This document shows positions 1 to 64,000 of a DNA stretch of 64,000 nt, one piece after another. This DNA comes from Gluconacetobacter azotocaptans (GTDB lineage Bacteria; Pseudomonadota; Alphaproteobacteria; Acetobacterales; Acetobacteraceae). Each line of letters begins with the position of its first letter. Within the stretch, counting starts at the first letter, position 1. A model generated the notes under the pieces. That model was not told the origin of the DNA. It saw nothing but the letters and a program-made list of their open reading frames with translations, and did not search any database. Where the stretch lies: positions 248,001-312,000 of the forward strand of contig NZ_JABEQF010000006.1 of the NCBI RefSeq assembly GCF_014174355.1, given 5' to 3'. A program made the translations under genes and the position numbers.

Positions 1-1200
1 ACCGCCATGGAGGAGGTCGCGACGATCCTGGGCGGATCGGGCAATATGGAGGAGGCGCTGCTGAACCTGACGCGCCGGGTCAAGCCGCGCTTCATCGGAA
101 TCGCCTCGACCGCCCTGGTCGAGACGCGGGGCGAGGATTATGCGGGCGACCTGAAGCTGATCATGGATCGCCAGCCCGAGCTTGCGCATACGCGGGTCGT
201 GTTCGCCTCGACGCCCGATTATGCGGGCGCGCTGGAGGATGGGTGGGCCAGGGCGGTCAGCGCCGTCATCTCGTCCGTCGTTCTGCCGTGGTCGCCCGCC
301 GTCACGTCGTTCCGCCAGGTTAATATCCTGCCTGGCGTGCATCAGACGCCCGCCGATATCGAGGCGCTGAAGGACATGGTCGAGAGTTTCGGCCTGTACC
401 CCGTCGTCCTGCCCGACGTGTCCGGATCGCTGGACGGCCATGTCGCCGATGCCTGGATTCCCACGACGATGGGCGGGGCGCGGCTGGAAGAAATCGAACA
501 GATGGCGCGGGCCACGCATACCATCGCCATCGGCGAACATATGCGTGCGCCGGCCGAACTGCTGGGCAGCCTGACCGGCGTGCCGCTGACCGTGTTTCCG
601 ACGTTGACCGGTCTTGCCCCGTGCGACCGGCTGGTCGCGTTGCTGTCGCGCCTGTCGGGCAACGCGGTCCCCGGCCGGTATCGTCGGGAACGCAGCCAGC
701 TTGTCGATGCGATGCTGGACGGACATTTTCATTTCGGCGGCCGCAGGATTGCCATCGGCGCCGACCCCGACCTGCTGTTCGCGCTGTCGCATTTCTTTGC
801 CGGAATGGGGGCGGAGATCGTGGCGGCGGTCGCTTCGACGGGCAATTCGCCCAGTCTGGACGCCATTCCGGCCGAGACGGTCATGATCGGCGACCTGACG
901 GACCTGGAAGACGCGGCGCGCGCGCAGGGTGCGGACGTGCTGGTGACGCACAGCCATGGGCGGCAGGCGGCGCATCGGCTGGACATCCCGCTGATACGCG
1001 TGGGGTTTCCAATTTTCGACCGGCTGGGCACCGCCCATACGCTGTCGGTCGGCTATCGCGGCACGCGGGATCTGATTTTCCGTGTGGCCAATCTGTTCAT
1101 GGGGCAGATGCACGATCATGTACCGGCGGATTTCGCCGACGTGCTGCCCGCCCCGATTGTGGAAGAGAGCAGCCATGTCAGTCCGCCTGCAACTCATTGA
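1..1200 (+). CDS. nifN: NifN, FeMo-cofactor scaffold subunit (5' end missing)
   Basis: NifN pairs with NifE to form the scaffold on which the NifB cofactor is matured to FeMo-co. The frame is open from base 1 without a start, so the gene begins upstream of the window. About 399 codons remain; NifN proteins are usually around 440-470 residues, so some 50-70 N-terminal residues are missing. Segments such as LPDVSGSLDGH and GLAPCDRLVALL, and the nitrogenase component 1 fold-type sequence, fit NifN rather than NifK. The TGA stop lies inside nifX, which starts 26 bp earlier, so the two are probably translationally coupled. The following genes (nifX, DUF269, DUF683, ferredoxin, nifQ) support the call. 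Confidence 0.93.
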   Translation, partial: TAMEEVATILGGSGNMEEALLNLTRRVKPRFIGIASTALVETRGEDYAGDLKLIMDRQPELAHTRVVFASTPDYAGALEDGWARAVSAVISSVVLPWSPAVTSFRQVNILPGVHQTPADIEALKDMVESFGLYPVVLPDVSGSLDGHVADAWIPTTMGGARLEEIEQMARATHTIAIGEHMRAPAELLGSLTGVPLTVFPTLTGLAPCDRLVALLSRLSGNAVPGRYRRERSQLVDAMLDGHFHFGGRRIAIGADPDLLFALSHFFAGMGAEIVAAVASTGNSPSLDAIPAETVMIGDLTDLEDAARAQGADVLVTHSHGRQAAHRLDIPLIRVGFPIFDRLGTAHTLSVGYRGTRDLIFRVANLFMGQMHDHVPADFADVLPAPIVEESSHVSPPATH

Positions 1201-1660
1201 ACCCGAAACCGGAGGGGACAAGGCGGATGCGCCGAAGGTGAAGCTGCGCATCGCCGTGGCCACGCAGGACATGAAGTCGATGAACGCGCATTTCGGCTCG
1301 GCCCTGCGGTTTGCGGTCTGGGATGTCACCCCGACCGATGCCCAGTTCGTCGAAGCGGTGGGCTTCGACGACGTATCGGATGAATCGGGCGCGCATCAGA
1401 CGGATGTCGACGACAGGATCGGCCCGAAGGTGGATGCCCTGGCCGGGTGCAATCTGCTGTTCGTTCTTGCGATCGGCGGCCCCGCGGCGGCCAAGGTCGT
1501 GCGCGCGCAGATCCATCCGGTCAAGCTGTCCGCGCCCGAGACCATCGCCTCGGTCGTGGCGCGGGTGCAGGCGATGATGGTCGGCAATCCGCCGCCGTGG
1601 CTGCGCAAGGTCATGGGGGTGCGCACCCGTTCGATGGATTTTCTGGATGAGGAGGACTGA
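1175..1660 (+). CDS. nifX: NifX, FeMo-cofactor precursor carrier
   Basis: NifX binds NifB-co and the VK cluster and passes them to or from NifEN during FeMo-co assembly. The 161-residue protein has the NifX/NifB-C-terminal type fold sequence, beginning KLRIAVATQDMKSMNAHFGSA, with the conserved HFG motif, and ends in a NifX-like PPPWLRKVMG segment. I chose the ATG at 1175, preceded by GGAAGAG; the open frame extends further upstream, but that part lies within nifN and does not resemble NifX. It overlaps nifN by 26 bp and is followed after 2 bp by the next gene, so it belongs to the same operon. Confidence 0.92.
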   Translation: MSVRLQLIEPETGGDKADAPKVKLRIAVATQDMKSMNAHFGSALRFAVWDVTPTDAQFVEAVGFDDVSDESGAHQTDVDDRIGPKVDALAGCNLLFVLAIGGPAAAKVVRAQIHPVKLSAPETIASVVARVQAMMVGNPPPWLRKVMGVRTRSMDFLDEED

Positions 1661-1662
1661 GA

Positions 1663-2130
1663 ATGTTTGATACCCTGGCAACTGCCGAAACCGACCCGAT
1701 GGACTCGCCCTTCGTCCGGGCGCTGATCAGCCGGATCCGGGCCGACGACATGTACGGCGCGTGGGAAAACAAGAAGGACAGCGCCCTTCTGCGGGACTAT
1801 ATCGTCACGAAGGAGGAACGCCGGGCCATTCCCATGATCGGCGATCCCGACCCCGATACGCTGTCGCGTGTCGAGCATTTCTATCAGGCGGTCGGCCTGG
1901 CGGTGGAACAGGTCACGGGCCTGATGGCGTCGCCGATGATGAAGATGAGTCATGAGGGGTTCGGCCGCGTGATGCTGACCAGCGGAAAGCTGGTCGTCTA
2001 TTCCAGGACACTGCGCGACATGCACCGCTTCGGCTTCGAGGACCATGCGGCGCTGGCGCGCGAGGGCATGAAGGCGGTACAGGCCGCCGTCGCGGCTATC
2101 GAGGAATTTCCGGAAGTGGCGCGGGCATAG
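1663..2130 (+). CDS. NifX-associated nitrogen fixation protein (DUF269)
   Basis: This 155-residue protein matches the NifX-associated family (DUF269) found directly after nifX in many diazotrophs. Its biochemical role is not settled; it is presumed to help in cofactor assembly. Visible family features are the N-terminal SPFVRALISRIRADDMYG segment, a central TKEERRAIPMIGDPDP stretch, and a C-terminal helix rich in alanine and glutamate. The ATG at 1663 follows an AGGAGG ribosome-binding site that lies in the end of nifX. Spacing to nifX is 2 bp and to the next gene 12 bp, so it is an internal operon gene. Confidence 0.9.
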   Translation: MFDTLATAETDPMDSPFVRALISRIRADDMYGAWENKKDSALLRDYIVTKEERRAIPMIGDPDPDTLSRVEHFYQAVGLAVEQVTGLMASPMMKMSHEGFGRVMLTSGKLVVYSRTLRDMHRFGFEDHAALAREGMKAVQAAVAAIEEFPEVARA

Positions 2131-2142
2131 GGGGCATATTCC

Positions 2143-2352
2143 ATGGGCGATATCGAAACGCTCAAGGCCGAGTTGAAGAAACTGTCGGCACGGGCGACCA
2201 AGGCGAAGATGGACCTGCACGACCTGTCCGAAGACCTGCCGGTGAACTGGCAGTCGATCACGGAGGTCGCGGCGCGCGCGCAGGCGGCCTACGCCGAACT
2301 GACGGAAAAGCGCGAGGCCCTCAAGGTGCTCGAAGAACGGGTGGAGCATTAG
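2143..2352 (+). CDS. Small nif-associated protein (CCE_0567/DUF683 family)
   Basis: This 69-residue, all-helical protein belongs to the small DUF683-type family that sits between the NifX-associated gene and the ferredoxin gene in many nif clusters. The sequence is charged and heptad-like (LKAELKKLSARATKAKMDL) and ends in a second helix, so a helical hairpin or coiled coil is likely. No catalytic motif or cysteine is visible. The known family is linked to nitrogenase cofactor work only by gene context. It is followed after 3 bp by the ferredoxin gene. Confidence 0.86.
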   Translation: MGDIETLKAELKKLSARATKAKMDLHDLSEDLPVNWQSITEVAARAQAAYAELTEKREALKVLEERVEH

Positions 2353-2355
2353 GAC

Positions 2356-2640
2356 ATGACGGCGGTAACGCGCGACGGACGAAACTGGACCCCCGATTAC
2401 CTGCTGGCCATCGACGCCACGGTCTGCATCGGGTGCGGCCGGTGTTACAAGGTGTGCGGGCGGGGCGTCATGACGCTGCGTGGTGTGGACGAGGACGGCA
2501 ACCTGGTCGATGCCGACGACGATGACGATGGTGATATCGATCGGCAGGTCATGGCGATGGCCGACGCGGGCGCGTGCGTCGGATGCGGCGCCTGCGCGCG
2601 GGTCTGCCCCACCAACTGCCAGACGCACGGCGCCGCCTGA
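2356..2640 (+). CDS. fdxB: Nif-specific ferredoxin III (2x[4Fe-4S])
   Basis: A 94-residue bacterial-type ferredoxin of the nif-specific class III. Two cluster-binding motifs are visible: CIGCGRCYKVC near residue 25 and CVGCGACARVC near residue 74. They are separated by an acidic linker with a run of five aspartates. Such ferredoxins are thought to donate electrons during cofactor assembly or to nitrogenase. The gene is in the nifN-nifX operon, 3 bp after the DUF683 gene and 33 bp before nifQ. The position between nifX-type genes and nifQ is typical of the nif ferredoxin called FdxB or FdxN in different genera, so the symbol is slightly uncertain. Confidence 0.9.
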   Translation: MTAVTRDGRNWTPDYLLAIDATVCIGCGRCYKVCGRGVMTLRGVDEDGNLVDADDDDDGDIDRQVMAMADAGACVGCGACARVCPTNCQTHGAA

Positions 2641-2673
2641 ACACGGGCGACAGACAGACGGGGGGAAGGGATC

Positions 2674-3285
2674 ATGGAAGCGGCGGACGTACATGCCTGG
2701 CTGATGGCCGGGGGAAACGGCGGGATCTGCGACAGGTTCGATGCGCATGTCTTCGCCTCGATCCTGTCGATCGGCCTGTGCGAATCCAGTCGGCGCGCCT
2801 GCCCGGTTCCCGATACGGTGGGGCTGGACGGCGACACGCTGGTGGAGGTCGCCGCCCGCATCTTTCCGCATGCGTCGTCGCTGTTCGGGCGTCTGGCCGG
2901 GCTTGCGGGACCCGATTGCGGCGAGGACGAGCAATGTCTGCGCGACCTGCTGCGCAATTGCACCACCGAGGGGTCGACGACGGAATTCTGGCTGGCGGAC
3001 ATGATGGCGCGGCGTGCGATGGCGCCCAATCATCTGTGGCAGGATCTGGGCCTGCGGGGCCGGCGTGAATTGTCCTGGATCATGGAGCGGCATTTCGAAC
3101 CCATCGCACGGCGCAACACCGCCGACATGAAATGGAAGAAATTCCTGTTCAGGACCATCTGCCGTGACGAGGGGTTCCGCCTCTGCACGGTACCTGTCTG
3201 CGACGAATGCGACGATTTCGACGCGTGCTTTGGCGACGAAAGCGGCGAAAGCCTGCTGGCGCGGGTCCGCCGCGACACCCACTGA
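2674..3285 (+). CDS. nifQ: NifQ, molybdenum donor for FeMo-co
   Basis: NifQ carries a Mo-Fe-S cluster and delivers molybdenum to the NifEN/NifH complex. The 203-residue protein has the diagnostic C-terminal cysteine motif C-x4-C-x2-C-x5-C (CTVPVCDECDDFDACFG) and, before it, the conserved helix with RWKKF-like residues (MKWKKFLFRTIC). Length is normal for the family. The start ATG at 2674 follows a GGGGGAAGGG stretch. It is the last gene of the nifN-nifQ group: a perfect GC hairpin and then a new sigma-54 promoter follow. Confidence 0.92.
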   Translation: MEAADVHAWLMAGGNGGICDRFDAHVFASILSIGLCESSRRACPVPDTVGLDGDTLVEVAARIFPHASSLFGRLAGLAGPDCGEDEQCLRDLLRNCTTEGSTTEFWLADMMARRAMAPNHLWQDLGLRGRRELSWIMERHFEPIARRNTADMKWKKFLFRTICRDEGFRLCTVPVCDECDDFDACFGDESGESLLARVRRDTH

Positions 3286-3316
3286 CCTTCCGGGGCGACA
3301 ATACAGCGCTGACGCA

Positions 3317-3338
3317 CCCGGCGGGTAGCCCCGCCGGG
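3317..3338 (+). terminator. GC-rich hairpin after nifQ
   Basis: A perfect 9-bp inverted repeat (CCCGGCGGG, loop TAGC, CCCGCCGGG) lies 31 bp past the nifQ stop. There is no T-run after it, so it is not a canonical intrinsic terminator, but its place between the end of one nif operon and the promoter of the next fits a transcript end or an RNA-stabilising stem. Confidence 0.5.
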
Positions 3339-3363
3339 GCGTTCGTGCGCCTGTGGGGTCATA

Positions 3364-3379
3364 TGTCGCATATGCGCCA
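3364..3379 (+). promoter_or_regulatory. Degenerate NifA upstream activator site
   Basis: TGT-N10-CCA, one base off the NifA consensus TGT-N10-ACA. The ten inner bases (CGCATATGCG) form a perfect palindrome. It is centred about 93 bp upstream of the -24 element at 3464, within the usual distance for NifA sites. No perfect TGT-N10-ACA was found between 3286 and 3463, so this is the best candidate there. Confidence 0.45.
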
Positions 3380-3463
3380 TCGCCGGCGTCCGGAAGGTGA
3401 CAACGGTGCCGCCGGATTATGGAGCGGTTGCGCAATAAAATACCTTTGATGGCCACGGGCCCC

Positions 3464-3479
3464 TGGCACGGTGCTTGCG
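3464..3479 (+). promoter_or_regulatory. Sigma-54 (-24/-12) promoter of iscA-nifUSVW
   Basis: TGGCACGGTGCTTGCG matches the RpoN consensus TGGCACG-N4-TTGC, with exactly 10 bp between the invariant GG (3465-3466) and GC (3477-3478). Transcription would begin around 3490, about 30 bp before the iscA-like start codon. It is the same sequence as the fixA promoter except for one base in the spacer. Confidence 0.88.
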
Positions 3480-3519
3480 TCCTGTTCCGACGGGATAACG
3501 GTATCGACGGGAGGTCGCA

Positions 3520-3840
3520 ATGATCCAGTTGACTGATACGGCCTGCGAGGCCGTCCGCTCGGCCATCGCCGGAGCGAAGACGCCGGTTGAGGGCATCCGC
3601 ATCATGGTCCAGTCGGGCGGATGTTCGGGATTCAAATACATGATGGGCCTGGTGGCCGCGCCCGAACCCGATGACATCATCGTCGAGTTCGACGGGGTGA
3701 AGGTGTTCGTGGATGCGGAAAGCGGTCCGCACCTCGACGGCACAACGGTCGATTTTGTCGTCAGCCTGGAGCAGTCCGGGTTTTCCTTCGACAACCCGAA
3801 CGCCGCCTCGAAATGCTCCTGTGGAAAGTCATTCAGTTGA
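3520..3840 (+). CDS. HesB/IscA-type Fe-S protein of the nif cluster
   Basis: A 106-residue A-type Fe-S carrier (HesB/IscA-nif). The three conserved cysteines are present: one in GGCSGFKY near residue 35 and two in the C-terminal CSCGKSF motif. Such proteins bind iron or Fe-S clusters and assist NifU/NifS; the nif-linked copy is usually dispensable. It is the first gene after a -24/-12 promoter and has a GGGAGG ribosome-binding site 5 bp before the ATG. It probably heads the iscA-nifUSVW transcript; nifU follows after 87 bp. Confidence 0.9.
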   Translation: MIQLTDTACEAVRSAIAGAKTPVEGIRIMVQSGGCSGFKYMMGLVAAPEPDDIIVEFDGVKVFVDAESGPHLDGTTVDFVVSLEQSGFSFDNPNAASKCSCGKSFS

Positions 3841-3927
3841 CGGCAGGGCGGGTCGCGGCGCGGGCGATGTAAAGCCCGACGATAGCGGGCGTTCAGGTTG
3901 GTTGGTTCGGTACAGGAGGCAGGGCAG

Positions 3928-4860
3928 ATGTGGGAATATTCGGAAAAGGTAAAGGATTACTTCTTCAACCCCAAGAACGCCGGCGTTCTGGAAGATGCCA
4001 GCGGCGTGGGCGAGGTCGGTGCGATTGCATGCGGCGACGCGCTGAAGCTGATGATCAAGGTCGACCCCGAGACCGACCGCATCACGGAAGCCAGGTTCCA
4101 GACCTTCGGATGCGGTTCTGCGATCGCGTCGTCTTCGGCGCTGACGGAAATCATCATCGGCAAGACGCTGGACGAGGCGCTTGCGATCACCAATCAGGAC
4201 ATCGCCGACTTCCTGGGCGGGCTGCCGCCGGAAAAGATGCATTGTTCCGTCATGGGGTATGAGGCCCTGCGATCGGCGATTGCGAATTATCGAGGTGAGG
4301 TCTGGGAAAACGACCACGAGGAAGGCGCGCTGCTGTGCAAGTGCTTCGGCGTGGACGAAGGCATGGTCGAGCGCGCGATCCGCAACAATGTGCTGACCAC
4401 CATGGAGCAGGTCGCCCATTTCACGAAGGCGACGGGCAGCTGCGGCACCTGCGTCGAAGGCATTGAGGAGGTGCTGGAACGCACCAATGCCGCGATGGTC
4501 GAGGCCGGGGAACTTGCCGCGTCACAGGCCTTCGTCGCCGGGGCGACACCCGTGGTGGGGCGGAAGGCGCCGCGCAGTTCGCCCGTCGTCGCGCCGGCAC
4601 CCCCGCCGGCCGCGAAAATGACGATGCTGCAGCGTATCAAGCTGATCGAGGCGGAGCTGGAGGCGCTGCGTCCCGCGCTGCAAAGTGACGGGGGAGACTG
4701 CGAACTTGTGGATGTGGAAGACAACAAGGTCATGGTGCGTCTGTCGGGCGCCTGCGTGAATTGCCAGCTTGCGTCCGTGACGGTGCAGGGCATCCAGAGC
4801 CGTCTTGCCGAACGGCTGGGCACGCCCGTGCGTGTCATTCCTGTTCCCTCCACGCATTGA
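3928..4860 (+). CDS. nifU: NifU, Fe-S cluster scaffold
   Basis: NifU is the scaffold on which NifS-derived sulfur and iron form clusters for nitrogenase. The 310-residue protein shows the full three-domain layout. The IscU-like N-terminal part has cysteines in [24 protein letters not shown] and [12 protein letters not shown]. The central [2Fe-2S] part has [10 protein letters not shown] and SCGTCVEG. The C-terminal Nfu domain carries the CVNC pair. A proline/alanine linker separates the last two. I chose the ATG at 3928, which follows AGGAGGCAGGG; an upstream TTG at 3898 extends the frame but has no such site. nifS follows after 9 bp. Confidence 0.95.
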
Positions 4861-4869
4861 CAAGGGAGA

Positions 4870-6078
4870 ATGACGATGGATCCGGTCTACCTCGACAACA
4901 ATGCGACCACCCGCGTCGACGCGGCCGTCGTGTCCGCAATGCTGCCCTATTTCACCGAGCAGTTTGGTAACGCATCATCCATCCATGCCTTTGGCGCCGA
5001 GGTCGGCGCCGGGCTGCGCACCGCGCGCCGCCAGTTGCAGGCGCTGCTGGGCGCCGAATTCGATCATGAGATCGTCTATACCGGCGGCGGCACGGAATCC
5101 GACAACACGGCGATCCTGTCGGCGCTGGAAACCCGGAGTGGACGGAACGAGATCGTGACCAGCACGGTCGAGCATCCCGCCATCCTCAGCCTGTGCGCGT
5201 GGCTGGAAAAGACGCGGGGGGCCAAGGTACATTATATCGGCGTGGATGCGCGCGGGCGTCTGGACATCGATGCCTATCGCAAGGCGCTGGGCCCGCGCAC
5301 GGCCATCGCGTCGATCATGTGGGCGAATAACGAAACCGGCACGATCTTCCCCGTCGAAACGCTGGCCGCGCTGGCGCACGAGGCCGGGGCGCTGTTTCAT
5401 ACCGACGCGGTGCAGGCCGTCGGAAAAATCGCGATCGACCTGTCCGGTTCGGACATCGACATGCTGTCGCTGTCCGGACACAAGCTGCATGGGCCGAAGG
5501 GAATCGGCGCGCTGTATGTCCGTCGCGGCGTGCGCCTGCGCCCGCTGATCCGTGGCGGCCATCAGGAGCGGGGGCGGCGTGCGGGCACGGAAAACGCGCC
5601 GGGTATCGTCGGCCTTGGTGCGGCCGCCGCCCTGGCGCAGGAGCATATGGAGGAAGAAAATACGCGTGTGCGTGACCTGCGCGACCGGCTGGAGCGCGGG
5701 CTGGTCCAGCGCATCAGCCATGCCGTCGTCACGGGCGATATCGAAAACCGCCTGCCCAACACCGCCAATGTCGCGTTCGAATATATCGAGGGCGAGGCGA
5801 TCCTGCTGTTGCTGAACAAGGCCGGGATCGCCGCATCGTCGGGTTCGGCCTGCACGTCGGGCTCGCTTGAGCCGTCGCATGTGCTGCGCGCGATGAAGGT
5901 GCCCTATACGGCCGCGCACGGCGCGATCCGCTTTTCGTTCTCGCGCGAAAATACGGACGCGGATGTCGACAGGGTGCTGGAGGTCATGCCCGGCATCATC
6001 GCCCAGTTGCGCCAGATGTCGCCGTTCTGGGACGGCGAAAGCAAGACGAGGACCGCCTTTACCCCGACCTATGCGTGA
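4870..6078 (+). CDS. nifS: NifS cysteine desulfurase
   Basis: NifS is a PLP enzyme that removes sulfur from L-cysteine and passes the persulfide to NifU. The 402-residue protein has the N-terminal VYLDNNATTRVD motif, the PLP-binding lysine in SLSGHKLHGPKG (near residue 202), and the catalytic-cysteine loop SSGSACTSGSLEPSHVL near residue 325. Length is normal for the NifS/IscS class. The ATG at 4870 follows AAGGGAGA; a second ATG two codons later is also possible. It lies 9 bp after nifU, the usual nifUS pair. Confidence 0.95.
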   Translation: MTMDPVYLDNNATTRVDAAVVSAMLPYFTEQFGNASSIHAFGAEVGAGLRTARRQLQALLGAEFDHEIVYTGGGTESDNTAILSALETRSGRNEIVTSTVEHPAILSLCAWLEKTRGAKVHYIGVDARGRLDIDAYRKALGPRTAIASIMWANNETGTIFPVETLAALAHEAGALFHTDAVQAVGKIAIDLSGSDIDMLSLSGHKLHGPKGIGALYVRRGVRLRPLIRGGHQERGRRAGTENAPGIVGLGAAAALAQEHMEEENTRVRDLRDRLERGLVQRISHAVVTGDIENRLPNTANVAFEYIEGEAILLLLNKAGIAASSGSACTSGSLEPSHVLRAMKVPYTAAHGAIRFSFSRENTDADVDRVLEVMPGIIAQLRQMSPFWDGESKTRTAFTPTYA

Positions 6079-6114
6079 ACTCCGGCGGAATTTGCCTGGA
6101 ATGGAGGATCTGGC

Positions 6115-7302
6115 ATGTCCGAAGCCGCACGCCTGATCGTCAACGACACGACCCTGCGCGATGGCGAGCAGGCCCCCGGCGTTGCCTTTACGGTGGTCGA
6201 GAAGCTGGCCCTGGCGCGGATGCTCGATGACGCCGGTGTCGATGAGATCGAAGCCGGTGTCCCGGCGATGGGACCGGCCGAGGTCGAGACCATCGCCGAA
6301 ATCGGCCGGATCGTGACGCGCGCGCGCGTCATTCCCTGGTGCCGCATGACGCGCGCCGATGTCGATGTGGCGCTGAAGACCGGCCTGAAGACCGTGCATC
6401 TGTCCGTTTCGACCTCGCCGGCGCAGATCCAGGCAAAATATCGGACGTCGCCCGGCGCGGTCGTGAAGATGGCGGCCGGCGTGATTGCCTATGCCCGCGA
6501 CCGGGGACTGGACGTTTCGGTGGGGGGCGAGGATGCCAGCCGCGCCGTTCCGTCGTTTCTGGTCGATCTGCTGGGCGCCATCGGCAATGCGGAGGCGTTC
6601 AGGTTCCGCTTCGCGGATACGCTCGGCGTGCTGGACCCCTTCGCGACCTATGAGGCGATTGCGCGTCTTGTTCAGGCCGTTGACTTGGAGATCGAATTCC
6701 ACGGTCACGACGATCTGGGCCTGGCGACCGCCAATACGCTGGCGGCGATCCGCGCGGGTGCCAGCGGGGCCAGCGTGACGGTGCTGGGTCTGGGCGAGCG
6801 GGCGGGAAACGCGCCCCTTGAGGAGGTGGTGGTCGGCGCGCAACGCCTGCTGAGGCGGCAGACGGGGGTGCGTCTGCGATCTCTGCCGGGGCTTGCCCAT
6901 GCGGTGGCCGAGGCCACGGGCCGTGCCATCGGGCCGGACAAGTCGATCGTGGGCGAGGCCGTCTTCCGTCATGAATCCGGAATTCATGTATCGGGCCTGC
7001 TGCGCGACGCCGCGACCTACGAGGACCTGGATCCCGCATTGTTTGGCCGCCAGCGCGAAATCGTGTTCGGCCGCCATTCGGGGCGTGCCGCCATGAACCA
7101 TGCGCTGACGATGCTGGGGCTGGAGGCCGATGACGGATTCGTGGCCGATCTGCTGAATGCGGTGCGTCTGCGTGCGCTTCAGAACAAACGGACCGTCGGC
7201 CTGGATGAGGTCGGCGAACTGTATGCATCGTTGCGCCCGCGCCGGATCATGCCACGGAATGCAGGCAGTGTGTCGCCCGATATCACCACATCCTGTCGAT
7301 GA
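6115..7302 (+). CDS. nifV: NifV homocitrate synthase
   Basis: NifV condenses acetyl-CoA with 2-oxoglutarate to homocitrate, the organic ligand of FeMo-co. The 395-residue protein starts with the HMGL-type motif [13 protein letters not shown] and has the metal and substrate region [14 protein letters not shown], followed by [15 protein letters not shown]. The C-terminal part ([12 protein letters not shown]) is typical of the 2-isopropylmalate/homocitrate synthase family. It is the fourth gene of the iscA-nifUSVW unit, 36 bp after nifS and 10 bp before nifW; this context separates NifV from LeuA. Confidence 0.95.
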
Positions 7303-7312
7303 GGAAACAGAC

Positions 7313-7648
7313 ATGACTGTTTTGGACGAACTGAAGCGGCTTGCCGCCGCCGAGGATTTCTTTCGCGTGCTGGGGGTGCCCTACGATCCGCAGGTGCTGA
7401 ACGTCGCACGCCTGCACATCCTGCGGCGCATGGGCGCCTACCTTGCCGACACCGCGGCGCAGGACGAGGGGGACGCGACACGGCAGCGCGAAATGTGCCG
7501 CGCCCAGTTGCAGCGTGCCTATGACGATTTCACGCGTTCGACCCCGATTTCCGAGCGTGTGTTCAAGGTGCACAAGGATGCGGTGCGGCCCGCCCATTCG
7601 GGATTTGTCGGCCTGTCGGAACTGACACAGCCGGGTGACGAGACCTGA
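7313..7648 (+). CDS. nifW: NifW nitrogenase-stabilising protein
   Basis: NifW associates with the MoFe protein and helps protect or stabilise it against oxygen. The 111-residue protein has normal family length and starts with the characteristic LDELKRLAAAEDFFRVLGVPYD segment in the first 30 residues; FTRSTPISERVFKVHKDA near the end is also family-like. The ATG at 7313 follows GAGGAAA. It ends the iscA-nifUSVW group; the NifA site of the next operon begins only 8 bp after its stop codon. Confidence 0.92.
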   Translation: MTVLDELKRLAAAEDFFRVLGVPYDPQVLNVARLHILRRMGAYLADTAAQDEGDATRQREMCRAQLQRAYDDFTRSTPISERVFKVHKDAVRPAHSGFVGLSELTQPGDET

Positions 7649-7655
7649 CCAAGCC

Positions 7656-7671
7656 TGTCGGCTTGCGGACA
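7656..7671 (+). promoter_or_regulatory. NifA upstream activator site for fixABCX
   Basis: A perfect TGT-N10-ACA (TGTCGGCTTGCGGACA), the consensus NifA-binding site. It is centred about 70 bp upstream of the -24 element of the fixA promoter. The surrounding bases extend the dyad (CCTGTC...GACAGG). Confidence 0.85.
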
Positions 7672-7732
7672 GGCGCATGGCGGCGTGCCCGTGGGTGCCG
7701 ATGGAACGCCGGGTTTCGGCCCTGGTGATGAC

Positions 7733-7748
7733 TGGCACGATGCTTGCG
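7733..7748 (+). promoter_or_regulatory. Sigma-54 (-24/-12) promoter of fixABCX
   Basis: TGGCACGATGCTTGCG matches the RpoN consensus, with 10 bp between GG (7734-7735) and GC (7746-7747). It lies about 75 bp upstream of the fixA start codon and downstream of a perfect NifA site, so fixABCX is expected to be expressed with the nif genes. Confidence 0.9.
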
Positions 7749-7822
7749 TTTGAGGAGGCAGGCCGAAATTGCCCCCGCAGGGCGTGCCATCGGAAGCAAA
7801 GCGCAATCGCGGAGCAGGAAGA

Positions 7823-8677
7823 ATGCGAATATTCGTGTGCATAAAACAGGTTCCCGACAGCGCGCAGATCCGCGTCCACCCGGTAACCAATACGATCATG
7901 CGCCAGGGCGTGCCCACGATCATCAATCCTTACGATCTGTTCGGTCTGGAAGAGGCGCTGCGCCTGCGCGATCGTTTCGGCGGCGAGGTCACGGTGATGA
8001 CCATGGGGCCGCCGATGGCCTCCGACAGTCTGCGCAAGGCGCTGACCTACGGCGCGGACCGGGCGGTGCTGCTGACCGACCGTTTCTTCGCCGGGTCGGA
8101 TACGCTGGCGACCAGCTATGCGCTGGCCAATCTGATTCAGAAGGCCTCCGACAACTGGGGAAAGCCGGACATCGTGTTCTGCGGCAAGCAGACCATCGAC
8201 GGCGACACGGCCCAGGTCGGCCCGGGCATCGCCCGCCGACTGGGGTTGACGCAATTGACCTATGTCTCGTCGATCGACGCGATCGATCCGTCGCATGGCA
8301 CCATCACGGTACGGCGGCGCGCCGACCATGGCGTGCAGGTCCTGCAGTCGCGGCTGCCCGCCATGATCACCATGATGGAAGGCAGCAACGAGATCCGGCG
8401 CGGCCGGATCGAGGACGCATTGCGCGCCGCCAGCGCCGAGGTCGTGCAGTGGAACGCGGCGGCGGCGGGCATCACCGATCTGGGTCATTGTGGGCTGCGG
8501 GGCTCGCCGACGGTGGTCAAGAAAGTCTTCGCCCCGCCCTCGCGCGAGGAAAAGGCGACGCTGGTGGGCGAGGGGGCGGCAAACCCCACCGCGGTCGCGA
8601 ACGACCTGATTACGCAGATATTCGCCCGCCAGCCCGTGCTGGAAGGCGATCTGATGCACGCAGCAGCCAGGCATTGA
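7823..8677 (+). CDS. fixA: FixA, electron-transfer flavoprotein beta subunit
   Basis: FixA and FixB form the ETF-like part of the electron-bifurcating FixABCX complex, which uses NADH to reduce quinone and a low-potential ferredoxin or flavodoxin for nitrogenase. The 284-residue protein starts [18 protein letters not shown], typical of FixA, and has the ETF-beta segment [17 protein letters not shown] near residue 120. The ATG at 7823 has a GCAGGAAG ribosome-binding site; the frame is open back to 7769 but without such a site. The sigma-54 promoter and NifA site lie just upstream. Confidence 0.95.
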
Positions 8678-8690
8678 GGAGCAAGGCGTC

Positions 8691-9791
8691 ATGAATAGTT
8701 CTGCACCCCGGCCTGCTGCCGCGGCCGGCAGCCGGGCCGGCATGAAGAAGGAACTGCCGGAACATTTCCGGTCGTACAAGCATGTCTGGGTCTTCATCGA
8801 GTTCGAACAGGGCGAAATTCATCCGGTTTCCCTGGAACTGCTGGGCGAGGGGCGGAAGCTTGCCGACCAGTTGCAGGTCGAACTGGCCGGCGTCCTGCTG
8901 GGCGGGTGTGGCGCCGCGCTGACCGGGGCGGCGGGAATCTGCCACAGCTACGGCGCGGACGTGGTCTATGTGGTCGCCCATCCCGTATTGGCCGATTACC
9001 GGAACGAGCCGTACACGCGCGTCATGACCGACCTTGTGCGCAAGTTCGAGCCCGAGATCATGCTGCTGGGGGCGACCGTGCTGGGGCGCGACCTGGCGGG
9101 TTCGGTCGCCACGACGCTTCAGACGGGACTGACGGCCGATTGTACCGAACTGGCCATCGACGACGAACGCTCGCTGGCGGCGACACGTCCGACGTTCGGC
9201 GGGTCGTTGCTCTGCACCATCCATACGCTGAATTTCCGGCCGCAGATGGCGACGGTGCGCCCGCGCGTCATGCCGCTGCCGGTGCCCGACACCAGCCGCA
9301 CCGGGCGGATTGTCGAATATCAGGCGGAACTGGAGGAGTCGGATATCGTCACCAAGGTGATCGACTTCCTGGCCGACCGGAATTCGGAAAGTGCGCAGCT
9401 TGCCTTCGCGGATGTGGCGGTGGCCGGCGGGCTTGGCCTGCGTTCGGCGGAAAACGTGTCCCTGGTGCGCGATCTGGCGCAGGTCCTGGGCGGGGACTGG
9501 GGCGGGTCGCGGCCGCTGGTGCAGAAGGGCTGGATTCCGTCCGACCGTCAGATCGGCCAGACCGGCAAGACCATCCGGCCCCGGCTGTATATCGCGGCCG
9601 GCATTTCGGGCGCGATCCAGCATCGTGTGGGCGTCGAGGGATCGGATCTGATCGTCGCGATCAATACCGACCCCAACGCACCGATTTTCGAATTCGCGCA
9701 TCTGGGGGTCGTCGGCGATGCGACGGTCCTTCTGCCCGCGCTGACCGAGGCATTTCGTTCGCGCCTTGCCGTCAACCGGCTGGCTGGCTGA
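8691..9791 (+). CDS. fixB: FixB, electron-transfer flavoprotein alpha subunit
   Basis: FixB is the FAD-binding ETF-alpha-like subunit of FixABCX. The 366-residue protein shows the C-terminal ETF-alpha FAD motif, with [15 protein letters not shown] near residue 302 and then the [13 protein letters not shown] strand-loop. The first 20 residues are alanine and proline rich and probably unstructured. The start ATG at 8691 follows TGAGGAGCAAGG and is 13 bp after fixA; fixC follows after 12 bp, so fixABC are one transcript. Confidence 0.94.
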
Positions 9792-9803
9792 GGAGCATCG
9801 TCA

Positions 9804-11111
9804 ATGACACGGAACCATTTCGATGCCATCGTCGTGGGGGCGGGGCCTTCGGGCAATGCTGCCGCCTACATGCTGGCGCAGAGGGGGCTGAACGTCCTGC
9901 AGATCGAACGCGGGGAATATGCCGGTTCGAAAAACGTGCAGGGCGCGATCCTGTATGCCGATGCGCTGGAAAAGATCATTCCCGATTTCCGCGACGAGGC
10001 GCCGCTGGAACGTCACATCGTCGAACAGCGGGTGTGGATGATGGACGATGCCGGGCATACCGGCATGCATCATCGCAGCGACGACTACAACGAGGACAAG
10101 CCGAACCGCTATACCATCCTGCGCGCGCAGTTCGACAAATGGTTCAGCCGCTGCGTGAAGGAGGCCGGGGCGACCGTCATCTACGAAACGACGGTGACGT
10201 CACTGATGCGCGATGCGTCCGGCTGGGTCGTCGGTGTCCATACCGATCGCAACGGCGAGGGGATCACGGCGGATGTCGTCATCCTGGCCGAAGGCGTGAA
10301 CGGCCTGGTCGGTCGCGCGTCGGGACTGCGGGAGGAGCTGAAGCCCGAGAACGTGGCGCTGGCGGTCAAGGAAATGCACTTCCTGCCCCAGGAGGTCATC
10401 GACGCCCGCTTCAACCTGAAAGGGGATGAGGGCGTGGTCATCGAGGCCATGGGGACCATTACCGAAGGGATGGTCGGAACCGCGTTCCTGTATACCAATC
10501 GGGAATCGATTTCAGTGGGCATCGGCTGCATGGTCAGCGACTTTACCGATGTCGGACAGGCGACACCCCATGGATTGCTCGACCGCTTCAAGGCGCATCC
10601 CAGCATCCGGCCCCTGCTGGAAGGCTCGGAAATCAAGGAATATGCGGCGCATCTGATTCCGGAAGGCGGATACAAGGCTATTCCGGAACTGGTCGGCAAC
10701 GGATGGCTGGTGGTGGGCGACGCGGGGCATTTCGTCAATGCCGTGCACCGCGAAGGGTCGAACCTGGCGATGACGACCGGGCGTCTGGCGGCCGAGACCG
10801 TGGCCGATATCATCCTGTCCGGCGGCAGCTGCTCCCGCCACAATCTGGCTGCCTATGTCGATGCGGTGAAGGAGTCCTTCGTGATGAAGGACATGAAAAA
10901 ATACAAGGACATTCATGGGTTCCTGAAAAAGGGGCGTCATGTCGTCGACCTGTATCCCCGCCTGATGAACCGCGCGGCGCAGACGTGGTTCCGCGTGGAT
11001 GGCGTGGACAAGAGAAGCAAGGAATCCACCATCATGCGCGAGGCATGGCGCGCGCGGGGAATCGGTGGGTTGATGGGTGACGCATTCAAGCTGATGAGGG
11101 CATGGAGATGA
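9804..11111 (+). CDS. fixC: FixC, ETF-quinone oxidoreductase-like flavoprotein
   Basis: FixC is the flavoprotein that passes electrons from FixAB to quinone in the bifurcating complex; FixX is its ferredoxin part. The 435-residue protein begins with a dinucleotide-binding motif ([13 protein letters not shown], residues 10-22) and has the second FAD segment [19 protein letters not shown] near residue 304. Length is normal for FixC. It starts 12 bp after fixB and overlaps fixX by 10 bp. Confidence 0.94.
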
Positions 11112-11392
11112 GCGATCGCGTTGAAAACCGGCTGTTCCAGAACCGGTATGTGGTGGATGTGGGACGGCCGCATATTACGGTCAAGCCGCATGTCAATCCG
11201 TCCGATGCCTTGGTCGCCATGACCCGCGTCTGCCCGGCCGGCTGTTACAGCCGTAATGACCAGGGCCAGGTGGAAATCGTGGCCGATGGCTGCATGGAAT
11301 GCGGCACCTGCCGGGTCGTCTGCGCGCAGACGGGCGAAATCGAATGGAGCTATCCGCGGGGTGGCTTCGGCGTGCTGTTCAAGTTCGGCTGA
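11102..11392 (+). CDS. fixX: FixX ferredoxin-like protein
   Basis: FixX is the small ferredoxin subunit of FixABCX. The 96-residue protein has the cysteine set typical of FixX: VCPAGCYS near residue 44 and [11 protein letters not shown] near residue 64, giving one [4Fe-4S] cluster, and ends with the family tail [13 protein letters not shown]. The start could be the ATG at 11102 or the ATG two codons later at 11108; both overlap the end of fixC. The next gene begins 4 bp after the stop. Confidence 0.93.
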
Positions 11393-11396
11393 GCCG

Positions 11397-12242
11397 ATGT
11401 ATGGCACACCGGCCGGACTGATCGACGCGCTGCTGGCCGAGGATGCGGCGTTCGGCGATCTGACGACGCGGACGCTGGGGATAGGGGCCTGTCCGGGCCG
11501 GATCACCTTCGTCGCCCGGGACGATCAGGTGGCCTGCGGGACCGAGGAAGCGGCGGCGCTTCTGCGGCATCTGGGCGCGGAGACGGTCTATATCCTGCCT
11601 TCGGGGAGTGCCGCGCCGGCCGGGACATTGCTGCTTGCCGCCACGGGGGCGGCGGCGGCCTTGCATATGGGATGGAAATCCGCACAGACGCTGATGGAAT
11701 GGGCATCGGGTATCGCCACGGAAACACGGGCGATCGTGGCCGCCGCGCGGGTGGCCCACCCGGATGCCGTCGTGGCCTGTACGCGCAAGATGCCACCCTT
11801 GACGCGGGTTCTGGCGGTCCGTGCGGTGCTGGCCGGTGGTGGGGTCATGCATCGGATCAATCTGTCCGAGACCATCCTCATCTTTCAGGAACATATGGCG
11901 TTCATGGGGGGGAAGACCGAAATCGGCGCGGCGATCCGGCGCATGCGTTCGACGGCGCCCGAACGGAAGATCGTGGTCGAAGTAACGGACCCGGTGCAGG
12001 CGATCGAGGTCGCCGGCCATGCCCCGGATGTGCTGCAACTGGAAAAATTCTCTCCTCAGCAGCTTCGGCGCGTTCATGATGCGTTGTTGGAGCGGGGCGT
12101 TTGTCCGGTCCTGGCGGCCGCGGGTGGGGTCAATCGCCTGAATGCGGCGGCTTATGTGTCCGAAGGTGCCCGGGTTCTCGTGACGTCGGCGCCTTATTTC
12201 GCCCCGCCGCGCGACGTGCAGGTGACCCTGGATCGCGCATGA
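11397..12242 (+). CDS. modD: ModD-like protein (nicotinate phosphoribosyltransferase fold)
   Basis: The 281-residue protein is a NadC-like homologue of the ModD type. The NadC-like core CTRKMPPLTRVLAVRA near residue 127 and the segment HRINLSETILIFQEH fit ModD, and it lacks the nearby synthesis genes nadA/nadB. ModD occurs with molybdate transport or nitrogenase genes, but its reaction is not well defined. Here it is 4 bp after fixX, so it is probably the last gene of the fixABCX operon and under NifA/sigma-54 control. No modABC molybdate transporter genes lie in the window. The ATG at 11397 has only a weak ribosome-binding site, which suggests coupling to fixX. Confidence 0.82.
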   Translation: MYGTPAGLIDALLAEDAAFGDLTTRTLGIGACPGRITFVARDDQVACGTEEAAALLRHLGAETVYILPSGSAAPAGTLLLAATGAAAALHMGWKSAQTLMEWASGIATETRAIVAAARVAHPDAVVACTRKMPPLTRVLAVRAVLAGGGVMHRINLSETILIFQEHMAFMGGKTEIGAAIRRMRSTAPERKIVVEVTDPVQAIEVAGHAPDVLQLEKFSPQQLRRVHDALLERGVCPVLAAAGGVNRLNAAAYVSEGARVLVTSAPYFAPPRDVQVTLDRA

Positions 12243-12472
12243 GCGATTGGCAGCGTTCTGCTGCCCGGGCCTTTGGCGGGAGCCAGGGCACCCCCTGAGA
12301 CGCCGGCCGGGCGGCAGGAAATGCTGAGCGTGTTCCAGGAATTTCCGTCATGCATGACTATATGCGAACAATAACCCGGCGCTGGAAGAAGAACTGGACA
12401 TATCGATATTCATCCGGAATATTCGAACAGGACAATCGGCAGGTCCGGTCTCTCGTCACCCCTGACACCGAA

Positions 12473-12492
12473 GGAGGGTTGCCTGGGCAACC
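12473..12492 (+). promoter_or_regulatory. Distant ribosome-binding site with a hairpin before the mcp start
   Basis: GGAGGG (12473-12478) is followed by an inverted repeat, GGTTGCC (12477-12483) and GGCAACC (12486-12492), and then the ATG at 12495. The Shine-Dalgarno is about 17 nt from the start in linear sequence; folding the stem would shorten the distance but would also use the last SD bases. The ATG at 12504 is an alternative start. Confidence 0.5.
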
Positions 12493-12494
12493 CG

Positions 12495-14120
12495 ATGCAC
12501 GACATGACAGACACGGAACATTCTTGCGACGAGACGAATGATGTGCGGGCGATCAAGGAACGCCTGCGTTTCATGCGGATGACACCGGATTCGGGCGTGG
12601 CGCTCCGGTCTCTGAAAAGACTTGTCGATCGGGAACTGCCCGTCGCGCTCGACAGGTTCTACGACCAGGTACGCAAGACGCCTGAAACCCGGAAGTTCTT
12701 TTCTTCCGAAGAACAGATCGCCCATGCCAAAGGTGCGCAGACCCGTCATTGGGTCCACATCTCCAACGGGAATTTCACCGGGGACTATGCCGCCAAGGTG
12801 CGCACGATCGGTACGGTTCATGCCCGTATCGGCCTGGAACCGAAATGGTGCATCGGGGGCTATGCCGTCGTTCTGGACCATCTGATCAACGCCGCCGTCG
12901 AAGAAATGTTTCCCAGGACCGGCCTGTTCGCGAAACAGACCATGACGGCGGCCGATTTCGGCAAGGCGCTGGGCAGTCTGGCCAAGGCCGTGCTGCTGGA
13001 CATGGACCTGGCGATTTCCGTCTATCTGGAAGAAGCCGAAAAGGCCAAGCAGAAGGCGCAGGCCGAGGCGATCGCCAGCGAGCAGAAGCTGGTGTCCCGG
13101 AGCTTCGGCAACGCGATGGCCAGCCTTGCCGACAAGGACCTGACCTGTGAGATAGAAGGCGAACTGCCTGTCGCGTACCAGCCGTTGCGTACCCATTTCA
13201 ACAATTCCATAGAAACCCTGCGGCAATCACTGCTTTCGGTCGAGGCGGTGTCCTCTTCGGTCGAGATGGCAACTTCCGAGATCAGCACTGCAGCCGACGA
13301 CCTGGCCTATCGCACGGAACGGCAGGCGGCGTCGGTCGAGCAAACGGCGGCCGCCCTTGACCAGATCATGACGACGATGCGCACCACGGCGGACAGGGCC
13401 GAGGAGTCCGGCACCCTTGTCGCACGCGCCAGGACCAGCGCGGAGAATTCCGAGACCATCGTTCAGCAGGCCATCGCCGTCATGGACGAAATCGCGCGTT
13501 CGTCCATCGAGATCGGCGCGATCACCGACCTGATGGACCAGATCGCCTTCCAGACGAACGTGCTGGCGCTCAATGCCAGCGTCGAGGCCGCCCGTGCCGG
13601 CGACGCGGGCAGGGGCTTTGCCGTGGTCGCGCAGGAAGTGCGCGTGCTCGCCCAGCGCGCCGCCGAGGCCGCAAAGGGGATCAAGGGCCAGATCGCCAGG
13701 TCGGGCCGGCAGGTCACGTCCGGCGTGGCCCTTGTCGGCGAAACCAGCGCGGCGCTTCAGGCCATCATTGGGGATGTGAAGGACATCAGCCAGCATGTCT
13801 CGGCCATCGTGGATGCGGCGCGCGCGCAGTCGACGGGACTTCAGGAGGTCAATACCGCCGTCGCCATGATCGACCAGGGCACGCAGCAGAATGCCGCCAT
13901 GGTCGAACAGACCTCCGCCGCCAGCCGCAGCCTGGCGTCGGAGGCCGCGCGGCTGAAGGACCTGCTGGCCACCTTCCACCTTGAAAGCGAAAGCGAAAGT
14001 GAGGTGTCGATGGCGTCCTATGCCGCCGCGCGGAGAAGCCTGCCGGTTGCTGCGTCAAGGAGAATCGGCATGGGGGCCTTGCCGAGGCAATGGCGGCCGG
14101 TTGCGCCCCAGGGGGCATGA
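12495..14120 (+). CDS. mcpA: Globin-coupled methyl-accepting chemotaxis protein
   Basis: A soluble oxygen- or redox-type chemoreceptor that would signal to CheA/CheW. The first about 190 of 541 residues are a protoglobin sensor: the haem-ligand histidine is expected in [15 protein letters not shown] (H109). No transmembrane helix is seen. The rest is a HAMP-like linker and an MCP signalling domain, with the hairpin tip [20 protein letters not shown] followed by [12 protein letters not shown]. The C-terminal 60 residues are low-complexity. Placed directly after the fix-modD genes, the receptor probably serves aerotaxis during diazotrophic growth. The mcpA name is used by analogy with the gene I recall beside the nif cluster in Gluconacetobacter diazotrophicus. 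Confidence 0.88.
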
Positions 14121-14712
14121 TCGCTCGGCACCCGGCCGGCGCCACCCGGGGTCCCGGTTTCCCCAGGCCCGGTTCCATCCGCTCCAGCCGCCGCCCCACG
14201 GCCCCGGGTCCCCCGGTTCAATTGGGCACCCCGATAATCCATCGCCGTGCAGGTCGCGGACTCGAATGGGTAGCGATTCCTTATAAACCAATAACCTGTC
14301 GGAGCCGGGCGTTCGACGGGGGCTCACCCCGGTCACGGCAGAGGCGGCAGGGCTGTTGCTGCCTCGTTGCGTTTCAGGGGCTGGGCGCCCCCCCTGGACC
14401 GCATGACCGGAATCGCACAAACGTGTAATAATTGTCATAAACTATTTTTTGGATCCCACGTTCAGAGCGCTGCAAGGACGGGGAACTGTTGCACGTTGCA
14501 TAACCGGTAAAAATCGACTGAAACAATAAGATAAAAGATTTATACAATATAGATTCGGTTTCCCGACCAATAATGGGGCCGCATCAATATCCCACATCTA
14601 CCAGTTTTCGGGAAAAATGAATAAGGCCCTCTGTGCGTTATTTTTGTTTCTGAAATATAATGTGGATCGAGACTGCCGAAAAACGTCCCCAATAAAAAGA
14701 AAATAAAGAAAA
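14121..14712. other. 592-bp intergenic region between mcp and porin
   Basis: No open reading frame with good coding character is seen. The first 280 bases are GC-rich and hold several small hairpins (for example CAGGGG...CCCCTG around 14379-14400), which may end mcp transcription. From about 14430 the sequence is strikingly AT-rich for this genome. A -10-like TATAAT occurs at 14656-14661 without a clear -35. The region probably carries the regulated promoter of the porin gene. No tRNA fold was recognised. Confidence 0.4.
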
Positions 14713-16170
14713 ATGAAAACAAAACACCATCTTTTTCATGCAATGCCACGCAGCGCATTGCTGTCGGCCTGCACCGGTCTTGCCCTGTGCGCCGCAACCG
14801 GGGCGGTTGCGCAGACCTCTCTTAACCCGAGCATCCGGGTCGGAACTCCGCTGAATCAGATCAATTTCGGTGAGACGTCGGTGCCGCCCCTTCCTCAGCC
14901 CGAGGCCTTGTGGCCCGACCCATTCGGCATGAACACCTGGCTGCGCGATAGGGGGGTGGCGTTCCTTCTGGATAATACAAACGAATTTGCGGGAAATATA
15001 GGCACCGTGACGCCCGGTTACGGCCTGCGCAAGGGAAGTTCCAATGCGGGGCAATACGGGTTTGAAAACGATACGGACTGGGAGCGCCTGGCGGGGCTGA
15101 CCGGCTTCAGCACGCATGCGGTGTTCGTCGGCCGTTACGGTATTCCGGCCAGCCGCATGTTCGGCGACAATGTGGCCCCCAGCCAGGAAATCTATGGCGC
15201 CGGCGGCAACGTGGCCGTACACTTCGTCTATGCCTATGGCGAAGAGACGTTATGGCACGGCCGGTTCGATGTCGCCGCGGGCCGTATTCCGTTCCTGAAT
15301 GATTTCTCGTCCAATCCGCTCTATTGTAATTTCATGAACAATGCCTTCTGCGGAAACCCCAAGGCATCGTCCGACAACACCGCTCATTCATCCTATCCGG
15401 ATTCGGTCTGGGCCGTCCGGTTTCGCGTCCGCCCCAGCGTATCGACCTATTTCCAGACCGGCGTCTATTTCAGCCAGGAGGGCATTTACGGGGTGCAGCA
15501 ATATCGCACCGGCTTCAAGCTCAATGGGGCTGACATCAACGGCGAAGCGATCCCCATCGAATTTGGGTGGGAGCCGATTTTCGACCACGGCACATTGCCT
15601 GGGCATTACAAGCTCGGCTACGCTCGTGATACGGTAGACCATCAGGATGTCTATTTCGACGGCAACGAAAACCCCTGGGCATTGACCGGGCTGCCGCGGC
15701 GCAGGGATCATGGGGCGAACGCGGCATGGGCCCTGGTCGACCAGATGCTTTATCATTTCAAGGGCGGGGCGAAGGACGCGGGCATCACGTTCCTCGGCGG
15801 CTTCTATTACAATGACGAGAAAATCTCGATGCGGTCGCAGCAATATGAGGGCGGATTCCTGGGGCGGGGATTCTGGGCGGCGCGGCCGAAGGATGGTATC
15901 GGCATCAATTTCTCCTATATTCGTGAATCCGCGCTGGCGGCGAAGACTCAGGAATTGCAGCTTCTTCAGGGGGTGCTGCCGGGGAACCTGCTGAATGGCG
16001 CGTATGGTCCACAATCCTATGGCATGAACCTGGAAGTGAACTATCAGATCCATGTCTATCGGGGCATGACGTTCGCGCCCGATTTTCAGTATTACTTCAA
16101 TCCGGGCGGCCAGCGCACGCTGCGCGATACGGCCATGCTCGGCTTCAAGACCCATATCGAACTTTTCTGA
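14713..16170 (+). CDS. oprB: OprB-type carbohydrate porin
   Basis: An outer-membrane beta-barrel porin of the carbohydrate-selective OprB family that would let sugars reach the periplasm. The 485-residue protein has an N-terminal signal peptide (about 34 residues, cleavage near GAVAQ), a barrel with alternating aromatic strands, and a terminal phenylalanine typical of outer-membrane proteins. The sequence LRDRGVAFLLDNTNEFAGN near residue 78 is OprB-like. The ribosome-binding site is weak (AAAGAAAA before the ATG). It faces, and shares a hairpin with, the xylulokinase gene, and sits next to three ABC sugar importers, so a role in pentose/polyol entry is likely. Confidence 0.88.
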   Translation: MKTKHHLFHAMPRSALLSACTGLALCAATGAVAQTSLNPSIRVGTPLNQINFGETSVPPLPQPEALWPDPFGMNTWLRDRGVAFLLDNTNEFAGNIGTVTPGYGLRKGSSNAGQYGFENDTDWERLAGLTGFSTHAVFVGRYGIPASRMFGDNVAPSQEIYGAGGNVAVHFVYAYGEETLWHGRFDVAAGRIPFLNDFSSNPLYCNFMNNAFCGNPKASSDNTAHSSYPDSVWAVRFRVRPSVSTYFQTGVYFSQEGIYGVQQYRTGFKLNGADINGEAIPIEFGWEPIFDHGTLPGHYKLGYARDTVDHQDVYFDGNENPWALTGLPRRRDHGANAAWALVDQMLYHFKGGAKDAGITFLGGFYYNDEKISMRSQQYEGGFLGRGFWAARPKDGIGINFSYIRESALAAKTQELQLLQGVLPGNLLNGAYGPQSYGMNLEVNYQIHVYRGMTFAPDFQYYFNPGGQRTLRDTAMLGFKTHIELF

Positions 16171-16175
16171 TGTCC

Positions 16176-16209
16176 TGTCCGGGAAATTCTTACGAGAATT
16201 TCCCGGACA
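16176..16209. terminator. Shared hairpin between oprB and xylB
   Basis: A perfect 15-bp stem (TGTCCGGGAAATTCT / AGAATTTCCCGGACA) closed by a TACG tetraloop. It begins 6 bp after the oprB stop and also contains the last codons and the stop (16190-16192) of xylB on the other strand. No long T-run follows, but its position between two convergent genes makes a bidirectional terminator likely. Confidence 0.7.
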
Positions 16210-17704
16210 AATCGTCCTGTAGCCCGGCGTTCCGGCTGATCGATTGAAGGGCCGGATAGAGGTCACGGAAACAGGCATACCGTTCGTCATAGAGTGGCAT
16301 CGCATCGCGGTCCGGGACGATGGTTTTCTCGACGGCGAAGGGTGGCGTGGCGTCCGCCATCGGCCAGCCGTCCGCGACCATCGCCAACCGGGCCGCGCCG
16401 ATGGCGCAGGCATGTTCGGCATGGCGCGGCACGACCAGTTCGCGCCCCAGGATCGTCGCTATGATGCCGGCCCATTCGGTGCTGCGCGCGCCGCCCCCGA
16501 TCAGCGCGACCGGGCCCGCTATCGGCTGCTGCCCTGCCAGAAGATCCTGGCCCTGGCGCAGCGAAAACGCTACGCCTTCCAGTACGGCCCTGGCCAGATC
16601 CACCGCGTCGCACGACGCATCGAGGCCGATGAACGCGCCGCGCGCGTCGGTATCGTGATAGGGCGTGCGTTCCCCCCGCAGATAGGGCAGGAACAGGACG
16701 CGGCTTGGCCGCATGCCACGGCCCTGTACCCGCCGCAGCAGGGCGGGGATATCGCTTTCGTGGCACAGGGCGGCAACCCATGCCAGGCAGCTTGCCCCGT
16801 TCAGCATGGCGGCCATCTGATACCAGCGCCGGGGAATGCAATGGGCGAAGCTGTGCAAGCGGATTTCGGCGTCAGGCGCGTAGCCGTCCTGCACGGTGAC
16901 GTAGACCGCCCCCGTGCCCAGCGAAATGAACGATTGCCCCGCCTCGACCTGGCCCAGGCCGACGGCCCCCACCGGGGTGTCTCCGCCGCCCGTGGCGACG
17001 GTCACGCCTGGTGCCAGCCCCAGATCGCGCGCCACATCGGCACGCAGCCGGCCGGCGCGGTCGGTGCCCTCGCGCAGGATCGGCAGACGATCGGTGCCGA
17101 GCCCCAGATAATCGCATATCGGATTGTACCAGGTGCGGTTTTCCTGATCGAAAAGTTGCGATCCGGCGGCGTCCGACATGTCTGTCGCCAGTTCTCCGGT
17201 CAGCCAGAGCCGCACGTAATCCTTCGCCCACAGCACATGCCGCATGGCCGCGAATGCGGCGGGGTCGTTCTCGCGGATCCACAGCAGTTTCGCCGCGCTG
17301 AAACTGGCCATGGGGCGCACGCCCGTCGCGCGGCCCAGGCCCGGCACATCCTGTTGCAGGCGGCCGGCCTGCGCCTGGCCGCGCGTGTCGTTCCACAGCA
17401 GGGCAGGGCGCACGGGCCGCAGCCGGTCGTCCAGCAGGGCGATGCTGTGCATCTGCCCTGAAAGGCCGATCGCGCGGATGGCGGCATAGGGTTCCGGCGC
17501 GGTGGTCCTCAGCCGCGCCAGTGCCTGGCGGATGCCGTCCACCCATGTTTCGGGATCCTGCTCGCTCAGGCCCGGTCCGGGCTGGTCGATGCGCGACGGA
17601 ACGGTGGCGGTCGCCACGACCGATTGCCGTTCATCGACGAGGATCGCCTTCGTCGCGGTGGTGCCGATATCGAGTCCCAGATAGGTCATAACAATCCGTG
17701 TCAT
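16190..17704 (-). CDS. xylB: Xylulokinase
   Basis: FGGY-family kinase that phosphorylates D-xylulose to xylulose 5-phosphate for the pentose phosphate pathway. The 504-residue protein has the N-terminal ATPase motif LGLDIGTTATKAILVD, the xylulokinase segment LSGQMHSIALLDDRL followed by RPALLWNDTR, the catalytic aspartate in GGGDTPVGAVG, and GGGARSTEW near residue 406. An internal ATG at 17689 is also possible; neither start has a strong ribosome-binding site. The last codons lie in the hairpin shared with oprB. The neighbouring SDR and importer suggest conversion of a pentitol or similar polyol to xylulose before this step. Confidence 0.9.
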   Translation of the reverse strand: MTRIVMTYLGLDIGTTATKAILVDERQSVVATATVPSRIDQPGPGLSEQDPETWVDGIRQALARLRTTAPEPYAAIRAIGLSGQMHSIALLDDRLRPVRPALLWNDTRGQAQAGRLQQDVPGLGRATGVRPMASFSAAKLLWIRENDPAAFAAMRHVLWAKDYVRLWLTGELATDMSDAAGSQLFDQENRTWYNPICDYLGLGTDRLPILREGTDRAGRLRADVARDLGLAPGVTVATGGGDTPVGAVGLGQVEAGQSFISLGTGAVYVTVQDGYAPDAEIRLHSFAHCIPRRWYQMAAMLNGASCLAWVAALCHESDIPALLRRVQGRGMRPSRVLFLPYLRGERTPYHDTDARGAFIGLDASCDAVDLARAVLEGVAFSLRQGQDLLAGQQPIAGPVALIGGGARSTEWAGIIATILGRELVVPRHAEHACAIGAARLAMVADGWPMADATPPFAVEKTIVPDRDAMPLYDERYACFRDLYPALQSISRNAGLQDDLSGKFS

Positions 17705-17723
17705 GGTTCCATGGAAAAGGAAG

Positions 17724-17840
17724 GTCGGGCTCTGCCCGAACCCGGCAAGGGCCTAGGCCCTTGCATCCCATTCGTTTCATGAAGTCCTGGGTTTACAAAG
17801 GGCGATGCCCTTTGGTGGGTCAAGGGTGAAACCCTTGCCT
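17724..17840. repeat. Palindromic intergenic repeat, copy A
   Basis: The gap between xylB and the SDR gene is filled with short perfect palindromes: CGGGC...GCCCG at 17726-17738, an 18-bp palindrome at 17746-17763 (CAAGGGCCTAGGCCCTTG), CAAAGGGC...GCCCTTTG at 17796-17814, and CAAGGGT...ACCCTTG at 17821-17837. The first half recurs almost base for base at 46115-46181; the CAAAGGGC palindrome recurs in the gaps at 24.8 and 58.1 kb. Confidence 0.75.
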
Positions 17841-17844
17841 TTGC

Positions 17845-18618
17845 TTACCAGACGGTGAAGCCGCCATCGACATTGACGATCGCCCCCGTCATCAGGCTGG
17901 CCGCGTCCGAGGCCAGGAACTGGACCACGGATGCGACCTCGTCCGGCTGGCCGACGCGATGGATCGGCGTGCCCTCCAGCCAGGCGTCGTACAGTCGCGG
18001 CTGTTCCATGCCGAAGCGCGTCAGCGTCGTTTCGATATAGGTGGGCGCGACGGCGTTGACGCGGATGCCGCGCGTGGCCCATTCCGCCGCGAGCGAGCGC
18101 GTGTATTGATGCACGCCGGCCTTCGACGCGTTATAGGCGGCCTGTTCCTGCGGCTTGTTGACGATCAGTCCCGACATCGAACCGATGTTGACGATCGCGC
18201 CGCCGCCCTGGTCCAGCATGATGCGCCCGAAGGCCCGGCAGCAGCGGAAGATGCCGTTCAGATTGATATCGACCTGCTTCAGCCACTGCGCATCCGTCAT
18301 GTCCTCGGCCTTGACCTCGGAAATGCAGATGCCGGCATTGCAGACGAGGATGTCGATATGGTCTTCCTCGGCCCGCAGGCGCGATGCGACGGCATCCACC
18401 TGTTGGGTGCTGGTCACGTCCAGCCGGGTGCCGGCCACGTTCAGGCCCTCGGCGCGCAGGGCTTCGGCGGCGCTGGTCGCCAGTTCCTCGTCCAGGTCGG
18501 CGATGATGACGCGCGCGCCGAATTCGGCCAGCGCCGTTACGCAGGCCAGGCCGATATTCTGGGCGCCGCCCGTCACAATGGCGGTGCGGCCGTCAAGGCG
18601 GAGCTTTTGCGTATACAT
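17845..18618 (-). CDS. Short-chain dehydrogenase, probably polyol dehydrogenase
   Basis: A 257-residue classical SDR. The NAD-binding motif TGGAQNIG (residues 17-24), the NAG motif in VCNAGI and the catalytic YNASK set are all present. It is likely to oxidise a polyol such as xylitol, arabitol or sorbitol to the ketose. This substrate is inferred from context only: the gene lies between xylulokinase and an ABC importer of the polyol/maltose type, all on the same strand. It follows the ABC ATPase gene after about 40 bp. Confidence 0.82.
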   Translation of the reverse strand: MYTQKLRLDGRTAIVTGGAQNIGLACVTALAEFGARVIIADLDEELATSAAEALRAEGLNVAGTRLDVTSTQQVDAVASRLRAEEDHIDILVCNAGICISEVKAEDMTDAQWLKQVDINLNGIFRCCRAFGRIMLDQGGGAIVNIGSMSGLIVNKPQEQAAYNASKAGVHQYTRSLAAEWATRGIRVNAVAPTYIETTLTRFGMEQPRLYDAWLEGTPIHRVGQPDEVASVVQFLASDAASLMTGAIVNVDGGFTVW

Positions 18619-18658
18619 TCCATTGGCATCCCAAGCATGTCAGCCGGTTGAAAAGGGG

Positions 18659-19765
<1,107 letters not shown>

Positions 19766-19805
19766 GACGCCTCCCTTGCAATCCTGTATGGTTCAGATCG
19801 TCCGG

Positions 19806-20633
19806 CTATTTCACCGCGCCGAAGGTCAGGCCGCGGACAAGCTGTTTCTGGCTCAGCCATCCGAAGACCAGGATGGGTGCGACCGCCAGCGTCGACGCCG
19901 CCGACAGCTTGGCGAAGAACAGGCCCTCGGGTGAGGAAAACGAGGCAATGAAGGTCGGCAGCGGGGCGGCGGCGGAAGACGTCAGGTTCAGCGACCAGAA
20001 CGCCTCGTTCCAGCACAGGATCATCGACAGCAGGCCCGTCGATGCGATCCCCGGCAGCGCCAGCGGCAGCAGCACCTGGGTGATTTCCTGCCAGCGCGTG
20101 GCGCCGTCCATTCGCCCGGCCTCCAGGATCGGGACCGGTACCTCGCGGAAGAAGGTGTACAGCATCCAGACCATGATCGGCAGGTTGGTCAGTGTATAGA
20201 TCACGACCAGTCCGGTGCGCGTGTCCAGCAGGCCCGTGCTGCGCGCCAGCAGGTAGATCGGCACCAGTACGCCCACCGGCGGCAGCATGCGGGTGGACAG
20301 CATCCACAGCAGCGTGCCGCGCGTGCGCCGCCCGGGCAGGAACGCCATGGCATAGGCCGCCGGGATCGACAGCAGGATGGCCGCGATGCTGGCCAGAACG
20401 GAAATGGTGACGCTGTTCAGCGCGAAGTGCCAGTACGTCTCGCGCGCGAAGACCTCGCGATAGCTGGACAGGGTCGGATGGAAGATCAGGTGCGGAGGGG
20501 TCGAAATCGCGTCGGGTTCGGTCTTGAAGCCGGTCAGCACCATCCACAGGATGGGAAAGAACACCCACAGAGCGACGGCCCATGCCGCCCCGCCGATGGC
20601 AATGCGCTGCAGGCGCGCGCGTTTCCGGGTCAT
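19806..20633 (-). CDS. ABC sugar/polyol permease (MalG/SmoG type)
   Basis: A 275-residue inner-membrane permease of the CUT1 importer. About six hydrophobic segments are seen, starting with IAIGGAAWAVALWVFFPILW after a positively charged N-terminus (MTRKRARLQR). The EAA loop that binds the ATPase is visible as EAGRMDGATRWQEI near residue 190. The ATG at 20633 is 5 bp past the stop of the partner permease; the open frame runs further upstream, but that part is only a shadow of the partner gene. Confidence 0.9.
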   Translation of the reverse strand: MTRKRARLQRIAIGGAAWAVALWVFFPILWMVLTGFKTEPDAISTPPHLIFHPTLSSYREVFARETYWHFALNSVTISVLASIAAILLSIPAAYAMAFLPGRRTRGTLLWMLSTRMLPPVGVLVPIYLLARSTGLLDTRTGLVVIYTLTNLPIMVWMLYTFFREVPVPILEAGRMDGATRWQEITQVLLPLALPGIASTGLLSMILCWNEAFWSLNLTSSAAAPLPTFIASFSSPEGLFFAKLSAASTLAVAPILVFGWLSQKQLVRGLTFGAVK

Positions 20634-20638
20634 CGGCG

Positions 20639-21556
20639 TCAGGCCTCCAGATTGCGGGCGACGGCGCGCAGCAGGAACGCCGCCACGATGTTGGCGATGA
20701 CGATGGCCACCACGCCGCCGGCCGATGCGCCCCCGACATCGAATTGCAGCAACGCGCGGGAATAGATCAGGAAGGCCAGGTTCGTGGACGCAACGCCCGG
20801 ACCGCCCGCCGTGGTGACCGAAATCTCGGCAAAGACCGCCAGCAGGAAGATCGTCTCGATCATGATCACGACCGTGATGGCGCGCGACAGATGCGGCAGG
20901 ATGATGTAGCGGAACTGGGCCAGGGGCCCCGCGCCGTCCATGCGCGCGGCCTCCTTCTGTTCGGCATCCAGCGACTGGATCGCCGTCAGCAGGATCAGGA
21001 TCGCGAACGGCAGCCACTCCCACGACACGATCATGACCAGCGTCGCCAGAGGATAGCGCGACAGCCAGTCCACCGGCGTCAGCCCCACCGCCCGCATCAT
21101 GGCGGAATAGACGCCGTAGATCGGATGCAGCATCAGGTTCTTCCACAACAGGGCGGACACCGTCGGCATGACGAAAAACGGCGAAATGACCAGCACCCGC
21201 GCGATCCCGCGCCCGAGAAACGACTGGTCGAACAGCACGGCCAGGAGCGTGCCCAGCCCCACGGTGATGACCAGAACGCCCCCCACCAGGATGGCGGTGT
21301 TCAGCAGCGCGGTGATGAAATCAGGGTCGGTCAGCAGGTACACGTAATTGCTGGCGCCCGCGAACCCGACCTGCGTGGGGTCGACCAGATTGTAGCGGCG
21401 CACCGAGTACCACAGCGTCATGGCCAGCGGCACCAGAGACCATATCAGCAGAAGGATGACCGCAGGCGACAGCAGCAGCGCCCCCCCGGTGCGCCGGGCA
21501 TGCGACGGCCTGCCCACAGGCGCCGCGACCGGGATCCGCCGTGCCGCCTGGTCCAT
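20639..21556 (-). CDS. ABC sugar/polyol permease (MalF/SmoF type)
   Basis: A 305-residue inner-membrane permease, the first of the pair. The first membrane segment is LLLSPAVILLLIWSLVPLAM near residue 26. An EAA loop is visible as EAARMDGAGPLAQFRYIILP near residue 205, matching the coupling site of CUT1 permeases. The second permease starts 5 bp after its stop. The binding-protein gene ends 9 bp upstream of its start, so all four importer genes are one operon. Confidence 0.9.
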   Translation of the reverse strand: MDQAARRIPVAAPVGRPSHARRTGGALLLSPAVILLLIWSLVPLAMTLWYSVRRYNLVDPTQVGFAGASNYVYLLTDPDFITALLNTAILVGGVLVITVGLGTLLAVLFDQSFLGRGIARVLVISPFFVMPTVSALLWKNLMLHPIYGVYSAMMRAVGLTPVDWLSRYPLATLVMIVSWEWLPFAILILLTAIQSLDAEQKEAARMDGAGPLAQFRYIILPHLSRAITVVIMIETIFLLAVFAEISVTTAGGPGVASTNLAFLIYSRALLQFDVGGASAGGVVAIVIANIVAAFLLRAVARNLEA

Positions 21557-21565
21557 CTGTCCCTC

Positions 21566-22909
21566 CTACCGCATCAGCCCGGATTGGCGCACGGTGCGTG
21601 TCACCGACGCCTGCGCCGTCGTCAGGGCCTGATCGACGCTGGTCTGTCCCGACAATGCCGCGGCGACGATCTGTCCGACCTGGGTGCCGATGGCCTGGAA
21701 CTGGGGAATGGCGACGAACTGCGCGCCGCCATAGGGGCGGGGCTGCTTCGTCGGCCCGTTGGGGTCGGCGCGGTCAATGGCGGTATGGACAAACGACGCG
21801 AACGGGGCTGCCTTCTGGTATTCCGCACTGTCGTATGTCGAAAGGCGTGTGCCCGCGGGTACCGCGACCCATCCGTGCGTCCTGGCCACCAGCCGCACAT
21901 ATTCCTTCGACGTTGCCCACGTGACGAAAGTCTGTGCGTCCGCCGTGTGGCTGGACGAGGCCGGGATGGCCAGGTTCCAGCTCCACAGCCAGGTCGGCCC
22001 TTTTCCATACGGCCCCAGAGGTGCCGCGGCGAAGCCGACGTTACCGGCGACATGCGATTGCGCCGGGTCGAACAGCAGGCCGCCGGCCACGGTGGAATCG
22101 ATCCACATGCCGCAATGGCCGCTGCCGAACAGGGCCAGATTCTCGTTGAAGCCGTTCGACGTCGCGCCGGGCGGCCCGTCGGCTTTCAGGGCGCCCACGT
22201 ACCAGGTCAGCGCCGCCTTCCATTCGGCGGAATCCAGCATGGGACGCCACGCCATGTCGAACCACTGGCCGCCGAACGTGTTCACCAGCGAGGTGACATA
22301 GGCCATGTTCTCGCCCCAGCCGGGCTTGCCGCGCAGGCACAGGCCGTAGACCTGGTTTCCCTTGTCGGTGATCTTATCGGCGAAGGTCCGGATCTGGTCG
22401 TACGTCGGGGCGTCGGGCATCGTCAGGCCGGCCTTGGCGAACAGATCCTTGCGGTAATAGGTCATGACGCTTTCGGCATAGAACGGCAGGGCATACAGCT
22501 TGCCGTCGACCGTCAGCCCCGCCTTGACCGACGGCAGGATATCGTCCGCGTCATAGGCGGCGTCGGGCGACAAGGCCGCCAGCCAGCCCTGTTTCGCCCA
22601 GATCGGCACTTCGTAATTGCCGATGGTCAGGATGTCGAACTGGCCGGACCGGGTCGCGATGTCGGTGGTCACGCGCTGGCGCAGGACATTTTCTTCCAGC
22701 GTGACCCAGTTCAGATGGATGTCGGGATGGCTTTTTTCGAATTCGCCGGACAATTGCTTCATGATGACCATGTCGGCGTTGTTGACCGTGGCAATCGTCA
22801 GCGTGCTGGCCGCATGCGCCGGCCCCGCCGCCAGCACCAGCATGGACAGGCCCGCGCAACGCCGCAGAGCCTGTTTGAAAATGCGCGCTGGCGGCGATCC
22901 GACGCGCAT
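21566..22909 (-). CDS. ABC sugar/polyol-binding protein with an altered N-terminus
   Basis: Periplasmic substrate-binding protein (447 residues) of the CUT1 importer, similar in layout to sorbitol/mannitol-binding proteins. The mature part starts after GPAHA (near residue 33), with STLTIATVNNADMVIMKQLS. The signal peptide core LSMLVLAAGPAHA is normal, but everything before it is encoded by a 116-bp inverted-repeat element at 22866-22981. The ATG at 22909, inside the element, gives a plausible charged leader (MRVGSPPARIFKQALRR). The open frame continues through the element to another ATG at 23002, which gives a signal peptide too long to be likely. The original start appears to have been replaced. 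Confidence 0.85.
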   Translation of the reverse strand: MRVGSPPARIFKQALRRCAGLSMLVLAAGPAHAASTLTIATVNNADMVIMKQLSGEFEKSHPDIHLNWVTLEENVLRQRVTTDIATRSGQFDILTIGNYEVPIWAKQGWLAALSPDAAYDADDILPSVKAGLTVDGKLYALPFYAESVMTYYRKDLFAKAGLTMPDAPTYDQIRTFADKITDKGNQVYGLCLRGKPGWGENMAYVTSLVNTFGGQWFDMAWRPMLDSAEWKAALTWYVGALKADGPPGATSNGFNENLALFGSGHCGMWIDSTVAGGLLFDPAQSHVAGNVGFAAAPLGPYGKGPTWLWSWNLAIPASSSHTADAQTFVTWATSKEYVRLVARTHGWVAVPAGTRLSTYDSAEYQKAAPFASFVHTAIDRADPNGPTKQPRPYGGAQFVAIPQFQAIGTQVGQIVAAALSGQTSVDQALTTAQASVTRTVRQSGLMR

Positions 22910-22981
22910 TTTCTGCACTCCGCTTCGGTGCTCGAAAACACACGCCGGGCGTTCACCAGCCCATATTTTCAAACAGGCTCT
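22866..22981. mobile_element. MITE-like inverted-repeat element
   Basis: A 116-bp segment bounded by perfect 17-bp inverted repeats: AGAGCCTGTTTGAAAAT at 22866-22882 and its complement at 22965-22981. Inside is a further perfect inverted repeat, AAAATGCGCG (22878-22887) with CGCGCATTTT (22903-22912). It has no transposase gene. The GAGCC ends recall IS5-family termini, so it may be a non-autonomous derivative; that is from memory. The flanking triplets (GCA and TCA) do not form a clean target duplication. It lies in the 5' end of the binding-protein gene. Confidence 0.7.
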
Positions 22982-23098
22982 CAGAGTGGTGGAATGCACC
23001 ATGTTCTAACCCTTTTTTTCATTCCGCCCTTGTTGTCGGGTGACGCCGTGTTGGGCGTCCTGGCGGGCGGTTCGGTATGTCGTGGTCGGAAAGAAGCG

Positions 23099-24727
23099 CT
23101 ATCGGGACATGATGTCCCTGTACTGCTTCTGGTTGGCGTACATCTGGCGGAAGACCTGGAACTTGGCGTCGTGGAACCCTCGGCTCCGCGCGTCGGGCAG
23201 GATTTCGGCGCCGGTGCGGCTCATGGCCGCCATCCCGTCGCCGATCGACGGGTAGACCCCGCCGGCCACGGCGCCCAGGATTGCGCTGCCCAGCAGGACG
23301 GCATCGGGCTCCTCGGGCAGCAGGATGCGGCAGCCGGTCGCATTGGCGTGTTCGCGGACGAAAACCGGATTCTTCGTGCCGCCGCCTGTCGCAAGGATCG
23401 TGTCGATGGCATAGCCCTGCCCATTCAAGGCATCGATGATGTCGCGGGTTCCGTAGGCCAGGCCCTGGATCGTCGCCAGGTATAAACACGCCAGATCGTC
23501 ATCGGTTGCCGACAGGGCCAGCCCGCTGATCATGCCGCGCAGATCGGGGTCGGCGTGGGGCGAGCGGTTGCCGTGGAAATCGGGCATCACGTGCAGATCG
23601 CGCGTACAGGTGCCGGAGGGGTGTCCCTGTTCCAGACCGGCCAGGATGTCGTTCAGCGCCTGGTAGATCGTCCGCTCGTCCTGCTCGGCCTGCCGGCGCA
23701 GCGCCGGGGTGGCCGGATGGCTTGCGATCACGAAATCGACGAGGCTGCCGGTGGCGGACTGGCCGGCCTCGTTCAGCCAGAGGCCGGGCAGCATCGCATC
23801 GAAATACGGCCCCCAGACGCCCGGCACGAAACGCGGCGCGGAGGACACCACCATGTGGCAGCTCGACGTTCCGCCGATCAGCGCAAGGCGCCGGTCGAAC
23901 GACGCGCCGCCCGGCGCCGGTGCCGCGCCGATGAGGCCGATGCCGCCCGCGTGCGCGTCGATGGCCGAGACCGCGACCGGCGTCCCCTGCGGCAGCCCCA
24001 GGTCCTCGGCCGCCTGCGCGGTCAATCCTGACCCGACCTGCCCGCCCAGCGGGCGGATATCGGTGCCGATGCGGCGATGGCCCTCGTCCACCAGACGGCC
24101 CAGGCCGATGCCGCGGAAATAGGAATCGTCCCACCGGTCCTCATGCGCCAGATAGGTCCATTTGCAGACCGTCGAACAGCGCGACCGCGAATCGGACCCG
24201 GTGGCCCGCCAGGTCAGGAAATCCGGAAGATCGAAAAAATAGCCGGCATGGTCGAAGATATCGGGGAGGTGATCCTTCAGCCACAGCAGCTTCGGGGTTT
24301 CCATCTCGGGCGAGATCACGCCGCCGACATAGCGCAGGACCTCATATCCCCCGGCATTGATCCGCGCCGCCTCGGCCATGGCGCGATGGTCCATCCACAG
24401 GATGACGTCCTGGCCCGCCGCGCCATGCGCATCGACCGACAGCGGCGCGCCTTCGCCGTCCAGCACCACCAGCGAGCATGTGGCGTCAAACCCGATTCCG
24501 CGCACATGCAGCGGCGTGCCGGCGCGTTCGGCGGCGGTGGTCATCGCGTCGGACACGCTGGCGCACACGGCCCGCCAGATATCGGCCGAGGATTGCTGGG
24601 CGATATTCGCACGGGGATGCCATGTCCGGGTCGCGCGGCTGGCCGCCCCCAGCTTGCGGCCGTCGGCGGTGAAGACCCCGGCGCGGGCGCTGCCCGTTCC
24701 CACGTCAATTCCCAGAACGACATCCAT
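23099..24727 (-). CDS. FGGY-family pentulose kinase (ribulokinase-like)
   Basis: A 542-residue carbohydrate kinase with the ATPase motif [15 protein letters not shown], the segment VILWMDHRA, the catalytic aspartate in [11 protein letters not shown] near residue 266, and [11 protein letters not shown] near residue 446. The length and the MDHRA motif fit the ribulokinase/D-ribulose kinase branch of the family rather than xylulokinase. It would phosphorylate a ketopentose that enters by one of the adjacent importers. It lies 128 bp downstream of the CUT2 importer genes, with a palindromic repeat between. Confidence 0.85.
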
Positions 24728-24743
24728 GCCCTGCGTCCTTCCT

Positions 24744-24833
24744 CAGGGCGCTGCCCTGAAACCCGCCAAAGGGCAGCGCCCTTTGGAAACCCGGTCGTTC
24801 ATTCATGGTCGGGGTCCAGGGCCTCGGGCCCTG
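24744..24833. repeat. Palindromic intergenic repeat, copy B
   Basis: Three hairpins: CAGGGCGCTGCCCTG (24744-24758), CAAAGGGC...GCCCTTTG (24767-24785) and CAGGGCCTCGGGCCCTG (24817-24833). Read on the minus strand, the block matches the repeat at 57991-58095 over about 100 bp. Confidence 0.75.
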
Positions 24834-24855
24834 ATCCGTTCTGCCCCGCCGTGTA

Positions 24856-25698
24856 TTACGCGCTTTCCTTATGCAACTGGAAATGCTGGTATTCCCGCCG
24901 CACGATCGTCATCAATTCGGGAACCGACGTCGATCGGGCGTCGCTTTCGTAAGTAACCTGGCCACGCTGCATCAGCATGATACGGTCCGCGATATCCAGC
25001 GTCTGGGCGTAATTGTGCATGATCATGATGATCGACATGTTGCCCTCGGCCTTCAGCCGCAGGATCAGGTCGATGATCAGGGCGGCCTCGCGCGCGCCCA
25101 TCGCGGCCAGCGGTTCGTCCAGCAGCAGGATGCGGGCCCTGGCGTGCACGGCGCGGGCGATGGCGATCGCCTGTCGCTGCCCGCCCGACAGCGCCCCCAC
25201 TTCGGCATCCACCGAGGGAATATAGACGCCGATTTCCTCCAGGCACCGGATGGCCTCGCGCCGCATCGCCCGGTTGTTGAGGATATGGAAGCCGGGATAG
25301 AGGATTTCGCGGTTCAGGAAAATATTGTGATAGACCGACAGCGAATTGGCCAGCGCCAGGTCCTGGTAGACGCATTCGATGCCCAGGGCCCGGGCGTGGT
25401 CGACCGACCGCAGCACGGTCTCGGCGCCGTCGATATATAATTTTCCCGACGTCTGCGGCTGGTAGCCGGTCAGGATCTTCATCAGCGTCGATTTTCCGGC
25501 GCCGTTGTCCCCCAGGATGCCCAGGATCTCGCCCCGGCGCAGCCGCAGCGACACCCCGTTCAGGGCGGTGACGGGGCCGAATGTCTTGACGATGTCCTCG
25601 GCCCGCAACAGGTCCGTGACGGCGATCTGTTCGGCGCCGTCGAGGGCGGCGTACGTCATCTGGGTCGCGCGGAGGCCGGCGATGGGGGTATGGGTCAT
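24856..25698 (-). CDS. ABC sugar importer ATPase (FrcA-like, single domain)
   Basis: A 280-residue ATPase of the CUT2 class. Walker A (GDNGAGKST), signature (LSGGQRQ), Walker B (ILLLDEPLAAMG) and the switch histidine (IMHNYAQ) are present. CUT2 ATPases usually carry two fused ATPase domains; this single-domain form is like FrcA of the fructose importer. It overlaps the permease gene by 4 bp (ATGA). The order binding protein, permease, ATPase and the overlap support one operon. Confidence 0.87.
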   Translation of the reverse strand: MTHTPIAGLRATQMTYAALDGAEQIAVTDLLRAEDIVKTFGPVTALNGVSLRLRRGEILGILGDNGAGKSTLMKILTGYQPQTSGKLYIDGAETVLRSVDHARALGIECVYQDLALANSLSVYHNIFLNREILYPGFHILNNRAMRREAIRCLEEIGVYIPSVDAEVGALSGGQRQAIAIARAVHARARILLLDEPLAAMGAREAALIIDLILRLKAEGNMSIIMIMHNYAQTLDIADRIMLMQRGQVTYESDARSTSVPELMTIVRREYQHFQLHKESA

Positions 25699-26657
25699 GA
25701 TACAGCCATCCTGCGCCGGTACCGGCTGATGAGGATATTGCAGAGCATGGCCACCAGGATGGCCCCGCCCAGGATAAGGTCGAAGGTAAAGGCGTTGATC
25801 CCGATGAGGGTGAAGCCGTCATTGAGGATGCCCAGCACCATGGCCCCGATCATCGCGCCGGCGATGGTCCCCGACCCGCCGGCCAGCGGCGTCCCGCCGA
25901 TGACCGCCGCCGCCACGGCCAGGAACATGATATGCGTGCCCCCGGCCGTCGGGTCGATCGACGAGATGCGGAAGGCCTCGAGTATCCCGGTCAGCCCGGC
26001 CAGCGCGCCGCTGATGACGAAATTGACCATCTTCAGTTCCCGCGTGCGGATGCCCGCCTCGCTGGCCCCGGTGGGGTTGGCCCCGGCCGCGATGGTGTGC
26101 AGCCCCCAGCGGGTGTTGCGCAGCATGAAATGCATCACCAGCACGATCAGCGCCGCCCAGACGAATTCCGCATAGCCGCCCCGGCCCATGATGAAGGCCA
26201 GGGTGGGGCCGGCATCCACCCCGACCGGGGTGCCGCCGGAAAGGGTCAGCGTCAGCCCGTTCAGCAGGAACAGCATGCCCAGCGTGGTGACGAATGAGGG
26301 CACCTGCAGCAGCACGGTCACCATGCCGTTCACCGCGCCGACCGCGGCCGCGCCCGCCAGCGCGCCCACGATGGCCAGGGGCGCGGGCAGGCCGGCGCGG
26401 GTCAGGAAATACATCAGGAAGGGGGTCAGGGCGTAGACCATGCCGGCCGACAGGTCGATCTCCCCCCCGATCATCAGGACCACCTCGCCGCACGCGATCA
26501 GCGCGACTGGGGCGATGAATTGGGACAGGTTCTGCAGGCTGGCGTTGGAGAGCAGGAAGTTGGCGTTGGCGATCTGGAAATAGACCGCCAGCACCACCGC
26601 CACGACGATGACGCTCAGTTCGCGCCATTTCAGCATTGTATTGAGCGTTCTTGCCAT
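25695..26657 (-). CDS. ABC sugar permease (FrcC/RbsC-like)
   Basis: A 320-residue CUT2 permease with about ten hydrophobic segments. The motif GGEIDLSAGMVYAL near residue 63 is the characteristic RbsC/FrcC GGIDLS signature. The ATG at 26657 follows AAGGATG with good spacing; another ATG at 26678 would add seven residues. It overlaps the ATPase gene by 4 bp and lies 26 bp after the binding-protein gene. Confidence 0.88.
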   Translation of the reverse strand: MARTLNTMLKWRELSVIVVAVVLAVYFQIANANFLLSNASLQNLSQFIAPVALIACGEVVLMIGGEIDLSAGMVYALTPFLMYFLTRAGLPAPLAIVGALAGAAAVGAVNGMVTVLLQVPSFVTTLGMLFLLNGLTLTLSGGTPVGVDAGPTLAFIMGRGGYAEFVWAALIVLVMHFMLRNTRWGLHTIAAGANPTGASEAGIRTRELKMVNFVISGALAGLTGILEAFRISSIDPTAGGTHIMFLAVAAAVIGGTPLAGGSGTIAGAMIGAMVLGILNDGFTLIGINAFTFDLILGGAILVAMLCNILISRYRRRMAVS

Positions 26658-26683
26658 GAGGTCGCATCCTTGTCGCACGGGGC

Positions 26684-27748
26684 CTAGGACTGGATGGGGC
26701 CTGACCGCGGGATGAACTGCGCCTCGCTCGAACTGCCCTCGAAGCGGCTCTTGGTTGCGAGATAGGGCGCGACATTGGCCTTGGTCACGAATTTCAGGCC
26801 GGTATTGATCTCCGCCGGCCCCACCAGCCCGCCGGACATCAGGTAATTGTGCATTTCCATGACCGTGTAGTAGCCCTGCAGGTAGGGCTGCTGGTCGATT
26901 GTGAAATCCAGGTGTCCGCCCTGGATCAGGCTGAGCGTACGCGGCAGCAGGTCGAAGCCGCCGCCATGCACGCCCTTGGCGGCCAGGCCGTACTGTTCCA
27001 TCGTCTCGGCGACGCTCTGGGTGGTGCCTCCATCGACCGAAAACATGCCTTTGACGTCCTGATGGCCCAGATAATAGGCTTTGACCTTGGACAGTTCCTC
27101 GTTCACCGTGGCGCCGGTCGCGACAACGTCGATCTGGTAGGACCGGCCGCTCTTGTCCAGGACATCCCGCGCGCCGTCGATGCGGGGCTGGATGTTCAGC
27201 TGCCCGGGGGTGGCGATCATCAGCGCCACGCGCCCGCCGGGCACCAGGTCCAGAATCCGCCGGCCCATCATCTGCCCGGCCTTGAACAGATCCTGCCCGA
27301 TATAGGCCAGACGTTTGTTGCCCGACCCCGCCGGGACGTCGGCGTTATAGGCGAACACCGGGATGCCGGCGGCCAGGGCGCGTTCCACCGGGTCATTGAA
27401 CGCATGCGGGTCGACCAGGCTGACGGCGATGGCGCTGGCCTTGGCGGCGATCGCGGAATTGATCGCGCTGATCATCTCGGCCGCGATGCTGTTTTGCGAC
27501 CCGGTCCATTGCGTATCCGCGCCGACCAGGGCCGCCGCGTCGCGGAGGCCGTACTGCGTCGCGGTGAAAAACGGGTTTGTCGTCACATGATTGACGAAGA
27601 CAAACCGAAATCTGGGATGGCTGGCCTCCTGGGCGGCGGCGCGGCGTACGTTGCCCAGCACCGCCAGCGAGGCGCCAAGTGCCGCAGTCTGCATGATTCC
27701 TCGACGACCGACGCCATTTTGCATCGGCGCGAAAGACCTGTTCCACAT
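26684..27748 (-). CDS. Sugar-binding protein of the CUT2 importer (possible Tat signal)
   Basis: Periplasmic binding protein (354 residues) of the RbsB/FrcB fold, starting RFVFVNHVTTNPFFTATQYG after the leader. The leader has GRRGIMQ followed by a hydrophobic stretch and VRRAAAQ, which resembles a twin-arginine signal. I chose the ATG at 27748, preceded by GGAGGACACG; the open frame extends to 27928 with no such site. It is the first gene of the operon with the permease and FrcA-like ATPase; a sugar such as fructose, ribose or another pentose is likely, but the substrate cannot be read from the sequence. Confidence 0.87.
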   Translation of the reverse strand: MWNRSFAPMQNGVGRRGIMQTAALGASLAVLGNVRRAAAQEASHPRFRFVFVNHVTTNPFFTATQYGLRDAAALVGADTQWTGSQNSIAAEMISAINSAIAAKASAIAVSLVDPHAFNDPVERALAAGIPVFAYNADVPAGSGNKRLAYIGQDLFKAGQMMGRRILDLVPGGRVALMIATPGQLNIQPRIDGARDVLDKSGRSYQIDVVATGATVNEELSKVKAYYLGHQDVKGMFSVDGGTTQSVAETMEQYGLAAKGVHGGGFDLLPRTLSLIQGGHLDFTIDQQPYLQGYYTVMEMHNYLMSGGLVGPAEINTGLKFVTKANVAPYLATKSRFEGSSSEAQFIPRSGPIQS

Positions 27749-28244
27749 CGTGTCCTCCAGACAGGGCCGCCTTTTCAAGGCGATCTTGCATTCTTTGTCC
27801 GTCATGTTGTCGGAATGCCTGGGAAAGATGCGCAGTGCAGCCGGGCGGGAACCCGATTGAACGGCACCTGCTGTCGTTACTGCCGACGGGCATGGAAACA
27901 AAGCATTTCCCGGTGACTGCCCGATCAATAAAGCGCGATAGAAATCGGCATTGTATACACCGTTCTTTTACTTGCGCCTGCTGGAACCCTTGGGTCTTTA
28001 TTTCAACGTCGACATTCCCGACCCCTCTGCAAACCCGCCGCGCGGGCATGGCGGCCGGCAGACGGCATGCCGTGCGTGAAATACCGGAGCGTGTGTGAAA
28101 CTCGTCGCCAGGATGGCAGTTTGCGTTACCGATGCGCCCTTTCCGGGCGCCTTCGTCGTACTGCCTTGCCCCTGGACATGTAACACGGCCGGACACCTCA
28201 AAAAAACAAGAGTCGATAATCAAGGCTCGAAAAATGGTGTGCTC
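27749..28244. promoter_or_regulatory. 496-bp divergent promoter region between two CUT2 importers
   Basis: The gap separates the minus-strand binding-protein gene from the plus-strand ATPase gene. It holds a palindrome TGTATACA at 27952-27959, inside ATTGTATACACC. This resembles the ATTGTATACAAT type of site used by many FCD-class GntR regulators, and it may control one or both importers. No regulator gene lies adjacent. Codons in the open frames here do not look coding. Confidence 0.4.
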
Positions 28245-29819
28245 ATGAATTCCACAACGTTTCAGCCCATGGCGGCCGATGGCGCCGCCCCTGCAATGTC
28301 CGCCGAACATGCCAGACCGGTTCTGGAAATGTTCGGAATTTCCAAAAGTTTTCCTGGCGTCAAGGCCCTGCAGAATGTGCAGCTTGCCGCCTATGCCGGC
28401 GAAGTGCTGGCCCTGATGGGCGAGAACGGCGCGGGAAAATCGACGCTGATGAAGATCCTGTCGGGCGCCTATGTCGCCGATCCGGGCGGCGAAATCCGGA
28501 TCGACGGACAGCCGGTCAAGCTCGGTAACCCGGCGGCGGCGCGTGCGGCCGGTATCGCCATCATCTATCAGGAACTGGCGCTGGCGCCGAACCTGACGGT
28601 GGCCGAGAACATCCATCTGGGCTCGGAGCTGGGCCGGGCCGGATTGATCGACCGCGTCGCGATGAACGAGGCCTGCCGTCCGCTGCTCGAACGGCTGGGT
28701 ACGCCCTTCCGGCCCCAGACCCTGGTCGCCACCCTGTCGGTCGCCGAGCAGCAGCTGGTCGAAATCGCGCGCGCGCTGTATCGCCGCGCCCACATCCTGG
28801 TGCTGGACGAACCCACGACGGCCCTTTCGGCCCGCGAGACCGACCGGCTTTTCGCGCTGATCCGCCAGTTGCGCGCTGAGGGCATCGCGCTGATCTATAT
28901 CAGCCACCGCATGGCCGAGATCGACGAACTGGCCGACCGCGTGGCGGTGCTGCGCGACGGCACCTATGTCGGCATGCTGGAGAAGCAGGAGATCAGTTCG
29001 GCCTCCATCGTGCGGATGATGGTCGGCCGCGACCTGTCGGGCTTCTACGTCAAGCAGCGCGGGGTCAGGCCGGTGTTCGGGCCGCCGGTGCTTGAAGTCG
29101 ACGGGCTGACCGACGGCGCGCGGGTGCAGCCCAGCAGCTTTACGCTGCATCGCGGCGAGGTGCTGGGGATCGCGGGGCTGGTGGGCGCCGGACGGACCGA
29201 ACTGGCGCGGCTGATCTTCGGCGCCGACCCCCACCCCAGCGGACGGATCAGGCTGGACGGCAAGACGATCGAGATTCGGTCCCCGCGCGAGGCGCTGGAT
29301 GCCGGCATCGCCTACCTGACCGAGGACCGAAAGGCGCTGGGCCTGTTCCTGGACATGTCCTGCGCCGGGAACATCAACATGGGCGTCATCGGACGCGATG
29401 CCCATGGCGGCGTGCTGGACAACCGTCGGGGCCGGTCGCGCGCCAGCGGCGCGTTCTCGATGCTCAAGGTCCGCGCGGCCAGCACGCTGGTGTCGGTCGG
29501 CGGCCTGTCGGGCGGCAACCAGCAGAAGGTGCTGCTGGGCCGCCTGCTGGAGACGGGCCCGAAGGTGCTGATCCTGGACGAGCCGACACGCGGCGTCGAT
29601 ATCGGCGCCAAATCCGAAATCTACCGCCTGATCGGCGATCTGGCGGCGAAGGGCCTGGGGATTATCGTGATCTCCAGCGAAATGGCCGAAATCGTCGGCA
29701 TCTGCGACCGCGTGCTGGTGATGCGCGAGGGCGTGATCACCGGCGAGGTCGGCGGGCCGGACCGGCCCGACATCACCCAGGAAGCCATCATGGCCTATGC
29801 CGCCGGCGTTGCGGCCTGA
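28245..29819 (+). CDS. ABC sugar importer ATPase (RbsA-like, two domains)
   Basis: A 524-residue ATPase of the CUT2 class with two nucleotide-binding domains. Domain 1 has Walker [10 protein letters not shown] near residue 65, LSVAEQQ and [10 protein letters not shown]. Domain 2 has the degenerate Walker [11 protein letters not shown] near residue 304, LSGGNQQK and [11 protein letters not shown]. These are normal for RbsA/XylG. The ATG at 28245 has only a weak upstream site (CAAGG), and the frame runs back to 28095. It heads the plus-strand operon with the permease and binding-protein genes. Confidence 0.9.
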
Positions 29820-29832
29820 GGAACACCACACC

Positions 29833-30855
29833 ATGTCCAGCGCACTCGTCCCCCCCCTCGGCCCGGCGGAAATCCCGTCGTCCGTCCGCACGTCCGAACG
29901 GCTTCGCAGCGTCATGCAGGCGGCCGGCATGCTGCCGGTGCTGGTCCTGCTGGCCGTCGGGTTTCATTTTTTCGGCGGCCACCGCTTTCTCAGTGGCCAG
30001 AACCTGTCGATCGTCGCCCAGCAGGCGGCGATCAACGTGGTGCTGTCGGCCGGGATGACGTTCGTCATCCTGACGGGCGGCATCGACCTGTCCGTGGGTT
30101 CCACCCTGGCATTCTCGGCCATGGGGGGGCTGATGGTCTCGCTGGTGCCCGGGCTGGGCTGGCTGGCCATCCCGGCCTGCCTCGGCGCAGGGCTGCTGAT
30201 CGGCCTGCTGAACGGGTCGCTGGTGGCGGGGCTGAAGATCCCGCCCTTCATCGTCACCCTGGGCACCCTGACCGCCGTACGGGGCCTGGCCCGGCTGATG
30301 GGCGAGGACCGCACCATCTTCAACCCGTCGCTGTCCTATGCCTGGATCGGCAACGACGGCATTCCCGTGACCTCGACGCTGGTCATCCCGTGGCTGGCGG
30401 TCATCGCGCTGGTCGTCATCGTCGCCTGCTGGTTCGTGCTGCGGCGCACGGTGCTGGGCGTGCATATCTACGCGGTGGGCGGCAACCCCGCCGCCGCGCG
30501 TCTGGCGGGCATCAACGTGCCCGCCGTGCTGATGTTCGTCTATGCGCTGTCGGGCCTGCTGGCGGGGCTGGGCGGCGTCATGTCCTCGGCCCGCCTCTAT
30601 GCCGCCAACGGGCTGCAGCTCGGCCAGTCCTACGAGCTGGACGCCATCGCCGCGGTCATCCTGGGCGGCACGTCCTTCGTCGGCGGCATCGGTTCGGTCT
30701 GGGGCACGCTGGTGGGCGGGCTGATGATTGCCGTGCTTTCGAACGGGCTGATCCTGATCGGGGTGTCCGACATCTGGCAGTTCATCATCAAGGGCCTGGT
30801 CATCATCATCGCCGTGGCGCTCGACCGCTTCCGCCAGCCTGCCGCGCGGACCTGA
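29833..30855 (+). CDS. ABC sugar permease (RbsC-like)
   Basis: A 340-residue CUT2 permease with the signature GGIDLSVGSTLAFSA near residue 84 and the conserved segment AVGGNPAAARLAGI near residue 216. About ten hydrophobic segments are seen. The ATG at 29833 is 13 bp after the ATPase gene. With the ATPase and the binding protein it forms a complete ribose/xylose-type importer. Confidence 0.9.
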   Translation: MSSALVPPLGPAEIPSSVRTSERLRSVMQAAGMLPVLVLLAVGFHFFGGHRFLSGQNLSIVAQQAAINVVLSAGMTFVILTGGIDLSVGSTLAFSAMGGLMVSLVPGLGWLAIPACLGAGLLIGLLNGSLVAGLKIPPFIVTLGTLTAVRGLARLMGEDRTIFNPSLSYAWIGNDGIPVTSTLVIPWLAVIALVVIVACWFVLRRTVLGVHIYAVGGNPAAARLAGINVPAVLMFVYALSGLLAGLGGVMSSARLYAANGLQLGQSYELDAIAAVILGGTSFVGGIGSVWGTLVGGLMIAVLSNGLILIGVSDIWQFIIKGLVIIIAVALDRFRQPAART

Positions 30856-30904
30856 ATTCCGCCGGTCTCCTCCTTCTTCCTTCCCTCTCATCGGACCTGT
30901 CATC

Positions 30905-31864
30905 ATGACGTTCAAATCCGCGCTTTTCGCCGGCCTGGCTTTCTTTGCCCTGGGTGGGGCCCTGGGTGGGAGCCTGGGCGCCGCCCCGGCACAGGCCAAG
31001 ACGATCACGGGCATCGGCATCTCGCTGGGCACGCTGGGCAATCCCTATTTCGTGGCGCTGGTCAAAGGCGCCACCGCCCAGGCGGCGAAGCTGGCGCCGG
31101 GGGCGCGCATCACCTCGGTTTCGGCCGATTACGACCTGAACAAGCAGTTCTCGCAGATCGATAATTTCATCGCCTCGGGCGACAATCTCATCCTGGTCAA
31201 CGCGGTCGATCCGCAGGCCATCCTGCCGGCCATCAGACGCGCGCGGAACGCGGGCGCCGTGGTGGTGGTGGTCGACGTCGGCGCGGTCGGCGCCAGCGCC
31301 ACCGTCCAGACCGACAATGTCGCGGCCGGCCGCCTGTCCTGCACGTTCCTGGCGCAGCAGCTGGGCGGCAAGGGCAACGTGGCCATTCAAAACGGCCCGC
31401 AGGTGTCCTCGGTCATCGATCGGGTCAATGGCTGCAAGGAGGTGCTGGCCAAGAACCCCGGCATCAAGATCGTGTCCGACGACCAGAACGGCCAGGGCTC
31501 GCGCGACGCCGGCTTCGCCGTCATGCAGGGGTATCTGGTGCGGTTCCCCGACCTGAACGGCGTGTTCACCATCAACGACCCGCAGGCCGTGGGCAGCGAC
31601 CTTGCCGCCCGGCAGGCGCATCGTTCGGGCCTGGTCATCACCTCGGTCGACGGTGCGCCGGAAATCGTCGTCGCCCTGAAGGACAAGACCTCGTCGATCC
31701 TGGCATCCTCCAGCCAGGACCCGTATCAGATGGGCATCGACGCGGTGACGGCGGGGCAGAACCTGCTGGACGGCAAGATGAAGGACGGCACGGTCCAGCT
31801 GATCACGCCCAAGCTGATCACCCGCGACAACGTCGCAAGCTACCAGGGCTGGACCAGCCACTGA
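30905..31864 (+). CDS. Sugar-binding protein (RbsB-like)
   Basis: Periplasmic binding protein (319 residues) with a clear signal peptide (cleavage near AQA-KTITG, about residue 31) and an RbsB-like mature part starting GIGISLGTLGNPYFVAL. Conserved elements such as GQGSRDAGFAVMQ and DPQAVGSDLAARQA are typical of the pentose/hexose-binding type I fold. It ends 7 bp from the convergent SDR gene. The substrate is not evident. Confidence 0.88.
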   Translation: MTFKSALFAGLAFFALGGALGGSLGAAPAQAKTITGIGISLGTLGNPYFVALVKGATAQAAKLAPGARITSVSADYDLNKQFSQIDNFIASGDNLILVNAVDPQAILPAIRRARNAGAVVVVVDVGAVGASATVQTDNVAAGRLSCTFLAQQLGGKGNVAIQNGPQVSSVIDRVNGCKEVLAKNPGIKIVSDDQNGQGSRDAGFAVMQGYLVRFPDLNGVFTINDPQAVGSDLAARQAHRSGLVITSVDGAPEIVVALKDKTSSILASSSQDPYQMGIDAVTAGQNLLDGKMKDGTVQLITPKLITRDNVASYQGWTSH

Positions 31865-31871
31865 ACCACCC

Positions 31872-32672
31872 TCAGGAGGCCCAGTTTTCCTGGAAATCCC
31901 CATAGAGCGTCAGGCCGCCATCGACGAACAGCGTCTGGCCCGTCACGTAGGCGGCCTGATCGGACGACAGGAACAGGATGGCATCCGCCACCTCGCCGGC
32001 GCTGCCGGGGCGGCGCATCGGGATATGGCGCGAGACCGCCGCGCGCTGGCGCGGGTCGGCGGTCCATGCCTTGTTCATCGGCGTCTCGATGGCGCCCGGC
32101 GCGACCGCGTTCACGCGGATAGCCCGGTCGGCATATTCCAGCGCCCAGGTCCGCACCATGTTCCCGATCGCCCCCTTGCTGGCGGAATAGCCGAGGTAAC
32201 CCGGCTTGGGGATGATCTGGTGCACCGAACTGGTCACCACGACAATCCCCGGCGCGCCGGCCGTCAGCCAATGGTGCAGGGCCGCGCGGACGCACAGCAT
32301 GACCCCCGTTACGTTGACCGCCAGGACCTTGGCAAAATCGTCGGTCGTGACCGCCTCGGACGGACTGGGGATCTGGATTCCGGCGTTGCACACCAGGATG
32401 TCCAGCCCGCCCATCTCCGCGATCGCGGTGCCGAGCAGATCGGCCACCGTCTCCTCGCGGGCGACATCGCCCGGCCGGGCCAGGTGGGGGCCGGCGCCGG
32501 CGGGGGGCAGGCCGGCCATTGTCCGCCGCAGCGTTTCGGGGTCGAGATCGTTCAGGGCGACGCGCGCGCCTTCGCGTGCGAAGGCCATCGCGGTTGCGGC
32601 GCCGATGCCCTGGCCGCCCCCGGTGACGAACACGCGGCGACCGTCGAAACGGGTCTGATCGTGGGATGCCAT
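31872..32672 (-). CDS. Short-chain dehydrogenase (glucose 1-dehydrogenase-like)
   Basis: A 266-residue classical SDR with the coenzyme motif TGGGQGIG (residues 16-23), VCNAGIQ, a serine in VVTSSVHQ and the catalytic YSASK. The family includes glucose 1-dehydrogenase and 3-oxoacyl reductase. Because it faces the RbsB-like gene and lies 7 bp from it, a role in oxidising an imported sugar or polyol is likely, but the substrate is not shown. The ATG at 32672 follows CAAAGGG. Confidence 0.8.
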   Translation of the reverse strand: MASHDQTRFDGRRVFVTGGGQGIGAATAMAFAREGARVALNDLDPETLRRTMAGLPPAGAGPHLARPGDVAREETVADLLGTAIAEMGGLDILVCNAGIQIPSPSEAVTTDDFAKVLAVNVTGVMLCVRAALHHWLTAGAPGIVVVTSSVHQIIPKPGYLGYSASKGAIGNMVRTWALEYADRAIRVNAVAPGAIETPMNKAWTADPRQRAAVSRHIPMRRPGSAGEVADAILFLSSDQAAYVTGQTLFVDGGLTLYGDFQENWAS

Positions 32673-32727
32673 GGCGCTGCCCTTTGAATGCCCCCCGAAG
32701 GGAGGGGGAAGTGAAAACCGGAGATTC

Positions 32728-34371
32728 TTATGGCAGGCTGTCGCCTGCGTCTGCGGCGCGCGCCCGCAACCAGGCTTCCACGGTCGCCAGTTCGTCATAT
32801 GGGCGTACTTCGTCGACGGTGATGCGTCCCTCGTAGATGCAGCCGCTTTCTCCATCGAGCGTGATGTCCGCCCCGCTGTCGAAACGCCTGCCTGCGATCA
32901 GGCAGCTTTTCCTGTCGGGCGCCACCGCAAGATCGGCGCATCCGACAATGGCGACCTTGCCGAGTTCGCGCGCCACGACCGCGGCGTGGCTGGTACGGCC
33001 GCCATGCGCCGCAAGCAGTCCCTCGGCACTGGCGATCCCTTCGATGTCCTCGGTCAGGACGTCATTGCTGACCAGGATGGCCGGCCGCCCCTGCTGGGCA
33101 AACTGTCGTGCGACGTCCGCGCTCATGGCAATGGCGCCCGTTGCGGCGCCTATCCCGGCCGGCGTGCCTTTGGCGATCGCCTGGCCATGCGCGCCCACCA
33201 CGCGCCGGCGCGTGATCGCGGTGTAATTCAAACCTTCCAACTGCCGCAGTGCCTCATCGACGCCGATCAGGCCTTCGCGCACCATGTCGACGGCGATCTT
33301 CAGGCGCGCCCACGCGGATCGTTTGCCCGCGCGGGTCTGCAGCATGAAAAGCCGCCCGTCTTCCACGGTGAATTCGAAATCCTGCATATCGTGGAATCTG
33401 TCTTCGATCTGCCTGGCGAAGTGTTCCAGGCTCTGTGCGACCTGCGGCATGATGCGGGCGAGCGTAGTGGCGGGGGTGACACGCCTGCGGCCCGAAACCA
33501 CGTCGTCGCCCTGCGCATTGAAGGAAAAATCCAGATAAAGCCGTTTCTCGCCCGTCGCCGGGTCGCGTGTAAATCCGACGCCCGATCCCGATTTCGGTCC
33601 CGAATTGCCGTAGACCATGCGCTGTACGGTCACCGCGGTGCCGGGAAGGTCGGTCAGATTCCTGATCCGCCGATAGGTCTTCGCGCGATCGGACTCCCAT
33701 GACCGGAACACCGCGTCCACCGATTGCACAAGCTGCTCCATGGGCGTGTCGGGGAAGGCACGTTCCGACATTTCTTCGAAAATATCGAGATATCGCAACG
33801 CCAGGCCGCGCAGGGACAGGGTATCGAGGTCGGACAGGGTCCCGGCCTGCCCGGCCAGCAGCGCGCTTGCCGATGCGTCCTCGAATGGCGCGGGGTCCAG
33901 GCCGTGCACGACCTGCCCGTACGAACTGACCAGTCGCGCATAGCAGTCCCAGACAAGACGGGGATCGCCCGTCTGCGCCATCATCCCCGGCAGGGTCGCG
34001 CGCGTCAGCCCGACATTCAGGACCGTGTCGAGCATGCCGGGCATCGAGATCGGGGGGCCCGAGCGGACCGCAACCAGCAATGGCCGCCGCGCGTCGCCGA
34101 ACGCCAGGCCGGTCGCCTGCTCCAGACGGCTCAGCGGGCCGGCGACGCGCGCCCGGAACTCTTCCATCGGCGGCGGGCCGTTGGCGATCCATTGGGCGCA
34201 GAGCGAAGTCGGCAGGACGAAGCCGGGTGGCACGGGCAGGCCCATCGCGGCCAGAACCACGAGGTTGAAGGCTTTCCCGCCAAGCAGGGACACCGCGCCT
34301 GCGGGGGGCGGCAGTACGCCTGCTTCGATGATCTGGATGGGGTCAGGTTGCAAACCACTCTCCCACGGCAT
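32728..34371 (-). CDS. PPDK-like protein without the PEP-binding domain
   Basis: This 547-residue protein keeps two of the three domains of pyruvate phosphate dikinase. The N-terminal ATP-grasp part has the PPDK signatures LLGGKAFNLVVLAAMGLPVPPGF, MPGMLDTVLNVGLT and MVYGNSGPKSGSGVGFTRDP. The swivelling domain has the phospho-histidine in GGRTSHAAVVAREL (about residue 462). The C-terminal PEP/pyruvate barrel is absent: a complete PPDK is near 880 residues. It could transfer a phosphoryl from ATP to the histidine but lacks the usual acceptor site. The start overlaps the preceding gene by about 29 bp (an ATG at 34395 would overlap by 53). The partner gene is thus the likely functional counterpart. 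Confidence 0.78.
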   Translation of the reverse strand: MPWESGLQPDPIQIIEAGVLPPPAGAVSLLGGKAFNLVVLAAMGLPVPPGFVLPTSLCAQWIANGPPPMEEFRARVAGPLSRLEQATGLAFGDARRPLLVAVRSGPPISMPGMLDTVLNVGLTRATLPGMMAQTGDPRLVWDCYARLVSSYGQVVHGLDPAPFEDASASALLAGQAGTLSDLDTLSLRGLALRYLDIFEEMSERAFPDTPMEQLVQSVDAVFRSWESDRAKTYRRIRNLTDLPGTAVTVQRMVYGNSGPKSGSGVGFTRDPATGEKRLYLDFSFNAQGDDVVSGRRRVTPATTLARIMPQVAQSLEHFARQIEDRFHDMQDFEFTVEDGRLFMLQTRAGKRSAWARLKIAVDMVREGLIGVDEALRQLEGLNYTAITRRRVVGAHGQAIAKGTPAGIGAATGAIAMSADVARQFAQQGRPAILVSNDVLTEDIEGIASAEGLLAAHGGRTSHAAVVARELGKVAIVGCADLAVAPDRKSCLIAGRRFDSGADITLDGESGCIYEGRITVDEVRPYDELATVEAWLRARAADAGDSLP

Positions 34372-36274
34372 GATCCGACACGAGGCGGCCCGCATTCAGC
34401 AACGCGTCCGCCACCTCCTCCAACCCGTCGGCAACGGCGGTCGTGACATGGAACACCCGGGCGTCGACATCCGCGTGCATCAGATGCGTGAACAGGTCGC
34501 GCTGGATGTCGTCCGTTGCGTGTTCATGCTCGTGCAGCCGGTCGAGAAACGCCATGAACGCGCGCATGTCCTGCCGCGCGATGGTCTGGTGTTCGTTGCG
34601 CAGCGCGCACAGCAGGCGGACATAGTCCCTGACCGCCATGATGGCGCCTTCGACCAGAAGCAGAAATCGCTCGCGCAGTTCGACCGGCAGGTCGCGGGGC
34701 AGAAATTGCAGAAGAAACGCGACCTCTTCGAATTTGTCGGCGGCATCGTCGGCCTCCGAGGCGATCATGCGCCAGGCGCGCACCTTGCCGTCGCGGGACA
34801 GGTCGCAGATGCGTCCCACCTGCCGGTCGGCAAGTGCTTCCCAGAGCTTGGCCCGCGTAGCGGCCCCACCGAGATCGGCGACATTGTCCAGCAGCGTGGC
34901 ATGCACCAGGTTGCCCAGGTCAAGGATCAGCGCGGCATGGTCCACGGCATCATCGAGAATGCGATCGGCCACGGATCCGACGCGCATCATCAATTCCGCC
35001 TGCAACAGGTCACGGATGACGAAGGGCGATCGGCCGCCGCGCAGATTTTCGCTGGCGATGCGCAATGTCTCACGCAAAAACGTCGTCGTGTCGTCCTTGC
35101 CGAGGGCGCGCTGCAGAGAGGTATAGGAGACGCCGGTGATCCGCGACACGGTTTCCAGCAGATCGTCGATCATGACCTCGCCGCCGATTTCCAGATAGGC
35201 GCGATGGCCATATTCGTGATCGGCGGCCCAGTCCAGAATGGCGACAGCTTCCCGGCGTGGGACGAAGCGGCCGAGGCTTTTCCGCGCCTTGTTCCAGTCG
35301 ATGAGAAATACGAGTGACGCGCCCAGCTCCTCCAGCGCGGCATCGAGCGTCGCCAGGTCGGGGGCGTCGAACGTTCCAACCGTGACAAGGAAAACATCGT
35401 CCTCCATGCCCTGCGCGTGCCGGTTGGAGACGGTCCACGAAAACCGGGGCAGGCGTCTTTGGAAAAAATCGAGACGTTGTTTATGAATATCGCTGTGGAT
35501 GATGTTCAGGCGGAGGTTCTCGACCTGGGCGATCAGAACATGCGCGTCAGTCGTGCCCAGATCGTTCTGGATGATCATGCGGGCGCCGTCGCGCATTGCG
35601 TTGGTGGCCAGCCCCGGGTGGTTGAACTTCAGGGGCGCCGTTCGGTTCAGCCCATGCATGAATGCGACAAGGCGGTCCCTGTCCGCCTGGTCCAGGAGGT
35701 AGGCGCGGGCGCCCGCAACGTCCGTTTCCGCCAGGCCGGCGGCGATGTCGTTGATGGCTTTGTGCATCTCCATCACCAGGCCGTGGAACGACGCCTCGTC
35801 GCTGCCTGAAAGGCGCGACAGCCGCGACACCAGGCCAGGGGTCAGGACGTCGCCGTCGAGATGAAGGGATGCGCGAAGCGCCTGCTCACGTCCGCGGAAC
35901 GTGGCTGCCGCCGCGCGGTCGAAGAGGCCTGCGGTCACGCCCGCCTCCACGGCCGCGCACATGTGCGACAGGTCGTCCAGCAGGCGCGACATCACCGCGC
36001 CGATCTGTGGCACCCGGACGCCGTCGCCGGTTCGCTCCAGCAGGGCGGGAGGATCGTAAAGCGGGTTATGGTCGAGCCCGGCCAGGGCCCGTTCGGCCCC
36101 CAGATCCGCAAAAGGCGTACGATCGTCCCGGCCGGACGATGCCTCGATGGCCTGCAGCCAGCTCAGGGCGAATTTTATGCGGGCATTCGCGGCCAGTCCG
36201 TCCGCAATCAGGTTGGGCAGAAGCAGCGCGCCCTGCGCGAGCTCGGCAACCACGGTCTCCTTCTGGATGGTCAT
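34343..36274 (-). CDS. Large protein of unknown function with PhoU-like tail
   Basis: I do not recognise a named family for the 643-residue protein. Residues 1-200 are mainly helical, 200-400 include several acidic and histidine-rich stretches, and 505-620 look like a PhoU/DUF47-type helical bundle (EADDAADKFEEVAF, then HEHEHATDDIQRDLFTHLM). A HEYGH motif (residues 353-357), of the HExxH metal-site type, is present, but its use as an enzyme site is unproved. No signal peptide or membrane segment is seen. The gene overlaps the PPDK-like gene, and the two probably act together, perhaps as phosphodonor and acceptor or regulator. Confidence 0.6.
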   Translation of the reverse strand: MTIQKETVVAELAQGALLLPNLIADGLAANARIKFALSWLQAIEASSGRDDRTPFADLGAERALAGLDHNPLYDPPALLERTGDGVRVPQIGAVMSRLLDDLSHMCAAVEAGVTAGLFDRAAAATFRGREQALRASLHLDGDVLTPGLVSRLSRLSGSDEASFHGLVMEMHKAINDIAAGLAETDVAGARAYLLDQADRDRLVAFMHGLNRTAPLKFNHPGLATNAMRDGARMIIQNDLGTTDAHVLIAQVENLRLNIIHSDIHKQRLDFFQRRLPRFSWTVSNRHAQGMEDDVFLVTVGTFDAPDLATLDAALEELGASLVFLIDWNKARKSLGRFVPRREAVAILDWAADHEYGHRAYLEIGGEVMIDDLLETVSRITGVSYTSLQRALGKDDTTTFLRETLRIASENLRGGRSPFVIRDLLQAELMMRVGSVADRILDDAVDHAALILDLGNLVHATLLDNVADLGGAATRAKLWEALADRQVGRICDLSRDGKVRAWRMIASEADDAADKFEEVAFLLQFLPRDLPVELRERFLLLVEGAIMAVRDYVRLLCALRNEHQTIARQDMRAFMAFLDRLHEHEHATDDIQRDLFTHLMHADVDARVFHVTTAVADGLEEVADALLNAGRLVSDHAVGEWFAT

Positions 36275-36544
36275 TCTGTTTTCCCTCCCAGGGGGCCGGC
36301 CGGGCCATTGACCATGTCGGTCGCGGGATGACGGGGAACATGGTCCCTAAACGCCGTCGCGGTGTGCGGTTGCATCATCACGAATCCCGGAGTGCGATTG
36401 CAGGGGGGGCGGCGCGCGCGCATCTAGGGTCACCGGGTGTCCCGCAGGGTGGACGCTCGAAACATTCATTCGGTGGCCTGCCGATATCCGGCATTTACCC
36501 ATCACGTCCGGGGGCGGGACGCTACGCATCGGAGACCGCGTGTC

Positions 36545-37252
36545 ATGCAGGTCAAGGACGTCATGACCTCGCCGGCAATCTGTGTCGAGCCAACGCAATC
36601 GGTCGCGGACGCCATCCGGCTGATGGTGGCTCATAAAATCAGCGGGCTGCCGGTCATAACCGAGAAGGGGCATCTGGTCGGCATTCTGACCGAAGGCGAC
36701 CTCATGCGCCGGAGCGAACTGGAAACCGCCGGGCATTCGTGGTTCGGGGACCTGTTCCGGTCGTCGGGGCGGCAGGCCGAGGACTATGTCCACAGTCATG
36801 GCCGCAAGGTTGCCGATATCATGTCGGAGCGGCTCGTGTCCGTCGGGCCCGAGACGCCGTTGCGCGACGCCGTCGCCACGCTGATGCTGCAGCATATCAG
36901 GCGATTGCCGGTCGTGAAGAACGGCCAGGTCGTGGGCATGCTGTCGCGCGCCGACGTGCTGCGCGCGTTGCTGCCGCTGATGTCGGGCGCGTCTGCGGTG
37001 TCCGACGACCAGAGCATCAGGCAGTCCATCCTGGAGGAATACCAGAGCGAATTGCACCTGGGCGCGCGGAGCGCCATCAGCGTGGATGTCAGGAACGGGG
37101 TGGTGGACCTTGGCGGTACCGTCACCGACGACCGGCTGCGCACCGCGGCCCGTGTGGCGGCGGAAAACGTGAAGGGGGTCGTTTCCGTCGTGGACCACAT
37201 TACCTGCGTCGAACCGTTCGCGGGCGTCACCATCCCTCCGCCCCCGTTGTAA
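36545..37252 (+). CDS. CBS-pair protein with a BON domain
   Basis: The 235-residue protein has two CBS repeats, first VKDVMTSPAICVEPTQSVAD with GLPVITEKGHLVGILTEGD, and second VADIMSERLVSVGPETPLRD with LPVVKNGQVVGMLSRAD. The C-terminal part (SAISVDVRNGVVDLGGTVTD) is a BON domain. CBS pairs usually bind adenine nucleotides; BON is often a binding or membrane-associated module. The first CBS contains a 30-residue insert. The ATG at 36545 follows CGGAGACC. It precedes ppsA by 42 bp and is likely in its operon; energy-state sensing for the phosphotransfer genes is an inference. Confidence 0.85.
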   Translation: MQVKDVMTSPAICVEPTQSVADAIRLMVAHKISGLPVITEKGHLVGILTEGDLMRRSELETAGHSWFGDLFRSSGRQAEDYVHSHGRKVADIMSERLVSVGPETPLRDAVATLMLQHIRRLPVVKNGQVVGMLSRADVLRALLPLMSGASAVSDDQSIRQSILEEYQSELHLGARSAISVDVRNGVVDLGGTVTDDRLRTAARVAAENVKGVVSVVDHITCVEPFAGVTIPPPPL

Positions 37253-37294
37253 GGCGCCGCGGCGTTTCGCGGCCAGGAAGAGGGAGCGGGCGTG

Positions 37295-39700
37295 ATGACG
37301 GACTCTTCGGAATCCCTGCGATGGTTCGAAGATGTCGGACTTGGGGATGTTCCCCTGGTGGGCGGCAAGAATGCCTCGCTGGGCGAGATGTACCGGGGGC
37401 TGGCGGCGCAGGGTATCCTGGTGCCCAACGGGTTCGTTCTGACGGCGCGCGCCTATCGCGACGCGCTGGACGCGGCAGACGCTTGGCCGGCCCTGCATGC
37501 CCTGCTGGACCCTCTGGACCCGACCGACATCGCCCTGCTGGCGCGGCAGGCGGCCCGGGCGCGCGACCTGGTTTATGCCGCCACCGGCACCGGGACGCTG
37601 CACCGGCTTGTCGGCGATGCCTATCGTCTTCTCGAAGCGCAATATGGTCCGGATGTCGCGGTCGCGGTCCGCAGTTCCGCGACGGCGGAGGATCTTCCCA
37701 CGGCCAGCTTCGCGGGCCAGCACGAGTCCTACCTGAATGTCAGCGGGATCGAGGCGATCTTCGAGGCATGCCGCCACTGCTTTGCCTCGCTCTTCACAGA
37801 CCGGGCCATCGTATATCGCGCCGATAACGGCTTCGACCATTTCAAGGTCAGCCTGTCCGTCGGGGTCATGAAGCTGGTTCATGCCGATCGCGCGTCCAGC
37901 GGCGTCATCTTTACCCTGGATACCGAATCCGGCTTCCGCGACGTCGTCCTGATTACCGGGGCCTACGGGCTGGGCGAAAACATCGTCCAGGGCACCATCG
38001 ATCCGGACGAATTCTATGTCCACAAGCCGACCTTTCGCCAGGGACACCGTACCGTGCTGCGGCATGTCCTGGGACGGAAGCAGCTGACGATGGGCCTGGA
38101 GCCGGGTCCCGGCGGATCGCGCGTCCGCAACGCGCCGACCCCGCCGGACCGGCAGAAGCACTTCTGCATCAGCGATGCCGAAGCCCTGTGCCTGGCCGAC
38201 CAGGCGCTGCTGATCGAGGATCATTATTCGCGACAGGCCGGCCACCCGGTGCCGATGGACATCGAGTGGGCCAAGGATGCCGATGACGGCCGGCTCTATA
38301 TCGTTCAGGCGCGACCCGAGACCGTGGCCTCGCGCAGGGGCGCGGCCATGCTGGAAACCTATACCCTGACGGGGGACGGGGCCGTGCTGGCGCGCGGCCG
38401 GGCCGTGGGCGAGAAGATCGGGGGCGGTCCGGTCCGCGTGATTTCCACCCGGGACGAACTTGAATCCTTCCAGCCCGGCGACGTCCTGGTCGCGCCTTCG
38501 ACCAATCCCGACTGGGAGGCGGTCATGAAGACCGCGGCCGCCATCGTGACCGATCACGGCGGCCGTACCTGCCATGCCGCCATCATCGCGCGCGAACTGG
38601 GGGTTCCGGCGGTCGTCGGGACCGGCGACGCGACGCGGGTCCTGCGGTCGGGACAGCGCGTCACAGTTTCGTGCGCGGGGGGCGAGAGCGGGGCGATTTA
38701 CGAGGGCGAGATCCCCTTCACGCTCACCCGCACCGACGTCGGCAGCCTGCCGCGCCCGCGCACGCCCGTCATGGTCAATCTGGGCAATCCGGAACTGGCG
38801 TTCAGGACGGCGATGATGCCCTGCGCGGGAGTGGGGCTGGCGCGCATGGAGTTCATCATCAGCGAATCCATCGGCATCCATCCGATGGCGCTGGCGCACC
38901 CCGAACGCCTGGCGCCCGACGACCGGCGGCGGGTGGCCGAACGCACGGCGGAGAGCCCGTCGCCTGGAGACTATTTCATCCGCGCCCTGTCGGAGGGGAT
39001 CGGCACGATTGCCGCCGCCTTCCATCCCAGGCCGGTCATCGTGCGGCTGTCGGATTTCAAGACCAACGAATATGCGGCCCTGATCGGCGGCGCGACGTTC
39101 GAGCCGCACGAGGAGAACCCCATGATCGGCTTTCGCGGCGCGTCGCGCTATGCCCACCCGGCCTATGCCGACGGCTTCGCGCTGGAATGCGCGGCGCTGT
39201 CGCGGGTGCGGGGGGAGATGGGGCTGACCAACCTGATCGTCATGGTGCCGTTCTGCCGCCGGGTGGTGGAAGCCGAACGCGTGCTGGCCGCGATGGGCCG
39301 GAACGGCCTGGCGCGCGGCAAGGACGGGCTGGAGATCTACATGATGTGCGAAATCCCCAACAACGTCATCCAGATCGATTCCTTTGCCGCGGAATTCGAC
39401 GGATTTTCGATCGGATCGAATGATCTGACCCAGCTTACGCTGGGTGTGGACCGCGATTCCGAAATCGTCGCGTTCGATTTCGATGAAGGCGATCCGGGCA
39501 TGCGCGAAATGCTGCGCCTGGCCGTGACCGGCGCCCGGCGCAACGAACGCAAGATCGGGATCTGTGGCGAGGCCCCGGCGAACGATCCGGATATCGCCCG
39601 CTTCCTGGTCGCGATCGGCATCGATTCGATCAGCGTCAATCCGTCCAGCCTGCTTCGCACCATGGATGTCGTCCGCCAGGCCGAGGACGCCATGGCCTGA
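37295..39700 (+). CDS. ppsA: Phosphoenolpyruvate synthase
   Basis: Converts pyruvate, ATP and water to PEP, AMP and phosphate. The 801-residue protein is close to the usual 790-800 residues. The ATP-grasp part has VRSSATAEDLPTASFAGQHE and GLGENIVQG, the phospho-histidine is in DHGGRTCHAAIIAREL (about residue 427), and the C-terminal PEP domain has SIGSNDLTQLTLGVDRDS and the catalytic cysteine in IGICGEAP about 40 residues from the end. An overlapping GTG at 37292 could be used. It starts a group with pfkB and prs, a gluconeogenic and pentose-phosphate type set. Confidence 0.93.
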   Translation: MTDSSESLRWFEDVGLGDVPLVGGKNASLGEMYRGLAAQGILVPNGFVLTARAYRDALDAADAWPALHALLDPLDPTDIALLARQAARARDLVYAATGTGTLHRLVGDAYRLLEAQYGPDVAVAVRSSATAEDLPTASFAGQHESYLNVSGIEAIFEACRHCFASLFTDRAIVYRADNGFDHFKVSLSVGVMKLVHADRASSGVIFTLDTESGFRDVVLITGAYGLGENIVQGTIDPDEFYVHKPTFRQGHRTVLRHVLGRKQLTMGLEPGPGGSRVRNAPTPPDRQKHFCISDAEALCLADQALLIEDHYSRQAGHPVPMDIEWAKDADDGRLYIVQARPETVASRRGAAMLETYTLTGDGAVLARGRAVGEKIGGGPVRVISTRDELESFQPGDVLVAPSTNPDWEAVMKTAAAIVTDHGGRTCHAAIIARELGVPAVVGTGDATRVLRSGQRVTVSCAGGESGAIYEGEIPFTLTRTDVGSLPRPRTPVMVNLGNPELAFRTAMMPCAGVGLARMEFIISESIGIHPMALAHPERLAPDDRRRVAERTAESPSPGDYFIRALSEGIGTIAAAFHPRPVIVRLSDFKTNEYAALIGGATFEPHEENPMIGFRGASRYAHPAYADGFALECAALSRVRGEMGLTNLIVMVPFCRRVVEAERVLAAMGRNGLARGKDGLEIYMMCEIPNNVIQIDSFAAEFDGFSIGSNDLTQLTLGVDRDSEIVAFDFDEGDPGMREMLRLAVTGARRNERKIGICGEAPANDPDIARFLVAIGIDSISVNPSSLLRTMDVVRQAEDAMA

Positions 39701-39736
39701 AGGGCGCGCATCGCCCCCTGCGCGGGATCACCTGAC

Positions 39737-40729
39737 ATGTCCCAGATTATTGCGACATTGACGCTCAACCCCGCCGTGGACGTCGCCTGCGTCGCGGCGG
39801 AGGTGCGCCCGACGCAGAAGATCCGCACGGCGGACGAGCGGCTGGACCCCGGCGGCGGGGGGATCAACGTCGCCCGCGTCATCCATGAGCTGGGCGGCCA
39901 GACCCTGGCCGTGATCATGACCGGCGGCGTGACCGGGCGCCTGGTCGAGGAACTGCTCGACCAGGCCGGCGTGCCCTGGAAGAGCCTGCCGATCGGGGGG
40001 CGGACCCGCATCTGCCTGAACGTGCAGGAGCGCGCGAGCCATCTGGAATACCGTTTCGTGTCCGAGGGCCCCCTGATCGACGAGGCCGAATGGCGGAACA
40101 GCCTGGCGATCCTGGAGACCCTTGATGCCGGCTGGGTCGTTGCAAGCGGCAGCCTGCCGCGCGGGGTGCCCGACGATTTCTATGCGCGGGCGGCCGCCGT
40201 GGGGGCGCGGCGGGGCTGGCGCCTTGCCGTCGATACATCCGGCGCGGCCCTGCGCGCGGTCGTCGGCCAGGGGGTGGACCTGCTGAAACTCAGCCATGGG
40301 GAATTCGAGTCCCTGGTCGGCCATCCGGTCCAGGGACAGGATGCCCTGGCGACGGAGATCGGGCGGGTGCTGCGTGCCGGCGCGGCCCGGATGATCGCCG
40401 TCAGCCTCGGGCCGGACGGGGCATGGCTGGGATCCGCCGCCGGCCTGACGTACCTGGCCGCCCCGCCGGTGCAGGTGCGCGGCGCCGTCGGCGCGGGCGA
40501 CAGTTTCATGGCGGGCCTGGTGCTGGGCCTGACACGCGGCATGCCCCCCGACGAGGCGCTGGCCCTGGCCGTCGCCGCCGGGTCCGCCAGCGTCGAATTC
40601 TATGGCACGGCCCAGGCCCGGCGCGATACGGTCGAGACCCTGTTCCGGCAGATCAGGGCGAGCGCTCCGCCCAATGCAAAGGGATCGAACGGTGGAACCA
40701 CCGCAGGCACGACCCGGCCGGCAGGCTGA
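39737..40729 (+). CDS. pfkB: PfkB-family sugar kinase (1-phosphofructokinase/Pfk-2 type)
   Basis: Kinase (330 residues) of the PfkB/ribokinase fold, group of 1-phosphofructokinase and the minor 6-phosphofructokinase. The motif GGGGINVARVIHELGG near residue 37 and the catalytic VRGAVGAGDSFMAGLVLG near residue 252 are complete, including the catalytic aspartate in AGDS. The start LTLNPAVDVAC is typical of this subgroup. The choice between fructose 1-phosphate and fructose 6-phosphate cannot be made from sequence alone. It follows ppsA by 36 bp and overlaps the PRPP synthase gene. Confidence 0.87.
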   Translation: MSQIIATLTLNPAVDVACVAAEVRPTQKIRTADERLDPGGGGINVARVIHELGGQTLAVIMTGGVTGRLVEELLDQAGVPWKSLPIGGRTRICLNVQERASHLEYRFVSEGPLIDEAEWRNSLAILETLDAGWVVASGSLPRGVPDDFYARAAAVGARRGWRLAVDTSGAALRAVVGQGVDLLKLSHGEFESLVGHPVQGQDALATEIGRVLRAGAARMIAVSLGPDGAWLGSAAGLTYLAAPPVQVRGAVGAGDSFMAGLVLGLTRGMPPDEALALAVAAGSASVEFYGTAQARRDTVETLFRQIRASAPPNAKGSNGGTTAGTTRPAG

Positions 40730-41723
40730 CCCCCTGGCGGACGCCGCCATTCGCCTGTTCGCCCTAGCCGGCACCGACGCGCTGGGGCACGGGGTTGCCC
40801 GGCACCTGGGCCTGACGCTGAGCCGGCACGAGGAACGCGATTTCGAGGACGGCGAACACAAGACCCGCGCGCTGGACCCGGTGTGCGGCGCGGATGTCTA
40901 TCTGCTGCACAGTCTGCATGGCGATGCGGCGGGCAGCGCCAATGACCGGCTGTGCCGGCTGCTGTTCTTTATCGGCGCCTGCAAGGATGCGGGGGCCGCG
41001 CGCGTGACCGCCATCGCGCCCTATCTGTGCTATGGGCGCAAGGACCGGCGGACGAAGCCGAACGACCCGGTGACGACGCGCTATGTCGCCACGTTGTTCG
41101 AAGCCGTCGGAACCGACCGTCTGGTCACGATGGACGTGCATGACGAGGCGGCGTTCGAAAACGCCTTCCGCCGGCGGACGGTGGCGCTGACGGCCGTCCC
41201 CCTGCTGGTGACGTCCATCCGCAGCCTGACCGCCGACGCCGGGCGTCTGTGCGTCGTTTCGCCGGACCTTGGCGGGGGCAAGCGGGCCGAACGCCTGCGC
41301 GGGGCGCTGGAGGAAGCGACCGGACGCCCTGTCGGCACGGCCTTCGCCGAGAAGCACCGCAGCGGCGGGCAGGTCTCCGGCGACCTGTTCGTGGGGGATG
41401 TGGCGGGCGCGACCTGCATCGTCATCGACGATATGGTCAGCACCGGCGGAACGCTTGCCCGCGCGGCCCGCGCCGCGCGCGGCGGCGGGGCGCGGCAGGT
41501 GGTGGCCTGCGTCACCCATGGTCTGTTCTCGGCCGGCGCGGAGACCGTCCTGGCCGAACCGGCCATCGACCGTATCCTGATGACAGACACGGTCCCGCCC
41601 GTCCGGTTGCCGGACGGGCCGGCCCGACGCAAGCTGGAGGTCGTGTCCGCCGCGCCGCTGTTTGCCGAAGCCATTCGCAGGCTGCACCGCGACCTGCCGC
41701 TGTCGGACCTGTTCGTATTCTGA
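40692..41723 (+). CDS. prs: Divergent ribose-phosphate pyrophosphokinase
   Basis: Would make PRPP from ribose 5-phosphate and ATP. The protein (about 343 residues) has the PRPP-binding loop VIDDMVSTGGTLARAA near residue 240 and the PRPP-synthase segment PYLCYGRKDRRTKPNDPVTT near residue 105. The usual DxHxxQxQGFF site is replaced by MDVHDEAAFENAF, and the C-terminal part differs from housekeeping synthases. It may be a second, specialised copy. The GTG at 40692 (AAGGG upstream) is my choice; an ATG at 40674 is possible. It overlaps pfkB by 38 bp, so the two genes are coupled. Confidence 0.78.
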   Translation: MEPPQARPGRQADPLADAAIRLFALAGTDALGHGVARHLGLTLSRHEERDFEDGEHKTRALDPVCGADVYLLHSLHGDAAGSANDRLCRLLFFIGACKDAGAARVTAIAPYLCYGRKDRRTKPNDPVTTRYVATLFEAVGTDRLVTMDVHDEAAFENAFRRRTVALTAVPLLVTSIRSLTADAGRLCVVSPDLGGGKRAERLRGALEEATGRPVGTAFAEKHRSGGQVSGDLFVGDVAGATCIVIDDMVSTGGTLARAARAARGGGARQVVACVTHGLFSAGAETVLAEPAIDRILMTDTVPPVRLPDGPARRKLEVVSAAPLFAEAIRRLHRDLPLSDLFVF

Positions 41724-41725
41724 GA

Positions 41726-42793
41726 TCAGGGGGCGGGCAGGGCGGCATTTTCAAGCCGGTCTAGCTTCAGCGCGTCGAACAGGGCCAGACGCAGGTACGC
41801 GCGCGCCTGGCGCGGCCATTTTTCAGGCGTGCGCGGCCGGGTGTCGCACAGGTGCATGATCGCCAGCCGGGCCCGCAGCATGGCGCGATAGCTGCGATAG
41901 AACAGCGGCAACCCGCCGACATGTCGCCCATGCAGGGCGGACCGCAGATGCCGGCCGATCCTCTCGCCCGCCCAGGCCGCGCCCAGGCGCGTGCATTCGA
42001 GCTGCAGGAAGGCGATTTCGTCCAGCGGATCGAGCGCCCGCAGGGCCGGGTCGAATTCCAGGCGATCGATGATGCTCACGCGCCCGTCCAGCCAGATATG
42101 TTCCGGGCGCAGGTCCCCGTGCGCGTCGACGATGCGGCCGGCCCGCGCGCGCGCCAGGATCACCCCGAACCGCCGGTTCAGAAAGCGTGTCTGGATCCCA
42201 TCCACACGCGCCACCATTCCGCGCGGCAGATGGAAGCGGAGGTCCTGCAACACACGCCGGTTGCGTGACAGCGCCTTCCGCCACGACATCCGCAAGGCGT
42301 CCGCGGATCCCCGGACCGAAAGCGGGGACGCATGCGCGTAGAAGGACGCCAGGACGGCGGCCAGCCGGTCGAGCTGCGACGGCTGCACCGCGTGCGCCGA
42401 CAATGCCGACTGGAGAAAGCCGCCGTCGTCGAGGCGCCGCATGACGACCAGCCAGTCGACGACCCGCCCCGCCCCCCCGATGGCAAGGCCCGATGCCCCC
42501 TCGACCAGAGGGACGACGCCCAGATAGACATCCGGCGCCAGCCGGCGGTTCAGGCGGTCTTCGGCACGGCAGGCGTCGGCCCGACGATCGAGGGTGGAGA
42601 AATCCAGATAGGGAAAGCGCACCGGCTTCTTGAGCTTGTAGACGCGCGGCCCGGCCAGGAACACCCAGGACATATGCGTCTCGCGCGCGACGACCGTCTC
42701 CGAGGCGCCAGCATAGCTTTGCGGCCGGGACAGAAACCGGACCTTGCGCTCCAAGGAGACAGGCGCCCGCATGTCCAAGGCGTCGTGCGCCAT
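41726..42793 (-). CDS. Aminoglycoside-phosphotransferase-like protein (COG2187 type)
   Basis: A 355-residue kinase-like protein. The N-terminal part has the family-typical ETHMSWVFLAGPRVYKLKKP (near residue 45), and the kinase catalytic loop is seen in DAHGDLRPEHIWLDG, with IIDRLEFDP as the metal-binding segment. Related proteins are often fused to a P-loop kinase domain; this one stands alone. The start is uncertain: the open frame extends to 43054, but that part is proline-rich and not like the family, so I used the ATG at 42793. It is convergent to prs with a 2-bp gap. Confidence 0.7.
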   Translation of the reverse strand: MAHDALDMRAPVSLERKVRFLSRPQSYAGASETVVARETHMSWVFLAGPRVYKLKKPVRFPYLDFSTLDRRADACRAEDRLNRRLAPDVYLGVVPLVEGASGLAIGGAGRVVDWLVVMRRLDDGGFLQSALSAHAVQPSQLDRLAAVLASFYAHASPLSVRGSADALRMSWRKALSRNRRVLQDLRFHLPRGMVARVDGIQTRFLNRRFGVILARARAGRIVDAHGDLRPEHIWLDGRVSIIDRLEFDPALRALDPLDEIAFLQLECTRLGAAWAGERIGRHLRSALHGRHVGGLPLFYRSYRAMLRARLAIMHLCDTRPRTPEKWPRQARAYLRLALFDALKLDRLENAALPAP

Positions 42794-43243
42794 GGCGGCC
42801 GAGCGTGCCGGGGTGTGCCGGCTATCGGCCGATGCCGCCTTGCCCGGGCGTCCGCGCGGACCCGGGCTGCTGTTCCGTCCCGTCCCCTTCAGCCGGTTGC
42901 TCGGCGCCGGCAGGCGGGCGATCGGGGCCGGCGGGGTGTTCCTGTCCCGCGGGGGCATGCCCGGCCCCGCGGTCGCGCGTCGCGCGTGATGTTCTGCTGC
43001 CACTTGGTGTCGGCGGAGTTTTAAACGACATTCCACCCTCCCTTTTCCTAGCACATGGGGCGGAAAGCCGGGTCCGAAAGAAGGGTGCGGAAAAGTTCAT
43101 CGACGGCACGGATATATTTCGTGACTTTCTTGCTGTGGACTTGTTTTATGCAAAATCCGTCCCGCCATCACGTTCTCGCGCAGGCGATTGAAACGCCTGT
43201 CGGCATCCCCAGCTTCGACTGCCGTTCTGATGGGAGAGCGACG
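42794..43243. other. 450-bp gap between APH-like and small gene
   Basis: This stretch holds no gene that I can support. The first about 260 bases keep the reading frame of the APH-like gene open on the minus strand but with a low-complexity, proline- and arginine-rich translation. From about 43010 the sequence is richer in A and T and probably contains the divergent promoters of the APH-like gene and the small plus-strand gene. Confidence 0.3.
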
Positions 43244-43441
43244 ATGAAACCGTCTGTGAAACCGGTTCCGGAAGCGGCCATGGAATTGGTGGACCGTCAT
43301 GGTGACGAGGCCGTGCACGTGGCCCGCATGCACCGGGACGAGGCGCAGGAGGCCGACGACGCGGCGGGGACGGCATATTGGAATGCCATATTGGAAACGC
43401 TGCAATATCTTCTTGAGGAAGATCCCAGGCGCGTATCGTGA
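43244..43441 (+). CDS. Small hypothetical protein (65 residues)
   Basis: An acidic, helical 65-residue protein of unknown function, with a good ribosome-binding site (GGGAGAGCG before the ATG at 43244) and no signal peptide. The sequence AMELVDRHGDEAVHVARMHRDEAQ has regularly placed histidines and acidic residues, and the end AILETLQYLLEEDP is a helix. I do not recognise a family. The frame is open for 63 codons upstream but that stretch has no gene-like composition. Confidence 0.55.
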   Translation: MKPSVKPVPEAAMELVDRHGDEAVHVARMHRDEAQEADDAAGTAYWNAILETLQYLLEEDPRRVS

Positions 43442-43478
43442 GCCGCCTCCCGACACAGGGCAATCCCGTGATCGGGGC

Positions 43479-44219
43479 TCAGACGATGCCGCCGTTGGCG
43501 CGCAGCGTCTGGCCGTTGATCCATGCGCCGTCGGGGCCGGCCAGGAAGGCGACGGCGGCCGCGATGTCCTCGGGCTGGCCCAGGCGTTCCAGCGGGGCGA
43601 GTTTCGACAGGCGCTCGATGAGTTCGGGTGATTTTCCGTTCAGGAACAGGTCGGTCGCGGTCGGGCCGGGGGCGATGGCGTTGACGGTGATGGCGCGACC
43701 GCGCAGTTCCCTGGCCAGGATGGGGGTCATCGCCTCGACGGCGGCCTTGGTGGCGGCATAGACGCCGTACCCCGGTTGCAGCAGGCCGACGACGCTGGAC
43801 GAGAAATTGATGATCCGTCCGCCGTCGCGCAGCCGCCCGGCGGCCTCGCGCAGCGTGTTGAACGTACCCTTCAGATTGACGGCGATCTGGCGGTCGAACG
43901 CGGCGTCGTCGGTGTCGGCGATGGGCGACAGCGTCATGATGCCGGCGTTGTTGACCAGCACGTCGACGCCGCCGAACGTGGCCTGCGCCGCATCGAACAG
44001 GCCGCGCACGGCCTGCGGGTCGCTGATATCGGCCCGGGCGGTGAGGGCGCGGCCGCCCTGGTCCTCGATGCCGCGCGTCAGGGCTTCCGCCGGGGCGGCA
44101 TCGCCGGAATAGTTGATGACGACGGTCAAGCCGTCCCGCGCCAGACGCACGGCGATGGCCGCGCCGATGCCGCGCGACGCGCCGGTGACGAGGGCGACTT
44201 TCGGGGTGTGCTGGGTCAT
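43479..44219 (-). CDS. SDR oxidoreductase
   Basis: A 246-residue classical SDR, closest in pattern to 3-oxoacyl-reductase and glucose-dehydrogenase-like enzymes. The coenzyme motif TGASRGIG, VNNAGI and catalytic serine and YAATK are visible. The ATG at 44219 follows AGGAGACC; a longer frame to 44243 lacks such support. It is transcribed away from a LysR-type regulator that starts 115 bp upstream, a very common regulator/target pair. The substrate is unknown. Confidence 0.85.
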   Translation of the reverse strand: MTQHTPKVALVTGASRGIGAAIAVRLARDGLTVVINYSGDAAPAEALTRGIEDQGGRALTARADISDPQAVRGLFDAAQATFGGVDVLVNNAGIMTLSPIADTDDAAFDRQIAVNLKGTFNTLREAAGRLRDGGRIINFSSSVVGLLQPGYGVYAATKAAVEAMTPILARELRGRAITVNAIAPGPTATDLFLNGKSPELIERLSKLAPLERLGQPEDIAAAVAFLAGPDGAWINGQTLRANGGIV

Positions 44220-44333
44220 GGTCGGTCTCCTGTTTGGGGTCATCCGCCGGGGATGTAGGGACCATGAACCTTTTCCTGTTCCGGATAATCACTCATGATC
44301 CGGCATCACAATCCGGAAGATGCGAACAGACTG

Positions 44334-45242
44334 ATGGACCGATTTGACGCCATGCGGGTGTTCACGCGGGTGGTGGAGCGCCGCAGCTTCACACAGGCAG
44401 CCGGCGACCTCGGCCTGCCGCGCTCGACGGTGACGGACGCGGTCAAGCAGCTCGAGGCCCGGCTGGGCGTCCGGCTGCTGCAACGCACGACGCGCCATGT
44501 CAGCCCGACGCTGGATGGCGAGGCGTATCACCGCCGCTGTCTCGCGCTCATTGCCGACCTGGAGGACGCCGAGGCGGCGTTCAGCGGTGCGAAGCCGCGC
44601 GGCATGCTGCGGGTCGATGTGCACGGCACGCTGGCGCGTCATTTCGTGCTGCCGCGCCTGCCGGACTTCCTGGCCGCCTATCCCGAGATCGAACTGACCA
44701 TGAGCGAGGGCGACCGGCTGGTGGATCTGATCCGCGAGGGGATCGATTGCGTGCTGCGCGTGGGCGACCTTCAGAACAGCGACATGGTGGCGCGGCGGGT
44801 GGCGATGCTGGAGGAAGTGACCTGCGCGGCGCCATCCTATGTCGCGCGGTTCGGCATGCCGGGGGATATCGCGGCGCTGGACAGGCATTGCATGGTGGGG
44901 TTCCGGTCGTCGGCGACCGGCGGCCTGTTGCCGCTGGAATTCATGGTCGGGGGCATCCTGCGCCATGTCACCTTGCCCAGCCCCGTGACGGTGAACGGGG
45001 CCGAGAGTTTCGTCGCGTCGGCCAGACTGGGACTGGGGCTGATCCAGGTGCCGCGCTATCACGTCGCGCAGGATCTGGAGCAGGGGACGCTGGTGGTCGT
45101 CCTGCCCGATTGTCCGCCGTCGCCGACGCCGGTTTCGCTGCTTTACCCGCGCAACCGGCAGCTATCGCCCCGTGTGCGGGTATTTATCGACTGGCTTGCA
45201 AGGGTATTCGCGGCACAGTCCGGCGGACCTTGTTCTTTCTGA
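44334..45242 (+). CDS. LysR-family transcriptional regulator
   Basis: A 302-residue LysR-type regulator. The N-terminal winged helix-turn-helix is clear (MDRFDAMRVFTRVVERRSFT, then AAGDLGLPRSTVTDAVKQLE), and the rest is the effector-binding domain. The ATG at 44334 is the standard start for this family; an ATG at 44295 gives 13 additional residues. It is divergent to the SDR gene and probably controls it from the shared gap of 114 bp. Confidence 0.88.
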   Translation: MDRFDAMRVFTRVVERRSFTQAAGDLGLPRSTVTDAVKQLEARLGVRLLQRTTRHVSPTLDGEAYHRRCLALIADLEDAEAAFSGAKPRGMLRVDVHGTLARHFVLPRLPDFLAAYPEIELTMSEGDRLVDLIREGIDCVLRVGDLQNSDMVARRVAMLEEVTCAAPSYVARFGMPGDIAALDRHCMVGFRSSATGGLLPLEFMVGGILRHVTLPSPVTVNGAESFVASARLGLGLIQVPRYHVAQDLEQGTLVVVLPDCPPSPTPVSLLYPRNRQLSPRVRVFIDWLARVFAAQSGGPCSF

Positions 45243-45257
45243 GAACGGGGATCGGCG

Positions 45258-46088
45258 TTACGTGCCGATCCGCACCGGCGAGACCATGTCGCGCAGGCAG
45301 GCGATGATGGATCGGGAGGTTAGCTGGCCGCTGCGGGGGTTTTCCGGATTGGGGACGATGTCGATATGACAGGTGAAGCGCGCGACGGCGGATTCGACCG
45401 TGATGGTATGGATGTTGCGGTCCACCGCCGGGTCGGCGATCACCCGGATTTCGGTCTTGCGCGGCCCCAGCCCCGCCAGGGCCAGCGCCGCCGCGACGTT
45501 GGTGTTGGCAGGGAAGGCCAGGGCGGCTTCCTCGGCGGTGCCGCTGAAGATGGTCGTGGGCGCGCGCAGGGCGTGCACGTCGATGCCCTGCTGCGCCAGG
45601 TACGGTGCGCCGGCCAGGCTGGCGGGGGATTTGCGGGTTTCGATGGTGATCGACGCCACCGGGGCCTCGCACGCCGCGCGGACGGCATCCAGCCCCAGGA
45701 TCGCGCCGCTGGGGACGATGATCCGCCCGCCCGTGCGGCGCGCGACATCGACCAGATCCATATGCGACAGCAGCGCGCCCGCCGACGCCACCACCAGGGT
45801 TGCGCCACGTTCCAGCGTCGGCCGGGCGATGTCGGCGAAGGCGCGGGCCGGCAGCATCTCGACCACCACGTCGGTGTCCGACAAATCGGCCAGAGTGCCG
45901 ATGCGCGGCAGGGCGCGGAAACCCGCCAGGTTCTGACGGGCCTTTTCCCGGTCCGAGGCCGCCACCGCGACCAGTTCCAGCCCGTCGATCCCGGCATCGA
46001 GCTGCCGTGCGACCTGCTGGCCGATCGATCCCAGGCCCGCCAGCCCGATCCGAAGGGGCCTTTGTCGCATCGTTGCCCCGAAATGCAT
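45258..46088 (-). CDS. Aspartate dehydrogenase-like protein
   Basis: A 276-residue NAD(P)-dependent dehydrogenase of the NadX/L-aspartate dehydrogenase family. The coenzyme motif GLAGLGSIGQQVARQL (residues 14-29) and the conserved GAILGLDAVRAA near residue 127 are visible, as is the NTNVAAALALAGLG loop near residue 195. In some bacteria NadX supplies iminoaspartate for NAD synthesis; here nadA/nadC are not adjacent, so it may instead act in the nearby catabolic group. The start at 46088 follows AGGAAGG with good spacing. The gene lies downstream of the VOC gene with a palindromic repeat between. Confidence 0.75.
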   Translation of the reverse strand: MHFGATMRQRPLRIGLAGLGSIGQQVARQLDAGIDGLELVAVAASDREKARQNLAGFRALPRIGTLADLSDTDVVVEMLPARAFADIARPTLERGATLVVASAGALLSHMDLVDVARRTGGRIIVPSGAILGLDAVRAACEAPVASITIETRKSPASLAGAPYLAQQGIDVHALRAPTTIFSGTAEEAALAFPANTNVAAALALAGLGPRKTEIRVIADPAVDRNIHTITVESAVARFTCHIDIVPNPENPRSGQLTSRSIIACLRDMVSPVRIGT

Positions 46089-46114
46089 CCGATCGTCCTT
46101 CCTGTGTCAGGCTT

Positions 46115-46181
46115 CTCGGGCTCCGCCCGAGTCCGGCAAGGGCCGAGGCCCTTGCATCCCGTTCGTTTTATAAAGCCCTTG
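46115..46181. repeat. Palindromic intergenic repeat, copy C
   Basis: The block reads CTCGGGCTCCGCCCGAG (46115-46131), then CAAGGGCCGAGGCCCTTG (46137-46154), then GCATCCCGTTCGTTTTATAAAG. It matches the first half of copy A (17724-17790) almost base for base. Confidence 0.75.
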
Positions 46182-46194
46182 TCTTCGCCCCGGC

Positions 46195-46617
46195 CTACTG
46201 CTTGGCGAACAACAGCCCCATGTCACGGAGCGCCTTGAATTCCAGCGCGTTGCCTGCGGGGTCGAGGAAGAACATCGTCGCCTGTTCGCCCGGCAGGCCC
46301 TTGAAGCGGATCTGCGGTTCCATCACGAACGCCACCCCATGGCTGCGCAGGCGGTCCGCCAGGCTGGTCCAGCTTTCCATGTCCAGCACGACGCCGAAAT
46401 GCGGGATCGGCACGGCATGCCCGTCGACCGTGCCGGCGCAGTTCGAAGGGGGCTGGGGCGCGTGGGTCAGATGGGTGACGATCTGGTGGCCGAACAGGTC
46501 GAAATCGATCCAGCTTTCGGAACTGCGGCCTTCGGGGCACCCCATGACGGTGCCGTAGAACGTGCGGGCGGCATCGAGATCGTCGACCGGAAAGGCAAGA
46601 TGGAAGGGCGAGGGCAC
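46195..46617 (-). CDS. VOC-family protein (glyoxalase/dioxygenase fold)
   Basis: A 140-residue vicinal-oxygen-chelate protein. The pattern of two beta-alpha-beta-beta-beta modules is visible, with a first metal-type histidine in [18 protein letters not shown] and a C-terminal glutamate in [13 protein letters not shown]. The start is a GTG at 46617 with an AGGAGA site. The gene follows the molybdenum hydroxylase operon (70-bp gap) and may belong to that catabolic group; the reaction cannot be read from the sequence. Confidence 0.78.
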
Positions 46618-46629
46618 GTCACGTCTCCT

Positions 46630-46660
46630 TTATATACAAATTTAGTTACAAATATACAAT
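46630..46660. promoter_or_regulatory. AT-rich direct repeats, possible GntR operator
   Basis: Read on the minus strand, ATTGTATAT and TTTGTATAT occur about 20 bp apart, just upstream of the VOC gene start. The TTGTAT core is typical of sites for FCD-class GntR regulators, and one such regulator is encoded at 49401-50084. The repeats may also act as the -10/-35 region of a promoter. Confidence 0.35.
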
Positions 46661-46686
46661 GACAGGATCTGGAAGTCCACTGCCCG

Positions 46687-48891
46687 TCACGCCGTCACCT
46701 TGAAGACATCGGGCCGGAAGGGCATGCGGTCGGGCCGCCGGCCGGTGGCCTGCAGCAGCGCCTGCGAAATGGCCGGCGCCAGCGGGGCGACCATGATTTC
46801 GCCCACGCCCTGCGGCGGCCGGTCGCTTTCGACGATGATCGGCACCACGTCGGGCATTTCCCCGATCGACAACAGCGGATAGTCGGTGAAATTCGATTGC
46901 TCGGCCCCGCCGCGATTGAAGGTGATCTCGCTTTTCAGGGCTGAAGTCAGGGAAAATCCGATCCCGCCCTGAATCTGCGCGACGAAAGTGTTGTGGTTGA
47001 CGACCAGCCCGGCGTCGATCGCGCAGAACACCCGCGCCACCCGCCAGCTGTCACCCTTGCGGACCAGTTCGACGATTTCCGCGACGTGGGTGACGAACGA
47101 CCCGCCGCGCCCGTGATAGGTGTCGAAGGAAATGCCGCGTGCCCTGCCGGGGGGCGGCGGCGTGTCCCACGACGCGGCGGCGGCCACGGCGTCCAGCACC
47201 TTCAGCGCGGCGGGGTTGTTGCGCAGCAGGTGGCGGCGGTAGTGGTACTGGTCGATCCCGGCCTTGTGCGCCAGGTCGGTGATGAAGCTCTCCCAGAACA
47301 GCACCCCGGCGCTGGAGCCGACCGACCGCATGAAATAGACCGGAATCGGCAGCGGCGTCTGGATCACGTCGACATGGAAATTCGGAATCTTGTAGCTCTG
47401 GTTATAGATTCCATCGACCATGCTCTCGTCGTAATCGCCCAGCGGTGTCCTGGTCAGCCAGTTCGGCCGCGTGGTGGCGAACAATGACTGCCCGCAGACG
47501 CGCGCGTGCACCGCGATGGGGTAGCCGTCCTTATCCACCACCGCGCGCAGCCGCCCCTTGTTGTTGGGGCGGAAATGATCGTGCTGGATGTCCATCTCGC
47601 GCGTGCGGATCAGCTTGACCGGGCGGCCGACCGCCATCGCCGCGCGGACGGCCTGGGCGACGAAATCGGGCGCGATCTTGCCGCCGAAGCTGCCGCCCAG
47701 AAAGCCGATATGCAGATGCACCTTGTCCTCGGGCACGCCCGAGATCTTGGAGATGACGGCGACCGAGGCGTCGGTGCTCTGGATCGACCCCCACACGTCC
47801 ACCCGGTCGGGCTGGACATGCACCGTGGCGTTCATCGGCTCCATCGCCGCGTGGGCCAGGTGCGGGACGCTGAAGCGGCTTTCGATCACCTGGTCCGGGT
47901 TCTGGCCCAGGATGCGCGGCGCGTCGCCGCGCGCCAGCGCCGTCACGCCGATTTCCGCATCCAGCCCCGAGTCCGCCAACCGGTCGATCAGTTCGGTCGA
48001 CAGCGCACCGTTCTCGCCGGGCGAGAAGGTGGCGTCGAGCATCTGCACCGCCCGCAGCGCCTGCCAGAAGCGGTCGGCCACCACGATGACCCCGTCGTCC
48101 AGCCGGACGATGGCCCGTACCCCCGGCTGCTGGCGGATTTCGGCCTCGTTGTTGATGCGCACCAGCCAGCCGCCGATGGTCGGCGACAGGGCGATGGCGG
48201 CGTTGAGCATGCCCGGCACCTCGGCATCCAGCCCGTATTTCGCCGACCCGTCGGTCTTGGCCGCCGTGTCGCGGCGCGGCAGCGCCTTGCCGATCAGGCG
48301 GAATTCGGCGGGCGTCTTCAGCCGGGGCGTGGGCGACAGCGGCAGGCGCGCGGCTTCGGCCGCCAGCGCGCCATAGGGCAGGGCGGCGCCGGTGCGGATG
48401 TTGCGCACCATGCCCGATTCCGTGGCGCAGTCGCTCACCGGCACCTGCCAGCGCGCGGCTGCGGCGCGCACCAGCACATCGCGCGCCGCGGCGCCTGCGA
48501 CGCGCAGCCGGGCATAGAATTTGGTGGTCGAGGTCGAGGCCCCTTCCTTCTGCGACGGCTTTTCGTTGCGGAACTGGAGCTTGTAGGCGTCGCGGCCCAT
48601 GACCCAGCGCACTTTCACCGCCGGCCAGTCGGCATCCAGCTCGTCCGCCAGGATCGCCGGCAGGGCGGTGTACGACCCCTGGCCGACCTCGGGCTGGCAC
48701 AGGCCCAGGGTGACGCCGCCCTGCGCGTCGATGAAGATCCAGTCCGTCAGTTCGATGTCGGCGTCCGTGCCGCCTTCTGCCGCCACCGTCGGGTCCAGCG
48801 GTACGGCCAGCAGCGCACCGAACGCGGCCGCGACCTCGAGGAAACGGCGGCGCCCGATGGACGGCGCCCCGGACCGGGTCAGGCCCTTCAT
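46687..48891 (-). CDS. Molybdopterin-binding large subunit (xanthine oxidase family, Ior/aldehyde-oxidase type)
   Basis: A 734-residue molybdenum hydroxylase subunit resembling IorB of isoquinoline 1-oxidoreductase and periplasmic aldehyde dehydrogenases. The N-terminus has a Tat signal (GRRRFLEV followed by a hydrophobic stretch), so the enzyme works in the periplasm. Conserved molybdopterin segments such as LGGSFGGK near residue 400 and the terminal catalytic region GVGEIMVAPLAPAI with its glutamate are present. The start overlaps the small-subunit gene by 4 bp. No cytochrome subunit gene adjoins, so the electron acceptor is unclear. Substrates are usually N-heterocycles or aldehydes. Confidence 0.85.
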   Translation of the reverse strand: MKGLTRSGAPSIGRRRFLEVAAAFGALLAVPLDPTVAAEGGTDADIELTDWIFIDAQGGVTLGLCQPEVGQGSYTALPAILADELDADWPAVKVRWVMGRDAYKLQFRNEKPSQKEGASTSTTKFYARLRVAGAAARDVLVRAAAARWQVPVSDCATESGMVRNIRTGAALPYGALAAEAARLPLSPTPRLKTPAEFRLIGKALPRRDTAAKTDGSAKYGLDAEVPGMLNAAIALSPTIGGWLVRINNEAEIRQQPGVRAIVRLDDGVIVVADRFWQALRAVQMLDATFSPGENGALSTELIDRLADSGLDAEIGVTALARGDAPRILGQNPDQVIESRFSVPHLAHAAMEPMNATVHVQPDRVDVWGSIQSTDASVAVISKISGVPEDKVHLHIGFLGGSFGGKIAPDFVAQAVRAAMAVGRPVKLIRTREMDIQHDHFRPNNKGRLRAVVDKDGYPIAVHARVCGQSLFATTRPNWLTRTPLGDYDESMVDGIYNQSYKIPNFHVDVIQTPLPIPVYFMRSVGSSAGVLFWESFITDLAHKAGIDQYHYRRHLLRNNPAALKVLDAVAAAASWDTPPPPGRARGISFDTYHGRGGSFVTHVAEIVELVRKGDSWRVARVFCAIDAGLVVNHNTFVAQIQGGIGFSLTSALKSEITFNRGGAEQSNFTDYPLLSIGEMPDVVPIIVESDRPPQGVGEIMVAPLAPAISQALLQATGRRPDRMPFRPDVFKVTA

Positions 48892-49346
48892 GATTTGAGC
48901 GACCGGGCGGCGGCGTGGATGGCCTGACGGATGCGCACATAGGTCGCGCAACGGCACAGGTTGGTCATCCAGCGGTCGATGTCCTGGTCGGTGGGGGCGG
49001 GGGTGTCGGCCAGCATCGCCGTCGCCGTCATGATCATCCCCGACTGGCAATAGCCGCATTGCGGCACGTCCAGATCGTTCCACGCCTTGCGCACGGCGTT
49101 GTCGGCGTCGGCGGCCACGCCCTCGATGGTGCGGATGGCGCGGCCGCGCACATTGCCCACCGCCAGCACGCAGGTGCGGCTGGCCGCGCCGTCGACATGC
49201 ATGGTGCAGGCGCCGCACATGCCGATGCCGCAGCCGAACTTGCTGCCGGTCAGGCCGAAATGTTCGCGCACCACCCATAGCAGGGGGGTGTCCTCGGGCC
49301 CGTCGAAACTGACGGGCCGGCCGTTGAGCTGGAACGGAATCGACAT
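48888..49346 (-). CDS. [2Fe-2S] small subunit of the molybdenum hydroxylase
   Basis: The 152-residue small subunit of the two-subunit enzyme, similar to IorA. Two [2Fe-2S] sites are visible: the plant-ferredoxin-like site in CGIGMCGACTMHVDG, and the second in CGYCQSGM with NLCRC near residue 130. It has no signal peptide, and would be exported by piggyback with the Tat-dependent large subunit. It overlaps the large-subunit gene by 4 bp and lies 54 bp downstream of the GntR gene. Confidence 0.9.
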   Translation of the reverse strand: MSIPFQLNGRPVSFDGPEDTPLLWVVREHFGLTGSKFGCGIGMCGACTMHVDGAASRTCVLAVGNVRGRAIRTIEGVAADADNAVRKAWNDLDVPQCGYCQSGMIMTATAMLADTPAPTDQDIDRWMTNLCRCATYVRIRQAIHAAARSLKS

Positions 49347-49400
49347 GGGTCCGGACTCTCCTTTCGCGACGGACCGGCCCCTGCCGGGGGCCGGCGGTGG

Positions 49401-50084
49401 TCAGGGGGTGGGCATGAATTCGGGCTGCCGGGCCTGGCTGTCGTGGTGCGAGCGCAGCAGTTGCAGCACGCCGGCGGCCAGGCGCGCGTTATGGTCGCGC
49501 ATGACGGTGTAGGCGGCCTCGGGGTCGCCGGCGACGATGGCGCGCACCACCGCGCCATGGTCGTCGCGCGACCGGTTCAGCCGTTCGCCGTGCGCCAGCG
49601 GCTGCGCCTGGCGGAACGGGGCCAGACGGGTGCGCAGGTCCTGCATCAGCCCGGCCAGCGTCTCGTTATGCGCGCCGCGGCCGATCAGTTCGTGGAAGCT
49701 GCGGTTGATCGCCCAGTACGCGGTCTGGTCGCCGCGCTGCGCCGCGTCCTTGCCCTGTTCGTACAGGCCCTGGAGCATGCTTTTTTCCAGCGCGTTCATC
49801 TTCTGCGACGCCAGGCGGGCGCACAGGGCCTCGATCTCGCATTCGGCGTCCAGCATGTCGGCCAACTGGTCCAGGCTGATCTGCGTGACGATCGCCCCAC
49901 GCCGCGGCACGAAATCGATCAGCCCGCGCGTTGCCAGTTCCTTCAGCGCCTCGCGCACCGGGGTGCGGGACACGTTGAAGGTCGCGGCCAGGCTCTGCTC
50001 GTCCAGGCGTTGGCCGGGGCGCAGCTTGCCGTGCAGGATCTGTTCGGCGAGATTATTATATATATCTTCGGCGTAGGTCGACAC
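49401..50084 (-). CDS. GntR-family regulator (FCD type)
   Basis: A 227-residue repressor-type regulator. The N-terminal winged helix-turn-helix is clear (AEQILHGKLRPGQRLDEQSL, then VSRTPVREALKELATRG), and the remainder is the helical FCD effector domain. It lies between the hydroxyacid dehydrogenase and the molybdenum hydroxylase genes on the same strand, so it probably controls this catabolic operon. Putative TTGTAT-type sites occur near 46640. Confidence 0.88.
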   Translation of the reverse strand: MSTYAEDIYNNLAEQILHGKLRPGQRLDEQSLAATFNVSRTPVREALKELATRGLIDFVPRRGAIVTQISLDQLADMLDAECEIEALCARLASQKMNALEKSMLQGLYEQGKDAAQRGDQTAYWAINRSFHELIGRGAHNETLAGLMQDLRTRLAPFRQAQPLAHGERLNRSRDDHGAVVRAIVAGDPEAAYTVMRDHNARLAAGVLQLLRSHHDSQARQPEFMPTP

Positions 50085-50101
50085 GCATGGTCTCCTTGCA
50101 T

Positions 50102-51079
50102 TCAGGTGGCCGCTTTTTGTTCCGCCAGATCCGGCAGAACGCCCCCCTGAATATACGTAGCGACATAATTTTCGAGCAACGCTTTCTGGGCCAGGCGCGC
50201 CTGTGGCGACCGCCCGGCCAGATGCGGGGTCAGGATCACGCGCCCCGTTTCCAGCAGCGCCGGGGGAACCGCGGGTTCACCTTCCACCACGTCCAGCGCC
50301 GCGCCCGCGATGTCGCCGCGCAGCAGGGCGGCGGCCAGGGCGTCGGTATCGACGACGCTGCCCCGCCCGACATTGACCAGGAACCCGCCCGGCCCCAGCG
50401 CGCACAGCACGGTCGCATTCACCAGGTGCCGCGTCCGCGGCCCGCCGGGGCAGGCGACGACCAGATAGTCGGCCTGGCGCGCCATATCGGCCAGGTCGGG
50501 CACATGCCGCGCGTCGGGGTCGGGGTAAGGCGTGCGGGTGTGATAGAGAATGGTCATGTCGAACGCCCTGGCCCGGGCCGCGATGGCTTGGCCGATCCGG
50601 CCATAGCCCAGCAGGCCCAGGGTCGCGCCGCTGGGCGTCGGGCGCGCCTGGCGCACCGAATCCCACATTCCGTCGCGCACCGCGCGGTCCAGGAACACAA
50701 GGTCCCGCGCGATGGCCAGCATCAGCGCCAGCGCATGGTCGGCCACCGTGCGGTCGTTGGTGCCGGGGGCGTTGGCGACGACAATGCCCCGGGCGCGGGC
50801 GGCGGCCAGATCCACCCCTTCGTACCCGGCCCCGGTGCACAGGATCAGGCCCAGCGCCGGCAGGGCCGCCATCGCCGCCGCATCCAGGCCGATCGACCCG
50901 TTGGTGACGACGATGCAAATGGCGCGGCAGGCGGCGGCATCCTGCGGGATCGCCCCGTTTCCCGGACCGGACAGGTCGTGCACGCGCGCCAGGCGCGCCA
51001 GCGCCGCCACGCTGTCGGCGGGCAGCGGCGCACGCAGCAGGATGCCGCCTGCCCGGCCGGGGACGGGGACGGGCGTCAT
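50102..51079 (-). CDS. D-2-hydroxyacid dehydrogenase
   Basis: A 325-residue NAD-dependent dehydrogenase of the D-isomer 2-hydroxyacid family. The coenzyme motif LGLLGYGRIGQAIAARA, the catalytic region VNVGRGSVVDTDALAAAL, and the ILTPHLAG segment with the active-site histidine are in order. The start overlaps the VOC gene by 4 bp (ATGA), and the GntR gene follows 17 bp downstream. It probably reduces or oxidises a 2-oxoacid intermediate of the pathway; the substrate is not known. Confidence 0.87.
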   Translation of the reverse strand: MTPVPVPGRAGGILLRAPLPADSVAALARLARVHDLSGPGNGAIPQDAAACRAICIVVTNGSIGLDAAAMAALPALGLILCTGAGYEGVDLAAARARGIVVANAPGTNDRTVADHALALMLAIARDLVFLDRAVRDGMWDSVRQARPTPSGATLGLLGYGRIGQAIAARARAFDMTILYHTRTPYPDPDARHVPDLADMARQADYLVVACPGGPRTRHLVNATVLCALGPGGFLVNVGRGSVVDTDALAAALLRGDIAGAALDVVEGEPAVPPALLETGRVILTPHLAGRSPQARLAQKALLENYVATYIQGGVLPDLAEQKAAT

Positions 51080-51498
51080 GCGGGGGCGCCGTCGCCTGCC
51101 GGGGTGACGTTCTTGACCGCGCCGCGCCAGCCGCTTTCGGTCATGTCGAAGACGATGCCCTCGGGCGTGCTGTACTTCACTTCGTAGAAGACGTTGGGAT
51201 CGGTCTCCTTGCGGCCCGTGACATAGGCCCCGCCGGCCTCGATCACCCGGGCGCCGGACTTCTCCAGGTCGTCCACCCAGACGCCGAAATGGATGATGCC
51301 GTAATAGTTCTTCTTGTCCTCGAAGCCCGGAACCGGCTCGTCGCCGAAATTCAGCAGGGCGACGTTCACCGTCCCGTCGGACATGTACACGCCGCGCATG
51401 GCGCGGCCGGCGCGCGTCATGCCGAACGCCTGTTCGAAGAAGGTCGCGGCCGCCTCGGGGTCCGGCACGGACAGGGCAATGTGTCGCAGTTTGCTCAT
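51076..51498 (-). CDS. VOC-family protein (glyoxalase/dioxygenase fold)
   Basis: A 140-residue vicinal-oxygen-chelate protein, distinct from the one at 46195. The first module begins KLRHIALSVPDPEAAATFFE with a metal-type histidine, and the second has IHFGVWVDDLEKSG; a glutamate in FYEVKYSTPEG is a possible ligand. The ATG at 51498 follows GGAGAGCC. It is the first gene of the minus-strand operon and is divergent to the hydrolase gene. It could be a dioxygenase, isomerase or lactoylglutathione-lyase-like enzyme. Confidence 0.8.
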   Translation of the reverse strand: MSKLRHIALSVPDPEAAATFFEQAFGMTRAGRAMRGVYMSDGTVNVALLNFGDEPVPGFEDKKNYYGIIHFGVWVDDLEKSGARVIEAGGAYVTGRKETDPNVFYEVKYSTPEGIVFDMTESGWRGAVKNVTPAGDGAPA

Positions 51499-51706
51499 GT
51501 GATGGCTCTCCGTTTGCACCGCGTGCGCTCCTGCCGCACGGCGTGCACACACTATGCACATGCATACAGAAGGATGCTACAAAATACTTTGACTTTGGAT
51601 TGTATTTATGATGAGTTTCTGTGCACGGCAGGCGTAACCCCCATCGTCCCCGTCATGGATGACCGCATATGCATCATTGTGACTGCAAAATAGGCACGAT
51701 TCGCCG
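51499..51706. promoter_or_regulatory. Divergent promoter region of the catabolic island
   Basis: A 208-bp gap between the minus-strand VOC operon and the plus-strand hydrolase operon. The middle is AT-rich. It holds TTGTAT-like words (GATTGTATTTATG near 51597) that could bind the GntR regulator, and an imperfect inverted repeat (CTGCCG...GTGCACA near 51530, TGTGCACGGCAG near 51620). Confidence 0.4.
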
Positions 51707-52702
51707 ATGACCGCGCGCCATCCGGCTGTCGTCGCCGCCGTGTCCTCCGCCGCCGATCCCTTGGGGGACGAGGTGCCGTTCAGCGGCCTGCCGCCGGCCG
51801 ACCGCGCCCGGCTGCTGGCGCTGGGGCCGGTCTGGAACGACGATATCGTCGGCCACCGGGCCGAGACCGTGCGCTGCTACACCGATGTACTGGCGGGCAG
51901 GGACCAGGCCCCCGGCGGCGTGGTGCGTGACCTGCCTTATGGCGCCGCGCCGCGCCAGGTGCTGGACATCTTCACGCCCGCGCCCACTGCCTCGCCTGCC
52001 CCGGTGGTGGTGTTCGTCCATGGCGGGGCCTTCACCCGCGGCGGCAAGAGCGCCAACGGGCATGTGTATGACAATGTGCTGCACTGGTTCGCCCGGCACG
52101 GCTATGTCGGGGTGAATGTCGAATATCGCTTGGCGCCGGATATCCTCTATCCCGACGGCGCGCGCGACGTCGCCCTGGCGCTGGAATGGGTGGCGGCGCA
52201 AATCGCCGACTGGGGCGGGGATGCGGCGCGCGTGCACGTCATCGGCCATTCGGCCGGCGGCACCCATGTCGCGTCGCTGGCGGTCGATCCGGCGGTCGGG
52301 CGGGCGATGCCGCCGGGGGTGCGGACGCTGGCGCTGATCAGCGGCCGGTTGCGGATCGACGCCCTGCCCGACAACCCCAATGCCCGCCATGTCGCGGCCT
52401 ATTGCGGGGACGATGCCGGGCTGTATGCCGAACGCTCGCCCGTTACCCATGCCGCGCGCTGCCCCCTGCCGGTGCTGGTGGCGGTGGCGGAATATGAAAA
52501 CCGGCATCTGGACGCCTATGGCGCGGAATTCGCCGAAGGGGTGCGGGCGGCGGGGCAGGTGCCCGTCCGCTTCCTGCGTCTGGCGGGCCACAACCACACC
52601 TCGATCGTCGCCCACATCAATTCAGGCGAGGACCGTCTGGCGCGCGCGCTGGACGTCTTCTTTCGCGACCATGACGGGTCGCCCCAAGCAGGAGCAGAGT
52701 AG
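51707..52702 (+). CDS. Alpha/beta hydrolase (esterase/formamidase-like)
   Basis: A 331-residue serine hydrolase of the alpha/beta fold. The oxyanion motif FVHGGAF (near residue 104), nucleophile elbow GHSAGG (near residue 182), and a late GHNH histidine are visible. The pattern is close to carboxylesterases and kynurenine formamidase-like enzymes. It lies 6 bp before the flavin monooxygenase gene, so both probably act in one pathway, such as hydrolysis of an ester or amide of an aromatic compound. The start codon has a weak ribosome-binding site. Confidence 0.85.
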   Translation: MTARHPAVVAAVSSAADPLGDEVPFSGLPPADRARLLALGPVWNDDIVGHRAETVRCYTDVLAGRDQAPGGVVRDLPYGAAPRQVLDIFTPAPTASPAPVVVFVHGGAFTRGGKSANGHVYDNVLHWFARHGYVGVNVEYRLAPDILYPDGARDVALALEWVAAQIADWGGDAARVHVIGHSAGGTHVASLAVDPAVGRAMPPGVRTLALISGRLRIDALPDNPNARHVAAYCGDDAGLYAERSPVTHAARCPLPVLVAVAEYENRHLDAYGAEFAEGVRAAGQVPVRFLRLAGHNHTSIVAHINSGEDRLARALDVFFRDHDGSPQAGAE

Positions 52703-52708
52703 AATCCG

Positions 52709-53920
52709 ATGTCACAGCACGTCATGATCGTCGGCGCGGGGCCCGTAGGCATGGTCTGCGCCCTGGCGCTGGGCCGGCAGGGCATTTCTGTCACGGTGGT
52801 CGAACGCGAACCCGGCCCGGTGATGGACCAGCGCGCGGCTTCGCTGCATCCGCCCACCATCGCCATGCTGGCCGACCTGGGCATCGCCGACACCATTATC
52901 TCCAAGGGGCTGATCGCGCCGAATTTCCAGTACCACGACCGGGTGGCGGGCGAGATCGTGGCCGAATTCGACCTGGGGCTGATGAAGGACGAATTCCGCT
53001 ATCCCTTCGTGCTGCAATACGAACAGTACAAGCTGACCGACGATGTCAGCACCCGCTACGCGGACGAGATCGGCTTCGCCGTCCGGTTTTCGACCGAGGC
53101 CACGGACATCGTCCAGAAGGACGACCATGTGCTGGTGACCCTGCGCCATGGCGACGAGGTCGAGACGATGCGCGTCGATTACCTGATCGGCGCCGATGGC
53201 GGGCGCAGCACGGTGCGCAAATCGCAGGACATCGCCTTCGAGGGTTTCACCTACGACGAATGCTTCGTGAAGATCGCAACCCCGTTTGATTTCGGAGCCG
53301 AAAAGACCGACTATGCGTTCCGGAACTATTTCTCGGACCCCACGGAGTGGTGCAACCTGTTCAAGGTCCGCGGTGCGGACGGCAAGGGGTTATGGCGCGC
53401 CATCTTCCCGACCCGCCTGGGCGAGACCGAGGACGAGGCCCTGAGCCATGCCGGCCTGCAGGCCAGGCTGCAGAAATTCTTCCCGAAGGAAGGGGAGTAC
53501 GACATCGCCTATTCCAACATGTACGCCGTCAACCAGCGCGTCGCCGCAACCTTCCGGCGTGGCCGCGTGCTGCTGGCCGGTGATTCGGCGCATGTGAACA
53601 ACCCGATCGGCGGCATGGGCATGAACGGCGGCATCCACGATGCGGTCAATCTGTGCGGCAAGCTGGGCGCCGTCCTGCGCGGCGAGCAGTCCGACGACGT
53701 GCTGGACCTGTACAGCCGCCAGCGCCGCCACGCCGCGACCACCTTCGTCCAGGCCCAGAGCATCCAGAACAAGCGCCTGCTGGAAGAACGCGACCCCGCC
53801 GTGCGTGCGGCCCATCTGAGCCAGTTGCGCGCCACCGCCGCCGACCCCGAACGCGCCCGCGCCTTCATGCGCCGCGCCTCGTTGCAGGACAGCCTGACCG
53901 ACGCGCAAAGCGTCACGTAA
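52709..53920 (+). CDS. FAD-dependent aromatic monooxygenase
   Basis: A 403-residue class A flavin monooxygenase (PHBH/MhpA type). The FAD motif VGAGPVGMVCALALGRQG (residues 8-25), the DG-type motif GADGGRSTVRK near residue 167, and the second FAD motif GRVLLAGDSAHVNNPIGGMG near residue 283 are complete. Such enzymes hydroxylate phenolic or heteroaromatic acids with NAD(P)H and oxygen. It follows the hydrolase by 6 bp and precedes the MFS gene by 24 bp; all fit one catabolic transcript. Confidence 0.9.
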   Translation: MSQHVMIVGAGPVGMVCALALGRQGISVTVVEREPGPVMDQRAASLHPPTIAMLADLGIADTIISKGLIAPNFQYHDRVAGEIVAEFDLGLMKDEFRYPFVLQYEQYKLTDDVSTRYADEIGFAVRFSTEATDIVQKDDHVLVTLRHGDEVETMRVDYLIGADGGRSTVRKSQDIAFEGFTYDECFVKIATPFDFGAEKTDYAFRNYFSDPTEWCNLFKVRGADGKGLWRAIFPTRLGETEDEALSHAGLQARLQKFFPKEGEYDIAYSNMYAVNQRVAATFRRGRVLLAGDSAHVNNPIGGMGMNGGIHDAVNLCGKLGAVLRGEQSDDVLDLYSRQRRHAATTFVQAQSIQNKRLLEERDPAVRAAHLSQLRATAADPERARAFMRRASLQDSLTDAQSVT

Positions 53921-53944
53921 AACCCCCGCCAGAAGGACCGCGCG

Positions 53945-55276
53945 ATGCCCCCCGCCGCAGATGTCGATTCCTCCCGCGCCGATCTGGCCGCCAACAGGGC
54001 CGCCGATGGGCCGGCCCGCGCCCCGCTGCGCGCGCCGGCCACGCCGTTCGCCTGGTTCCGCGCCCTGTCGCGGGTCGAGAAGATCACGTTCTGGAGCTGC
54101 TACGGCGGGGTCGCGCTGGACGCGATGGACCTGCGGATCTTCAGCTTCCTGATGCCGGCGCTGATGAAGGCGTGGCACGTTTCGCCCGCCCAGGTGGGCT
54201 TCCTGGGCAGTGCCGCGCTGTATGCCGCCGCCGCCGGGGGCTGGATCACCGGCCTGCTGGGCGACTGGTTCGGGCGGGTCAAGGCGATGCAGTTCACCAT
54301 CGTCATCTATTCGCTGTTCACCTTCCTCAGCGGTTTCGCCACCTCGTACGACCAGTTGTTCGTCTGCCGGACCATCCAGGGGTTCGGTTTCGGCGGCGAG
54401 ATCACCGCGGGGGTGGTGCTGATGGCGGAAATTGTCGGCGACCGCAGCCGGGGCAAGGCGGTCGGCTGCCTGCAAAGCGGCGTCGCCGCCGGCTGGGCGC
54501 TGGCCGCGATCATCGCCAGCCTGGCGCTGGCCTGCCTGCCGGAATGGGTCGCCTGGCGTGCGGTATTCTGGTCGGGGATCGCGCCCGGCCTGTTGCTGAT
54601 CGCCATCCGCCGCTATGTCGACGAACCGGAAATCTACAAGGAACAGCGCGAACAGGCGATCACCCATGCCGCGCGGATGAAGATCCACGACATCTTCCGC
54701 CCGGGCGTTGCGCGGACCACCTTCCTGACCACCCTGCTTGCACTTGGGGTGCAAAGCAGCGGCCTGGGCATTTCCACCTGGCTGCCGGCGTACCTGACCA
54801 TGTCGCGGCACCTGTCCCACGGGGCGGTAGGGCTGTATGTGATCGTGCTGACCGCCGGGGCCTTCGCGGGCTATATCGCCAGCGCGTACCTGGCCGACGC
54901 GCGCGGGCGGCGTCCGAACTTCCTGTTCTATGTGACCGGCAGCCTGCTGACCTTGCTGGCCTATCTGTGCCTGCCGATGCCGCCCTGGCTGCTGCTGGTC
55001 GCCGGCGTGCCGCTGGGGTTCTTCTCGCAGGGGTTGTACGGCGGGATGGGCACGTTCTTTTCCGAACTGTTCCCCACGGCGGTGCGCGCCAGCGGCACCA
55101 GCTTCGCCTACAGCGCCGGCCGGCTGGGTGCGGCGTCGGGCGTCGCCTTCGTGGGCGTGCTGGCCCATGGCTACGGCATCGGACCGGCCCTGCTGGCGGT
55201 CTGCCTGCTCAGCTACGTGCTGGTGCTGGTGGCGACCCTGCTGCTGCCGGAGACCCGTGGGCGCGGGCTGCGCTAG
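53945..55276 (+). CDS. MFS transporter, probably aromatic-acid importer
   Basis: A 443-residue transporter with about 12 membrane segments. It has an acidic motif in the first segment (VALDAMDLRIFSFLMPALM), the loop motif LGDWFGRVKA after segment 2, and the second-half counterpart LADARGRRP. The D-x-x-D motif in segment 1 is typical of the aromatic-acid:proton symporters. The first 35 residues are cytoplasmic and low-complexity. It is the last gene of the hydrolase/monooxygenase unit, so import of that pathway's substrate is likely. Confidence 0.85.
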   Translation: MPPAADVDSSRADLAANRAADGPARAPLRAPATPFAWFRALSRVEKITFWSCYGGVALDAMDLRIFSFLMPALMKAWHVSPAQVGFLGSAALYAAAAGGWITGLLGDWFGRVKAMQFTIVIYSLFTFLSGFATSYDQLFVCRTIQGFGFGGEITAGVVLMAEIVGDRSRGKAVGCLQSGVAAGWALAAIIASLALACLPEWVAWRAVFWSGIAPGLLLIAIRRYVDEPEIYKEQREQAITHAARMKIHDIFRPGVARTTFLTTLLALGVQSSGLGISTWLPAYLTMSRHLSHGAVGLYVIVLTAGAFAGYIASAYLADARGRRPNFLFYVTGSLLTLLAYLCLPMPPWLLLVAGVPLGFFSQGLYGGMGTFFSELFPTAVRASGTSFAYSAGRLGAASGVAFVGVLAHGYGIGPALLAVCLLSYVLVLVATLLLPETRGRGLR

Positions 55277-55345
55277 CGGCCCGGCCGGCCGGGTGAGGGG
55301 CGCGGTTCAGCGCCCATTCCAGTCCTGTATTTGGCGAACATCGTG

Positions 55346-55375
55346 ATCCGATCGGTCGATTTCATCTGATCGGAT
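55346..55375. terminator. Inverted repeat after the MFS gene
   Basis: ATCCGATC (55346-55353) and GATCGGAT (55368-55375) form a perfect 8-bp stem with a 14-nt loop, 70 bp past the MFS stop and 200 bp before the TonB receptor. It may be a weak terminator or an operator. The rest of the 299-bp gap is AT-rich and likely carries the receptor promoter. Confidence 0.4.
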
Positions 55376-55575
55376 GATGCGGCCCGTGGCGCACCACAGC
55401 GGCCTTACCCGGCTGCTGCCGGGCGCATTCGTATGCCAAATTCAATCTCTGTGCACAGAGAAAACCATATTCATACATTTTCGTTAAAAAAAACTCGTGA
55501 CATAATCAAAATAATATCGGCAAACTGATTCAAGATTCGATGCCCCCCCATCACACTCGAAAGAGGATTTCAGGT

Positions 55576-57951
55576 ATGCCTACCATCGGGAATGGCTCAC
55601 GTGTTTTCGGATTGCGCATTGCCTTGTTGCTGACGGTGTCTCCGGTGTTCCTGATGTCCCCGGCGCTGGCGGCCGGGGCGGCGTCCCCCGCGGCGGACGC
55701 GTCCCCGGCCGCCGACGCCGGAACGGCCGGCACGAAGGCCGCCACAGACGTCGCTTCCAAAAAAACATCTGCCAAACAGGAAAGTGACGGGATCGAGCAG
55801 GTCACGGTGTCCGCCACGCGGCGCAGCACGGACGTCCAGCACACGCCGATGGCCATCAGCGCCATCAGCGCCAAGACGTTGCAGCAGACCCACGCCCAGA
55901 CGATTGCCGATTACTTCATCCAGGTGCCGGGCCTGAGCATGCAGGACCAGGGGCCGGGGCAGAAACGCTATGCCATCCGCAATCTGACGGCGGCGGGCGA
56001 ACCGCAGGTGGGGCTGTATCTGGACGAAATCCCGATCGCGGGCTTCACCGGAGAAAATACCGATTCCGGATCCGCGCAGCCCGACGTGAAATTGTGGGAC
56101 ATGCAGCGGGTCGAGGTCCTGAAGGGGCCGCAGGGCACGCTGTACGGATCGGGGTCGGAAGGGGGCACCATCCGCATCATCTCGGAACGGCCGGACATGA
56201 CCAGGCTGGGCGGCACCGTGAACAGTTCGATATCGACCTATGCCACCGGCGGCTTCAACAATTCGCAGAGCGGCACCGTCAATGTGCCGATCGTCAAGGA
56301 CAAGCTGTCGATCCGCCTCAGCGCCTATCGCGACAGCAATGCCGGATGGATCAAGCAATACTACCTGCAGCAGAACGGCACCAACAGCACCGACGATTAC
56401 GGCGGCCGCCTGAACATCCGTTATCGCCCGATGGACAACTGGACGATCGATTTCATCGGCTATTACCAGAACGCGAACACCGACGATCTGTCGAACCTCA
56501 ACCCCATCTTCGACAGCGTGGCGCACAGCAAATGGGCGGCGGCCAGCTTCGTGCGCCAGCCGATGCGCGACGAATTCCAGGCCTACAACCTGATTTCGGC
56601 CTACCACATGTCCTGGGCGACGCTGACGGCCATCGCGTCGTGGCAGCAGCGCAAGATGCATTATACCCATGACACGTCGTTCAATTACGGCGTCGATTGT
56701 ACCAGTGGCGATTTCGCAAGCTGCTATCCGCTGGACGTGTTTCAGCAGCGCCTGGCCGCCGGCCAGATCAACGCGGTCGACGACCGCCAGCGGGTAAGCG
56801 CCTGGACGGCCGAGGTGCGCCTGTCCTCGCCGGCGCAGAGCAAAATCCAGTGGACGGTCGGCAGCTTCTATCAGATCCGGAAAAACACGTTCCAGCTCTA
56901 TTACGGTGGGGTGGATTCGGCCGGGTTCTTCGACTTCGATTCAAACGGCAACGCGCCGACCACGATGTTCGCGCGCGCCAACTGGGACCGGACGGAACAG
57001 ATCGCGGGCTTCGGCGAAGCCACGTACCCGATCCTGAAGAACCTGAAACTGACTGGCGGCGTGCGGGTGTTCACCGCCGACCGCAGCCTGACCTCTCTGG
57101 CGATCATGCCGTTCGGCGAGACGAACGCCATCCCGACCTTCTATCCGGGCTCGTCCTCGAACGAGACGTCGGCCACCGGCAAGGCGCTGCTGTCGTATGA
57201 CATCACGCCGCATGCCATGGTCTATGTCCAGGCGGCGGAAGGCTACCGGATCGGCGGGCCGAACCTGCCCGTGGGCTTCACCGTCACCACCCCGGCGCCC
57301 TACGCCCCCGACACGGTGTGGGATTACGAATTCGGCTGGAAGACCGGGTGGCTGCATAACCGCCTGACCTTCAACGGCGCGGTCTACCGCATGAACTGGT
57401 CGAACATCCAGCAGCAGGGCACCGACCCCTCCGGCGCGTTCGATTTCATCACCAATGCGGGTTCGGCGACCGCCACCGGGGTCGAGGCCGAAGTGGCGGT
57501 ACGGCCGATCCGCCCGCTGCAACTGGGAATGGGCGCCAATTACACCGACGCCCATCTGGTGGGCCGGCAGCCCTACCAGCCCCTGCCGGTCAACCAGACG
57601 CAATCCGGGGATGATCTGCCCTACGTGCCGCGCTGGACGCTGAACGCGAACGCGACCTACAGCTTCGACGTGCTGGGCCTGCCGAGCTGGGTGCGCGGCG
57701 ACGTCGCCTATCAAAGCGGCCGCACCACGGCCTTCAACCGCGCCAGCCCGAACTATGCCTATATCGGCGGCTGGTTCCTGGCCAACATCAATGTCGGGAC
57801 CAAGATCGGGCGTTACAGCGCGCAGATCTACGCCAACAACGTCCTGAACCGGCAGACCCGCGTTTCGGGCCGCCTGAACTCGGTCCAGCCGCTGGTCATC
57901 AACTCGGCCCCGCCGGCGACGATCGGCCTGAGCCTGACGGCGGAGTTCTGA
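55576..57951 (+). CDS. TonB-dependent outer-membrane receptor
   Basis: A 791-residue receptor that imports a substrate across the outer membrane using TonB. The signal peptide (core ALLLTVSPVFLMSPALA) is followed by an alanine-rich linker and the TonB box region EQVTVSATRR near residue 77. The plug shows VEVLKGPQGTLYGSGSEGG near residue 179, and the barrel ends with the C-terminal LSLTAEF. The ATG at 55576 follows AGAGGATTT. Receptors of this type often transport iron complexes but in catabolic clusters may import aromatic compounds; the flavin monooxygenase unit upstream hints at that. Confidence 0.9.
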   Translation: MPTIGNGSRVFGLRIALLLTVSPVFLMSPALAAGAASPAADASPAADAGTAGTKAATDVASKKTSAKQESDGIEQVTVSATRRSTDVQHTPMAISAISAKTLQQTHAQTIADYFIQVPGLSMQDQGPGQKRYAIRNLTAAGEPQVGLYLDEIPIAGFTGENTDSGSAQPDVKLWDMQRVEVLKGPQGTLYGSGSEGGTIRIISERPDMTRLGGTVNSSISTYATGGFNNSQSGTVNVPIVKDKLSIRLSAYRDSNAGWIKQYYLQQNGTNSTDDYGGRLNIRYRPMDNWTIDFIGYYQNANTDDLSNLNPIFDSVAHSKWAAASFVRQPMRDEFQAYNLISAYHMSWATLTAIASWQQRKMHYTHDTSFNYGVDCTSGDFASCYPLDVFQQRLAAGQINAVDDRQRVSAWTAEVRLSSPAQSKIQWTVGSFYQIRKNTFQLYYGGVDSAGFFDFDSNGNAPTTMFARANWDRTEQIAGFGEATYPILKNLKLTGGVRVFTADRSLTSLAIMPFGETNAIPTFYPGSSSNETSATGKALLSYDITPHAMVYVQAAEGYRIGGPNLPVGFTVTTPAPYAPDTVWDYEFGWKTGWLHNRLTFNGAVYRMNWSNIQQQGTDPSGAFDFITNAGSATATGVEAEVAVRPIRPLQLGMGANYTDAHLVGRQPYQPLPVNQTQSGDDLPYVPRWTLNANATYSFDVLGLPSWVRGDVAYQSGRTTAFNRASPNYAYIGGWFLANINVGTKIGRYSAQIYANNVLNRQTRVSGRLNSVQPLVINSAPPATIGLSLTAEF

Positions 57952-57990
57952 GGGGAAAAGGAAAGGCCGGGCTTTGCCCGAACGCACCCG

Positions 57991-58095
57991 TTATCCATGA
58001 TCGGGGCCTGAGGCTCTGGACCCCGATCATGAATGAAACGACCGGGTTTCCAAAGGGCGATGCCCTTTGGCGGGTTTCAGGGCAGCGCCCTGAGA
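57991..58095. repeat. Palindromic intergenic repeat, copy D
   Basis: About 105 bp between the TonB receptor and the GNAT gene. It contains CAAAGGGCGATGCCCTTTG (58051-58069) and CAGGGCAGCGCCCTG (58079-58092), preceded by CCATGATCGGGGCC...GGACCCCGATCATG. It matches copy B (24744-24833) read on the other strand. A further CGGGCTTTGCCCG hairpin lies just upstream at 57969-57981. Confidence 0.75.
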
Positions 58096-58126
58096 CTTGC
58101 TCGCGCGAAGCCCTGGCATTTGGCAT

Positions 58127-58957
58127 TTACGGCGCCTCATGGAGGGGCTTGCTCATGTAGACGGTAAAGCCGTCCATGAATGGTTCCTCGCGGTCCACGC
58201 GATAGCCCAGCCGGGTATAGAGCGCGATGTTCTCGGCAAAAAGCCTGTTGGTGTAGAGGCGCACCTCGCCCAGGCCGCGCGTGGCGGCAACCGTTTCGGC
58301 GTGCGCCAGCAGCCGGCGTCCATATCCGCGCCCCTGGAACGCCGGCAGGACGGCCACATTCTCGATCAAGAGATGGTCGGTGTGGGGAACCATCTCGATC
58401 AATGCGGCCAGGCGGCCTTCGGTATGCAGCAGGTCGATGACATGGTCCCGCGCCCTGTCGTGATAGTCCACCGTCATCGGCGTCGGCGCGCGGCCGAGGA
58501 CGGGAAGCCATTTGGCATAGGCCGCGTGCGTCAGGTCGCGGATGGCGGCGGCGTCGGAGGGAAGGGCGCGCCGCAGGATCACGTCCGCAAACAGCCGTGG
58601 CGGCCCGATCTTGAACCAGGCCCTGGCGATCACGCCGTTTTCCACCTCGTAGATGGCCACGACGTCGATTTCGCCGGCGCCGTCGGGGAAGGTGCGCGTG
58701 ACCGTCTCGTGATCGACCACCATGTTGACGACCACCATGCGGTTGACCAGCCGCCCGTGCAGGTTGGGCTCCTGGAAGCGGACCAGGTGGCGTTCGCGGA
58801 TTTCGGCCGCGCCCCGGGCCAGAAGGCGGTCGGGAAATTCGTAATACCGACAGTCCTCGGCCCAGTATTGCATGAAGGCGTCGATATCGCGCGCGTTGTA
58901 CGCGTCGAGCTGTTTCTGCACCGGACGTGCGATGTCGGGGACGCTGCTGCTGGCCAT
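58127..58957 (-). CDS. SnoaL-like/GNAT fusion protein
   Basis: Two domains are joined in one 276-residue protein. Residues 1-120 resemble a SnoaL/NTF2-like fold (VQKQLDAYNARDIDAFMQYW, typical of limonene-hydroxylase and isomerase-like folds). Residues 125-270 are a GNAT acetyltransferase with the acetyl-CoA loop LPAFQGRGYGRRLLAHAE near residue 206 and RLYTNRLFAENIALY. The combination is unusual, and the substrate of neither part is known. The ATG at 58957 follows GGAGAGACAT. A strong terminator lies just upstream of the start. Confidence 0.82.
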   Translation of the reverse strand: MASSSVPDIARPVQKQLDAYNARDIDAFMQYWAEDCRYYEFPDRLLARGAAEIRERHLVRFQEPNLHGRLVNRMVVVNMVVDHETVTRTFPDGAGEIDVVAIYEVENGVIARAWFKIGPPRLFADVILRRALPSDAAAIRDLTHAAYAKWLPVLGRAPTPMTVDYHDRARDHVIDLLHTEGRLAALIEMVPHTDHLLIENVAVLPAFQGRGYGRRLLAHAETVAATRGLGEVRLYTNRLFAENIALYTRLGYRVDREEPFMDGFTVYMSKPLHEAP

Positions 58958-58976
58958 GATATGTCTCTCCAAATGC

Positions 58977-59006
58977 AAAAAACCCCCGCGACGGGTGTCG
59001 CGGGGG
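58977..59006 (-). terminator. Intrinsic terminator on the minus strand
   Basis: A perfect 10-bp GC stem (CCCCCGCGAC with GTCGCGGGGG, loop GGGT read on the plus strand), followed on the minus strand by six T residues. It ends only 19 bp before the GNAT start codon. It may close the transcript of the secreted-protein gene at 59216, or act as an attenuator of the GNAT gene. Confidence 0.85.
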
Positions 59007-59215
59007 GTGGAAGCGTGTCTCGAACGAGCCGTGGCTCAGATGACGGTTTTATCCTTCACCCGCCGGGCCGGAGTCCGGCAGACACGACGAACCCGCCGCG
59101 ATTGCTGCGGCGTCGGCGTCGGTCAGCGCTGTTCCGGGTCTGGCACATTGCCCGATCAGACTGCCCTTTTCTGGTTCGTTGCGTCAAGCGTTCCAGGTCG
59201 GCGCGGGCTCGGCCC

Positions 59216-59770
59216 TCAATGCCCATGGGGCGCCAGGCCCCGGCCGACGATGCTGGAATCCATGTAGGCCTCGCCGAAGCGCGATACGTCGGCGCCGGTA
59301 TTGGGGTCCACGCCATCGCGCGCCATCCCGCCGAGGCAGGCCCGCATACCGATCTTTCGCCCCAGGACGGAAAACCGGATATCCTTGCAGTTCGGCCCGT
59401 CCGCGTCCGCCACCGGGGCGACGGGGGCTGCGGTGTACCGGGTGCGCCTGCCCTGAACCGTGATGTCCTCGGGCCGGGGGGCCGGCCGGTCGAGCGACGA
59501 CAGAGGAATCAGGGTGGAAATGGTGCCCCGGTGCGGCGGCAGGCGTTTCACCTCGCGGGGGCTGGGGGGCCGGTCGGGCCCGGCCGACAGGTCGTAGGTG
59601 CCCACCTGCGCGAACGCCGGGGCAGGGGCCGCGTGTTGTCCGGCTATGTCGCGCGGGGCCGCACCGGTCCCGCGGGCTCCGGCCAGCCCCAGCATCACGG
59701 CGCATGCGGCCGGCAGGACGATTGGCCGGGACCGGTGCCGGCGGGCGAGTAAACACGCGAACAGGGGCAT
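59216..59770 (-). CDS. Predicted secreted hypothetical protein
   Basis: A 184-residue protein with a positively charged N-terminus and a hydrophobic signal stretch (IVLPAACAVMLGLAGA), probably exported. The mature part is proline-rich and has two cysteines (near residues 127 and 143) that could form a disulfide. No family is recognised. The start at 59770 has a close GGGAG. A competing open frame overlaps at 59184-59756 and is rejected because its translation is biased. Confidence 0.5.
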   Translation of the reverse strand: MPLFACLLARRHRSRPIVLPAACAVMLGLAGARGTGAAPRDIAGQHAAPAPAFAQVGTYDLSAGPDRPPSPREVKRLPPHRGTISTLIPLSSLDRPAPRPEDITVQGRRTRYTAAPVAPVADADGPNCKDIRFSVLGRKIGMRACLGGMARDGVDPNTGADVSRFGEAYMDSSIVGRGLAPHGH

Positions 59771-59860
59771 CTCCCGGGTCCTAGTGCCGACGGGCTTATT
59801 CTCCTCCCATACTCTCCACCGGCATGACCGGATGTCAAAGACCCCGGCTCTTGCCTCCGC

Positions 59861-60232
59861 TCACGATCGGGGTGCACCGCGCAGCAGGCCGATCACGCGC
59901 GGCTCGATATGCGGCCACATCAGCGCGAGCACCATCATGAGTGTCGCGAACCCCATGAGCGCGAGCGTCAGACGGGCCGGAATACGTCGGGTGGCGTAGC
60001 TTTGGCGGGCGATCCACAGCCAGCCCGCCGTCACGGCCAGCACGGAGAGGGGCGTCAGCCACCTGTAGGCCTGGGCGAACCACGAGAGCATGCCCCCGAC
60101 CGCGCCGAGCATCACGGCCGGCAGTGCGAACGGCAGCACGCAACACACGCCGCAGGCCAGCGCCGCGGTCGAAGCGGTAACGGCGACTGTGCCGGCGGCA
60201 CGATTGCCGGAGGCATGCATCCCGGCCGTCAT
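59861..60232 (-). CDS. MerT-like small membrane protein
   Basis: A 123-residue inner-membrane protein with three hydrophobic segments. The first has a vicinal cysteine pair followed by a proline (ACGVCCVLPFALPAVMLG), as in the mercuric transport proteins MerT/MerF. It overlaps the upstream cysteine-containing gene by 4 bp (ATGA), so they are co-translated. A divergent MerR-family regulator lies next to the pair. A metal-uptake or detoxification role is likely; the actual metal is not certain, and no merA reductase is in view. Confidence 0.68.
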   Translation of the reverse strand: MTAGMHASGNRAAGTVAVTASTAALACGVCCVLPFALPAVMLGAVGGMLSWFAQAYRWLTPLSVLAVTAGWLWIARQSYATRRIPARLTLALMGFATLMMVLALMWPHIEPRVIGLLRGAPRS

Positions 60233-60597
60233 GCCCCGCATCCCGCCCGGCAACCGCACGCCGCGACCGCGGCATCGGCGCTCCGTCGCGCGAACGGTTC
60301 GAACAGGGCCTCGGCCGCCGCGCGCGCGTCCTCGGGCGCTGTAATCGTCACGGTCACGGCGTCGGTCCGCTCGGTCACGTCGAACAGCAGGAACGCGCAG
60401 CAGCTCTGCTCGCCCGCCACCATCCGGCGCACGTCATCGCCCGTGGACGGATCGTAGGTGAGAGTCAGCCGGAGGTCGTCCCGATGCGACGCCAGCAGCG
60501 CGCGGCGATTGAGATCGGCAATCCACGCCAGCCTTTCCTTGAGGCTTCCGGCATCCAGCGTGCAGGCGATGGGGGTGATATCGTCGGTATCGGGCAT
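60229..60597 (-). CDS. Small cysteine-rich protein of a MerR-linked pair
   Basis: A 122-residue soluble protein with a vicinal cysteine pair in GEQSCCAFLLF (near residue 65) and a cysteine-rich end (ACGCRAGCGA). I do not recognise a named family. Cysteine pairs of this type bind soft metals, and the gene overlaps a MerT-like gene and is divergent to a MerR regulator, so a metal-binding or metal-transfer role is inferred. The ATG at 60597 follows a CAGGAGA-type site. Confidence 0.6.
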   Translation of the reverse strand: MPDTDDITPIACTLDAGSLKERLAWIADLNRRALLASHRDDLRLTLTYDPSTGDDVRRMVAGEQSCCAFLLFDVTERTDAVTVTITAPEDARAAAEALFEPFARRSADAAVAACGCRAGCGA

Positions 60598-60662
60598 GCG
60601 TGTCTCCTGCCTCGCCGATCGCGATTGCCGGCGGCGGAGCGCATCCTTACAAGTTGAAGCCA

Positions 60663-60675
60663 CTTGAGGTTCAAG
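60663..60675. promoter_or_regulatory. MerR-type operator dyad
   Basis: CTTGAGGTTCAAG (CTTGA-N3-TCAAG), a perfect dyad between the divergent genes. On the minus strand it overlaps a TTGAAC -35-like element, with a TGTAAG -10-like element about 19 bp further on. The long spacer is typical of MerR-controlled promoters. Confidence 0.65.
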
Positions 60676-60695
60676 CCCTTTTTCGCGAGGCCTGC

Positions 60696-61148
60696 ATGTC
60701 CGGATACAAGATCGGGGAGCTTGCCGAGCGCACCCGCACGACTGCGTCGACCATTCGCTACTATGAGCAGATCGGACTGCTGCGGCGTCCCGATCGCCAG
60801 GAAGGCAACCAGAGGCGCTACGGCGAGGACGATGTCGCACGGCTGACCTTTATCCGCCGCGGTCGGGCGTTCGGGTTCTCGATCGAGCAGGTCCGCACGC
60901 TTGCCTCCCTGGTCCAGGACCGGTCGCGGTCCTGCATGGAAGCCCGCGACATTGCGCAGGCCCACCTTGCGGACGTGCGCGCCAAACTGCGTGAACTCAA
61001 GGCGCTGGAAAAAAGCATCGCCGTGTTCGTGGCCGCCTGCGATTCGGAGTGCGCGGGCGGCCCCGGCCCCGACTGCGTGATCCTTGACGACCTGTCCGTG
61101 AGCGGTCCCGCGGACAGGAGTGGCTGCTGCAAGGCCCCATCCGCGTGA
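60696..61148 (+). CDS. MerR-family metal-responsive regulator
   Basis: A 150-residue MerR regulator. The N-terminal winged helix ([19 protein letters not shown], then [12 protein letters not shown]) is followed by the dimer helix and a cysteine-rich end. Cysteines at 80, 115, 119 and 127 occupy positions like the metal ligands of MerR and ZntR, and a terminal CC pair (144-145) is extra. It is divergent to the MerT-like pair, with a CTTGA-N3-TCAAG dyad between them. Confidence 0.87.
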
Positions 61149-61251
61149 TGCCGCGCCCTGGCTTGCGCCTGGGGGGGAATTGGGGTGTGATCGGCGTCCT
61201 TTCTTCGGGGGCGCGCGGACCGGCGCGCCTCAACCGGCCAGGGATCACTGC

Positions 61252-62592
61252 ATGAAATATTCTCGTCTCTGGCTGGTGGGCGGGGCGGCGGCCATCGTGG
61301 CGTTGACCGCCGGGTGCTATGGGCTGGTGCTGCAGCCGGAGAAGGCGACGCTGCCGGTCGCGGCCGGGACGGGGGCGCATCCCGTGCTGCCGCCGCCCAA
61401 CAAGACGTTCATGCCGACGGTCAATATCGCGACCCCCATCGGCTGGAAGGGGGCCGAGGCCCCGCATGCCGCCGCCGGCCTGGCGGTCAGGGCGTATGCC
61501 ACCGGCCTGGACCATCCGCGCTGGCTTTATAAACTGCCCAATGGCGACATCCTGGTCGCGGAATCGAATTCGCCGGGCACCGATATCCAGACCTTCAAGA
61601 ACTGGGTGGCCGGACTGGTCATGGGGGCCGTGGGCGCGGGCGAGAAGAGCCCGAACCGCATCACCCTGCTGCGCGACACCGACGGCGACGGCGTCGCCGA
61701 CCAGCGCACGGTCTTTCTCGATCATCTGTATTCGCCGTTCGGCATGGCGCTGATCGGCGATGCGCTGTATGTCGCGAACGCCAACGCGCTGATGCGCTTC
61801 CCCTACCATGAGGGGCAGACCCGCATCGACGATCCGGGAACCAGGCTGATCGACCTGCCGGCGGGCTACAACCATCACTGGACCAAGAACATCCTGGCCA
61901 GCCCCGACGGCGCCGCGCTGTACGTCACCATCGGGTCGAACAGCAACGTGGCTGACCTGGGCATGGCGGTCGAGGAAGGGCGCGCGCGGATCGACCGCTA
62001 CGACATCGCCAGCGGGACGCTGCGCCCCTTCGCCACCGGCCTGCGCAACCCCAACGGCCTGGCATGGGAACCGCAGACCGGCGCGCTGTGGGCGGTGGTG
62101 AACGAACGCGACGAAATCGGCAGCGACCTGGTGCCCGACTACATCACGGCTGTGCGCGAGGGGGCGTTCTATGGCTGGCCCTACAGCTATTACGGGCAGC
62201 ATGTCGATGTCCGCGTGCAACCGCCCCGCCCCGACCTGGTCGCGCAGGCGATCGCGCCCGATTACGCGCTGGGGCCGCACACGGCGTCGCTGGGCATTGC
62301 CTTTTCCCAGGCCAGCAGCCTGCCCGACGCCTGGCGGCACGGCCTGTTCGTCGCGCAGCACGGATCATGGAACCGCCGGCCCAAGAGCGGTTACCGCGTG
62401 ATCTACGTGCCCTTCGCCGACGGCCGTCCCTCGGGTGTGCCGCAGGACGTGCTGACGGGCTTCCTGGCCGACGACCAGAACCATGTCCACGGCCGCCCCG
62501 TGGGGCTGGCCCTGGACGGCAAAGGCGCGCTGCTGGTCGCCGACGATGTGGGCGACGTCGTCTGGCGGGTGACCGGGGCGGCCGCGCCGTAG
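61252..62592 (+). CDS. Sorbosone/PQQ-type sugar dehydrogenase, lipoprotein
   Basis: A 446-residue soluble quinoprotein-type dehydrogenase with a beta-propeller, like L-sorbosone dehydrogenase and soluble glucose dehydrogenase of acetic acid bacteria. The N-terminus is a lipoprotein signal (VALTAGC, cysteine near residue 22). Typical segments are [45 protein letters not shown], and [12 protein letters not shown]. The ATG at 61252 is preceded by GGGATCACTGC. It would oxidise a sugar or aldehyde in the periplasm. It is convergent to a TonB receptor gene, with a shared hairpin between. Confidence 0.85.
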
Positions 62593-62621
62593 GCGGCCCC
62601 GGCGCCGCGCGCCGCGATAGC

Positions 62622-62643
62622 GGGAACGGATTTCTCCGTTCCC
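62622..62643. terminator. Bidirectional hairpin between dehydrogenase and TonB receptor
   Basis: GGGAACGGA (62622-62630) and TCCGTTCCC (62635-62643) form a perfect 9-bp stem with loop TTTC. It lies between the stops of two convergent genes and is likely to end both transcripts. Confidence 0.6.
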
Positions 62644-62655
62644 ACCCCGGCGGTC

Positions 62656-64000
62656 TCAGAAGCGTGCGCGCAGCGTTCCGAAGAACTGGCGCGGCGCGCC
62701 CGCGAACATGGATTGACGGTCGCCTGCAATCGGGTTGGCGCCGATCGAGCTGATATATTCCTGATTGAACAGATTGTAGATGCCAAGCGAGAAATTCAGG
62801 TCCGCGACGTGCGGGACGTGCTTGAAATCGTACGATGCCGTCAGGTTCGCGTTCCAGTACGGATCGACCGACGTGTCGTTCATGTAGGACAGGTACCGCC
62901 GTCCCATGTAATATACGTTGAAGTTCAGCGTCGCGTTTCCATAGGTATAGGCCACGTTCGACTTGTACATGACAGATGGGTAATTGACCTCCATCTTGCC
63001 CTTCAGGTCGTAATAGGTGCCGGCGTTGTAGATTCCCTGGCCGTAGGTCGAATGGTTGTAGCTGATGCTGTTGAAGATCTCGAGGTGCGGCAGCGGCCGG
63101 ACGGTGACCCCGGCATCGACGCCCCACATCGCCATCGACCCGACGTTGAGGAAGGTCTGGTTGGCATTGACCAGCGTGCCGCTGGTGATCGGCGCCAGGC
63201 GGTTCGAATAGTCCGAATGGTACAGGTTCAGCACGCCATCGACATATTTCGAGTTGTAGCGGTAGCCGATCAGGTAGTTCCAGGTGCTTTCGGGCTTCAG
63301 CGTCTTGCGCAGGTCCGAGAATATGGCCTGGTTGTCGACGCCCCAGGCGACGGGCGAATTCCATCCGCCATAGGAATAGGCGCGCATGTCGCGCGACACG
63401 TCGAAGAACAGTTCGTGATGCCGCAGGAACGTCCAGTTCAGGCTGACATGCGGCAGGAAGGCGCCGGCCGTCGTCAGGCTGCCGCTGGGCAGCGCGCTCT
63501 GGCCGGTATAGGTCTCGTTATTCTCGAATGCGCCGCCCGCCGTCGTGACCAGCAGCGACTTGAAGCCGGCATGCAGGCGCAGGTTGGGCAGGATGTGCCA
63601 GGCATCCTGCAGGTAATACTGGAAGGCGTTGGTGTTTATCTGCACGCCATAGCGCGTGGCGAACGAATTTTCGTAGGGGCCGGTGCCCTTGCGCGGCGTA
63701 CCCTCGCCCAGCAGGGGCTGGCTGTACAGCCGTTGCGAATAGGTGAAGTCGTTGTTTTCGTACCAGACGCCGGATTCCAAGTCGTGATGGCCTAGCGTGT
63801 ATTGCAGCGCCAGCGTGCCGCCGACGCGGCGGAACCACTGGTGATCGGCCTGCTGGATCATCGGCGCGCCGTTGGGTGACGACACGTACGGATTGGTGAA
63901 TTCGTAATCTCCGCCCGAGACCTGCGCATACAGGACGCTTTTGACCCGCAGCCGCGACGTCAGCTCGTAATTGCCGTTCAGCCCCGTCAGGTAGTTCCTC
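62656..64000 (-). CDS. TonB-dependent receptor (5' end beyond the window)
   Basis: The C-terminal part of an outer-membrane TonB receptor. The frame is open from base 64000 to the stop at 62656, about 448 codons; receptors of this family usually exceed 700 residues, so the signal peptide, plug and first strands lie outside the window. The visible part consists of aromatic-rich amphipathic strands (YQSNRLAP-type loops, LTASYDFKHV) and ends with the outer-membrane signature QFFGTLRARF, with terminal phenylalanine. The GTG at 63885 is an internal codon, not a start. The ligand is not known. Confidence 0.87.
   Translation of the reverse strand, partial: RNYLTGLNGNYELTSRLRVKSVLYAQVSGGDYEFTNPYVSSPNGAPMIQQADHQWFRRVGGTLALQYTLGHHDLESGVWYENNDFTYSQRLYSQPLLGEGTPRKGTGPYENSFATRYGVQINTNAFQYYLQDAWHILPNLRLHAGFKSLLVTTAGGAFENNETYTGQSALPSGSLTTAGAFLPHVSLNWTFLRHHELFFDVSRDMRAYSYGGWNSPVAWGVDNQAIFSDLRKTLKPESTWNYLIGYRYNSKYVDGVLNLYHSDYSNRLAPITSGTLVNANQTFLNVGSMAMWGVDAGVTVRPLPHLEIFNSISYNHSTYGQGIYNAGTYYDLKGKMEVNYPSVMYKSNVAYTYGNATLNFNVYYMGRRYLSYMNDTSVDPYWNANLTASYDFKHVPHVADLNFSLGIYNLFNQEYISSIGANPIAGDRQSMFAGAPRQFFGTLRARF

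Follow-up and report, generated by a model that had tools for sequence, protein, structure and literature searches.

The genes for a short PPDK-like protein and for the partner protein encoded directly before it form a conserved pair, not a decayed remnant or a coincidence confined to this locus. The pair looks like a two-part enzyme moving phosphate from ATP via a histidine to a further acceptor. The N-terminal ~410 residues of the partner form a new family without a match to a known family or fold. We analyzed the pair in a 64,000-nucleotide stretch of the Gluconacetobacter azotocaptans genome (the window) and in its relatives, and no published description of the pair was found in the literature searched. 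The features in the window are:

32728–34371, minus strand: PPDK-like kinase half, 547 residues, with ATP-grasp and phosphohistidine swivel domains and without the PEP/pyruvate barrel (Pfam, TIGR01828, PDB alignment, pairing)
32986–32988, minus strand: codon of the catalytic histidine, H470 in the numbering of the 555-residue frame, within TSHAAVVAR (residue conservation)
34343–34371, minus strand: 29-bp overlap between the partner end and the PPDK-like start (sequence)
34343–36274, minus strand: partner protein, 643 residues (sequence and alignment)
34346–34957, minus strand: PhoU/DUF47-like helical C-terminal domain of the partner, about residues 440–643 (PF01865, 3l39, conservation)
35045–36274, minus strand: N-terminal domain of the partner, about residues 1–410, a new family (66-row alignment, no known match)

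Domain structure of the two proteins

The kinase reading frame ends at 32728 and is open from an ATG at 34395, which corresponds to 555 residues; the ATG at 34371 (MPWESGLQ..., 547 residues) is a better fit as the start, as the homologue at locus L014 reads MRWESGLQ. In Pfam, the kinase half of the window matches PPDK_N (PF01326, 3e-37) and the PEP-utilizers mobile domain (PF00391, 2e-17), with PEP-utilizers_C (PF02896) being absent. It scores 509 bits on the PPDK equivalog model TIGR01828, below the cut-off of 843, compared with 84 bits on the PEP synthase model, and 417 bits on the NCBIfam short-PPDK model NF004531 (cut-off 456), which we take to cover the mycobacterial short PPDK. The closest PDB relative is the PPDK 1kbl, presumably from Clostridium symbiosum, of which residues 15–526 of 873 are aligned. 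The identity to the longer plasmid PPDKs that we fetched is roughly 35–43%. Residues R111, G120, E341, Q353, R355, and H470 are kept in all 71 pair kinases of the alignment and K41 in 70, the remaining row having a gap; the catalytic histidine is also present in 6/6 truncated PPDKs without a partner and in 8/8 longer PPDKs. Pfam, the PDB alignment, and the residue conservation thus agree with an earlier note on this DNA, which had described a PPDK with ATP-grasp and phosphohistidine domains and intact motifs that stops before the barrel.

The sequence likewise agrees with the 643-residue partner and the 29-bp gene overlap given there. The partner as a whole had been called a protein of unknown family with a PhoU-like tail. 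The first description holds for the N-terminal ~410 residues, but the tail belongs to the known DUF47/PhoU family, and only to this extent does the partner fall into a family already described. The tail of the window protein passes the PF01865 cut-off (32.5 bits, cut-off 24.4) and the Foldseek search with the partner model found 3l39 (TM-target 0.78), as did a partner profile against PDB sequences (E 2.8e-6). PF01865 was matched at E up to 0.01 in 50 of the 66 members, although only 11 of the 20 looked at singly reached the cut-off, and TIGR00153 gave 30.6 bits, below its cut-off of 104.3. Conserved acidic residues of the C-terminal domain are E479/D483, D513/E516, and E584/D588. The partner shares with PhoU/DUF47 proteins the fold and the acidic motifs in its last 200 residues and differs from them by about 430 extra N-terminal residues.

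The N-terminal domain contains 16 invariant residues in the 66-row alignment (H164, H171, N175, H219, Q236, N237, D238, H245, D262, H264, R267, D326, W327, N328, R331, and H357), which draws on the window plus 65 loci out of the 80 fetched, the remaining 15 being set aside to keep down near-copies and fragments. Four distant standalone homologues retain at most two of them. Judged from the alignment, this polar site fits a putative role of the partner as an acceptor or acceptor-binding module. The HEYGH motif highlighted in the earlier note is present in the window partner but lacks conservation as a motif: its invariant part is limited to G356 and H357, with H353 in 13/66 and E354 in 21/66 rows, and a HExxH-type metal site at this motif was rejected. 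No Pfam family matched the N-terminal domain of the window partner, and other members gave only weak, stray matches; DUF1045, found in 2/66 members with a best E of 1.3e-4 (in L030 at residues 100–194, E 0.0036, below the cut-off), was too weak to use. The profile search found no PDB sequence for this domain either. AlphaFold models had a pLDDT of 88.0 for the whole partner and 85.9 for the N-terminal domain of L049, and neither gave a convincing Foldseek match for its fold, the best non-PhoU match of the window partner being at E 0.42 and the best match overall of the L049 model at E 0.1 with a TM of about 0.2.

Conservation of the pair

The earlier note had called for a survey of how often the two genes are adjacent, and the arrangement proved to be conserved: the short PPDK follows the partner directly on the same strand in 74 of 77 testable relatives. 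Relatives with the pair are found in several proteobacterial classes, Geobacteraceae, planctomycetes, methanogens, and Nitrososphaerota. A barrel was found in none of the 67 pair PPDKs measured; past the position equivalent to residue 542 of the window protein, they continue for at most 38 residues. A quick tree with SH-aLRT support and no bootstrap included 71 pair PPDKs, namely that of the window, those of 68 loci out of the 80, and those of two plasmid loci, after alignments shorter than 440 residues had been dropped. A branch with an SH-aLRT of 100 separates all 71 from 8 longer and 6 truncated PPDKs. The distances of partner and PPDK are correlated (r = 0.82, 59 rows). At three loci (L059, L069, and L072), the partner occurs without a short PPDK, the only PPDK match of the genome lying in a frame of 896–928 residues; therefore, the partner does not depend on this kinase for its occurrence.

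The kinase half is shorter than a full-length PPDK and could at first sight be taken for a decayed fragment overlapping an unrelated gene by chance. The tree, the 74/77 pairing, and the reading frame and catalytic residues kept across bacteria and archaea rule this out, leaving it a negligible chance. Neither a loss of pairing nor mutated catalytic residues, which the earlier note had named as grounds for rejecting its interpretation, was found.

Polyphosphate genes near the pair

PPK1, Ppx, CHAD, PPK2, or SixA-like genes often lie near the pair in methanogens, Nitrososphaerota, Geobacteraceae, and Thiobacillus. The gene orders include PPK1-CHAD-Ppx-pair (L017), pair-Ppx-CHAD-PPK1 (L049), and CHAD-Ppx-pair (L036), and the contexts PPK1/Ppx/PPK2/CYTH (L086) and SixA-like-Ppx-CHAD-Pst (L061); nine of these genes were checked with Pfam. 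Ppx is near the pair in 10/80 loci compared with about 0.4 expected at the mean rate, and of 37 methanogen-class genomes with the partner, 8 have Ppx or PPK1 at a distance of up to 15 kb compared with at most 0.99 expected; loci of one clade are not independent in such counts. The 37 genomes were found with the partner N-terminal domain alone as the query (three matches were partial or split). Twenty partner-free genomes that were also examined were the first listed rather than a random draw. The polyphosphate gene survey used proteins from the present analysis as tblastn queries and may miss remote CHAD or SixA genes, and the matches at L051, L056, and for Ppx at L031 are weak.

None of the tested polyphosphate genes is present in the fetched flank of 65/80 loci; most proteobacterial pairs have no such neighbors, and in 8/8 alphaproteobacterial genomes checked, Ppx and PPK1 are separated from the pair by 86 kb or more, or sit on different contigs. 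PPK1 is also present in 22 of 30 partner-bearing genomes, a selection made by hand rather than at random that takes in most loci already known with Ppx; therefore, the pair does not simply replace PPK1. No PPK1 match was found in the four Nitrososphaerota genomes checked. One publication reports polyphosphate enzymes in Nitrososphaera evergladensis (PMC4084955), so that a lack of PPK1 is not a general rule in Nitrososphaerota. Beyond ABC transporters, redox enzymes, and hydrolases, few neighbor families recur among the first 25 families listed in two Pfam tallies, MgtC/DUF4010 being one besides the polyphosphate set. The ORFs came from a simple caller that omitted some loci, and the two scans took in 97 of 129 and 85 of 116 of those listed. 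SixA is a phosphohistidine phosphatase; genes resembling it were located near the pair at L017, L022, L031, and L061, and the two of these four that were checked match the histidine phosphatase family PF00300.

Proposed reaction and alternatives

Pyruvate and PEP are the compounds for which PPDK-type enzymes are known. The kinase half shares with them the ATP-grasp, the phosphohistidine swivel domain, and the catalytic residues but differs by the lack of the barrel, the regular partner gene, and its separate group in the tree. We tentatively propose, at somewhat less than an even chance, that the pair is a two-component dikinase passing a phosphoryl group through the swivel histidine to a site on the partner, with polyphosphate, or another member of its pool, as the likeliest acceptor or donor. 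The proposal builds on the conserved pairing, the missing barrel, the kinase residues, the partner site of which standalone homologues keep little, and the enrichment of polyphosphate genes near the pair in several lineages. VadK and the dikinases HpeHI, CreHI, and PpsAB, described below, are precedents for it. The kinase half would take ATP, and probably Pi, and phosphorylate its own swivel histidine, releasing AMP and PPi. Within a presumed complex of the two chains, the swivel would then bypass pyruvate and hand the phosphoryl group over to another active site, located in the partner N-terminal domain, so that the substrate site would reside on the partner chain. There, the invariant His/Asp/Asn/Arg cluster may bind a metal and a phosphate-rich acceptor, and the PhoU-like domain may bind metal or phosphate, or sense either of them. 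Inorganic polyphosphate or a related compound would most likely be the acceptor, or the donor if the reaction runs in reverse. The earlier interpretation is partly supported: the conserved pair, the intact kinase half, and the invariant polar site of the partner speak for it, but the HEYGH motif and the ppsA, pfkB, and CBS-BON neighbors do not.

It is quite unlikely that the pair represents a third type of polyphosphate kinase, descended from PPDK, in which polyphosphate takes the place of PEP/pyruvate in the reaction ATP + Pi + polyP(n) <-> AMP + PPi + polyP(n+1) through a phosphohistidine. If it did, ATP could be regenerated from AMP, PPi, and polyphosphate in one step, and the pair could be the missing polyphosphate-making enzyme of the four Nitrososphaerota genomes without a PPK1 match. 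Neither pair protein matched the PPK1/PPK2 domains PF02503 and PF03976 in Pfam. The likeness to PPK1 and PPK2 is confined to the proposed substrate and shared neighborhoods; they have no domain in common with the pair, and the dikinase chemistry proposed here would be AMP-forming.

The truncation itself has a precedent in VadK (Rv1127c) from Mycobacterium tuberculosis, a truncated PPDK consisting, like the pair kinase, of ATP-grasp and swivel only, which autophosphorylates on the swivel histidine, His422, without a barrel and binds methylcitrate enzymes (PMC13400623). The kinase half could accordingly be a regulatory histidine kinase, an autophosphorylating sensor of ATP or energy that controls the partner by binding or phosphorylation and makes no small-molecule product; the PhoU-containing partner would then tune phosphate or polyphosphate enzymes. 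The PhoU-like domain and the SixA-like genes would suit such a role, to which we give a minor but appreciable chance. However, the pair PPDKs group apart from the six truncated plasmid PPDKs that stood in for VadK in our tree, and these six have no annotated DUF47-type partner beside them. The enzyme-like set of invariant residues in the partner, shared from archaea to bacteria, also exceeds the needs of a docking target.

The substrate may alternatively be a small organic compound, for example a sugar phosphate, a nucleotide, or a storage-linked metabolite, the polyphosphate neighborhood being a co-regulated stress and storage island. HpeHI, CreHI, and PpsAB are two-component dikinases that phosphorylate phenols (PMC12167813), and they resemble the pair in being encoded by two genes, one with an ATP-grasp; the phosphohistidine relay to a separate site would be a further likeness. 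In these enzymes, the swivel resides on the substrate subunit, whose substrate domain is rifampin-binding-like, whereas the pair carries it on the ATP-grasp chain and combines a new domain with PhoU in the other subunit. Rifampin phosphotransferase was absent among the best 50 Foldseek matches listed for either partner model and from the PDB sequence matches. PHB-polymerase-like, ribonucleotide reductase, prs, and pfkB genes near some pairs, and the absence of polyphosphate neighbors at most proteobacterial pairs, would be in line with an organic substrate, but no organic-substrate pathway stands out among the first 25 neighbor families listed, and we regard this alternative as unlikely on balance. 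A split PPDK still producing PEP, with the partner in place of the pyruvate/PEP barrel, is very improbable. It would account for the higher score on the PPDK than on the PEP synthase model and for the short PPDK of Skermanella that touches a pyruvate kinase gene. Yet the partner has no PEP-utilizers_C match in Pfam, and of the best 50 Foldseek matches listed for the window model, none is conspicuous as a barrel protein. In addition, the window genome has a further PPDK homologue in a 933-residue frame and an intact ppsA adjoining the pair; therefore, PEP synthesis is provided for.

The pair PPDKs are a widespread, separately evolved branch reduced to the ATP and histidine domains; with the partner as a putative new acceptor protein, they would show how the dikinase module is re-aimed. 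Some archaea are described as storing polyphosphate without a recognised PPK1 (PMC6355812), and for those the pair within polyphosphate gene clusters is a testable candidate.

In the window, the polyphosphate gene context is absent. The earlier note had read an energy or phosphate link from the adjacent ppsA, pfkB, prs, and CBS-BON genes. All are present, but among the loci compared, ppsA, pfkB, and CBS-BON accompany the pair only in Gluconacetobacter, and a functional link through these three was dropped for this reason; the phosphate link itself is better supported by PPK1, Ppx, and CHAD near the pair in other lineages. We found no PADLOC match to an anti-phage system and no RNA element or tRNA in the window, no promoter-like site around the pair (0.5 expected), and two terminator-like sites (2.5 expected). 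In two plasmid records, the partner bears only the name 'DUF47 family protein' or 'phosphate transport regulator', and the kinase half only that of a 'PEP/pyruvate-binding domain-containing protein'. The prs gene and a 442-residue ORF also lie within 10 kb of the pair on a Methylocella plasmid.

Domain architecture of the two overlapping genes

The earlier note on this DNA had described a PPDK with intact catalytic motifs but without its PEP-binding domain, overlapping a large partner with a PhoU-like tail. The pair and its surroundings are arranged as follows.

34343-36274, minus strand: partner gene, 643 residues, upstream of the short PPDK gene
32728-34371, minus strand: short PPDK gene, directly after the partner; ATG 34371 accepted, frame open from ATG 34395
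41726-43054, minus strand: 442-aa ORF, beside prs in Gluconacetobacter and on the Methylocella plasmid locus L008
CBS-BON, ppsA, pfkB, prs: divergent neighbours of the pair

At ATG 34371, the window kinase reads MPWESGLQ, and locus L014 carries MRWESGLQ at the equivalent place, so we accepted the proposed start and its 29-bp overlap with the partner. As had been claimed, the window kinase matched PPDK_N and the PEP-utilising mobile domain only, and the domain search found no PEP-binding domain; its alignment covers residues 15-526 of 873 of the solved PPDK 1kbl. It scored 509 bits on TIGR01828 and 417 bits on NF004531, under the respective cut-offs of 843 and 456, and 84-98 bits on the PEP synthase models TIGR01418 and NF005057. 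The 4.1 Mb genome encodes a second PPDK homologue (933-aa frame) on a different contig, and ppsA adjoins the pair; the short PPDK is thus not needed for PEP.

The sole domain match of the window partner is DUF47/PhoU in the last quarter (residues 503-627), and PF01865 matched 50 of 66 partner members at E 0.01. The AlphaFold model of the whole partner (mean pLDDT 88.0, pTM 0.82) ends in a PhoU-like bundle (3l39, TM-target 0.78; profile E 2.8e-6), in agreement with the tail noticed earlier. Three acidic pairs are conserved in the bundle, E479/D483, D513/E516, and E584/D588; PhoU binds metal via such acidic motifs. The first 410 residues of the window partner matched no Pfam or NCBIfam model, and the N-domains of other members gave stray weak matches only, e.g., DUF1045 in 2 of 66. 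This domain had no sequence match in the PDB, and no PDB fold match was found with the models of the window protein and of the N-terminal part of the L049 (Methanoculleus) partner (pLDDT 85.9, pTM 0.84).

Sixteen N-domain residues are invariant in 66/66 members: H164, H171, N175, H219, Q236, N237, D238, H245, D262, H264, R267, D326, W327, N328, R331, and H357. Six weak N-domain relatives were found among 199 genomes of the L049 class, four of which, standalone proteins of about 330 residues, were aligned.

L129: 6236-7237 (-)
L130: 3665-4666
L131: 6268-7257
L132: 6237-7226 (-)

These four matched no Pfam family at the curated cut-off and retain 0, 2, 1, and 0 of the 16 residues; at 15-18% identity, individual columns cannot be matched with confidence, yet the motifs taken together have disappeared. 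As an internal control, this loss argues that the invariant residues serve function and are dispensable for the fold.

Conservation of the pair

A partner profile scan of one genome per species (84,980 species) returned 525 stretches encoding relatives; we retrieved the best 80. Among these best 80 of 525 loci, the short PPDK comes next after the partner on the same strand in 74 of the 77 testable cases (L026, L033, and L065 at contig edges left out), so the adjacency seen in the window is conserved in other genomes. In one of the 74, L075, the kinase gene is split over separate frames. None of the 67 kinases with measurable ends extends more than 38 residues past the position of window residue 542. 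The closest partner relative among the loci compared is that of Gluconacetobacter johannae (92%). Methylocella tundrae and Aquabacterium olei each carry the pair on a plasmid as well; in another M. tundrae record it is fragmented. Frequency counts gave a match in 7/240 genomes of the window's class and 4/397 of its phylum (own genome counted in both), in 43/199 genomes of the L049 class (37 strong; N-domain searched only), and in 1/250 genomes of the phylum of L061 (Nitrososphaerota), the one being L061's own. The pair is a real, widespread two-gene system; a literature search by title and abstract start, mostly without subscription papers, found no description of it.

In the three exceptions, L059 and L069 (both Nitrospirillum) and L072, the partner is kept with no short PPDK following, and the sole PPDK match in each genome is a frame of 896-928 residues. 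Since L059 and L069 retain the invariant residues despite having no short PPDK, the partner may have an independent function or cooperate with a different kinase. Directly downstream of the partner, these two loci carry a membrane-type protein of about 420 residues, probably MgtC/DUF4010, which falls into one cluster with genes located close to the pair in L030, L053, and L086.

In a quick IQ-TREE run without bootstrap on 85 sequences, a branch of SH-aLRT 100 separates the 71 pair kinases from eight longer PPDKs (about 835 residues and up) and six truncated PPDKs that lack this partner, which points to a single origin; the row L106 is a long branch. All 71 pair kinases possess H470, R111, G120, E341, Q353, and R355 (numbered in the 555-aa frame from ATG 34395), and 70 possess K41, the remaining row being a gap, which confirms the intact catalytic motifs. 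Partner and kinase distances correlate (r = 0.82, 59 rows), which fits co-inheritance of the two genes.

Gene neighbourhoods

The neighbours ppsA, pfkB, prs, and CBS-BON, from which an energy or phosphate link had been suggested, are present in the window, but among the loci compared ppsA, pfkB, and CBS-BON stand beside the pair in Gluconacetobacter only. The Methylocella pair likewise has prs and the 442-aa ORF no more than 10 kb away; this ORF is without a Pfam or NCBIfam match. Seven betaproteobacterial-type loci (L026, L028, L032, L033, L038, L048, L054) carry near the partner a gene of about 960 residues, a ribonucleotide reductase by Pfam tally.

In several other loci, the pair lies among genes of inorganic polyphosphate (polyP) metabolism.

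L017 (Methanolinea): PPK1-CHAD-Ppx-partner-kinase, SixA-like gene downstream
L049 (Methanoculleus): pair-Ppx-CHAD-PPK1
L044 (Methanoregula): Ppx-CHAD-PPK1, followed at some distance by the pair
L036 (Geobacteraceae): CHAD-Ppx-pair
L086 (Methanolobus): Ppx-PPK1, pair, PPK2, CYTH
L061 (Nitrososphaerota): SixA-like, Ppx, CHAD, then Pst and PhoU (read by eye), then the pair

Nine of these neighbour genes were checked against Pfam; the SixA-like ones among them fall into PF00300, the histidine phosphatase family. CHAD domains are described as polyP-binding modules in an excerpt of PMC6537752. At least one match to the tested polyP set was found in the fetched flank of 15 of the best 80 of 525 loci, L051 and L056 being counted through weak matches only. 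Ppx lies near the pair in 10/80 loci, versus 0.4 expected from the mean rate and 0.97 from the highest single-genome rate. In the L049 class, Ppx or PPK1 lies no more than 15 kb from the partner in 8 of 37 partner-bearing genomes (at most 0.99 expected); PPK1 is present in 35/37 partner-bearing versus 12/20 partner-free genomes, and Ppx in 33/37 versus 12/20. Computed probabilities overstate the case, since all of these counts pool relatives and many of the genomes are possibly incomplete metagenome assemblies.

Against the link, eight alphaproteobacterial genomes had no Ppx or PPK1 within 86 kb of the partner, and most proteobacterial loci among the best 80 of 525 have no polyP gene in the vicinity. 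PPK1 had no match in four Nitrososphaerota genomes (L020, L022, L058, L061), three of which have PPK2. Excerpts of two papers report polyP enzymes in another Nitrososphaerota member (PMC4084955), and PPK1 in 99 of 427 archaeal species, with some species accumulating polyP without PPK1 (PMC6355812). The polyP link of the pair is supported but unproven. Upstream of the pair, L020, L022, and L061 share a related gene of about 460 residues, read as PHB-polymerase-like (PhaC), i.e., a second storage polymer beside the pair.

A putative two-chain dikinase

The kinase half should form phosphohistidine as in PPDK; the truncated PPDK VadK forms one, with the histidine mapped, according to part of PMC13400623. 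With ATP-grasp and swivel together and no PEP-binding domain, the second site has to lie on a different chain. Strict pairing and the invariant polar residues make the partner the obvious candidate to carry this second-substrate site. In the two-component dikinases HpeHI, CreHI, and PpsAB, ATP and second-substrate sites likewise reside on different chains (excerpt of PMC12167813; for rifampin phosphotransferase, PMC4844700); they are cut elsewhere, whereas here ATP-grasp and swivel share one chain. The pair would extend these dikinases with a new candidate acceptor domain. Our best-supported guess, inferred from the neighbourhood and the PhoU-like domain, is that polyP serves as acceptor or donor.

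Further truncated PPDKs occur in other settings. On the Skermanella rosea plasmid pSR-1 (L094, 1460-4614), one of 568 residues is coupled to a different partner, its first base being the last of a pyruvate kinase gene. On Rhodococcus plasmids (L091, L106), truncated PPDKs lie beside cytochrome P450, aldehyde dehydrogenase, and alcohol dehydrogenase genes, which suggests small-molecule catabolism.
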